Translations under genes and position numbers: made by a program
Assembly: GCA_018267065.1 (NCBI GenBank)
Contig: JAFDZG010000167.1
Coordinates: forward strand, 1 to 35,544
Source of the DNA: Bacteroidota bacterium
Lineage (GTDB): Bacteria; Bacteroidota; Bacteroidia; Flavobacteriales_F; PHOS-HE28
Direction: 5' to 3'
Length of the DNA stretch: 35,544 nucleotides
Part shown: positions 1 to 35,544 of the stretch, piece by piece
How positions within the stretch are numbered: position 1 is the first letter of the stretch
Layout of the letters: every line of letters starts with the position of its first letter
The notes under the pieces: model-generated
The model's database searches: none
Told to the model about the DNA's origin: nothing
What the model saw: the letters and a program-made list of their open reading frames with translations, nothing else

Positions 1-263
1 GCGATGCGTCCCGGCCCTGAGCCGGGAGCTTTCACGTCGTCGTACACGCCTCCGAAGTCGAAGCTGAAGCTGCCGTCCTTAGCGGCCATGGTGCTGCTGA
101 AGGTGCCGCCGGTTCGCAGGTCGTTGGTGGCCTTGGGGCAATGCCAGTCGTCGCTGGCGGCGCACCATTGCGTGATGTGCGCGGGCTCGGTCCAGATCTT
201 CCAGACGTGTGCCACGGGCTTGTTTACGAGGGCGGAGATGGTGATGCGGGTTGCAGTTGTCAT
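1..263 (-). CDS. SRPBCC/AHSA1-family protein, partial (cut by window edge)
   Basis: This is an open frame on the minus strand from an ATG at 261-263 to the left edge, with no stop inside the window, so only about the first 87 residues are present. It begins MTTATRITISALVNKPVAHV and continues with a W-x-x-W-T-E-P-A-H-I-x-x-W pattern, then a G-G-x-F segment and a SFDFGGVYD strand. This is the N-terminal half of the helix-grip fold of Activator of Hsp90 ATPase homologue 1-like (AHSA1/START) proteins. It is the third such gene in a row after the ArsR-type regulator and sits 35 nt after the previous stop, so it is probably the last visible gene of that operon. Ligand and function are unknown. The family call is firm for the visible part; the C-terminus cannot be judged. 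Confidence 0.8.
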   Translation of the reverse strand, partial: MTTATRITISALVNKPVAHVWKIWTEPAHITQWCAASDDWHCPKATNDLRTGGTFSSTMAAKDGSFSFDFGGVYDDVKAPGSGPGRI

Positions 264-298
264 GGTCATTGTGGATGTTGGTTGTTCGTTGTCAGTTG

Positions 299-802
299 TC
301 AGAGCGTACCACTGGAGAAGAGTTCTTCCAACTGGTCCAGCCCTTGCGTAAAGCCTTCCTTGAAGCCCATGGCCGTGATCTTCTCCAGATCTTCCTCGCT
401 GTTGAAGCGGATCTGCACGCACACCACCGTGCTGCCATCTTGTGCGTTGAAGTTGTTCTCCCAATTCATCCTGGGCATCGCGTCGATGGGCGTACCGTGC
501 TCATCGCAGAATCCATCGAACCCGGAGAAGGACGACTTCGGTTTCACAGCCGTATAGTCGAAGCGGCAATAGTGGCGATCGCCTTCCGGGCCTTGCATGT
601 AGTAGCGCCAGCTCCCGCCAGCGCGGAAGTCCAGCGACTGGATGATGCACTCCCAAGGCTTGGGGGCCCACCATTTGCACAGGATGTCGGCTTCGGTCCA
701 CGCGGACCATACCGCTGCCAAGGGTGCGTTGAAGGAGCGTTCCACCGTGATGGACTTGTCCTCCTTCTTGACGATGAAGTTGAAGATGGCCGGGGTTGTC
801 AT
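299..802 (-). CDS. SRPBCC/AHSA1-family protein (167 aa)
   Basis: The 167-residue product has the AHSA1-like SRPBCC signature: a first strand 'SITVERSFNAPLAAVWSAWT', then E-A-D-x-L-x-x-W-W-A-P at about residues 38-48, a G-G-S-W-R-Y strand and a C-terminal helix G-F-x-x-G-x-x-Q-x-L-x-Q-L-E-E-L. Members are small hydrophobic-cavity proteins of the cytoplasm. Many sit beside ArsR-type regulators, as here, but substrates are rarely known. It follows the preceding SRPBCC gene by 37 nt, and that gap is filled by a perfect palindrome (820-839). The ATG at 800-802 is chosen because it places the first strand about 16 residues in, as is usual for the family. It is unlikely to be a true Hsp90 co-chaperone; those annotations derive from fold similarity only. 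Confidence 0.88.
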   Translation of the reverse strand: MTTPAIFNFIVKKEDKSITVERSFNAPLAAVWSAWTEADILCKWWAPKPWECIIQSLDFRAGGSWRYYMQGPEGDRHYCRFDYTAVKPKSSFSGFDGFCDEHGTPIDAMPRMNWENNFNAQDGSTVVCVQIRFNSEEDLEKITAMGFKEGFTQGLDQLEELFSSGTL

Positions 803-819
803 GGTGTTGGGGTTTTGTT

Positions 820-839
820 GGGCGCATCATGATGCGCCC
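820..839 (-). repeat. Perfect 20-bp palindrome between two operon genes
   Basis: The bases from 820 to 839 read GGGCGCATCA followed directly by its reverse complement TGATGCGCCC. It starts immediately after the stop codon of the 840-1340 gene and precedes the start of the 299-802 gene. In RNA it would give an 8-bp GC-rich stem with a 4-nt loop. No U-run follows on the minus strand (AACAAAACCCC comes next), so a simple intrinsic terminator is unlikely. A processing or mRNA-stabilising hairpin inside the operon, or a protein-binding palindrome, is more plausible. Confidence 0.7.
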
Positions 840-1340
840 TTATTTGAAGTGTTCGGGGGCGTTTTCCTTCATGCCGAGATATTCGTCCAGCCTTGCGAGC
901 GTTTGCTTGCCGCCTTCGATGGCGCGGTATTCCTTCACCACCAAGTCGCGTTCTTCGCGTGAAGTGAAGGTGGAATGCAGCGTGACGCGGGTCGATCCGC
1001 CGAGATCGTCGAGCGTGATGTTCGCCCGGAACACGACGCGGTCATCATCGCCGCCGTGATCGTGTTCCATACGCTCGGGTTCCACAATGCGTGTGAAGCG
1101 GATCCAGTTGGGATAGTCGCGTCCATCGGGCCCGTGCATGATGAACACCCACTTGCCGCCCTCGCGGAACTCGAACGCCGAGGTGGTGATGGTGAAGCCG
1201 TTCGGTCCCCACCAATGGGCCAGGGCTTCGGCCGTGGTGAAGGCTTTCCACACGCGCTCGCGCGGGGCGTTCACCATGCGGGTGACAACGATCTCGCGAT
1301 CGCCCACCGCACCTTCCTGGATCTTACTTGCGTTTTCCAT
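840..1340 (-). CDS. SRPBCC/AHSA1-family protein (166 aa)
   Basis: The 166-residue protein shows 'REIVVTRMVNAPRERVWKAF', then T-x-x-E-A-L-A-H-W-W-G-P-N-G-F at about residues 36-50, an F-E-F-R-E-G-G-K-W strand, a M-H-G-P-D-G turn and a C-terminal helix. This is a classic AHSA1/START-like SRPBCC domain of normal length. Its start overlaps the 3' end of the ArsR-type gene by 17 nt, so the two are almost certainly cotranscribed and probably translationally coupled. Such regulator/SRPBCC pairs are common in bacteria; the SRPBCC partner is usually of unknown ligand. It differs clearly from the two downstream paralogues, so the array is not a recent tandem duplication. Confidence 0.9.
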   Translation of the reverse strand: MENASKIQEGAVGDREIVVTRMVNAPRERVWKAFTTAEALAHWWGPNGFTITTSAFEFREGGKWVFIMHGPDGRDYPNWIRFTRIVEPERMEHDHGGDDDRVVFRANITLDDLGGSTRVTLHSTFTSREERDLVVKEYRAIEGGKQTLARLDEYLGMKENAPEHFK

Positions 1341-1701
1341 GTTTCTTGCTTGAAGATGCAGACTTGGCCTGCGCCGGTTTCTCCTGTGCCTGCAGTTCCT
1401 TCAGGTACTCATCCAGCCGGTCGAAACGCGCCTCCCAGAACTGGCGGTACTGCTCCATCCAATCGGTGGCCTCCTTCAGTGGCGCGGCCTTGATGGCGCA
1501 CGGCCGCCATTGCGCCTCTTTCCCCCGGGCGATCAACTGCGCACGCTCCAGCACTTTCAGGTGCTTGCTCACCGCCGGCAGGCTCATGCTGAAGGGTGCG
1601 GCCAACTCGTTCACGCTCGCCGGACCGCTGGAAAGCCGCGCCAGGATGGCCCTGCGCGTAGGGTCGGCCAAAGCGGAGAAGGTGAGCGAGAGGCGGTCCA
1701 T
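1324..1701 (-). CDS. ArsR/SmtB-type winged-helix transcriptional regulator
   Basis: This 125-residue protein begins MDRLSLTFSALADPTRRAIL, the standard opening of the ArsR subgroup that accompanies AHSA1 genes. A helix-turn-helix follows at about residues 28-60, with S-V-N-E-L-A-A-P-F-S-M-S-L-P-A-V-S-K-H-L-K-V-L as recognition region. A wing follows (A-R-G-K-E-A-Q-W-R), then a conserved C-terminal stretch with W-M-E-Q-Y-R-Q-F-W-E-x-R-x-D-R-L-D-E-Y-L. There is no metal-binding Cys pair of the ArsR/SmtB metalloregulator kind, so metal sensing is not indicated. The tail is Lys/Ser-rich. It leads the operon and overlaps the next gene by 17 nt. A perfect inverted repeat 23-44 nt upstream is a likely autoregulatory operator. 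Confidence 0.93.
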   Translation of the reverse strand: MDRLSLTFSALADPTRRAILARLSSGPASVNELAAPFSMSLPAVSKHLKVLERAQLIARGKEAQWRPCAIKAAPLKEATDWMEQYRQFWEARFDRLDEYLKELQAQEKPAQAKSASSSKKHGKRK

Positions 1702-1723
1702 GTTGCGTTCGACGGGTCAAATG

Positions 1724-1747
1724 TAATTAACCATTCGGTTAAATATA
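1724..1747 (-). promoter_or_regulatory. Candidate ArsR-type operator overlapping a promoter box
   Basis: Bases 1727-1742 form TTAACC-ATTC-GGTTAA, a perfect 6+6 inverted repeat, with one further pair of matched positions on each side (1724-1725 with 1744-1745). It lies 23-44 nt before the ATG of the ArsR-type gene. The minus-strand word TATATTTA (1747-1740) matches the Bacteroidota -7 consensus TAnnTTTG in seven of eight positions and overlaps the right arm. A repressor bound here would therefore cover the promoter, which fits negative autoregulation. Binding is inferred from sequence only. Confidence 0.65.
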
Positions 1748-1798
1748 ACTCATTGCGATATTTTTTTTGTGCCAGGATGCGTTGGCAGCAAGGATGTA

Positions 1799-1840
1799 TA
1801 AAACAGAAGCCCCGCACACCGATACGGTGCACGGGGCGTT
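1799..1840 (-). terminator. Intrinsic terminator-like hairpin after the HAF-repeat gene
   Basis: On the minus strand, GCCCCG (1837-1832) pairs with CGGGGC (1814-1809). A second 5-bp stem CGGTG/CACCG encloses a 3-nt loop, with a 2x2 internal mismatch between the stems. A TTCTGTTTTATA tail follows. It begins 20 nt after the stop of the 1858-3204 gene and separates that gene from the downstream ArsR operon. The U-tract is imperfect, so termination efficiency is uncertain. Confidence 0.6.
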
Positions 1841-1857
1841 CCATCCGGTCAAGCAGT

Positions 1858-3204
1858 TCAATACTTCACAACACGCGCTGTACGGATGTTTCCGTTGACA
1901 TTGAAGATGAACGTATACACGCCTGCTGCGTACTTGCCGAGGTCGATGGCTTGGTCTCCTTGGACCGGGACCTTTGATACCAAGGTTCCATCTGCACGCA
2001 AAATGGAAAGGACGGACATCCCGGCACTGTTCACCACTACCCGGCCGGAGGTGGGATTGGGATACACGCTGGCACCGACGGGGCTATTTGCATGATGGAT
2101 GCCTGTGTTGACCCCCAGGTCCAAACGGTAGGCAAATGTGGAGAACGTGACATTGTTCGTGCCCCAACCCGCAATGTATCTTCCATCCGACGATATGGCA
2201 TTGGCCACATTGACATGCTGGTCGCCCAGATCAATTCCAAGCACGTCAGTGATGTAGCTGTTCAGATCCTGCAGTCCACCGCTCCGGGTCCAAATGAAGG
2301 GCGTCATGGGGTCTCCCCACATTTCACCGTCAAACCAGCCCACTATGATCGAGGCATCCGCGTTCATTGCACCGGTATAACCAGTGCCGGTGATGGGTAA
2401 ATGCCCCAGGTTGATCACTCCCGAATCCTGTTGCCAGATCCAGGGGTCGCCATTGTTCGCATAGTCGCCGTAGCCTCCGATCCATTCCCCATCGGCGGAA
2501 ACCGCGCTGCACTCGCCCATCTGGTTGAATTCATCCGTGGAATCACCCGCGGCATTGAGCAGGATGTACTGGTTTGGGGCATAACTCCCGTTCGGGTTCC
2601 TTCGCCACACGGCAGATTTCCAGGGGCCATTGAAATCCTGCCAGCCCACCACCACGCTTCCGTCCGCATTAACGGCGTTTGCACGCGTGCTTCTGCCGAA
2701 AAACAGGGTGCCCAGGTCCGTTACGCCCGTGGTGCCGTTCGAAGCAATGGCATGCGTATAGGCATAACCACCGGTGGTGTCTGCCCAGGAATTACCGACC
2801 ACGGTGCTTCCATCGCCGGATATGGCGTAGCCACCACTGGTGGTGTTGTCCACGGGAAAGCCAAGGTCGGCCATTGGGGTCCACTGCCCCGTGGTGCGAT
2901 CATAGATGGACAATGCAGCCCCCAAGCTGCCGGCACTGGAGCCGGAGATGAAATTACCATCGGTGGAGAACCTGGCCTGCCCGCCAACCCCGTTTCCCGG
3001 GGCAATGCCGCCAATATCAATGGATGTTTGCTGATCCGGGTTCCAAATGGAGTATGGTCCGGCTTGCATGAGGTAGCCCGCCACCGAACCATCATTGGCC
3101 ACACCGGTGGGTGAAAAGAAATCGGGACGGGTTACGAATTGGGCCTGTGCCTGGGCAAAGGCCCAGGCGGAAGCTAAAAGCAGGAATGTCTTGCGTCGTT
3201 TCAT
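1858..3204 (-). CDS. Secreted HAF-repeat protein with T9SS type A sorting domain
   Basis: The 448-residue product has a Sec signal peptide (MKRRKTFLLLASAWAFAQAQ, cleavage after about residue 21). The body, roughly 22-365, contains repeats of the extracellular HAF type. Units such as 'ISGDGSTVVGNSW', 'VNADGSVVVGWQDF', 'VSADGEWIGGYGDY' and 'ISSDGRYIAGWG' alternate with W-x-x-x-x-G-x-x-x-L-G strands, suggesting a beta-propeller-like surface protein. The last ~75 residues form a type A T9SS C-terminal signal: 'VYPNPTSGRVVVNS', a central V-x-x-A-D-G strand, 'LGKYAAGVYTFIF' and a terminal R-V-V-K-Y. The protein should be exported to the periplasm, then moved across the outer membrane and anchored or released. 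Its start codon overlaps the stop of a doubtful 84-aa frame upstream (ATGA). A terminator-like hairpin follows it. Its biological role is unknown. Confidence 0.9.
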   Translation of the reverse strand: MKRRKTFLLLASAWAFAQAQAQFVTRPDFFSPTGVANDGSVAGYLMQAGPYSIWNPDQQTSIDIGGIAPGNGVGGQARFSTDGNFISGSSAGSLGAALSIYDRTTGQWTPMADLGFPVDNTTSGGYAISGDGSTVVGNSWADTTGGYAYTHAIASNGTTGVTDLGTLFFGRSTRANAVNADGSVVVGWQDFNGPWKSAVWRRNPNGSYAPNQYILLNAAGDSTDEFNQMGECSAVSADGEWIGGYGDYANNGDPWIWQQDSGVINLGHLPITGTGYTGAMNADASIIVGWFDGEMWGDPMTPFIWTRSGGLQDLNSYITDVLGIDLGDQHVNVANAISSDGRYIAGWGTNNVTFSTFAYRLDLGVNTGIHHANSPVGASVYPNPTSGRVVVNSAGMSVLSILRADGTLVSKVPVQGDQAIDLGKYAAGVYTFIFNVNGNIRTARVVKY

Positions 3205-3455
3205 GGTGCTTTGTTTGCGGGTGTTGACTTATGGGGCCTACCGGATGCGTCGGCTTTCAGTTTTGCCAAGCTGTCCAGCAATTTTTTCCATGCCTCGGTT
3301 TCGGCCTTCAACTTCTGTTGGACCTCTTCGATGCGCTGTGATTCCTCCAGCGGATAACTGCTTCGTTTGGGTGCTGCCAAAACGTGATGGATTGGAAGTT
3401 TGCAAATGTGAACGCAGCCACTTCCCATTGGTACCGCCAACGGGCACACATCCAC
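3201..3455 (-). CDS. Doubtful small ORF, coiled-coil C-terminus (84 aa)
   Basis: This open frame ends with a TGA that overlaps the ATG of the HAF-repeat gene in an ATGA arrangement, the geometry of translational coupling. The first ~35 residues (Cys/Pro/Gly-rich) do not look like a normal protein start. The last ~50, from E-E-S-Q-R-I-E-E-V-Q-Q-K-L-K-A-E to K-A-P, form a charged amphipathic helix typical of a real coiled coil. No signal peptide or family is recognised. It may be a small regulatory peptide, the tail of a decayed gene, or chance. The true start, if any, could lie further in. Confidence 0.25.
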   Translation of the reverse strand: MDVCPLAVPMGSGCVHICKLPIHHVLAAPKRSSYPLEESQRIEEVQQKLKAETEAWKKLLDSLAKLKADASGRPHKSTPANKAP

Positions 3456-3578
3456 CGTACATCATTCCGGTGCATGGTCTACAAAGCCGGTACAGGGTCG
3501 AAAAAAGACCCTACATGCACCATACAACAAGAGGCAACAAAATGAAATTCAGAGTGTTATGCCACACCCTCAATATGA
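3456..3578. other. Intergenic gap with a nested inverted repeat
   Basis: The gap lies between the TPR/HTH gene and the 84-aa frame. It holds an outer inverted repeat GGTGCATG (3469-3476) / CATGCACC (3514-3521) enclosing an inner hairpin AGGGTC (3494-3499) - GAAAAAA - GACCCT (3507-3512). On the minus strand the inner loop is rich in T. It may be the terminator or processing site of the 3579-5291 gene, or a leader structure for the genes below. No convincing promoter box was seen here. Confidence 0.5.
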
Positions 3579-5291
3579 TCAAATGGACTGCAGGAAATCG
3601 ATCAGTTGAACATCCTCACCATCGATCTGGAGCTTTTTGCGCAGCCGTGACCGGGCCACGGTGATGCTGTTCACGCTTTGCTGCGTGATGGCTGAAATAT
3701 CCTTGGTGGAAAGGTTGAGCCGCAGGAAAGCGCAAAGCTTGCGCTCATTGGGGCTCAATGACGGAAAGCGCTCTTGCAGGGTTTGGTAGAAGGTGGTGTG
3801 CACCCGGGTAAAATGCGCCTCAAACTCCTTCCAGTCATGCTCGTCCTGCCCCGCCTGAAGGTCGCGGATGATGTCCTGCACCACTTTCTGGTTCTCGGGC
3901 CTGAAGCCCTGTTTGGCCTTCAGCAGGCGGTCCACTGCATGTGCGATGAGTTCATTCCTCTTCAACAGGAAAAGTGCATTTGCCGTGAGTTCCCGGTCCT
4001 TGAAATTCAGGCGTTCCTCCAGCATGGTCCGTTCAGCCGCCAACCTTCCGCTCTCCAGCCTCAACGTTTCCTGCTTCAAGTTGCTGTTTCTCACACGGCC
4101 CTGCATCACCTTCAGGGCGAGCACGGCCACCACTACCAGCATCAACAAGGCAACGATCAGCGCGATGTTCAATGACCGCCGGTGCGTGATCTCCGCTTCG
4201 CGGCGGGCAGCTTCCATTTCAAACACCTTCTTCTCCTTGTCGCGGCGAAATTGAACTTCCATCCGGGCGATGGTGGTACGGGTGCCTGCATTGTTCAAGC
4301 TGTCGCCCAGGGCCTTGAATTCACGATATGCCTTCAATGCCGCCTTGTATTCGCCAAGTGTGTCCAGCGCTGTGGAAATGGATTCCAAGGAGATGACCAT
4401 TGATTCGCGGCTGTTGATGGACCGCCCCATTGCAAGCGCTTCCTCAAAATACCGGCGGGCAACTTGGAACCGGCCCTGCACCGCCTGGTTCTTCCCCATG
4501 TTGTTCAACACCTGGGCCTGCCCGCGCACATCGCCTGCCTGTTTGCGCATGGCAAGGGCCTGCAGGAAGTGCTGGTCCGCCAGGTCGTGCTTGCCCATCT
4601 CCATGTAACAGATGCCGATGTTGTTGTTCAGCGCACTTTCGTTGCGGCTGTTGCCCAAAGGGCCGTTCATCACCAGGGCCTGCCGGAAATAAGGCAAGGC
4701 CAGGTCAAATTCCCCCCGATGGATATAGCCTCCGGCCATGTTGTTATAGGCCATGACCTTGCGGCCGTTGAACTGCGGCACGGAAAGCAGCGGCCTGGCG
4801 GCATCCAACTTCCCCATGGCATCGTTGAGCAGGGCCTCGCTCTTGTCCAACTCCTGCAGTTCATAATAAACCTGTCCGATCTTGATCAACAGGTCCACCT
4901 TGGCAAGGATCACGGAAGTGTCCATTTCCGCAATTCCAGCGGCCTCATCAAGCAGTAATTGCGCCTGTTGGTAGGCGGCCATGGCCTCCGGGGCCTCATC
5001 ATTGGCCCCGTACGCATCGCCCAGCACCATGAGCACTTGGGCTTTCTTCCAAGGAAGTTCCGATCCATTCAAGTGCCCCGCCGCCAGTTTGGCCAACACC
5101 AGTGCGGAATCAGGATGGCTGCCAAGCAAAGCCTTGACCTCGCGCAGCGGGTCGCTGGTCCCTGAAGTTGGAACATCCCCTGCTTGGGTACTTGCCAACG
5201 CCCGGGCCGGTGTGGACCCGGCCAGTAGCCAAATGCCGATGATGGCAAGGATCCTGGCAAGCGATACGTATCTGTCGGTGCTTCTTCCCAT
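3579..5291 (-). CDS. TPR membrane protein with C-terminal LuxR-like HTH (570 aa)
   Basis: The protein starts with a hydrophobic export signal (about residues 10-33). Residues ~50-340 are tetratricopeptide repeats; clear units include A-Y-N-N-M-A-G-G-Y-I-H-R-G-E-F-D-L-A and N-N-N-I-G-I-C-Y-M-E-M-G-K-H-D-L-A. A single membrane helix lies at 373-394 (IALIVALLMLVVVAVLALKV), then a coiled coil (~400-445). The C-terminal domain (~508-555) is helix-turn-helix: L-S-P-N-E-R-K-L-C-A-F-L, L-S-T-K-D-I-S, then S-V-N-S-I-T-V-A-R-S-R-L-R-K-K-L, like LuxR/GerE effector regions. This is a well-known Bacteroidota architecture: periplasmic TPRs tethered to a cytoplasmic DNA-binding domain. It is presumed to sense an extracytoplasmic signal without a phosphorelay. 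Direct DNA binding and target genes are unproven. A TATTTTTG box lies 31 nt upstream. Confidence 0.9.
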   Translation of the reverse strand: MGRSTDRYVSLARILAIIGIWLLAGSTPARALASTQAGDVPTSGTSDPLREVKALLGSHPDSALVLAKLAAGHLNGSELPWKKAQVLMVLGDAYGANDEAPEAMAAYQQAQLLLDEAAGIAEMDTSVILAKVDLLIKIGQVYYELQELDKSEALLNDAMGKLDAARPLLSVPQFNGRKVMAYNNMAGGYIHRGEFDLALPYFRQALVMNGPLGNSRNESALNNNIGICYMEMGKHDLADQHFLQALAMRKQAGDVRGQAQVLNNMGKNQAVQGRFQVARRYFEEALAMGRSINSRESMVISLESISTALDTLGEYKAALKAYREFKALGDSLNNAGTRTTIARMEVQFRRDKEKKVFEMEAARREAEITHRRSLNIALIVALLMLVVVAVLALKVMQGRVRNSNLKQETLRLESGRLAAERTMLEERLNFKDRELTANALFLLKRNELIAHAVDRLLKAKQGFRPENQKVVQDIIRDLQAGQDEHDWKEFEAHFTRVHTTFYQTLQERFPSLSPNERKLCAFLRLNLSTKDISAITQQSVNSITVARSRLRKKLQIDGEDVQLIDFLQSI

Positions 5292-5321
5292 CTATGCCGA
5301 TTGCCCATCCACGGACCGTTC

Positions 5322-5329
5322 CAAAAATA
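5322..5329 (-). promoter_or_regulatory. Bacteroidota-type -7 box for the TPR/HTH gene
   Basis: The minus-strand word TATTTTTG (5329-5322) matches the Bacteroidota -7 consensus TAnnTTTG at every fixed position. It sits 31 nt before the ATG of the TPR/HTH gene, giving a short normal leader. I saw no TTG -33 element at the expected 17-23 nt spacing. Confidence 0.5.
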
Positions 5330-5459
5330 GAGGCAGGCCCGCCACCTCTGTTCAGGCACTTCGGCAGAAACCGGCATTCGCGCAAAATCGCCTTGCCGGC
5401 AAATGAACCGGCACCTTGCCCACCGGGACCGGGGCAACACGGCCCATGCGCCATCACAT

Positions 5460-5467
5460 TAAGTTTG
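5460..5467 (+). promoter_or_regulatory. Bacteroidota-type -7 box for the 343-aa gene
   Basis: TAAGTTTG at 5460-5467 is a full match to TAnnTTTG and lies 22 nt before the ATG at 5490. No convincing -33 TTG was seen at the normal spacing. Together with the opposing box at 5322-5329 it makes this 198-nt gap a divergent promoter region. Confidence 0.45.
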
Positions 5468-5489
5468 GAGAATTACGCTCCTTTGCCCC

Positions 5490-6521
5490 ATGCACGCGCC
5501 GAACGAGATCCGCAACCGCAAGCCTGCCTTCCCCATCAGCGCCCGCCTTGCGGAATTCCTCCATTCCACGGAACGCGCGCAAAAGCTGCCCTTGGCTTAC
5601 AACGACCTGCTGCGGCACGACGGGCTGATGGCGCAACATGATGCGCAGGGGCGCGAAACGCTGTGGACCACCGTGATGCTGCGCCCTTCCGAGATGGAGG
5701 ACATCCATGAACGCCTGGTGCACCTGTACCAAATGATCGTGGCCGACGGGCGCATGGTGGACCACCTGCGCGTGGCCAGCATCGATTTCTGCGCCTACGG
5801 CAACAGCCAGCCGTTCCGCATCAAGATCCTCAACCAGATCAACGACAACCACGACTACTACTACATCAAGAAAGCCGATGCGAGCCGCGTGTACGGCCTG
5901 GAACTGGAGCACATGCTCAGCCCCAACCGCATCAATTACATGGTGGACGGGGCCACGTTGGTGGAGGAACACATCATCGGGGTGCCGGGCGATGATTTCA
6001 TCCAGGACCCCGCCCGCTACGGCGGCAACCTCAACCCCGTGCGGCTGAGCAAGGAGTTCGTGAAGTTCAACGAGCGCTGCTTCGCCCGGCTGCTGGGCGA
6101 CATGCGCGCGTACAACTTCGTGGTGGACGTGATCCAGGATTTCGACCAGGTGCAGTACCGCCTGCGCAGCATCGACTTCGACCAGCAAAGCCACGAGGGG
6201 CGGCACCGCATCTACCTGCCGCAGTTCTACAAGGAAAACCTGCCCTACGTGCAATTTGCGCGCCGGCACATCGACCACGAAAGCACCGTGCAGTACAGCA
6301 ACGAGGAGCGTTCGCTGCTGCGGAAACGGTACCGGCTTTCTCAGGCCCGCCTGGAAGACCTGCTGGCAGCCATGCGCACCGACCGGATCAGCACGCCCGA
6401 ACAAGTGCACCAGCTGGCGGCAGAGCTGGCGGAACTGCACCATGTGCCGGCCATGGCCGCGTGCACCAACATGGGCGAACTTTTGGGGCGGCACCTGAAA
6501 CTGCGCCTGGAAGTGGATTGA
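5490..6521 (+). CDS. Uncharacterised 343-aa protein with kinase-like catalytic pattern
   Basis: I do not recognise a named family. The cytoplasmic-looking protein has no signal peptide or membrane helix. Its middle resembles the core of protein-kinase-like (APH/choline-kinase) folds. There is a basic strand R110-I-K112-I, a hinge-like V-E-E-H-I-I-G-V-P-G-D-D-F (~160-172), a catalytic-loop-like G-D204-M-R-A-Y-N209-F-V-V-D and a Mg-binding-like I-D229-F-D231-Q-Q at a spacing fitting HxDxxxxN...DFG/DFD. An N-terminal segment (1-100) and a helical C-terminus (~270-343) flank this. It precedes mutL by 78 nt on the same strand. No experimental role can be claimed: the kinase reading is inference from motif order, and a structural role without catalysis is equally possible. 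Confidence 0.85.
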   Translation: MHAPNEIRNRKPAFPISARLAEFLHSTERAQKLPLAYNDLLRHDGLMAQHDAQGRETLWTTVMLRPSEMEDIHERLVHLYQMIVADGRMVDHLRVASIDFCAYGNSQPFRIKILNQINDNHDYYYIKKADASRVYGLELEHMLSPNRINYMVDGATLVEEHIIGVPGDDFIQDPARYGGNLNPVRLSKEFVKFNERCFARLLGDMRAYNFVVDVIQDFDQVQYRLRSIDFDQQSHEGRHRIYLPQFYKENLPYVQFARRHIDHESTVQYSNEERSLLRKRYRLSQARLEDLLAAMRTDRISTPEQVHQLAAELAELHHVPAMAACTNMGELLGRHLKLRLEVD

Positions 6522-6599
6522 AGCCCGGCGCATGCCACAGGCATTGCCCTCCGGCCTGCATCTTTGCACACGCATCCGTTCCGCACGGACCTGCACCGC

Positions 6600-8411
6600 A
6601 TGAGCGACATCATCCGCCTCCTCCCCGACCACGTGGCCAACCAGATCGCCGCAGGCGAAGTGGTGCAGCGCCCCGCCAGCGTAGTGAAGGAATTGCTGGA
6701 GAACAGCGTGGATGCCGGGGCCAGGCAGATCATCCTGGTGCTGAAGGACGCGGGGCGCACGTTGATCCAGGTAACCGACGACGGGCAAGGCATGGGCCCC
6801 GGCGATGCGCGCTCGTGCTTTGAACGGCATGCCACCAGCAAGATCCGCCAGGCCGACGACCTGCAGCACATCCGCACCAAGGGCTTCCGGGGCGAGGCAT
6901 TGGCCAGCATTGCCGCAATTGCCCAAGTGGAATTGAAAACACGCCTGGCGGGTGACGAGCTTGGCACCCGCGTGCTGATCGAGGGCAGCCGCGTGCAGGC
7001 GCAGGAAACAGTGGCCTGCCCGGTGGGCACCAGCCTGCTGGTGCGCAGCCTGTTCTACAACGTGCCTGCCCGGCGCCAGTTCCTGAAGGGCGACCCCGTG
7101 GAGCTGAAACATGTGATGGAGGAATTCCAGCGCGTGGCACTGGCCCATCCGGCCATCGGCTTCCGCCTGCTGCACAACGAGCAGGAAGTTTTCCACCTGG
7201 AACCGGGCAACGAGCGCCAGCGCATCGTGCACATCTTCGGCCGCAAACAGGACGAGCGCTTGGTGCCCGTGGAGGAATCCACCGAATTCCTGCATGTGGA
7301 GGGCTTCATCACCAAACCCGAGTTCGCCAAGCGCAGCCGGGGTGAACAGTACTTCTTCGTGAACCGCCGCTATATCCGCAGTCCCTACCTGGAGCACGCG
7401 GTGCGGCGTGCATACGAGGAGCTGATCCAGCGCGACAACTACCCCGGCTGGTTCCTGTTCCTGGAGCTGGACCCGGCATGGATCGACATCAACATCCACC
7501 CCACCAAAACGGAGATCAAGTTCCGCGATGAGCGGGCGGTTTACGCCATCATCCACGCGGCCGTGCGGCGGGCGCTGGGGCGCCACAACCTTACGCCCAG
7601 CCTGGATTTTGAACCGGAACCGGCCTTGCTGCAAGGGGCTGTGGCCACCCGTGCGGCACCGGTGGAACCGCCCATCGGCAGCGGCCGGTGGCGGCCCCAG
7701 GACCTGCCTTCCCGTCCATCATCGGCGGGATGGCAACAACTGTTCGACCTGGGCGAGAACCCGGTGGTGCAGCACGATGAAAAATTGCCCGGACGAGCTC
7801 CCGTTGCCCCGGAAATGCCTGCGCGCGACCCGCGGGAATGGAACAACAACAGGCCTGTGTTCCAACTGCCGGGGCATTACATACTGGCCCAAGTAAAGAG
7901 CGGCTTCGTGGTGGTGGACAGCCAGCGGGCGATGGAGCGCATCACTTACGAGCACGCCATGCGATCACTGGAAAAGGGCAGCGGTGCCAGCCAGGCCCAG
8001 TTGTTCCCGGTAACCATGGAATTCAACGGTCCGGACCATGCGCTGCTGCTGGCCCTGTTGCCGGAGCTGCATGCGTTGGGCTTCCGGCTGGAGCCCCTCA
8101 GCGGCCGCAGCGTGGCGGTGAACGGCATGCCTGCGGAATGCGGCGCGGACGACCCTGCCGACCTGCTGGGGCAACTGCTGGAACAGGTGCACAACGAGCG
8201 CGGCTCGCTGAAGGCCGAACGCCACGCCACGCTGGCGCGGGGCATGGCGCGCAGCACGGCGGCCCACGCGGCCAAAACCATGGATGCCGCCGCCATGCAC
8301 GACCTCATCGACCGGCTCTTCGCCTGCGAAATGCCCTATTTCACCCCGGGCGGAAAACCGGTCCTGATCACTTACGGGCTCAACGAGCTCAACGAACGCT
8401 TTGAACGCTGA
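6600..8411 (+). CDS. mutL: DNA mismatch repair protein MutL
   Basis: MutL couples mismatch recognition by MutS to strand removal. The 603-residue product has the complete GHKL ATPase: N-Q-I-A-A-G-E-V (residues 14-21), K-E-L-L-E34-N35-S-V-D-A-G, the ATP-lid D60-D-G-Q-G, F-E-R-H-A-T-S-K and G-F-R-G-E-A-L (95-101). The second domain ends with the conserved 'DINIHPTKTEIKF' region. A Pro-rich linker (~345-415) leads to the C-terminal dimerisation domain. There the endonuclease motif is degenerate: D440-S-Q-R-A-M-E-R-I-T-Y-E451 instead of DQHA(x)2E(x)4E. The ATG at 6600 (MSDIIRLLPDHVANQIAAGE) is preferred over 6564 because it gives the standard MutL start. The stop overlaps the rhomboid start (TGATG), implying coupling. 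Confidence 0.97.
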   Translation: MSDIIRLLPDHVANQIAAGEVVQRPASVVKELLENSVDAGARQIILVLKDAGRTLIQVTDDGQGMGPGDARSCFERHATSKIRQADDLQHIRTKGFRGEALASIAAIAQVELKTRLAGDELGTRVLIEGSRVQAQETVACPVGTSLLVRSLFYNVPARRQFLKGDPVELKHVMEEFQRVALAHPAIGFRLLHNEQEVFHLEPGNERQRIVHIFGRKQDERLVPVEESTEFLHVEGFITKPEFAKRSRGEQYFFVNRRYIRSPYLEHAVRRAYEELIQRDNYPGWFLFLELDPAWIDINIHPTKTEIKFRDERAVYAIIHAAVRRALGRHNLTPSLDFEPEPALLQGAVATRAAPVEPPIGSGRWRPQDLPSRPSSAGWQQLFDLGENPVVQHDEKLPGRAPVAPEMPARDPREWNNNRPVFQLPGHYILAQVKSGFVVVDSQRAMERITYEHAMRSLEKGSGASQAQLFPVTMEFNGPDHALLLALLPELHALGFRLEPLSGRSVAVNGMPAECGADDPADLLGQLLEQVHNERGSLKAERHATLARGMARSTAAHAAKTMDAAAMHDLIDRLFACEMPYFTPGGKPVLITYGLNELNERFER

Positions 8412-9220
8412 TGGACTTCTCCGGACAAACCAACCGAATGCCCGTGGTGGTGAAAAACCTGCTCATCATCAACGGCCTGATGCTGGGGCTGAAGATCGCC
8501 ATGGGCAACGACTTCATGGGGCGCAGCATCCTGGACAACTGGCTCGGCCTGCACACCATCGGCTCACCGGACTTCAAGCCTTGGCAGGTGATCACCCACA
8601 TGTTCATGCACGCGGGCCCCAACGGCGGTCCCGGCTGGTACTGGCACATCCTCTCCAACATGTTCGCCCTGTGGATGTTCGGCATGCCCATTGAACGCGT
8701 GATGGGCGCCAAGCGCTTCCTGAACTACTACCTGCTCTGCGGCCTTGGCGCCGCTGCATTGCAAATGGGCGTGAGCTATTACGAAACCCAGGCCACCGTG
8801 GCCGAGGTACAGGCCTCGGGCGCCACCGTGGGCGATGTGCAGCGCATGGTGGAGGCCAGCCATGTTTCCATGGACGACGCCAACATGGTGCTCAACGACA
8901 TAGCCCAACAACACCCCGGGAGCGAAGCCGCCGTGCAAGCGCTGTTCTGGGACTACAACGGCGTGATGATCGGCGCCAGCGGCGCCATCTTCGGCATCCT
9001 CATCGCCTTCGGCATGCTCTTCCCCAACGTGGAGCTGATGCTGCTCTTCCTGCCCATCCCGATCAAGGCCAAATACTTCGTGGCGCTGTACGGCCTCTGG
9101 GAATTGTTCTCCGGCGTGCGGCAGCAGGCTGGCGACAACGTGGCCCACTATGCCCACCTCGGTGGTCTCATCTTCGGCTTCTTCCTGATCCGGCACTGGA
9201 AACGAAAGAACGTGTTGTAG
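8411..9220 (+). CDS. Rhomboid-family intramembrane serine protease (269 aa)
   Basis: Rhomboids cleave membrane proteins within or near the bilayer. This protein has about six membrane helices. It shows the L1 region W-Y-W-H-I-L-S-N-M-F-A-L-W-M-F-G after 'HMFMHAG', the nucleophile motif G-A-S190-G-A-I-F-G and the partner histidine in A-H-Y-A-H249-L-G-G-L-I-F-G. The Ser/His dyad is therefore intact. An unusual acidic, helical insertion of about 55 residues (roughly 128-180) separates the third helix from the one carrying the serine. The ATG overlaps the mutL stop by one base, so the pair is translationally coupled. Pairing of mutL with rhomboids is a genomic habit I associate with Flavobacteriia; a shared function is not established. 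Confidence 0.93.
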   Translation: MDFSGQTNRMPVVVKNLLIINGLMLGLKIAMGNDFMGRSILDNWLGLHTIGSPDFKPWQVITHMFMHAGPNGGPGWYWHILSNMFALWMFGMPIERVMGAKRFLNYYLLCGLGAAALQMGVSYYETQATVAEVQASGATVGDVQRMVEASHVSMDDANMVLNDIAQQHPGSEAAVQALFWDYNGVMIGASGAIFGILIAFGMLFPNVELMLLFLPIPIKAKYFVALYGLWELFSGVRQQAGDNVAHYAHLGGLIFGFFLIRHWKRKNVL

Positions 9221-9396
9221 TCAATTCGCCAATTGAACAATTCGCCAATTTGCCAAGGCAGCAAATATCAATTCGCCAATGCACCAAGTTGCCAATGCAG
9301 CCATGAACATTTCACCGCACCTTGATTGAAGCATTGGCACCTTGGCACCTTGGCAAATTGGCACCTTGGCACCTTGGCAAATTGACCCATTGAAAA
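9221..9396. repeat. Intergenic repeat cluster of TTGGCAAATTG-type words (copy A)
   Basis: The gap between the two rhomboid genes is almost wholly made of variants of one word. The left half carries CCAATTTGCC/CAATTCGCCAATT-type copies and the right half carries the reverse-complement orientation. A perfect tandem duplication of a 24-nt unit, ATTGGCACC-TTGGCACC-TTGGCAA, occupies 9333-9356 and 9357-9380. CAATTTGCCAAGG at 9246-9258 is the exact inverse of CCTTGGCAAATTG at 9348-9360 and again at 9372-9384, so a long-range hairpin is possible. It has no coding potential. Related words occur at 23097-23173 and 24836-24902. Confidence 0.75.
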
Positions 9397-10302
9397 ATGT
9401 CCATCGCCGACGACATCAAGTATCAGTGGAACACCGGCGGCATGCTGGTGCGCCTGCTGATCGTCAACATTGGCGTTTTCCTGGCCATTTGGGCCGTGGA
9501 ATTGGCCGGCTGGCTCTTCGGCATGAAGGGGCTCAGCGCGCTGCTCTTGGACCAGCTCATGGGCACCAACATCCCCTCGAAGTTGATCACCCGCCCTTGG
9601 ACGCCGGTAACGTACATGTTCACGCACCAGGCCCCCATGCACCTGTTCTGGAACATGATCATGTTCTGGTTCAGCGGGCAGCTCTTCCAAGGCATCCTTG
9701 GCGATAAGCGCCTCTTGGGCAACTACCTGCTCGGAGGCCTTGCAGGCTACCTCTTCTATGCGCTGGGTTCCTTCATGCCGGCCCATCTGGCCCTGGGCAG
9801 CGACGGGCCCATCCTCGGTGCTTCCGCCGCCGTGATGAGCGTGCTGATCGGAATTGCCAGCTACCGCCCGGACATGCTGGTGAACCTGTTCCTGATCGGC
9901 CCGGTGCGCTTGAAATACGTGGGCATCGCCGTGCTGGTGCTTGACCTTATTGCCATCAGCGGCGGCAGCAACACCGGCGGCCACCTGGCGCACTTGGGCG
10001 GAGCGCTTTACGGCTATCTGGCCGCGCGGCAACTGGCCGCCGGAACGGACTGGTCCGGCGCGTTCGTGGGCTGGCTGGAAAGAATCCCGAAGTTCTTCAA
10101 GCGCGGGCCCGCGCGCATGCGCGTTGAAAAGCGGCCCCCGCACAATGCCCGCGGCACGGTGTCCGATGCCGACTTCAACGCATCCAAAAAGCAGCAGCAG
10201 GAGCGCATCGATGCCATCCTGGACAAGATCTCCCGCTCCGGCTACGACAGCCTGAGCAAGGCCGAACGCGACTTCCTCTTCCGCAACGGCAATGAACATT
10301 GA
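9397..10302 (+). CDS. Rhomboid-family intramembrane serine protease (301 aa)
   Basis: This is the second rhomboid in the cluster, only distantly similar to the first. It has the L1 signature F-T-H-Q-A-P-M-H-L-F-W-N-M-I-M-F-W-F-S-G, the catalytic G-A-S143-A-A-V-M motif and the helix with G-H-L-A-H199-L-G-G-A-L-Y-G. Six hydrophobic segments lie between residues ~15 and ~215. A soluble, basic C-terminal tail (~225-301) contains R-I-D-A-I-L-D-K-I-S-R-S-G-Y-D-S-L-S-K-A-E-R-D-F-L, a short helical motif commonly found at the end of Bacteroidota rhomboids. It is separated from the first rhomboid by the repeat cluster and overlaps the next gene by 11 nt. Substrates are unknown. Confidence 0.93.
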   Translation: MSIADDIKYQWNTGGMLVRLLIVNIGVFLAIWAVELAGWLFGMKGLSALLLDQLMGTNIPSKLITRPWTPVTYMFTHQAPMHLFWNMIMFWFSGQLFQGILGDKRLLGNYLLGGLAGYLFYALGSFMPAHLALGSDGPILGASAAVMSVLIGIASYRPDMLVNLFLIGPVRLKYVGIAVLVLDLIAISGGSNTGGHLAHLGGALYGYLAARQLAAGTDWSGAFVGWLERIPKFFKRGPARMRVEKRPPHNARGTVSDADFNASKKQQQERIDAILDKISRSGYDSLSKAERDFLFRNGNEH

Positions 10303-11437
10303 GGAGGCTCCGGCCAAGGTGCGCAAGCGTGTTTCCCGCTGGCACCTGCCCATCTGGTGGGCCAATGGGCTGGCCGTGGCCGCGCTGCTGCTCTCCTACC
10401 TCAGTGCGCTGGTGGACCCTGCGGTGTTCTGGCCGCTTGCATTGTTCGGCATTGCCTATCCATACATTCTGTTGGCCAACTTGCTCTGCATCCTGTGGTG
10501 GCTCATCTTCCGGCGCAAGCGGATGCTGCCTTCGCTCCTCGCCATCCTGCTGGGCTGGGGGCATGTGGGTGATTTCTTCCAATTGAAAGGCACCGGTGCC
10601 GCACCTGCCGATGTGCGCACGCCCTTCACGCTGATGAGCTGGAACGTACGCCTCTTCGACCTTTACAACTGGACGCATAACCAGCAGACGCGCGATGAAA
10701 TGATGGAGCTGATCCTCGTGGAAGACCCCGACATCCTCTGCATGCAGGAATTCCTGAACGTGGGCCCCGGAAACCCGCTGATGGTGAAGGACAGCCTGCT
10801 CAGCAGTTACCGTTTCACCGCCTGCGCTGATGCCTACACGGTGCACGCCCGCGGCGACCATTACATCGGCATCGCCATCTTCAGCACCAAGCCCATCGTG
10901 GCCCAGGGCACCATCCACTTCCCGGACGAGCTGAACAACCTGTGCCTCTGGGCGGACATCGCCATGGGCGCCGATACCATACGCGTGTACACCGCACACT
11001 TGGCCAGCCTGCGCTTCGGCGACCAGGACTACCGCTTCATCAAGGACCTGGAGCAGGGCGGCGGAAGGGATTCGCTCACCACCGCCGGTAGCCGCATCCT
11101 GGGCCGCATGCAGAACGGCTTCGTCCGCCGCTCTTCCGAAGTCTCCGCGTTGGTGGCCCACATGCGCACCAGCCCATGGCCCGTGGTGTACTGCGGCGAC
11201 CTGAACGACACGCCCATGAGCTACAGCTACCACCTGCTGCGCAAGGAAGGCTTGGAGGATGCCTTCACCGAAAGCGGGCAAGGCATCGGCAACACCTACA
11301 TCGGCGATGTGCCCAGCTTCCGCATCGACCACATCCTGCACGGTCCACGCTTTGTGGCGTGGGGCTTCCGCACGCTGCCGGATGAACTGAGCGACCACCG
11401 CGCCATCATCACCTCACTGGGGCTGAAGGCGGATTGA
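10292..11437 (+). CDS. Membrane-anchored endonuclease/exonuclease/phosphatase family protein
   Basis: The N-terminal ~90 residues hold three hydrophobic segments (for example A-V-A-A-L-L-L-S-Y-L-S-A-L and P-Y-I-L-L-A-N-L-L-C-I-L-W-W-L-I-F). From about residue 110 a full EEP fold follows with all catalytic landmarks: M-S-W-N-V-R-L-F-D, C-M-Q-E-F (Mg-binding Glu), Y-T-A-H-L-A-S-L, C-G-D-L-N-D-T-P, the F-R-I-D-H-I-L strand and S-D-H-R-A-I at the end. The family hydrolyses phosphodiester or phosphomonoester bonds in nucleic acids, sphingomyelin or inositides; the substrate cannot be predicted. The membrane anchor would place the domain at the cytoplasmic membrane surface. Overlap by 11 nt with the rhomboid gene points to one transcript from mutL onward. 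It converges on the kelch gene with a 48-nt gap and no clear terminator. Confidence 0.93.
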   Translation: MNIEEAPAKVRKRVSRWHLPIWWANGLAVAALLLSYLSALVDPAVFWPLALFGIAYPYILLANLLCILWWLIFRRKRMLPSLLAILLGWGHVGDFFQLKGTGAAPADVRTPFTLMSWNVRLFDLYNWTHNQQTRDEMMELILVEDPDILCMQEFLNVGPGNPLMVKDSLLSSYRFTACADAYTVHARGDHYIGIAIFSTKPIVAQGTIHFPDELNNLCLWADIAMGADTIRVYTAHLASLRFGDQDYRFIKDLEQGGGRDSLTTAGSRILGRMQNGFVRRSSEVSALVAHMRTSPWPVVYCGDLNDTPMSYSYHLLRKEGLEDAFTESGQGIGNTYIGDVPSFRIDHILHGPRFVAWGFRTLPDELSDHRAIITSLGLKAD

Positions 11438-11485
11438 GAACGGCACCACCTGTACCACCGCTTGCATGCCACGGCCGTACAAGCT

Positions 11486-14400
11486 TCACCGTTTGATGAA
11501 GCGCTGGTGTAAAGTCTTCCCCTCCGACACGATCGACCGCACCAAGTACAAGCCCGGTGCCAAGGCCCCGACCGGTAACTCCACCGATACTGCATTCGCT
11601 TGTCGCTGCAGCACCAAGCGCCCGTCGGCAGACAACACCTCCACCCTTCCCAACGGTACTTTGGCCTGCACGGTGATCCGATCTACGGTGGGATTGGGCA
11701 CAATGGAGAGTGCATCCGCCCCAGGTTCTTCGACCCCCGTCCCGATCTCCGCCACCAGCACGCTTGGTTCGGTGATCACAGCCGGGTTGAAATCGAAGTA
11801 AATGTTGGCCGAATTCACGATCGAATCACCGGGCAGGATGGGCGTTACCGGCTTGATCCTGAAGCCCACGAAACCATGACTGGCCGGTTCATTCACGTTG
11901 CTGTCGGGCAGCATGATATTGGCGAAATTGAACGATACGGTTCCGTGACCGGTAAGGTCCCAGGTGAATGGATGGGAAGCACCACCCGCGAGAATGGAAC
12001 CGGGATCGAGATTAGCGGGCAGGGTGTCCGTGATCAGCACGTTGTGGGCGGTATCCGTGCCCGTGTTCTGGAAGTTGATCGTGTAATCGACCCACTCGTC
12101 TTCACCCACCTGCCAAGTGGTGGTGCTGCCCGAATTCGTCCATGCGACCTTGTTGTTCGGATCGAACGACGCCGTAACCACCCGCCATGCCGTGGCCGCA
12201 TTGTTGGCCTGCACCGTATCGGGTTCCGCGCTGCTGGCCGTGGCCGTTGACGTGATGGTAGATCCCATCAGGCCCACGTCCGCCAACAAATGGGTTCTCA
12301 CCCCGGCAAGGAAATAATAGGTGAGATATGGGCCTGGGATCACCCATGTCAGGGTATTGCCGTTCACGGAGGTGGGCGGTGGCGAGGCCGAATCAAAGGT
12401 CAATGAGGGGTCCAACTGCAGAGTGATCGTGACCTCACCGGTCTGTGACCAGAGATAGTTCCGGGCCTTGAGCGCCAGATCATGCACAAAGCCGGGGATC
12501 GCAGCACTACAAGAGAGCTGTACCCCAAGGTCGCAACCCACGGCAACGGCGGTATCGGGGAATTCCACCATCGTGGGCGGTGCGCCGTCAATAACCTCGA
12601 AGGGGATGGGGCCGTTGTTGCAGTGGTCCGTCCAATGCGGCAAGGTCTGCTCCACTGTATATGCACCTGGGGCAAGGCTCATGCTGAAGGACCCGCTGGT
12701 TCCGGTCAATGCGTAATAGCCCCCTGGTTCCACTTTCAGCACTGCTTGCTCGATCGGGGGTTCACCTGGATCATGGGCACAGTCGAGGTCCTGGTCGTGG
12801 AAAACCAGCCCGTTCAGCGGCAACGCATCACCGGTGGCGTAGGGAATGTACTCCCACAGGTCGTTCGTGTTCGTTGCCGGAAAATTCCACTTGCCGCAAG
12901 AAAGAAATCCATGGCCGGCGATGCCCTGTGCCGTCCCGGCATACCGCGTTTCATCGAGCGGAGCCAGCGTGTTCCATGTGCCCGTGCTTTCCACAAACTC
13001 ACGGAATCGGTAATCCGGCACAGGTCCTCCCATTTGGCCACCAGCGACATAGCCGCGGTTGCCTATTCCAAAGCTCATGGCATCCCACAATCCACCGCCG
13101 AACGGCCACTGTTCAACGGTCCACGTGTCCGTGGAAGGATCGTAGAGCCTCATGAAATTCGTGACATAATTGCCCCAACCACCGAAGACATAATCCTTGT
13201 CCGCAAGGGAGATCACGGCGACCCCGGACAGGGCGAGGGAACCCGGAAGGCCCGTTTTTTCTTCCCAACTTGCCGTTTGCGGATCATAGGCCCAAAGCAC
13301 GTTCGGGGGCGTACCGCCAACCTGCCCGGCACCCACGAACACTTTCCCGTTACGGGCAAAGGCAAACGTCCCGGTGCGGTTACCCACGGGCACGTCCGGC
13401 AGGGCGCTCCATGCATCGGCCACCGGATCATAAGCCCAGAAACTGGAGTTGTCCGCATCAAAAACCGCATAGGCCGTTCCGTCCAAGGCAACCGCCGCCT
13501 GTGTGCCTTCGGCAGCCACGGCCGGCATTGTGGCACGGGCGGTCCATGTCCGAACCGCCGGGTCATACATCCAAAGGTCCGTCAGCCAAGTTCCGGAACC
13601 TACAGTCCCTCCGGCCAGATAAAACTTGTCGTCCAAGGTGAATGAAACCGGGGAATAACGCGGCACGGCAGGCAGGAACGGGCGCTGGTACCAAACGCCT
13701 GGTACCACCGCCTCCGGTTGGCCGATCTCCCAGATATCCGCCACGGCCGCATTAGGCCCCGGTTCGGCGCTTCCACCGATCACGAAGGCCCTGCCACCGT
13801 GCGAAATGGCGATCGCCCTGGTGCGCCCATAGCTGTCCCACATGGGTGCAGCTTCCGCCCACGCATCAAAAAGCGGGTCGTAGGAATAGAAGGTCCTGCT
13901 CTTGGTGTAATTGGGCCCGCTGGTGCCCACAAAGGCTTTTCCCGACCAGGTAAAGGCCACGGCACCGATGCGCGGTCCTCCTGGGTAAGGGGCTTTGCTG
14001 GTCCATTGGTTCGTTGCGGCATCATAGCGCCATAGCGCCGTACTGTTGTTGGGGACCACATAGCCCGCCGTCCCGAAGGAGAAGGCCGCACCGCCCGTGA
14101 TGGCGGCCGGCATGCTGGCCATCTGGTTCCACCCATCATCCTCGGACCAGGACCAAAAATCATTGTGCGGACCGGACCCCGGAGGCACCGTACCACCTCC
14201 GATGTACACCTTGTCGTTCAGCACGAAGCAAATGGCCCCGAGCCGGGGTCCGCCGGGGAAAATGACCGGGTCCCAAACTTCGAACTGGTTGTAGGTCGCG
14301 TTATACCGGTATATGGAATCCGTGGCGGAATATTCCCAGCCGCCCAATCCTGCATAGCCAATGCCATTGAGCGCGAACCCCACCCCTCCCTTGCCGCCCC

Positions 14401-14674
14401 GGAGAGGCCCTAAATCCCCACTACCGAGATCGGCAAAGCTGCTTACCGTGTTGTTTACCGGGTCATACTTCCAAAAGCGACCGGTCCTCCCGCCGCTGCT
14501 GTTCATCCCCATCCCGAAAATGATGTCGTTGCCCAAGCCGAAGGCCACTCCACCCTCCTGCGCCCAGGTCATGTCGGTTGAAACAAAGGGTTTCAGCTTC
14601 AAATACCACCCTTGCTGGGCGGAGGAGCCGCTGCTCATCAGCACGGCGATCAACAGGCCGATCAAGTGTTTCAT
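11486..14674 (-). CDS. Large secreted kelch-repeat protein with DUF11-like and T9SS type A domains
   Basis: The 1062-residue protein starts with a signal peptide (MKHLIGLLIAVLMSSGSSAQ). Residues ~25-620 contain kelch-type beta-propeller blades with repeated W-x-Y-D-P-x-x-x-x-W and G-G-x-x-x-G patterns ('LWMYDPAVRTWTARATMPA', 'FWAYDPVADAWSALPDVPV'). A SdrD B-like domain follows (~635-720), then a conserved-repeat/DUF11-like region common in Bacteroidota surface proteins (~845-985: 'FDPNNKVAW', 'VDYTINFQNTGTDTAHNV', 'ANIYFDFNPAV'). The final ~70 residues are a T9SS type A signal with 'SIVPNPTVDRITVQ', 'ALAPGLYLVR' and the terminal 'RFIKR'. It should reach the cell surface through T9SS. The start lies 18 nt after the end of the decayed T9SS remnant. 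Exact domain edges are estimates. Confidence 0.92.
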   Translation of the reverse strand: MKHLIGLLIAVLMSSGSSAQQGWYLKLKPFVSTDMTWAQEGGVAFGLGNDIIFGMGMNSSGGRTGRFWKYDPVNNTVSSFADLGSGDLGPLRGGKGGVGFALNGIGYAGLGGWEYSATDSIYRYNATYNQFEVWDPVIFPGGPRLGAICFVLNDKVYIGGGTVPPGSGPHNDFWSWSEDDGWNQMASMPAAITGGAAFSFGTAGYVVPNNSTALWRYDAATNQWTSKAPYPGGPRIGAVAFTWSGKAFVGTSGPNYTKSRTFYSYDPLFDAWAEAAPMWDSYGRTRAIAISHGGRAFVIGGSAEPGPNAAVADIWEIGQPEAVVPGVWYQRPFLPAVPRYSPVSFTLDDKFYLAGGTVGSGTWLTDLWMYDPAVRTWTARATMPAVAAEGTQAAVALDGTAYAVFDADNSSFWAYDPVADAWSALPDVPVGNRTGTFAFARNGKVFVGAGQVGGTPPNVLWAYDPQTASWEEKTGLPGSLALSGVAVISLADKDYVFGGWGNYVTNFMRLYDPSTDTWTVEQWPFGGGLWDAMSFGIGNRGYVAGGQMGGPVPDYRFREFVESTGTWNTLAPLDETRYAGTAQGIAGHGFLSCGKWNFPATNTNDLWEYIPYATGDALPLNGLVFHDQDLDCAHDPGEPPIEQAVLKVEPGGYYALTGTSGSFSMSLAPGAYTVEQTLPHWTDHCNNGPIPFEVIDGAPPTMVEFPDTAVAVGCDLGVQLSCSAAIPGFVHDLALKARNYLWSQTGEVTITLQLDPSLTFDSASPPPTSVNGNTLTWVIPGPYLTYYFLAGVRTHLLADVGLMGSTITSTATASSAEPDTVQANNAATAWRVVTASFDPNNKVAWTNSGSTTTWQVGEDEWVDYTINFQNTGTDTAHNVLITDTLPANLDPGSILAGGASHPFTWDLTGHGTVSFNFANIMLPDSNVNEPASHGFVGFRIKPVTPILPGDSIVNSANIYFDFNPAVITEPSVLVAEIGTGVEEPGADALSIVPNPTVDRITVQAKVPLGRVEVLSADGRLVLQRQANAVSVELPVGALAPGLYLVRSIVSEGKTLHQRFIKR

Positions 14675-14692
14675 GGTACAAGTTGTATGGGT

Positions 14693-15202
14693 TCACTGTT
14701 TGATGATCTTTATTCTTCCCCCAGCGCCACCGGACGCCATCCAGACGGCTGAATTCAGGCTGGGCGCAAGCGGGGAAACATCGGCCTCATGCGTTCAACA
14801 TGCACAGTCTTTCCGGCCACACTGATCACGCGCAGTACTTCGCCAGCAAAAGCAGGTCCGGGAGCGGTAATCGTCACCGTACTGTCCGTGGGGGGCGGCA
14901 TACCAGTCACGCCACGATACATGTCCCCCGCATAACTCACCGTGGCGGATGCCGTTCGCCTACCCCCCAACGCTTCGGCCACCGTGACGGAATAGTTGCC
15001 CAAGGGCAGACCTCCGACAGAGCCATCCGTGGAACCGGTGTTCCATAGACACGTATCTGGATGTTCACCTCCAGTGATGTTCCCCTCCGAGACGGAACCT
15101 GAGTACGGGTTCCGGCACGATACGCCCAAGACATTCAAAAAAAACATCAAGGTGTGGGCGGCCAGTGAAAAAAGAGCATGCAGCTACTGTAATGAGCTTC
15201 AT
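14693..15202 (-). pseudogene. Frameshifted remnant of a small SprB-like T9SS protein
   Basis: Three segments in two frames look like one former gene of 510 nt. An ATG at 15202 gives a signal-peptide start MKLITVAACSF. Dropping one T from the 6-T run (15173-15168) continues as SLAAHTLMFFLNVLGVSC in the frame open down to 14755. That frame holds an SprB-like repeat (C-L-W-N-T-G-S-T-D-G-S-V-G-G-L-P-L-G-N-Y-S-V-T-V-A-E-A) and the beginning of a sorting domain (V-L-R-V-I-S-V-A-G-K-T-V-H-V-E). Near 14790 the sense returns to the first frame, reading A-D-V-S-P-L-A-P and ending G-G-R-I-K-I-I-K-Q-stop at 14693, a typical T9SS terminus. The two shifts compensate, and the overall length is a multiple of three. 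It may be a real pseudogene or a pair of sequencing indels. Confidence 0.6.
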
Positions 15203-15324
15203 GACGGAGGATACAAGTTACGGCATTCAGCAAAAAGACGCACCCCATCCGCCACGGTTGCCTTTTCCAGCGACTTCTTTCCAACCACCCAACAGCTGCC
15301 CGGGATGGCAACTTGCGCTCATGA
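15203..15324. other. Gap between the T9SS remnant and the TraB/GumN gene
   Basis: This 122-nt stretch lies downstream of the TraB/GumN stop and upstream of the decayed small T9SS gene, both on the minus strand. I see no hairpin with a U-run, no matching promoter box and no repeat. Confidence 0.4.
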
Positions 15325-16197
15325 TCATTGCCTGCCCGTCCTTACATCTACAGCCTCCACCACATAACCCTTGTCCTGCAACAGGTCCAGCACCCCGTCG
15401 TTGCTGGGCAAATGGGCCGCCCCTATGGCGAAAAGAAAGGTGTGCCCGCCCTGCATCAGGCTGTCCATGCGGTGGGCCATCACGGCATTGCGGTCCTTTA
15501 GCAGCAGCTTGCCCATCAGGTCCGGCATGTCGCCCTTGTCCACCATCTTCGCAAGGCGGCCCAGGTCCTGCTCCGCATAAGCATCCAGGAACCGGCCCAT
15601 CATCTTGGTGCCGGAACCGCTGCGCACCATTTGATAAAGCATGTCCGCCTGGTCCTGCAAGGGCATGCCGTCCACTGCGGCCAATTGTTCCTCCATGGTT
15701 TCCAGGCCCATCACCCTCTTGCCCATCTCCTTGGCCTTCGCTTGCAAGTACTGGTCAAGTACCATGGAACTGTCGGCCTGCATGGTTGACTTCGTGAGGA
15801 ACGCCATCAGGAAAAAGGGCTTCATCCGGTCGGCCATCATGGCCATGGGGCCCATTTCCTTTCCGAGCGCCGCGTGTACCCTTCGCAATTCCTTGGGTGT
15901 GTAGAAATCGCCTAATTCCTTGCCCGTGGGCATCATCAGGTCATCAACCATTGTATGGGAAGTGGCCGGGCCGGCGCTGAGGTCCATTTCCCCGGCAAGC
16001 ACATCTTGGCCCTTCAGCACGCCCAGCAATTGCGGCACCTGCCGAAAGGCCCGCGCATCACTGCTGTGTACCGTGCCCACTACGTAACTGGGCTTCAATA
16101 ACCCATGGCCTTCGATCTTCCACAGCAGGGCCTTTGCCGGACTTTGGCACCAGCCCAGCAAGGGCAGCAGGAGGAAACTAAACGTGAAAGGGCGCAC
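15325..16197 (-). CDS. TraB/GumN family protein
   Basis: The 290-residue product has an N-terminal signal peptide (MRPFTFSFLLLPLLGWCQS). The family's two GxxH-type motifs are intact: S-Y-V-V-G-T-V-H-S-S near residue 45 and F-A-I-G-A-A-H-L-P-S-N-D-G-V near the C-terminus, the latter followed by L-L-Q-D-K-G-Y. A central helical region with M-G-L-E-T-M-E-E-Q is also typical. TraB/GumN proteins are related to Tiki-type metalloproteases, but most bacterial members have no assigned substrate. Length is normal. The ATG chosen puts the signal peptide at the very start. A 41-aa membrane ORF lies 37 nt upstream on the same strand and may share its transcript. Confidence 0.9.
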   Translation of the reverse strand: MRPFTFSFLLLPLLGWCQSPAKALLWKIEGHGLLKPSYVVGTVHSSDARAFRQVPQLLGVLKGQDVLAGEMDLSAGPATSHTMVDDLMMPTGKELGDFYTPKELRRVHAALGKEMGPMAMMADRMKPFFLMAFLTKSTMQADSSMVLDQYLQAKAKEMGKRVMGLETMEEQLAAVDGMPLQDQADMLYQMVRSGSGTKMMGRFLDAYAEQDLGRLAKMVDKGDMPDLMGKLLLKDRNAVMAHRMDSLMQGGHTFLFAIGAAHLPSNDGVLDLLQDKGYVVEAVDVRTGRQ

Positions 16198-16234
16198 CGC
16201 ACGAAGGTAGCCACGGAAGCCTGCCCTTAACCGA

Positions 16235-16360
16235 CTACCACGGCATGTAGGCCAGCATCAGCATTACCACGGCCAGCACCGCGCTGATAAGGCCTCCGAG
16301 GAAGATGATCTGGCTGCGGTCGGTGGACCGGTGGCCGAGGTGGGGCTGCGACCGAAACAT
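16235..16360 (-). CDS. Predicted 41-aa single-pass membrane microprotein
   Basis: An ATG at 16358-16360 opens a 41-codon frame. The N-terminus is polar and basic (MFRSQPHLGHRSTDRSQ). One hydrophobic helix of about 23 residues follows (I-I-F-L-G-G-L-I-S-A-V-L-A-V-V-M-L-M-L-A-Y-M) and the protein ends P-W. The clean topology and the tail directly after the helix are typical of genuine small membrane proteins. It lies on the same strand 37 nt before the TraB/GumN start, so cotranscription is likely. Function is unknown. It could still be a chance ORF, because hydrophobic frames arise readily in GC-rich DNA. Confidence 0.5.
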   Translation of the reverse strand: MFRSQPHLGHRSTDRSQIIFLGGLISAVLAVVMLMLAYMPW

Positions 16361-16625
16361 GGGGTTTGGGGGGACTGGAACCAAAAGACGCAGCCTCCTT
16401 TCATGGGTTGCCGCAGTTGTTGAAAAATCTTCCGGCCCCGTTCAGCCGACCCCATTGGGAACACTGGCCAACGGGTTTCCCGCCTTCAACCCAGTCCTGG
16501 TGAAAGTGCCCGGGCCAAGGCATCCGCACCAATGCCCGCCCCGGTGCAAAACCCGGGCAAACGCATCAAAGTCGCTGTATTTACCGGAAACTTGTAGAAG
16601 GAATAGCCATAGGTTCTTGTTGTAA
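16361..16625. other. Non-coding stretch left of the large inverted repeat
   Basis: No frame here is convincing. A plus-strand mini-frame reading Q-N-P-G-K-R-I-K-V-A-V-F-T-G-N-L before a TAG near 16595 and a minus-strand 88-aa frame over 16442-16708 both lack recognisable features. The only structured element nearby is the perfect inverted repeat that begins at 16626. Confidence 0.4.
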
Positions 16626-16706
16626 GGGGCTTCGGCTCCGCTCAGCCCAGTGTGCGCTTTAACGACAATTGAAAAGAGAAACTGGGCTGAGCGGAGCCGA
16701 AGCCCC
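16626..16706. repeat. Perfect 26-bp inverted repeat (GGGGCTTCGGCTCCGCTCAG-type)
   Basis: The left arm, 16626-16651, begins GGGGCTTCGGCTCCGCTCAG and ends CCCAGT. The right arm, 16681-16706, is its exact reverse complement, beginning ACTGGGCTGAGCGGAGCCGA. A 29-nt AT-richer spacer separates them. The arm core resembles the CTTCGACTCCGCTCAG-type words I recall as scattered intergenic hairpins in many environmental bacteria. It could act as a bidirectional terminator between the minus-strand group to the left and mtaB to the right, or be a REP-like or small mobile repeat. No transposase is present. Confidence 0.8.
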
Positions 16707-16817
16707 AACGATGATCACTCACAAGCCGCTTGCAGTAACAGTTCAACAGGGCATGGGTGGCCTACTATTTTGATGCGTTTGCCTTGGGGGCAAAACCAGC
16801 CGCCAAAGCGCGTTGGA

Positions 16818-16825
16818 TAACTTCG
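16818..16825 (+). promoter_or_regulatory. Candidate -7 box upstream of mtaB
   Basis: TAACTTCG at 16818-16825 matches the Bacteroidota -7 consensus TAnnTTTG with one change. The identical word, in the same TAACTTCGCG context, lies upstream of the nitronate-monooxygenase-family gene (28044-28037). It is 39 nt before the mtaB ATG at 16865. No -33 TTG was seen at the usual spacing. Confidence 0.35.
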
Positions 16826-16864
16826 CGCCCTCCCGGAACCGGGTTGCGCCCGGCCCCCCCGTCC

Positions 16865-18250
16865 ATGAGTTCCCCGCTGAAGGCCGCCTTCCACACCTTG
16901 GGCTGCAAGCTCAACTTCGCCGAGACCAGCACATTGGCGCTGGCGCTGGAAGATGCCGGCTTTGCCCGGGTACGCGAGGAGGACCGTCCGGACGTGTTCG
17001 TGCTGAACACGTGCAGCGTAACGGAGAACGCCGACCGCGAATGCCGCCGCCACGTGCGCCGCTTCAGGGCCATCAACCCGGATGCCTTCATAGCCGTGGT
17101 GGGCTGCTATGCCCAGTTGAAACCGGGCGAGATCGTTGCCATTCCCGGCGTGGACCTGGTGCTGGGGACCAACGAGAAATTCAACCTGGCCGCGCACATC
17201 GAACGGTTGGCGGGCCACGGGAAAGGCCCCGGCGAAGTGGTTGCCGGGCCCATCAAGGAAGTAAAACGCTTCATCCCCTCCTACAACATCCCGGACCCCG
17301 GCACGGCGGGGCGGCGCACCCGCACCTTCCTGAAAGTGCAGGACGGCTGCGACTACTTCTGCTCCTTCTGCACCATTCCGCTGGCGCGGGGAAGGAGCCG
17401 CAGCGGCACCATTGCCGAAACGCTGGAAACCGTGCGCGCCATTGCCGCCTCCGGCGTGCGGGAGGTGGTGCTCACCGGCGTGAACACGGGCGACTTCGGG
17501 CGTGGCCACGGCGAAGACTTCCTGCAATTGTTGGAGGCACTGGACCGTGCGGAAGGCATCAAACGCTTCCGCATCAGCAGCATCGAGCCCAACCTGTGCA
17601 GCGATCAGGTGATCGACTTCGTGGCGCAAAGCCAGCGCTTCATGCCCCACTTCCACATGCCGCTGCAAAGCGGCAGCGACGCCATTTTGGAACGCATGCG
17701 GCGCCGCTACGACACCGCGCTTTACGCCGATCGCGTGGCGCACATCCGCAACGTGATGCCCCATGCCTGCATCGGTGCGGACGTCATCACCGGCACGCCG
17801 GGCGAAACGGAGGAAGCATTCCTGCAAACGCACGGCTTCCTCCGCAGCACCCGGCCGGACTACCTGCACGTGTTCACCTACAGCGAACGCGCCAACACCA
17901 CCGCCGTGCGCATGCCCGAAAGCGTGCCCATGGAGGAGCGCCGCCAGCGCACCCGGCAACTGCGCTCGCTCAGCGCCAAGCTGCACCGTGCCTTCCAGCA
18001 ACGGCACCTGGGCACCGTGCGGCCCGTACTGTTTGAATACGGCGACAGCGTGGCCCCCGGCACGCACATCCTCGGCTTCACCGACAACTACCTGCGCGTG
18101 GCACTGCCCTGCGGTGCCGCCATGGCCAACAACGTGGTGCCCGTTTCACTGGACCAGGTCGATGCCGACGGCCACCTCACCGGCTGCATCTCCGCCTTCG
18201 CCCCTTCTTCCGCGATCACTGCACAAACACCGGATCTGCTGATCATCTGA
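16865..18250 (+). CDS. mtaB: tRNA (N6-L-threonylcarbamoyladenosine(37)-C2)-methylthiotransferase MtaB
   Basis: MtaB converts t6A37 to ms2t6A in ANN-decoding tRNAs. It is a radical-SAM enzyme with two iron-sulfur clusters. The 461-residue product has the N-terminal UPF0004 domain with its three cluster cysteines in H-T-L-G-C-K-L-N, V-L-N-T-C-S-V-T and V-V-G-C-Y-A-Q. The radical-SAM motif is D-G-C-D-Y-F-C-S-F-C-T-I-P (CxxxCxxC), followed by G-V-N-T-G-D-F and P-H-F-H-M-P-L-Q-S-G-S-D. The H-T-L-G-C-K-L-N start and V-L-N-T-C-S-V-T separate it from MiaB and RimO. The ATG at 16865 gives the normal N-terminus; the open frame extends 36 codons further upstream but over poor coding sequence. The stop is 10 nt before lgt, so the genes form an operon. 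Confidence 0.95.
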   Translation: MSSPLKAAFHTLGCKLNFAETSTLALALEDAGFARVREEDRPDVFVLNTCSVTENADRECRRHVRRFRAINPDAFIAVVGCYAQLKPGEIVAIPGVDLVLGTNEKFNLAAHIERLAGHGKGPGEVVAGPIKEVKRFIPSYNIPDPGTAGRRTRTFLKVQDGCDYFCSFCTIPLARGRSRSGTIAETLETVRAIAASGVREVVLTGVNTGDFGRGHGEDFLQLLEALDRAEGIKRFRISSIEPNLCSDQVIDFVAQSQRFMPHFHMPLQSGSDAILERMRRRYDTALYADRVAHIRNVMPHACIGADVITGTPGETEEAFLQTHGFLRSTRPDYLHVFTYSERANTTAVRMPESVPMEERRQRTRQLRSLSAKLHRAFQQRHLGTVRPVLFEYGDSVAPGTHILGFTDNYLRVALPCGAAMANNVVPVSLDQVDADGHLTGCISAFAPSSAITAQTPDLLII

Positions 18251-18260
18251 TCGCCAGCCC

Positions 18261-19457
18261 ATGTACCCCACCCTCTACCACGCCCTGCTCGACCTTACCG
18301 GACTGGACTGGCCCGTGCTGAAGTTCCTCAACAGCTTCGGCTTCTTCGTGGCCCTTGCCTTCATGGCCGCCTATTGGACGCTGGTGTTGGAGCTGAAGCG
18401 GAAAGAAGGCATCGGCCTGATAAAGGCCACCACGCGCAAGGTAAAGGTGGGCGAAGGCGCCAAGCCCGCCGAACTGGCCATGCAGGGCCTCACGGGCTTC
18501 ATACTTGGCTGGAAAGGCCTGTACATCCTGCTGCACACGGCGGAAGTAACCGCCGACCCGCCGGGCTTCCTGCTCAGCGGCAAGGGCAACTTCATCGGCG
18601 GCATCGCCTTGGCCGCGCTGTTCGCGTGGCTGCTGTGGCGCGAAAAAGAAAAGAAGAAGCTCAAGGAGCCCAAGGTGGAAACCGTGATCGTGCACCCCGC
18701 ACAGCACGGCGGCAACATCACGCTCACCGCGGCGCTCTGGGGTTTCATCGGCGCCAAAGTGTTCCACTGGCTGGAAAGCCCCAAGGACTTCCTGGACCTG
18801 CTGGCCACGGGAAACCTCCGCGACATCATCAGCGGCCTCACCATGTACGGCGGCCTCATCGTGGCCGGCATCATGGTGGTGCGCTACTTCAAGAAAAACG
18901 GCATGGCCATCCTGCCCAGCATGGATGCCGCCGCACCGGGCCTGATGCTGGCCTACGGCATCGGCCGCCTGGGCTGCCAAGTGGCCGGCGACGGCGATTG
19001 GGGCATCGCCAACACCGCGCCCAAACCCGGCTGGATCCCGCAGTGGCTGTGGAGCTACGATTACCCCAACAACGTGAACGCCGTGCTTGGGCCGCACCGC
19101 GGCGGTTACGTGGGCGAGCCCATCACCAACGGCACCTGCTTCGAGGGCTACTGCACCCACCTGGTGCCGGGCGTCTTCCCCACCCCGCTTTATGAAACCA
19201 TCATGTGCCTGCTGCTCTTCGCGGCGCTTTGGTGGTTGCGCAAGCGCATCGGCCTGCCCGGCGTGCTCTTTTGCGTGTACCTCATCATGAACGGCGTGGA
19301 GCGGTTCCTCATCGAGCACATCCGCGTCAACAACTTCTTTCTTGGCACTTGGACCCAGGCCGAATTGATCAGCCTGGGCCTTGTCATACTCGGCACCGCA
19401 GGCATCCTGTGGCTGCGCAAACGCAACAGCAATGGACAACTTGAAGGAACTCACTGA
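18261..19457 (+). CDS. lgt: Prolipoprotein diacylglyceryl transferase Lgt
   Basis: Lgt transfers diacylglycerol from phosphatidylglycerol to the lipobox cysteine of prolipoproteins in the inner membrane. The 398-residue protein has about seven membrane helices. It shows M-Y-G-G-L-I, the signature region G-I-G-R-L-G-C-Q-V-A-G-D-G-D-W-G, F-P-T-P-L-Y-E and the C-terminal E-R-F-L-I-E-H-I-R-V. Compared with E. coli Lgt (291 aa) it carries a loop insertion with a Lys/Glu-rich stretch near residue 130 and an extra loop after the signature. The signature Asn is Cys and the H-G-G histidine is Tyr. These substitutions look like the usual Bacteroidota form rather than a defect. It overlaps the downstream phosphatase gene by 26 nt. 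Confidence 0.93.
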   Translation: MYPTLYHALLDLTGLDWPVLKFLNSFGFFVALAFMAAYWTLVLELKRKEGIGLIKATTRKVKVGEGAKPAELAMQGLTGFILGWKGLYILLHTAEVTADPPGFLLSGKGNFIGGIALAALFAWLLWREKEKKKLKEPKVETVIVHPAQHGGNITLTAALWGFIGAKVFHWLESPKDFLDLLATGNLRDIISGLTMYGGLIVAGIMVVRYFKKNGMAILPSMDAAAPGLMLAYGIGRLGCQVAGDGDWGIANTAPKPGWIPQWLWSYDYPNNVNAVLGPHRGGYVGEPITNGTCFEGYCTHLVPGVFPTPLYETIMCLLLFAALWWLRKRIGLPGVLFCVYLIMNGVERFLIEHIRVNNFFLGTWTQAELISLGLVILGTAGILWLRKRNSNGQLEGTH

Positions 19458-20235
19458 GCGCGTGGCGCTCCTGAGCCGCGAGATCGCCGGCTTCATCCGC
19501 GCCGAAAGCGCCAAGATCACCGAGGCCAGCGTGGAAAGCAAAAGCCTCAACAACCTGGTGAGCTACGTGGACAAGCAGGCCGAGCAACGCTTCGTGGACG
19601 GCCTGCAGGACCTGTTGCCCCATGCGGGCTTCATCGCCGAGGAAGGCACCGGGGAGCGCGCCGACGGCCTCAACTGGGTGATCGATCCACTGGACGGCAC
19701 CACCAACTTCGTGCATGGCGTGCCCAGCTACTGCACCAGCGTGGCCTTGGTGCAGGGCGGCGACGTACTGCTCGGTGTTGTGCTTGAAGTGACGCGCGAC
19801 GAATGCTTCAGCGCCTGGCAGGGCGGTGGCGCCTTCATGAACGGCGCGCCCATCCGCGTTTCCACGCGCAGTCAATTGCAGGACAGCCTGCTGGCAACGG
19901 GCTTTCCTTACGACGACTTCGGCTTTGAGAGCGAATACATGGACCTGCTGCGCGAACTGATGCACCGCACCCGCGGCATCCGCCGCTTAGGCAGCGCCGC
20001 CGCCGACCTGGCCTACGTGGCCTGCGGCCGCTTCGAAGCGTTTTACGAATACGGCCTCAACAGCTGGGACGTGGCCGCAGGCGTGCTGCTGGTGCGCGAG
20101 GCCGGCGGGCAGGTAAGCGGCTTCCACACCACCAAGGACCCCGTGTTCGATGAAGAGATCGTGGCCAGCAACGCGGCCATACACGATGAACTGCTGGAGG
20201 TGATAGAGCGGAACTGGCAGCGCCAGGACGCATAG
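19432..20235 (+). CDS. Inositol monophosphatase family protein
   Basis: These are Mg-dependent phosphatases of the IMPase/FIG superfamily acting on inositol phosphates, PAP or similar substrates. The 267-residue protein has the metal-binding motifs in order: A-E-E-G-T-G, then W-V-I-D-P-L-D-G-T-T-N-F-V-H-G, and near the C-terminus N-S-W-D-V-A-A-G-V-L-L-V-R-E-A-G-G. All metal-binding acids are present. The ATG at 19432 lies inside the lgt 3' end; an upstream ATG at 19381 would only add residues from the lgt frame. The true substrate (inositol-1-phosphate, or a SuhB- or CysQ-like role) cannot be decided from motifs. It is the third gene of the mtaB-lgt operon. Confidence 0.94.
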   Translation: MDNLKELTERVALLSREIAGFIRAESAKITEASVESKSLNNLVSYVDKQAEQRFVDGLQDLLPHAGFIAEEGTGERADGLNWVIDPLDGTTNFVHGVPSYCTSVALVQGGDVLLGVVLEVTRDECFSAWQGGGAFMNGAPIRVSTRSQLQDSLLATGFPYDDFGFESEYMDLLRELMHRTRGIRRLGSAAADLAYVACGRFEAFYEYGLNSWDVAAGVLLVREAGGQVSGFHTTKDPVFDEEIVASNAAIHDELLEVIERNWQRQDA

Positions 20236-20287
20236 CCGCTTGCGCTGTGCCCGCCCGGTGCTTCCCTGGGTTTGTATCTTGGGTCGT

Positions 20288-20308
20288 CTTTCCATCCGGT
20301 GTGGAAAG
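20288..20308. repeat. Short hairpin upstream of the ECF sigma promoter
   Basis: CTTTCCA (20288-20294) and TGGAAAG (20302-20308) can form a 7-bp stem with a 7-nt loop. It lies 53 nt after the phosphatase stop and just before the putative sigma-factor promoter. There is no U-run after it, so it may be a weak terminator or an operator site. Confidence 0.35.
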
Positions 20309-20316
20309 GCTGTGCC

Positions 20317-20343
20317 GTAACCTTTTTGCTTTTGGGGCGACTA
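20317..20343 (+). promoter_or_regulatory. Candidate ECF-type autoregulatory promoter
   Basis: GTAACC (20317-20322) and CGACTA (20338-20343) are separated by 15 nt and lie 11 nt before the ATG at 20355. The AAC-containing -35 element and CGA/CGTC-like -10 element are the usual pattern for promoters read by ECF sigma factors. It is therefore likely that the sigma factor drives its own gene. A looser housekeeping box, TATCTTGG, lies further upstream at 20275-20282. The leader would be only a few bases. Confidence 0.5.
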
Positions 20344-20354
20344 TCCTGCCGACC

Positions 20355-20903
20355 ATGCCCTTGCCGCCCGATCCCCGCACCGCGTTCATGGAGGCCTACG
20401 CGCCCTGCCACGGGCCCTTTGTGCGCTACTGCTCGGCCTTGGCTTATGGCCGCATGGACGTGCAGGACCTGATGCAGGACGTGCTGCTCAGTGCCTACAG
20501 CCACTTTGCGGAGATCCGGCAACAGGATGACCTGCTGCACTACTTGGTGCGCGCCGCCCGCAACCGCTCCATCAGCTTGTGGCGCAGCAAGCGCGAAAAC
20601 GTTTCACTGACCGAAGCACATGCACGCCGCTTGCAAGCCAAGGGCGCCACGCAGGAGCAAATTGCCGATGCCGACATCCTTTACCGCGCCATGGGCAAGC
20701 TGCCCACGCTGCAGCGGGAAGCCCTGGTGCTCTTTGAGGTCTCCGGGCTGTCCATGGCGGAGATCGCCGCCATCCAGCGCACTTCCGAAGGTACCGCGAA
20801 AACACGCGTGAGCCGTGCACGCACCGCGCTCCGCAACCGCCTCCAAGGGCGCGCAAAACCCCTCGCTGCTTCCCTGCCCCACCTTTTGATCATGCTGCCA
20901 TGA
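20355..20903 (+). CDS. ECF-type RNA polymerase sigma factor
   Basis: The 182-residue protein has sigma region 2 at about residues 10-75 (F-V-R-Y-C-S-A-L-A-Y, D-V-Q-D-L-M-Q-D-V-L-L-S-A-Y and L-V-R-A-A-R-N-R-S-I-S-L-W-R). Region 4 is at about 115-165 (L-P-T-L-Q-R-E-A-L-V-L-F-E-V-S-G-L-S-M-A-E-I-A-A-I, then G-T-A-K-T-R-V-S-R-A-R-T-A-L). Regions 1.1 and 3 are absent, as in ECF sigma-70 members. The ATG at 20355 is chosen because upstream codons are non-coding in character and overlap the candidate promoter. The stop overlaps the next ATG by four bases (ATGA), the usual arrangement for a sigma/anti-sigma pair. Confidence 0.92.
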   Translation: MPLPPDPRTAFMEAYAPCHGPFVRYCSALAYGRMDVQDLMQDVLLSAYSHFAEIRQQDDLLHYLVRAARNRSISLWRSKRENVSLTEAHARRLQAKGATQEQIADADILYRAMGKLPTLQREALVLFEVSGLSMAEIAAIQRTSEGTAKTRVSRARTALRNRLQGRAKPLAASLPHLLIMLP

Positions 20904-22165
20904 CCTCCGGTGCCAACAACATCCTCAGCCCTCAAGGTTCCCTACGCGGCCTGCCCGAGGAACTCTCCTTGGATGACGTGCGGCACTTGGTGCAACGCTT
21001 TCCGTCTGTGCCCCCGGCCGTGCACCGCTGGCACTGGTTCAGCCTGAACAGCCTGCTGGTGGCAGCGGGCGCACTGCTGCTGCTGTTGCTCAGCTTCCTG
21101 CTCACCGCGCCACCTGCCCCCGAAACAATGCCGGGCCCTGCTGTTACGCCTTTGGCACTGAACGAGGCCGCCATGGAGCGTGCCAGGCCAACCGAACGTA
21201 CCGGCACATCCGCGCCCCCGCAAGCCAGAACATCCAGCGATCAACACAGCGAAGGGATCCCGACCCAAAGCATCAGCACAACCGCAACGGCACGGAATGC
21301 CGCGTTGCCCGCAACGCTCTCCACCACCGGTCACGGTCAGGCGCTGGCCCCGCGCAACACCCTTCCGCAGCCAGCCGCTGCTGCACCGCCAACACAAGGC
21401 GGCAGCGATTTCCACGTGGTGGTGTACACCACGGACCGCCGGCTCCGCTATGTTTTTTGCGCCAAGCCGGGAACATTGGCCAAGCCGGGCGTCCACGATG
21501 AGGCCCTGTTGATCCGCACTGAGGTGATCGCCAATGGAAGTTTCACCTGGCGTGCCGCAGGAGGCAAACCGCCCTATCGGTTGGTATCCAGCGTGGAAGC
21601 GGTGGAAGGTACGAACTGCGTTACAGTAAGTGATGCTGATGGCCACGTGGCCGAAGCCTGCGGAGTGATCGAAACCACCAGGGAGGCCGTTACGGTGAAC
21701 TGCAACACCATCGCGCCGGACACCACAGGCAGCCACAGGCATAAGAACATCAGCAATGGTGCATGCCCCACCTGCCCGCAAAAGCCCGCGCCCACCCCGC
21801 ATGATTCCATTGCCCCTCCACCCGATACCACCAAGGTGAAACCGCGCGACCCCGTCCGCGGCCCTTCTCCCGGCCCCGTGGAGGACACAACGCGCACCGG
21901 GCCGCGCCCAGGTCCGCAAACCTACCGGCCGCCCGTAAAGCTGCCGGATGAGCCGCCGCCGGCACCACCGAAACCGGAGCCGCGCAAGGAGCCATTGCCG
22001 AACCTTTGGCCACGCACGCCCAACGATCCAAATCCGCCCTTGCACCGGGATCCGCCCGTGTCCACGCCCAACCGCGTAAGCCCCATGCCATCGGGCGGCA
22101 ACAACAACCCGCCTCCTGCTCCTCCTCCTCCGGCACGCTACGATCCCGGCCCGTTGAAGCGATAA
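20900..22165 (+). CDS. Single-pass membrane protein, probable anti-sigma partner, Pro-rich ectodomain
   Basis: The 421-residue protein has a short cytoplasmic N-terminus (1-47) with an L-S-L-D-D-V-R-H-L-V-Q-R-F helix that could contact the sigma factor. One membrane helix lies at ~49-70, with an extracytoplasmic remainder. Residues ~145-265 include a beta-rich domain with G-S-F-T-W-R-A-A-G-G-K-P-P-Y-R-L and C-V-T-V-S-D-A-D-G-H-V-A-E-A-C-G, reminiscent of the SprB/PKD-like repeats of Bacteroidota surface proteins. From ~285 the tail is extremely Pro-rich (P-P-P-A-P-P-K-P-E-P-R-K-E-P) and probably extended. Overlap with the sigma gene by four bases supports an anti-sigma role, but no zinc-binding anti-sigma motif is visible, so the role rests on context. 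Confidence 0.8.
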   Translation: MTSGANNILSPQGSLRGLPEELSLDDVRHLVQRFPSVPPAVHRWHWFSLNSLLVAAGALLLLLLSFLLTAPPAPETMPGPAVTPLALNEAAMERARPTERTGTSAPPQARTSSDQHSEGIPTQSISTTATARNAALPATLSTTGHGQALAPRNTLPQPAAAAPPTQGGSDFHVVVYTTDRRLRYVFCAKPGTLAKPGVHDEALLIRTEVIANGSFTWRAAGGKPPYRLVSSVEAVEGTNCVTVSDADGHVAEACGVIETTREAVTVNCNTIAPDTTGSHRHKNISNGACPTCPQKPAPTPHDSIAPPPDTTKVKPRDPVRGPSPGPVEDTTRTGPRPGPQTYRPPVKLPDEPPPAPPKPEPRKEPLPNLWPRTPNDPNPPLHRDPPVSTPNRVSPMPSGGNNNPPPAPPPPARYDPGPLKR

Positions 22166-22174
22166 GTTTGGGCG

Positions 22175-22960
22175 ATGCCGCATGCGCCCAAGGAAACCAG
22201 TGAATTGCACAACCTGCTGGAGGAAGCCTACCAGCGCTTTGCCACGCCCGCCTTCATCGCCAACGACCCCATCCAAGTGCCGCGCGCCTTCAGCAACCGC
22301 GAGGATGCCGAGACCATCGGCTTCCTCACCGCCGCCATTGCCTGGGGCCAGCGCAAAACCATCATTGCCAACGCGTGGAGGTTGGTGCGCCTGATGGATG
22401 GGGCCCCGCATGATTTCGTGATGCACGCCTCCCCCAAGGAGCTGCGCCGCACCGAAGACTTCGTGCACCGCACCTTCAACGGCACCGACCTGCAAGGTTT
22501 TAATCGCGGATTGCGGCATGTGTACACCGCGCATGGCAGCATGGAAGCCGCCTTTCTGCCGGAGGAGGCCGATGCATCGCTCCCGACCATGTCGGAAATG
22601 ATCGCGCTGTTCCGCGCGCGATTCTTGGCGCCGCCACACGCATTGCGCACGGAGAAGCACGTGGCCAACCCCGCACGCGGCAGCAACGCCAAGCGCATCA
22701 ACATGTTTCTGCGGTGGATGGTGCGTCCCGCCGATCGCGGCGTGGACCTGGGCCTGTGGAAACGCATACCGCCTGCCGCGCTGCACATGCCGTTGGATGT
22801 GCATTCCGGCCGGGTGGCCCGCGAGCTTGGCCTGCTTCAACGCAATCAGGACGATTGGAAAGCCGTGGAGGAACTCACCTTGGCCTTGCGCCGCTTCGAC
22901 CCCGCCGACCCCGTGAAATACGATATCGCGCTTTTTGGATTGGGGGTGAGCGGCATGTAG
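22175..22960 (+). CDS. TIGR02757 (DUF2400) family protein
   Basis: The 261-residue product matches the uncharacterised TIGR02757 family throughout. Landmarks are D-P-I-Q-V-P-R-A-F near residue 30, E-T-I-G-F-L-T-A-A-I-A-W-G-Q-R-K-T-I-I, G-S-N-A-K-R-I-N-M-F-L-R-W-M-V-R with D-L-G-L-W-K-R-I, and the H-S-G-R-V-A-R-E-L-G-L motif with the final D-P-V-K-Y-D-I-A-L-F-G-L-G. The family is a distant relative of helix-hairpin-helix DNA glycosylases and has no established activity. There is no signal peptide or membrane segment. It starts 9 nt after the preceding stop and converges on guaB across a 216-nt repeat-rich gap. Confidence 0.92.
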   Translation: MPHAPKETSELHNLLEEAYQRFATPAFIANDPIQVPRAFSNREDAETIGFLTAAIAWGQRKTIIANAWRLVRLMDGAPHDFVMHASPKELRRTEDFVHRTFNGTDLQGFNRGLRHVYTAHGSMEAAFLPEEADASLPTMSEMIALFRARFLAPPHALRTEKHVANPARGSNAKRINMFLRWMVRPADRGVDLGLWKRIPPAALHMPLDVHSGRVARELGLLQRNQDDWKAVEELTLALRRFDPADPVKYDIALFGLGVSGM

Positions 22961-22964
22961 TTCG

Positions 22965-23011
22965 TAGTTCGCAGCTGATACTGGGCGGTGTGCGCTGCGC
23001 CCTGCGAACTA
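22965..23011. repeat. 10-bp inverted repeat downstream of the TIGR02757 gene
   Basis: TAGTTCGCAG (22965-22974) and CTGCGAACTA (23002-23011) are exact inverse copies. Within the 27-nt loop GGGCG (22983-22987) can pair with CGCCC near 22998-23002. It lies directly after the stop codon and may terminate or protect the transcript. No U-run follows. Confidence 0.5.
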
Positions 23012-23096
23012 TGAACCACGCCCTAACAACCAGCAACGAACAACCCCTCCATTCCCGTTACGGGTTGTACAATTGCGCCGGGCGTACCGCTTCAGC

Positions 23097-23173
23097 CTTT
23101 GGCAAATTGGCAATTGTAGATTTGGCGCATTGGCAAATTGGCGAATTTGCCAATTGTCCAATTGGCAAATTGC
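23097..23173. repeat. Intergenic repeat cluster of TTGGCAAATTG-type words (copy B)
   Basis: This part of the convergent gap between the TIGR02757 gene and guaB is built from TTGGCAAATTGG variants in both orientations. At 23129-23154, ATTGGCAAATT - GGCG - AATTTGCCAAT forms a perfect 11-bp stem with a 4-nt loop, positioned to act on transcripts from either side. Further copies lie at 23098-23115 and 23151-23173. It has no coding potential and shares words with the clusters at 9221-9396 and 24836-24902. Confidence 0.75.
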
Positions 23174-23176
23174 TGA

Positions 23177-24751
<1,575 letters not shown>

Positions 24752-24835
24752 TTACCACAACTGGCGCTAGCAGCGATGCACCCGCCTGGGATGTGGCTTG
24801 GGCCGCCCGTCCGTGTAAGGCTGCATTCGGGTTCT

Positions 24836-24902
24836 TTGACGAATTGTACCGGGTTCTTTGGCGAATTGGCGAATTGATCCCTTTGGCAAATTGCCTCAAC
24901 GG
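24836..24902. repeat. Intergenic repeat cluster of TTGGCAAATTG-type words (copy C)
   Basis: The third cluster lies between guaB and the type B T9SS gene. It reads as successive imperfect units GACGAATTG, GGCGAATTGGCGAATTG and TTTGGCAAATTG, with two TTCTTTG spacers. Unlike copies A and B, it is in one orientation only. It contains no ORF of note. Confidence 0.65.
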
Positions 24903-24912
24903 AAAACAAAGC

Positions 24913-26991
24913 TCACTTCCCCGGTAGAAAGGTTACCGTACCCTTCTTCTCCACCGTTTTGCCGGCGCCGTTGCGCACGGAGCAGTACCAGGCGTACACA
25001 CCCTGCGGCACCAGTGAGCCGTCCACGCGGCCGTCCCAGGGCAGGTCCGGGTTGTTGGTGGTCCAGATCTGCTGGCCCCAGCGGTTGAAGATGGTGAACT
25101 CGTACCGGGCCACGTCGGCAAAGGCCAGCACGGGCTTGAAGGTGCTGTTGTATCCGCCCTCAATAAAAGCATTGGGCACCCACACCTCCTCCTGTTGCAC
25201 GGCGCATGCGGTGTTGCTCTCCGAACTGGCGTTGATGCCCGCAGGGTTGGCGGCTTCCACCGCTTGCACGTAGTAGCAGAACTTGCCGGGCGAGCGGTAC
25301 AGGTCCTCCACGTTGTCCACGAAAAACCATTGGTTCGGCGGGGTGTTGCCGATCATTTGGAAGGGGCCGTCCGCCACGCTGCGGTACACGGCATAGCCCA
25401 TCACGGTACCGGCCCATTGCACATAGCCGTTCCAGCGCAGGGTGTTGTTGCCGCCGGGATCGGGTGTTGCCGTGAGCAGGATGGAAGTGCCGAGGTTGCT
25501 GGTGGCCACGGTGTTGCCGCAGCTGTCCTCCACCAGCACGCGGTAGTTGTAGCTGTGGTCCGCGGTGGTGGCTGCATCATCGGTGAAGGTTACCACCGGC
25601 ACCGCCGGGCCCGGCATGGCGGCCACCTCTTCCCAAGGCCCGCCGTTGCTGGTGCGCTGCAGCACCAAGCGGCGTGTGTAGCCGCCCAGGTCCAAGCTGT
25701 CGGTGATCAGTACGGCACTGCTGCCGGCCACGGTGGCGGTGCGCAGGTAGTTCCACTGCGGCACCGGCGGATAGGTGGTGGTGCGGCAGGCCACGTTGCT
25801 GAGCGAGGTTTGGCCGAAGCTGCCCACGGCCTTTACAAAGAAGCAGTAGTTGTGGCCGGGCGCGGCATTGGTTTGAAGGAAATCCGTGGTGGCCGGGTCC
25901 AAGGTGGCCAAGTAGCCCCAGGGGCCGGAGTTGTCCATGCGGCCGTACAGCTCGTAGTGGCCCACGGGCCAGCCGCCGTAGTTGGTGCGGGTGATGAGGA
26001 TGGTGCCAGCGCAGCGGTCGTACGCGGTGGAAACGAACACGGTGGTGTGCGGAGCGTTGGTGGCGCTGGTGTTGGGGCTGGGCGGGGTGCCCTTGTAGCA
26101 GGTGTCTATGGCGGCGATGGTGAAGGATTCGGGCCCTGCGCCCGCCGCGCTGAGCAGCCAGGTGAAGGTGGTGTCCAAGCGGCCGTACAGGGTGTCCAGG
26201 ATCACGTTGCCACCAGGGGTGTTCTGCACAATGATGTAGCCTTGCGTGTCCGGCTCGGGGCTCGGGTTCCACGTAATGGTGGAGAGGTTGGAGGCCGTGT
26301 CCACGCTTACGTTCACCACCACGGGAATGGAGGGCGGGGTGATGTCCTGGAACATGGCGCCGGTAATGCTGCTCACCGAGCTGCAACCGGAGCTGTCCTG
26401 CAACTGCACCTGGAAGTTGAGCGAATCCTGGCAGATGGAGACCACCTGCTGCCAGTGGTGCACGGCATTCGCCACGCTGCCCACTTGGGCCCACATGCCG
26501 GCCGGGTGCTCCATGCGTATGTCAGTTTCCGTTGTGGCCGTGGCTGGCGGCGGCGTGGACGGCAAATTCCAATCCACCACGGAGCTGCCCAGCGGCACGC
26601 TTTGGGTTACTTGGATGAACATGGAGGCCAGTGTGTCACTGGGCAGGGAGGTGTTCGGCGCGCCGGAAGTGGAAACGGTGGTGAGGTAGTAGTAGCGCGC
26701 GCCGGTGTTGGCCCCGGCGGTGGCATCGGTGTAGGAGGTTTGGGCGTACACCCCGACGGGCGCCACCAGCGTGTAGGGCCCGGCCAGCGCATTGGCGCGG
26801 TACACCTCGTAGCGCAGGAACTCGGCGGTGGGGTCGGCAGGAATGGTCCATGTAACGGTTGCCGCCCCGCCAGCGCCTACGGCCACGCAGCGCACCGAGG
26901 GCGGATCGAGCACGGTGGCACGCACCAGTGGCGGGCACAGCAGCAGCATCGCCAAGACGGTTGCACGCACCTTGCTCCAACGCAATTCCAT
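24913..26991 (-). CDS. Secreted fibronectin-like protein with T9SS type B (gliding-associated) C-terminal domain
   Basis: The 692-residue protein has a signal peptide (MELRWSKVRATVLAMLLLCP...VRA). From about residue 28 it carries several fibronectin type III-like domains. Each has a 'V-T-W-x-I-P / Y-E-V-Y-R' strand pair, such as 'FLRYEVYRANALAGPYTLV', 'ISTITWNPSPEPDTQGYII'-type and 'GYAVYRSVADGPFQMIG' units. The last ~85 residues are the gliding-motility-associated C-terminal domain (CHU_C/type B): V-W-V-P-N-A-F, Y-E-F-T-I-F-N-R-W-G-Q-Q-I-W, W-D-G-R-V-D-G, V-P-Q-G-V-Y-A-W-Y and the final G-T-V-T-F-L-P-G-K. ATG 26991 is preferred; 27009 and 27051 are in frame but add non-signal residues. Type B proteins usually need a SprF/PorP-like partner, which is not seen here. 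Confidence 0.9.
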   Translation of the reverse strand: MELRWSKVRATVLAMLLLCPPLVRATVLDPPSVRCVAVGAGGAATVTWTIPADPTAEFLRYEVYRANALAGPYTLVAPVGVYAQTSYTDATAGANTGARYYYLTTVSTSGAPNTSLPSDTLASMFIQVTQSVPLGSSVVDWNLPSTPPPATATTETDIRMEHPAGMWAQVGSVANAVHHWQQVVSICQDSLNFQVQLQDSSGCSSVSSITGAMFQDITPPSIPVVVNVSVDTASNLSTITWNPSPEPDTQGYIIVQNTPGGNVILDTLYGRLDTTFTWLLSAAGAGPESFTIAAIDTCYKGTPPSPNTSATNAPHTTVFVSTAYDRCAGTILITRTNYGGWPVGHYELYGRMDNSGPWGYLATLDPATTDFLQTNAAPGHNYCFFVKAVGSFGQTSLSNVACRTTTYPPVPQWNYLRTATVAGSSAVLITDSLDLGGYTRRLVLQRTSNGGPWEEVAAMPGPAVPVVTFTDDAATTADHSYNYRVLVEDSCGNTVATSNLGTSILLTATPDPGGNNTLRWNGYVQWAGTVMGYAVYRSVADGPFQMIGNTPPNQWFFVDNVEDLYRSPGKFCYYVQAVEAANPAGINASSESNTACAVQQEEVWVPNAFIEGGYNSTFKPVLAFADVARYEFTIFNRWGQQIWTTNNPDLPWDGRVDGSLVPQGVYAWYCSVRNGAGKTVEKKGTVTFLPGK

Positions 26992-27037
26992 TGTGATCGG
27001 TATGCCCATGGAATGACGCATCCGGTGCGCCCGGCGT

Positions 27038-28003
27038 TCACTGTGCAGCATCCGTGGTCAGGTCCAATGCCGCCATCCGCCTTTGTGCTTCGGCAAACTC
27101 CGCCATTACGCGGCGCACGATCTCCGCTGCCGGCAGAATATCCTTTAAGCCGGCGGCCACCTGGCCGATCTCCAGCTCGCCCTGCTCCAGGTCGCCCTGG
27201 AACATGCCGCGCTTGGCGCGGGCGCGGCCCAGCAGCTCTTTCAGTTGATCCGGCGTGGCGCAGCGCGCGTAAGCCTGCTGCACCTCCAGGAAGAAGGCGT
27301 TGCGCATCATGCGCACCGGTGCCAGCTCCTTCAGCGTGAGCAGCGTGTCCCCTTCCCTGCTGTCCACCACAAACTGCTTGAAGGCCGCGTGGCTGCTGGC
27401 CTCCTCGGAGCACACAAAGCGGCTGCCCAGCTGCACGCCGTCCGCACCAAGGGCCATGGCGGCCAGCATGGCGCGGCCGTCGGCGATGCCTCCCGCGGCG
27501 ATCACGGGGATCTTCACCGCATCGCGCACCAAGGGCACCAGCACCAAGGTGGTGGTTTCCTCGCGCCCGTTGTGCCCCCCGGCCTCAAAGCCTTCGGCCA
27601 CCACCGCATCCGCCCCTGCGGCCTCGGCCTTCAGGGCAAACTTTGCGCTGGCCACCACATGCACCACGGTGATGCCCGCTGCCTTCAGCTTGGCCGTCCA
27701 CGTGGCGGGGTTGCCCGCGCTGGTGAACACAATAGGCACCTTTTCGGCGATCACCGTGGCGATGTGTTCCTCCACGGCCGGGTAGAGCATGGGGATGTTC
27801 ACCGCGAAGGGCTTGTCCGTTGCAGCCTTGCACTTGCGCACATGTTCCAGCAACACTTCGGGGTACATGGAGCCGGAGCCGATGATGCCCAAGCCGCCCG
27901 CATTGCTCACGGCGGATGCCAAGCGCCAGCCGGAGGCCCAGATCATGCCGGCCTGCACCAGTGGATAACGGGTGCCGAAAAGGTTGGTGATGCGGTTTGA
28001 CAA
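27038..28003 (-). CDS. Nitronate monooxygenase / 2-nitropropane dioxygenase family protein
   Basis: This is an FMN-dependent TIM-barrel oxidoreductase family that includes nitronate monooxygenases and FabK-like enoyl reductases. Landmarks are R-Y-P-L-V-Q-A-G-M-I-W-A-S, V-S-N-A-G-G-L-G, E-G-F-E-A-G-G-H-N-G with its central His, and the phosphate-binding A-A-G-G-I-A-D-G-R-A and G-A-D-G-V-Q-L-G-S-R-F. The frame is open to 28144, but the first ~47 residues are not protein-like and overlap the divergent gene's promoter. A TTG at 28003-28001 gives the family's usual start (S-N-R-I-T-N-L-F-G-T-R-Y-P), a 321-aa product and a TAACTTCG box 34 nt upstream. The TTG start is an inference. The substrate is not determined. 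Confidence 0.9.
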   Translation of the reverse strand: MSNRITNLFGTRYPLVQAGMIWASGWRLASAVSNAGGLGIIGSGSMYPEVLLEHVRKCKAATDKPFAVNIPMLYPAVEEHIATVIAEKVPIVFTSAGNPATWTAKLKAAGITVVHVVASAKFALKAEAAGADAVVAEGFEAGGHNGREETTTLVLVPLVRDAVKIPVIAAGGIADGRAMLAAMALGADGVQLGSRFVCSEEASSHAAFKQFVVDSREGDTLLTLKELAPVRMMRNAFFLEVQQAYARCATPDQLKELLGRARAKRGMFQGDLEQGELEIGQVAAGLKDILPAAEIVRRVMAEFAEAQRRMAALDLTTDAAQ

Positions 28004-28036
28004 AAGGAACGCGGGTGCTGGTGGTAAAAGGGGCCG

Positions 28037-28044
28037 CGAAGTTA
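28037..28044 (-). promoter_or_regulatory. Candidate -7 box for the nitronate-monooxygenase-family gene
   Basis: TAACTTCG (28044-28037, minus strand) matches TAnnTTTG in all fixed positions except one. It lies 33 nt before the proposed TTG start, which supports that start over the upstream end of the open frame. The same word is found upstream of mtaB. Confidence 0.35.
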
Positions 28045-28096
28045 GAACGCCAATGTTCCGGGCACTTGTTGAAAACCCTTCTGGGGCGTTTTGTCG

Positions 28097-28124
28097 TTGA
28101 AAAAGAATCTGTTCGCTATGTTTG
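28097..28124 (+). promoter_or_regulatory. Bacteroidota-type promoter (TTG-N17-TATGTTTG)
   Basis: TTG at 28097-28099 and TATGTTTG at 28117-28124 are separated by 17 nt and fit the published-type Bacteroidota pattern TTG-N17-23-TAnnTTTG. The ATG at 28148 follows after 23 nt. This is the best-formed promoter in the window. It excludes the upstream in-frame starts at 28091 and 28118, which lie inside it. Confidence 0.7.
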
Positions 28125-28147
28125 CCAGTCAATCGGAGAACCAACGC

Positions 28148-29095
28148 ATGAAGGCAGGAAGACTACACCTCGCACTGGGCGTGCTGGCAGCGGCATTGTT
28201 GGCCCATGAGGCCAGTGCCCAATACAAGTGGGACGTGGGTGTTCACTTGGGCGGTGCCAACTACTTGGGCGAAATGGGCGGAAAGGAGAAAACGCGCCAG
28301 GATTTTATTTGGGACATGAAACTGTCCCAGACGCGCTGGGCCGTGGGCGGCTTTGCCCGTTACAAGATCAACCGCACCATCTCCATCAATTCCGGCATCC
28401 TGTACTACCGCATCCAAGGTGGTGACTACCTGAGCACCAACCCGGCCCGCGTGGGCCGCAACCTGAGCTTCCGCAACGACATGTTCGAGCTGTACCTGCG
28501 GCCGGAATTCACCATCTTCCAGGACAATGACCTGGGGGGCCGCGGGCGCTACCGCACGGACTTCCGCCTCTTTGCTTATGTGGGCGGCGCCTTGTACATG
28601 AGCAATCCCAAAGGCCAGATCAACCACACGGGTGAGTTCTACAAGTTGCGCGACATGGACACCGAGCTTGCCAGCTATTCCCCGATGGGCTTTGCAATTC
28701 CGGCAGGCTTGGGCTTCCATTTCACCTTCAAGCGCAGGCACCGCATCGGCTGGGATTTCGGCTGGCGCACCACCTTCAGCGATTACCTGGATGATGCCAG
28801 CACCGTGTATGCCGACCCCAGCGCCCTGCCTGGCGGCGCCGGCAGCACCGCCGCCGACCTGGCCAACCAGACCAGCTACATCTACGGCCCGAACGGCACC
28901 ACCCCGAACCCGGTGGAACTGGTGCAGTACGGCCCCGGCCTGAAGCGCGGCGACCCCACGCACAACGACAGCTACCTTACCATGACGCTCACGTACAGCT
29001 ACGTGCTGAAGGGCCAGTCCAACTTCTACCGCCAGCGCTACAACTGGATGCGTGGCAAAAAGCGCATCGGCCGCAAGAGCCGCGCAAAGTTCTGA
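28148..29095 (+). CDS. DUF6089-family outer-membrane beta-barrel protein (PorG-like)
   Basis: The 315-residue product begins with a signal peptide (MKAGRLHLALGVLAAALLAH...ASA). It shows the family's opening 'YKWDVGVHLGGANYLGEMGG', followed by alternating amphipathic strands (R-W-A-V-G-G-F-A-R-Y-K-I-N, V-G-R-N-L-S-F-R-N-D-M-F-E-L-Y-L-R-P-E-F). Strand patterns such as F-A-I-P-A-G-L-G-F-H-F-T-F and I-G-W-D-F-G-W-R-T-T-F-S-D-Y-L-D come next, and the C-terminus is strongly basic. DUF6089 includes or resembles PorG-type proteins tied to the T9SS outer-membrane complex, which would fit the T9SS cargo genes nearby. That link is inference. A consensus promoter precedes it and a strong terminator follows. 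Confidence 0.87.
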   Translation: MKAGRLHLALGVLAAALLAHEASAQYKWDVGVHLGGANYLGEMGGKEKTRQDFIWDMKLSQTRWAVGGFARYKINRTISINSGILYYRIQGGDYLSTNPARVGRNLSFRNDMFELYLRPEFTIFQDNDLGGRGRYRTDFRLFAYVGGALYMSNPKGQINHTGEFYKLRDMDTELASYSPMGFAIPAGLGFHFTFKRRHRIGWDFGWRTTFSDYLDDASTVYADPSALPGGAGSTAADLANQTSYIYGPNGTTPNPVELVQYGPGLKRGDPTHNDSYLTMTLTYSYVLKGQSNFYRQRYNWMRGKKRIGRKSRAKF

Positions 29096-29115
29096 TCCTT
29101 GGGAAAACATGTGTG

Positions 29116-29140
29116 AAGGGGGGCTGCGGCCCCCCTTTTT
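29116..29140 (+). terminator. Strong rho-independent terminator after the DUF6089 gene
   Basis: AAGGGGGGC (29116-29124) and GCCCCCCTT (29129-29137) form a 9-bp stem with the tetraloop TGCG, followed by a T-run ending at 29140. It starts 20 nt after the stop codon. It is the clearest intrinsic terminator in the window. Confidence 0.85.
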
Positions 29141-29422
29141 CTTGCCACGGCACGCAAGCCGCATGCGCCACTGCGCAACGGTCCATTCCCGCTTACGGGC
29201 AAACGCATCGAAACTTCACTAAGGCGCTGCAGGGCCTTCCACAAGCCCTTGGGTGACCCCCCATGCGCGATGCTCAAGCATCAACTTTTAAGATGCGTTT
29301 CCCTGATTCCATGCGGAAGGAGGAACACTTCCGCCACTACCTTTGGCTCCCTGCCGACCGGCAGGGCACGGCCAGGAGAATCCTGATTCTTGCGGCTGGA
29401 GAAACACACCGGTGCTTGAACC
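29141..29422. other. Leader region upstream of the first asparagine synthetase-type gene
   Basis: No convincing gene was found. The stretch holds a full -7 match TACCTTTG at 29338-29345, 77 nt before the ATG. It also holds three small hairpins: GATGCT-CA-AGCATC (29269-29282), CGGAAG...CTTCCG (about 29314-29333) and CCCTGCC-GACC-GGCAGGG (29349-29366). The last lies in the predicted leader. Short plus-strand frames here are out of frame with the following gene and look non-coding. Confidence 0.4.
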
Positions 29423-31294
29423 ATGTGCGGCATTGCCGGCTCAGTAACCTGGCGCAACCAAGGTGCATCCTTGGACACGTTCGACATTGCGCGCCTGGCC
29501 TACCGGGGGCCCGATGCGTTGACAACCCTTGCATCCGATGCACTGCCGCAGCCGCCTGCGCGCATCCGTTGGAAACTGGCCCATGCCCGCCTTTCCATTC
29601 TGGACCTCGCCGCCAACGCCAACCAGCCCATGTGCACCCCGGACGGCCGCTACTGGCTGGTGTTCAACGGCGAGATCTACAACAACGGGCCGCTGCGCGC
29701 GGAACTCACCGGCCTGGGGCACCGCTTCACCACGGACCATTCCGATTCCGAAACACTGTTGCACGCGTGCATCCATTGGGGCAAGGCCGCCTTGGAGCGC
29801 CTCAACGGGATGTTTGCCTTCGTGTTCATCGACAATCTGGAAGGCACGCTGCTCGCCGCGCGCGACCGCATGGGCATCAAGCCCCTCTATTTCCGCCTTG
29901 CCGACGGTGTGTTCAGCTTCGCCAGTGAACCCAAGGCATTCACTGGTCCCCGGCGCGTAAACAAGCCGGAACTGCTGGGCTTTTTCAATTTCCTCCAAGT
30001 GGAGGGAACGGCCACCTTTTACGAGGGCTTGGAAAAATTGCCGGCCGCACATCTCCTGGAACTGCGCGATGGCACGGCACCTCGCCCGCAGCGCTGGTGG
30101 CACCCCTTGCAAGCTGCGCCCAACGGTCGTGACCTGGGCGATGCGCGCCCGTGCATGGATCTGCTCCGGGAAGCCGTGGACCTGCAAATGGTTGCGGACG
30201 TGGGCGTTGGCACCTACCTGTCCGGCGGCCTGGATTCATCGGTGATCACGGCCTTGGCTTCGAAGGGCCATCCAGTGAACACCTTCAGCATCGGCTTTGA
30301 GGAAGGCATTCCGGGGTACGCGAGCGAACTGGGGCATGCGCGCGCCGTTGCGGACCACCTGCGCACCAAGCACCACCCCATCACCATTTCACCGGAGGAA
30401 TACCTGCTTGCGCAAAAGCGCGTGTTCCGCATCTTGGACGAGCCCATCGCCAACAGCGCGTGCGGGCCGTTGCTGCTGCTTAGCGAGTGCGCCCGCGCGG
30501 AAGGCGTGAAGGTGTGCCTGAGCGGTGAGGGCGCCGATGAGCTGTTCATCGGCTATCGGCACTGGCACGATGCGCGGCGGGTGGACAATTACCTGCGGAC
30601 GGCTCCGCGTTGGGCCTGGAAAGCCTTGTATCCCGCCATGCCGCTGTTGCGCCGCCGAAAACCGCAATGGGCGGCCTGGATGCAGCGCCACCTGCGCCAC
30701 CAGTACATTATTTGGGGCGGCATTGATGCAATGGGCATGCAGCATCAGCAAGCCCTGTTCAGTCCTGGTTTCATGGCACAGGCCCGCGATCCGTACGGCA
30801 TTGCCTGCGCGAGCTACGATGCGCCGGCATGCCGCCATGCCGACCTGCTGCAACGGTTGAGCGCCTTCGACCTGCATTTCCACTTGCCCGAATACCTGCT
30901 GGCCCGCGTGGACCGCATGTCCATGGCAGCCTCCATCGAGGCACGGGTGCCCTTCCTGGACCACCGCTTGGTGGAACAGGCCATGCGGCTGAAACTGGAC
31001 CTGCTTACCGGCCCAAGCGGCCAAAAATTGGCGTTGAAGCAATTTGCCCGCACGTTGCTGCCTGCCTCCATCATCGATCGGCCAAAGGTGGGTTTTGAGG
31101 TGCCCATGCAGAAAGTGCTGAACGCCAAGGAAGCGTTGCGGCACCGCGACCTGCTGTTGGCCATGGATGATGCCTTGGGGATCTATGCTCCCGGTTTCCG
31201 CAAGCAGTTGGCTTCCGGCAACATCACAGGAAAGCTGCTCTGGCCGCACTTTGTGCTGGCCAATTGGTGGAACATCCACATAGCCGGGAACTGA
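29423..31294 (+). CDS. asnB: AsnB-type asparagine synthetase (glutamine-hydrolysing)
   Basis: The family transfers glutamine-derived ammonia to an adenylated carboxylate, usually aspartate. The 623-residue protein starts M-C2-G-I-A-G, so the class II glutaminase nucleophile is at position 2 after Met removal. R-L-S-I-L-D-L and the F-N-G-E-I-Y-N-N loop follow in the glutaminase domain. The synthetase domain has the PPi-loop S-G-G-L-D-S-S-V-I near residue 272, then L-S-G-E-G-A-D-E-L-F-I-G-Y and L-L-A-R-V-D-R-M-S-M-A-A-S-I-E-A-R-V-P-F-L-D-H. All catalytic motifs are intact. Because a second AsnB-type gene lies convergently 34 nt away beside glycan genes, it may amidate a sugar or cell-surface precursor rather than supply free asparagine. 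Confidence 0.93.
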   Translation: MCGIAGSVTWRNQGASLDTFDIARLAYRGPDALTTLASDALPQPPARIRWKLAHARLSILDLAANANQPMCTPDGRYWLVFNGEIYNNGPLRAELTGLGHRFTTDHSDSETLLHACIHWGKAALERLNGMFAFVFIDNLEGTLLAARDRMGIKPLYFRLADGVFSFASEPKAFTGPRRVNKPELLGFFNFLQVEGTATFYEGLEKLPAAHLLELRDGTAPRPQRWWHPLQAAPNGRDLGDARPCMDLLREAVDLQMVADVGVGTYLSGGLDSSVITALASKGHPVNTFSIGFEEGIPGYASELGHARAVADHLRTKHHPITISPEEYLLAQKRVFRILDEPIANSACGPLLLLSECARAEGVKVCLSGEGADELFIGYRHWHDARRVDNYLRTAPRWAWKALYPAMPLLRRRKPQWAAWMQRHLRHQYIIWGGIDAMGMQHQQALFSPGFMAQARDPYGIACASYDAPACRHADLLQRLSAFDLHFHLPEYLLARVDRMSMAASIEARVPFLDHRLVEQAMRLKLDLLTGPSGQKLALKQFARTLLPASIIDRPKVGFEVPMQKVLNAKEALRHRDLLLAMDDALGIYAPGFRKQLASGNITGKLLWPHFVLANWWNIHIAGN

Positions 31295-31328
31295 CACTCC
31301 CCACACTACACGCGTGGCTGGGTGGTGC

Positions 31329-33215
31329 TTACTCCACACCGTTGGCCTGCAGCCAATCTTCAAGCACCACAAGCATCCACACCCGGCTCCAGGTTATGGC
31401 CGGATCGCGCCGCAGAAAGCGCTGCCACAAGTGGTTGATCCCCTTTGCGTGGAACTGCGGCCGCTTGGACAACTGCACCATCCGCGCCGCGCAGAAGGAA
31501 CGGAGTTCATCGCGCATCCAATGGTCCCACGGCAGTGTGAAGCCCATCTTGGGCCGCTGGGTCACCTCGCGGGGCAGCAGGTCCCCAAGGGCGTCGGTAA
31601 GCAACTTCTTCGGTGTGTGCGGATACTTTACCGCGTCCGGAATGCCCAATACAAAGTCCGTAAGGTGGTGGTCCAGGAAGGGGATGCGCACTTCCAGCGC
31701 ATGGGCCATGGACATCTGGTCGGCATCGCGCAGCAGCACGTCCGGCAAGTAGGTGCTTAGCTCGGCCACGCTTACCTGGCCAAGCAGCGGCAAGCGCTGC
31801 GCTTCCGGCGATCGCAGCAGCTCGTGCACCGCTTCGGCCACCGCATCGGGCACGGGTTTTGGCATGGCCAACAAGCCCGCCAGCCCGGCATCGCCGAAGG
31901 CCAGCCGCGCGAGCGGATAGGTATCGGCAACGCCCCAGCTGCGCAGTTGAAGCAATTCCTGGGCTTTCCACCCTGCTGCGCCGGGCTTCAATTTCCGCAG
32001 CGCCACACCCGCCAGTTGGCGCAGGGGCCGGGGCACTGTCATCAAGACCTGCTTACGCTGCAGGGCAATGGACCGCTTGAAGACTTCATAGCCCGCGAAC
32101 ACCTCATCCCCTCCCAGCCCGCTCAATGCCATGGAAATGCCGGCTGCCTTGGTCATCTTGCTCACCACCCATGTGTTCGGGCCGTCCGCGCTGGGATGGT
32201 CCATGCTTGCCAACGCCTGCGGAAGCAGCTTGAGCATGTCATCCGGCCGCAGGCGGATTTCGGTGTGCCGTGTGCCGAACTTGTCTGCGATGAGCTTGGC
32301 GTAGCGTGCCTCGCTGAACTCAGCCTCGTCGAAGGTCACGGTGAAAGTGTGCACCGGCGCGGCGGAGACTTTGGCCATGGCACCCACCACGGCGCTGCTG
32401 TCTATGCCGCCACTGAGAAATGCGCCGAAGGGAACGTCTGCCACCAATCGCTTTTCCACCGCCTGGATGAACCGGGTACGCACCTCGGCCTGGATGGATG
32501 TGGCGGTGGGTGCTTCCGTGCACCTTCCGGCGCTTTCCAGCATGCTCCACCACGGCACCACCTCCAACCCTGCCGCGGTCCAGCGCATCAAGTGGCCCGG
32601 TGGCAACATGCGCACGTCCTGCACAATGGTGCGCGGTGCATGCACGGCGCCATGGCGCAGGTGGTCCGCCAGCGCGGCGGTATCCAGCTTGCGCGGCACC
32701 AGCCCCGAGGCAAGCAGGGAGCGCAGCTCGCTGGCAAAGGCCAGCTGTGCGCCCGCTGCATGGTAGTAAAGCGGCTTGATGCCGAACCGGTCACGAACCA
32801 AGGTGAGCTGTTCACGTTGCGCATCCCATACCCCAAAGGCAAACATGCCCTCCAGCTTGTCCAGGCATTGCGCGCCCCATTGTTCCCAGGCCGCGAGCAG
32901 CACCTCGGTGTCGCTCTTGGTGCGGAACGCATGCCCTCCCAGCGCGCTGCGCAATGCCCGGTAGTTGTAGATCTCCCCGTTGTACACCAAGGTGTATCGT
33001 CCGTCGGCACTGCGGAAAGGCTGGTTGCTCGCCGCGTCCAGATCGATGATGCTGAGGCGGCGGTGCGCCAGTGCAATGCCTTTGTCCTGCCACAGGCCTT
33101 GCGCGTCCGGCCCGCGGTGTGCAAGGGCATCCGCCATGCACGCCGTTGCGGCGCGGAGTTCTTCGGCACGGTTGGTGCCTGCCTCCGGCACGGCTATTCC
33201 GGCGATGCCGCACAT
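31329..33215 (-). CDS. asnB: AsnB-type asparagine synthetase in polysaccharide-type operon
   Basis: The 628-residue protein starts M-C-G-I-A-G-I-A and has the glutaminase motifs R-L-S-I-I-D-L-D and Y-N-G-E-I-Y-N-Y. The synthetase domain carries L-S-G-G-I-D-S-S-A-V, then L-S-G-L-G-G-D-E-V-F-A-G-Y and D-Q-M-S-M-A-H-A-L-E-V-R-I-P-F-L-D-H-H. The G-L-G-G-D-E form, where the neighbouring copy has G-E-G-A-D-E, is common in AsnB-like enzymes of exopolysaccharide and O-antigen loci. It lies 9 nt after the epimerase gene on the same strand, so it is almost certainly cotranscribed with it. Its substrate may therefore be a uronic acid or other glycan carboxylate, but free asparagine synthesis is not excluded. 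Confidence 0.92.
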   Translation of the reverse strand: MCGIAGIAVPEAGTNRAEELRAATACMADALAHRGPDAQGLWQDKGIALAHRRLSIIDLDAASNQPFRSADGRYTLVYNGEIYNYRALRSALGGHAFRTKSDTEVLLAAWEQWGAQCLDKLEGMFAFGVWDAQREQLTLVRDRFGIKPLYYHAAGAQLAFASELRSLLASGLVPRKLDTAALADHLRHGAVHAPRTIVQDVRMLPPGHLMRWTAAGLEVVPWWSMLESAGRCTEAPTATSIQAEVRTRFIQAVEKRLVADVPFGAFLSGGIDSSAVVGAMAKVSAAPVHTFTVTFDEAEFSEARYAKLIADKFGTRHTEIRLRPDDMLKLLPQALASMDHPSADGPNTWVVSKMTKAAGISMALSGLGGDEVFAGYEVFKRSIALQRKQVLMTVPRPLRQLAGVALRKLKPGAAGWKAQELLQLRSWGVADTYPLARLAFGDAGLAGLLAMPKPVPDAVAEAVHELLRSPEAQRLPLLGQVSVAELSTYLPDVLLRDADQMSMAHALEVRIPFLDHHLTDFVLGIPDAVKYPHTPKKLLTDALGDLLPREVTQRPKMGFTLPWDHWMRDELRSFCAARMVQLSKRPQFHAKGINHLWQRFLRRDPAITWSRVWMLVVLEDWLQANGVE

Positions 33216-33224
33216 GGCCGCTGG

Positions 33225-34160
33225 TCAGTCCAGGATGAAGGTGGTGTCTGCCAATACCCGCTCCAGCCCTTTGCGCAAGGGCAGCAGGTCGCGGCCCAGC
33301 AGGGCGCGCATGCGGGCGATGTCGGGTTTGCGCCGCGTCATGTCGCCCACTTCAAGCGGCGGCAGGTGCACCGTCCTGGAACTGCTGCCGGTGAGTTCGA
33401 TCACCATGTGGGCCAGTTCAAGGATCGAGGTTTCGTGGTCGTTGCCGATGTTGGCAACGTCGTTCACCACTTCATTCCTTCGGAAGGCATTGGTGCTGGC
33501 CTCGATGTTGTCGTCAATGAAACAGAACGTGCGCGTTTGGCTGCCGTCGCCGTATATGGTGATGTCCTCGCCCTTGAGCGCCGCACGGATGAACTTGCTC
33601 ACCACGAAGTCCTTGCTCTGCTTGGGCCCGTAAGTGTTGAAGAAGCGGAACACGGTATAGTCCAGGCCGTACTCGTGGTGGTAGCTGCGCAGGAAGGCCT
33701 CGCCGATGTTTTTCACGATGGCGTACGGCAGCTTGCTGTTCAGCGGGGTGGTGTGCTCGTTCTGGGGGAATTCCACGGGTTCGCCGTACACCTCGCTGCT
33801 GCTGCTGAAGAATACGCGCTTCACGCCGCAGTTCTTGCACAGGTCCAGCACGTTGCGGATGCCGTCAATGTCGTGCAATACCTGAACCGGATGGTCGGTG
33901 GTGCGCTTCACGCCCACCACGGCGGCGTAGTGGAACACGTATTCGGGCCGGAAGGAATAGAACACGCTGCTGATGTCCTCAAAACGGTTCACATCGCATT
34001 TGATGAACCGGACCTGCGGGTGTTTCTCCAGTTCCAGCTTGCGCAGGTCGCCCGTGGAAAGGTTGTCCACGGCCAACACCTCGGTGCCCGGCAGGCTGGC
34101 CAGGCGGATGGCGATGGCACTGGGAATGAAGCCGGCACCGCCGGTAACAAGGATGCGCAT
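33225..34160 (-). CDS. SDR-family NAD-dependent sugar-nucleotide epimerase/dehydratase
   Basis: The 311-residue protein is an extended SDR. The Rossmann start is T-G-G-A-G-F-I-P-S-A-I, where Pro replaces the last Gly of the GxxGxxG NAD-binding motif. Other landmarks are canonical: A-V-D-N-L-S-T-G, H-Y-A-A-V-V-G-V, F-F-S-S-S-S-E-V-Y-G-E-P with the catalytic Ser/Thr region, and Y-A-I-V-K with the catalytic Tyr and Lys. V-F-R-F-F-N-T-Y-G-P and Y-G-D-G-S-Q-T-R-T-F-C-F-I-D-D follow. The closest functional types are UDP-glucose 4-epimerase and UDP-glucuronate decarboxylase-like enzymes. It sits between the ligase-like gene (32-nt gap) and the amidotransferase (9-nt gap) in one operon. Whether the Pro affects cofactor binding needs testing. 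Confidence 0.92.
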   Translation of the reverse strand: MRILVTGGAGFIPSAIAIRLASLPGTEVLAVDNLSTGDLRKLELEKHPQVRFIKCDVNRFEDISSVFYSFRPEYVFHYAAVVGVKRTTDHPVQVLHDIDGIRNVLDLCKNCGVKRVFFSSSSEVYGEPVEFPQNEHTTPLNSKLPYAIVKNIGEAFLRSYHHEYGLDYTVFRFFNTYGPKQSKDFVVSKFIRAALKGEDITIYGDGSQTRTFCFIDDNIEASTNAFRRNEVVNDVANIGNDHETSILELAHMVIELTGSSSRTVHLPPLEVGDMTRRKPDIARMRALLGRDLLPLRKGLERVLADTTFILD

Positions 34161-34192
34161 GCAAGGTCTGATTGAGCCGGTGAAACTAAGGG

Positions 34193-35544
34193 TTAGCGGG
34201 CAGGCAGGATCAAGGATGGCCGGGGTTCCACGGCCTGGGCTTCAGGTTCCACCTCCGCGCGCGGCCCCAGTGAGCCGATGATCTCCTCCTCGGACATCAC
34301 GGTAAGGATCACCAGCAGCATGATGGTGTACGGATTGAGCGACCCCGCCAACCAGCTTTCATAGAGAATGGAGAACAGCACGGAGAACATCACCGCCATG
34401 GCCACGGAGGTGTTCTTGCTGGCCTTGATGAAGATGAGCATGTAGCTGCGGAAATACAGGACCAGGCCCACGATCCCCGTGTTCAGCCAGAAGGCGAGGT
34501 ACGAATTGTGCACGCCGCCCTCATGGCCCAGGCTGGAGAGGTAGCGGTAGGCCTTGAGCATGAGGTAACCTTCATTTTCAAAACCCGCGCCGAAGAGGAA
34601 ATAGCCGTGGTTGTTGATCAGGTCCCATACGTAGTTCCATGCGATGTAGCGGCCGGACCCGTCGCTGATGGTGTCCACCCGCAGGTAATCCTGCAGGCCC
34701 AAGGCCGTGATGATGGCGGGAAGATTGCTGGACAAAAGCTCGCTGACGCCGATGAAGGCGACGAAGGAAATGATGCCCAGCAGCATGGAGATCCGGAAGA
34801 ACTGGATGAAGAGCACGAACATCAGTGCGGACATCAGCGCCGTGCGGGCGCCGCAAGTGATCAGGTAGTACACCAGCACCGCATAGATGAACAGCTGGCC
34901 CATGCGGGAAAAAAGCCCCCTGTGCAAATGGTTCACCACCATGAACAGCACCAGGGTGAGGTACACGAAAATAGCCATGCCGTTGGGGTTCCCGAAAAAG
35001 CCGCGGAAACGTTCGGAGACCAGGTATTGGTTGGGGCTGCCCAGCCGCATGAACTGCTGTGCCACCAGCACCAGCACGCTAAACCAGATGAGGTTCTTGA
35101 AAAAATCCCAGCCGTTCAGCCGGAAGCAGTGCAGCACGTAGTTGGGCACCACCAGGAACAACAACCCGTACGATATGGTTTTCTCGATGGCAAGAAGGGG
35201 CACCGGGGAAAAGAAGATGGGGAAGAACGCGTAAACGAAGAACGGCAGGAAGATGGTGAAGAGCCGCGCCAAGGGCTGCATGCGCTGCTGGTCCGCCACC
35301 ACGATCAAGGCCATCGCAAGGATGTACATGGACTTGGCTGATTTCATCACATCCATGCCGGGCAGCCCACGGATCATGTCGGAGAAGATCAGGCACATGA
35401 GGAAGCCGAAAAGGATGTCCTGCCAACGGTTTGCACGCCGAAGCAGAAAAACACCGGCCGGAAGCACCAACCACAGCAGTGAACCGGCAAGCCGCGCAAC
35501 TACCACCCAGAGAAGGATGAAGGCGAGGATCTGGTAATGCTCCC
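34193..35544 (-). CDS. O-antigen ligase/polymerase-like multi-pass membrane protein, 5' end cut by window edge
   Basis: The frame is open through the right window edge, so the N-terminus is missing; the visible part is about 450 residues. It holds around ten hydrophobic segments, beginning with L-A-F-I-L-L-W-V-V-V-A near the edge. A large polar loop follows the middle helices ('GLQDYLRVDTISDGSGRYIAWNYVWDLINNHGYFLFGAGFENEGYLMLKAY...SSLGHEGGVHNSYLAFWLNTG'). This loop, with conserved R, H-x-x-x-x-N/H and W positions, is the hallmark of Wzy/WaaL-type O-antigen polymerases and ligases. The Pro/Glu-rich tail ends P-S-L-I-L-P-A-R. Polymerase and ligase cannot be told apart by sequence reading. It leads the visible glycan operon, followed by the epimerase 32 nt later. 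Confidence 0.85.
   Translation of the reverse strand, partial: EHYQILAFILLWVVVARLAGSLLWLVLPAGVFLLRRANRWQDILFGFLMCLIFSDMIRGLPGMDVMKSAKSMYILAMALIVVADQQRMQPLARLFTIFLPFFVYAFFPIFFSPVPLLAIEKTISYGLLFLVVPNYVLHCFRLNGWDFFKNLIWFSVLVLVAQQFMRLGSPNQYLVSERFRGFFGNPNGMAIFVYLTLVLFMVVNHLHRGLFSRMGQLFIYAVLVYYLITCGARTALMSALMFVLFIQFFRISMLLGIISFVAFIGVSELLSSNLPAIITALGLQDYLRVDTISDGSGRYIAWNYVWDLINNHGYFLFGAGFENEGYLMLKAYRYLSSLGHEGGVHNSYLAFWLNTGIVGLVLYFRSYMLIFIKASKNTSVAMAVMFSVLFSILYESWLAGSLNPYTIMLLVILTVMSEEEIIGSLGPRAEVEPEAQAVEPRPSLILPAR

Follow-up and report, generated by a model that had tools for sequence, protein, structure and literature searches.

An octamer array fills the spacer between two rhomboid genes

The window, by which we mean the whole stretch of 35,544 nucleotides analysed here, carries two co-directional genes on its plus strand, one at 8411-9220 coding for a rhomboid domain (PF01694) and one at 9397-10302 coding for a rhomboid domain plus DUF6576. 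The 176 nt between them (9221-9396), from the first base past the upstream stop to the last base before the downstream ATG, are filled by an array of octamers of the form TTGGC+NNN, which we call copy A. Its minus-strand words precede its plus-strand words. The 5′ arm (9222-9297, minus strand) consists of degenerate octamers with the core GCCAA, that is TTGGC on the minus strand, at 9228, 9244, 9252, 9275, and 9291 (five cores within 9228-9295). After a centre, or loop, of about 35 nt (9298-9332), the 3′ arm (9333-9396, plus strand) has six TTGGC cores at 8-nt spacing, at 9334, 9342, 9350, 9358, 9366, and 9374 (within 9334-9378), followed by TTGACCCATTGA immediately 5′ of the next start codon. 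A sequence-only reading had described this gap as one word in both orientations, and its details were reproduced here. By the tandem-repeat finder TRF and by direct comparison, the 24-nt units 9333-9356 and 9357-9380, three octamers each, are identical and make an exact tandem duplication (9333-9380, plus strand); the reverse complement of 9246-9258 is present at 9348 and 9372; and the gap has a G+C content of 0.46, while the genes on either side have 0.61 and 0.62, a composition as unlike theirs as had been claimed. The inverted arms 9220-9258 and 9348-9386 are 77% complementary over 39 nt. The predicted fold reaches -60.8 and -83.9 kcal/mol on the two strands, the latter on the minus strand (z -5.1 and -6.6), as is expected from any inverted array. 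Given the exact 24-nt duplication and the regular 3′ arm, copy A may be young.

Two smaller clusters lie near guaB. Copy B (23099-23173, plus strand) is an octamer cluster directly downstream of this gene; it has a single minus-strand core, so it stays outside the polarity count given below. Copy C (24828-24893, plus strand) is a small cluster upstream of guaB with TTGGCRAATTG at 24858, 24866, and 24883 and a degenerate copy at 24828-24846. The gap that holds copy B also contains a second word family at 22960-23016, with inverted arms GTTCGTAGTTCGCAG and CTGCGAACTATGAAC of GTTCGTA type.

The words are clustered, in register and mostly intergenic

The word TTGGCAAATTG, with at most one mismatch, was found 14 times in the window where 1.28 matches were expected, and 0 of 100 shuffles reached 14. 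All matches fall in three clusters between called genes (9222-9384, 23099-23172, and 24858-24893), the last two being those that the sequence-only reading had added to copy A as further intergenic occurrences. Genome-wide, the exact word has 54 copies and the reversed-word control 1. The spacing of the cores gives a unit of 8 nt. Of 196 adjacent same-strand TTGGC cores (at most 32 nt apart) in the window and 20 stretches that bear the word, 139 were spaced at multiples of 8, and 99 of these at 8 itself; for the reversed core the figure was 2 of 14. The units thus stand head to tail with a period of 8, inside the 5-11 nt range of short-unit tandem repeats (Markov controls gave 0 to 0.6 arrays per sample), and their words show the intergenic over-representation of such repeats. 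In the window and the 20 stretches, which were selected for holding the word, the 22,701 bp that were called intergenic contained TTGGCRAATTG 93 times, and the 162,645 bp of called coding sequence contained it 15 times. Thirteen of the 15 coding words were listed singly: ten stand at the starts of called frames (five loci) that we judged to be over-extended, and three are lone words in ordinary genes. Neither chance frequency nor equal abundance inside genes, either of which would have told against a repeat family, describes these counts, and the array of copy A is real and non-random. In 18 stretches picked regardless of the word, TTGGCRAATTG was found 0 times in 147.0 kb of coding and 0 times in 26.8 kb of intergenic DNA, so the arrays are confined to limited loci.

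Anatomy and polarity of the family

The window's genome is designated G000 and others of the genus are numbered likewise. The 26 clusters in the fetched G000 stretches gave 169 in-phase units. As TTGGC was the search term, its conservation is by construction; the three positions after it read GAA in 55 units, AAA in 51, ACC in 24, and other triplets in 39. The ACC ending was found in 0 of 33 units in G018, 0 of 24 in G004, and 0 of 8 in G020, which may be taken as a modest sign of a species-typical vocabulary, the samples being small and ACC coming from 6 of the 26 G000 clusters.

By a scripted rule (cores within 45 nt, at least two words per strand, at least one 8-nt link), GCCAA words stood mostly ahead of TTGGC words in 12 of 13 G000 clusters (p 0.003), the exception being L067. 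Three of the 12 conforming clusters are mixed (two adjacent hairpins in L055; L058), and two more, L063 and L068, score lower because of an isolated first word. The rule left out two clusters that have no 8-nt link, one against the polarity (L060) and one, inside a gene, for it (L061). The array centres differ at most loci; C283 and C291 have a common palindromic centre, and C116 repeats its own. The outer ends, read from the listed arrays, are mostly CAATT...AATTG, and the arms are often very unequal in length. Copies A and C11 have in common a 44-nt stretch, 41 positions of which are identical, including the non-core tail TTGACSCATTGA.

Twelve arrays lie between two called genes. Eleven of them reach within 20 nt of a gene end, partly since the gaps are short. 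Five of the 12 gaps are convergent, compared with 19 of 102 array-free gaps of at least 60 nt (a difference given without a statistical test), and two are divergent. In G004, the same TTGGC array is present twice, inverted and about 3.9 kb apart (C3:1021-1052 and C3:4911-4942; L041 and L047).

The same gaps hold other words in related species

The 24-mer form (three octamers, at most three mismatches) was found in 6 of 45 genomes of the genus, with 41 matches in G000, 34 in G018, 6 in G004, 4 in G020, and 1 each in G011 and G048. At C102, an array is present in G000, G004, and G020, and those of G004 and G020 differ by 24 nt, that is three octamers, to the right of an insertion that interrupts the G004 copy. 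In the gap after guaB, where G004 has two units, G000 is 55 nt longer between the same flanks. The arrays of relatives do differ in length, but only the 24 nt correspond to whole octamers, the 55 nt not being a multiple of 8 (one 7-nt unit, by reading). The insertion in G004 (L037; C1, about 839 kb) has inverted ends GGGCTATCGCCTC ... GAGGCGATAGCCC, splits the TTGGC array, and carries CACGGATAGACACGGATCG-type words inside.

The contents of orthologous gaps were compared by eye. In the rhomboid gap, G018 has the same word as G000, G004 has ACTTTCM heptamers, G002 has AACTGGC/AACTGAG-type words in two arms, and G013 and G039 have GGCGCAGAG-type arms; no clear array was seen in G006 and G020, and in more distant species this gap was mostly shorter, with no evident arrays. 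After guaB, GTTCGTA-type words were seen in G018 and G006 and GGCAGTR in G002, the next called gene leaves no gap in G013 and G039, and more distant species again had mostly shorter gaps with no evident arrays. After the C151 gene, G000 has TTGGC, and TTGTCAG-type words are found in G006, G004, G020, G013, and G002; none were evident in G018, and G039 was not readable. Here the spacer content is wholly different between species whose flanking protein is 84-95% identical. The spacers of G004 and G020 after the C151 orthologue (L330 and L331) are near-identical, though other words differ between these two genomes, and a recent exchange is possible. After the C120 gene, TTGGC was seen in G000, GGTGAT-type words in G006, G039, and G013, and several words in G002, with no words evident in G004, G018, and G020. 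At C283, where the comparison is weak since the neighbouring gene differs in several relatives, G000 has an array; the gap measures about 6-40 nt in five of seven relatives, 78 nt in G006, and about 140 nt, with a few words, in G020. Read in this way, the spacers of this genus appear to hold several word families, TTGGC among them, that lengthen, shorten, and take one another's place.

Other word families and in-frame copies

When seven closer species (777 kb) and six other species (593 kb) were scanned for degenerate tandem units, intergenic arrays with a period of 7 or 8 (or 14, 16) numbered 23 in the former and 2 in the latter (Markov controls 0 to 0.6), and called-coding DNA gave 7 and 11 arrays, respectively. 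This comparison is only indicative, as TTGGC matches guided the choice of the window and the G018 stretches, and genes of interest that of some other stretches; G041, counted among the other species, has 84 matches to the AGTTGTC heptamer. Of 44 genus genomes, 37 contain three tandem AGTTGTC units (at most three mismatches), with 104 matches in G000 and 333 in G059, while reversed controls gave at most 3 per genome; this pattern is shorter and looser than the TTGGC 24-mer, and the counts of the two are not strictly comparable. Among the matches listed, AGTTGTC precedes its complement in 17 of 17 two-strand clusters (p 1.5e-5), and 66 clusters have one strand only. All 17 centres were read, and they differ.

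Open frames were checked for 5 of the 17 clusters. Two lie in frame in adenylate-cyclase-like genes, an identity that is a reading of the translations, and a third lies in another open frame. A linker site of the cyclase-like genes (L402-L431; e.g., L402, L405, L420, and L422) was readable at 20 of 30 loci, giving 21 sequences in which orthologues and paralogues are mixed. The linker has 8 residues in 9 of the 21 and 17-28 more in the other 12; six of these long linkers have GTTGTC-type arms and two have GGTGAATGG/CCATTCACC arms. An open frame was a requirement of the search, so their in-frame length follows by design, and their folding z ranges from -6.6 to +1.2. The same site thus carries either an 8-residue linker or in-frame hairpin-like inserts, with word families that differ by species. 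A broad scan for four TTGGCNNN units returned at least 119 stretches from many phyla; perfect tandem repeats, and possibly coding DNA, are among them, and the scan shows recurrence of the core only.

Origin of the arrays

Our favoured reading, held with moderate confidence, takes copy A as one locus in a family of dispersed short-unit arrays, grown from seeds by slippage and hairpin formation. A short word seed, a few octamers often in both orientations (CAATTYGCCAA...TTGGCRAATTG), would sit between genes; slippage during replication, mostly by 8 nt at a time, would extend it into two arms; and hairpin formation would probably help by copying the word onto the opposite strand. The gain and loss of units between orthologues argues for slippage, and a common vocabulary without a detectable common order argues against the copying of whole arrays. 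Slipped-strand expansion had been one of three options put forward from the sequence, and it is the best supported of them, given the two orthologous pairs of arrays that differ by gained or lost units. Accordingly, the arrays probably come from copying slips rather than from a known jumping element, and we infer that slippage with hairpin-templated synthesis causes them and that they are mostly tolerated rather than selected. Plain local slippage fails to explain why many loci use one vocabulary, why its endings vary by species, or why the polarity is kept; a short seed that is mobile, or some word-spreading activity, possibly lies behind the common vocabulary. Also against this reading stand the 55 nt after guaB, the 44-nt stretch common to copies A and C11, the wholly different spacers after the C151 gene, and the fold of copy A, which is better than that of its unit shuffles.

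Copying of whole arrays between loci was considered and rejected: 51 of 136 locus pairs were unreached by 60 shuffles, but this null mixed the arms, and with within-arm shuffles a score as high as observed was reached by at most 5 of 100 shuffles in 8 of 120 pairs, about the number expected by chance. For the persistence of hairpins, we looked at the hairpin nuclease SbcD. Its model gave 0 of 29 genus genomes over the cut-off, with weak matches below it in 6, while 13 of 14 control genomes matched, 8 of them over the cut-off. A genus without a recognisable SbcD may let hairpins persist. Loss of SbcD was rejected as a discriminating cause, since species rich in arrays and species poor in them equally lack a recognisable SbcD.

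In an unlikely alternative, though one that several observations fit, the arrays are palindromic, non-autonomous mobile elements (of MITE or RPE type) ending in CAATT...AATTG; an enzyme would move them, and their arms would then decay and expand. One vocabulary recurs at many loci with kept polarity and alike outer words, many orthologous gaps are array-free, copies A and C11 have their 44-nt stretch in common, and a related word family stands in frame at the cyclase site, where 12 of 21 linkers are long and 9 have the 8 residues. The arrays, however, have no constant interior and no detectable common unit order; the order along copies that marks a MITE was not seen in the 120 pairs, copies A and C11 being a possible exception. 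By eye, no target duplication was seen at the arrays, and in the array-free gaps of relatives the flanks are too diverged to mark a precise insertion site. Moreover, a TTGGC array flanked 0 of the 20 Y1_Tnp (PF01797) loci read in five genomes, all 8 of G000 included, some of which look IS200-type rather than RAYT and some of which are cut by contig ends; the L318 locus of G002 has 2 isolated words. After the family search and these 20 loci, a RAYT/REP origin was rejected for this array, and the REP-like option of the sequence-only reading, in its strict RAYT-linked sense, found no support. Several Y1_Tnp genes of the genus (L300-L319) carry palindromes of their own (e.g., GGCACGAGCGTGGACGCTCGCGCC and GCGACCCCTTCAGGGTCG) and apparently belong to ordinary REP-type systems.

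We consider it quite improbable that the arrays are functional 3′-end elements, in which a hairpin ends or protects the transcripts of abutting genes and only the fold matters, leaving the words free to change. The strong hairpin predicted on the minus strand of copy A, the closeness of 11 of 12 arrays to a gene end, the share of convergent gaps, and the terminator-like hairpins with T-runs seen by eye after guaB in some array-free relatives all suit such a role. Yet several orthologous gaps have no array, 2 of 12 arrays lie in divergent gaps, the terminator scan found no T-run terminator at copy A, and the same class of repeat is tolerated inside coding sequence. Nor do the arms co-vary, copy A possibly excepted. 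When octamer blocks were shuffled, 11 of 12 hairpin segments (one of which, L057, had no left arm as cut) gave z values from -1.84 to +2.18 on either strand, and base pairs kept beyond the common word composition were not found in these 11; the arms are therefore not tuned to each other unit by unit. Copy A is the exception, as it folds better than its own unit shuffles (z -2.5 and -2.9). A search of 8900-9800 against Rfam gave four microRNA models only, all far under the cut-off. The RNA structure that had been offered as a further option thus gained no support, and a conserved RNA structure was rejected on a block-shuffle test that was mostly negative.

A nucleoid or regulatory protein that binds the arrays and reads one core per 8 nt would explain the few forms seen at the three positions after the core, but the conserved core is itself no evidence for binding, since the units were recognised by it, and with the 24-mer form in only 6 of 45 genus genomes and other words or none in the same gaps of relatives, we regard this as very unlikely. 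An assembly artefact is scarcely credible. The assembly that contains the window is broken into 348 contigs, and an array is found at the end of one of them (C17:1-19), but the same words and arrays are also present in G004, which is assembled in 4 contigs.

Relation to known repeats and significance

The closest description that we found for the TTGGC arrays is that of the TAACTGA heptamers, intergenic direct repeats in Beggiatoaceae, Cyanobacteria, and Bacteroidetes (MacGregor 2015, PMC4679880). As far as that account was consulted, both consist of short units with a mostly intergenic and patchy distribution and other words mixed in, both have relatives with shorter, repeat-free gaps, and in two Cyanothece strains the heptamers differ mostly by indels in 7-nt steps. 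In contrast to them, the TTGGC arrays have an 8-nt unit, two inverted arms with a kept polarity, and several families that swap at orthologous gaps. The long simple sequence repeats (5-11 nt) of Mrazek et al. 2007, as reported in PMC4679880, agree with our arrays in unit size and in their explanation by slippage; the TTGGC arrays differ in their degenerate units, inverted arms, and genome-shared vocabulary. GGGNATC heptamers of Xanthomonas and Nostoc (Rehm 2015, PMC4692102) are likewise described as abundant short units with an excess in non-coding DNA, often near stop codons, but they form G-quadruplexes, with four units preferred, whereas the TTGGC arrays form a predicted hairpin and have no G-tracts. 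REP elements with RAYT transposases are intergenic palindromes too (per the parts consulted of PMC3733652), and from these the TTGGC arrays differ by having no RAYT linkage, no fixed stem-loop, and 8-nt tandem units. Rickettsia palindromic elements resemble the AGTTGTC family in standing in frame in genes; in the portion consulted of PMC10969869 they are sequence families of about 150 bp, whereas the arms in this genus are tandem 7- or 8-mers. Borg tandem repeats evolve fast in spacers and open reading frames, as do the word families here, but they are direct repeats on archaeal extrachromosomal elements, and the part of PMC9879509 consulted mentions no inverted arms such as the TTGGC arrays have. 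A literature search, including full text, for TTGGCAAATTGGCAA and GTTGTCAGTTGTCAG, with most subscription journals outside its coverage, returned no description of these octamers or of the arm polarity. The TTGGC arrays are best read as a variant of the known intergenic heptamer and octamer repeats.

A broader proposal, which we think distinctly improbable, is that word hairpins form a general class of element, with two inverted arms of 7- or 8-nt words, a family-specific polarity (AGTTGTC 5′ and GACAACT 3′; GCCAA 5′ and TTGGC 3′), fixed sites, and words that are rewritten between species. If true, this class would include the in-frame sites inside adenylate-cyclase-like genes, and it would imply a dedicated activity, possibly templated or hairpin-processing, that spreads a chosen word, rather than plain slippage.

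In the published accounts cited above, so far as consulted, heptamer and octamer arrays are treated one word at a time and their mechanism is left unsettled. This genus is a system where a given spacer carries different words in related species, the arms are polarised, and the gain and loss of units can be read from orthologues. It is a testable case for the birth, the spread through a genome, and the replacement of short-unit repeats, and for whether the polarity of the hairpins betrays an enzyme.
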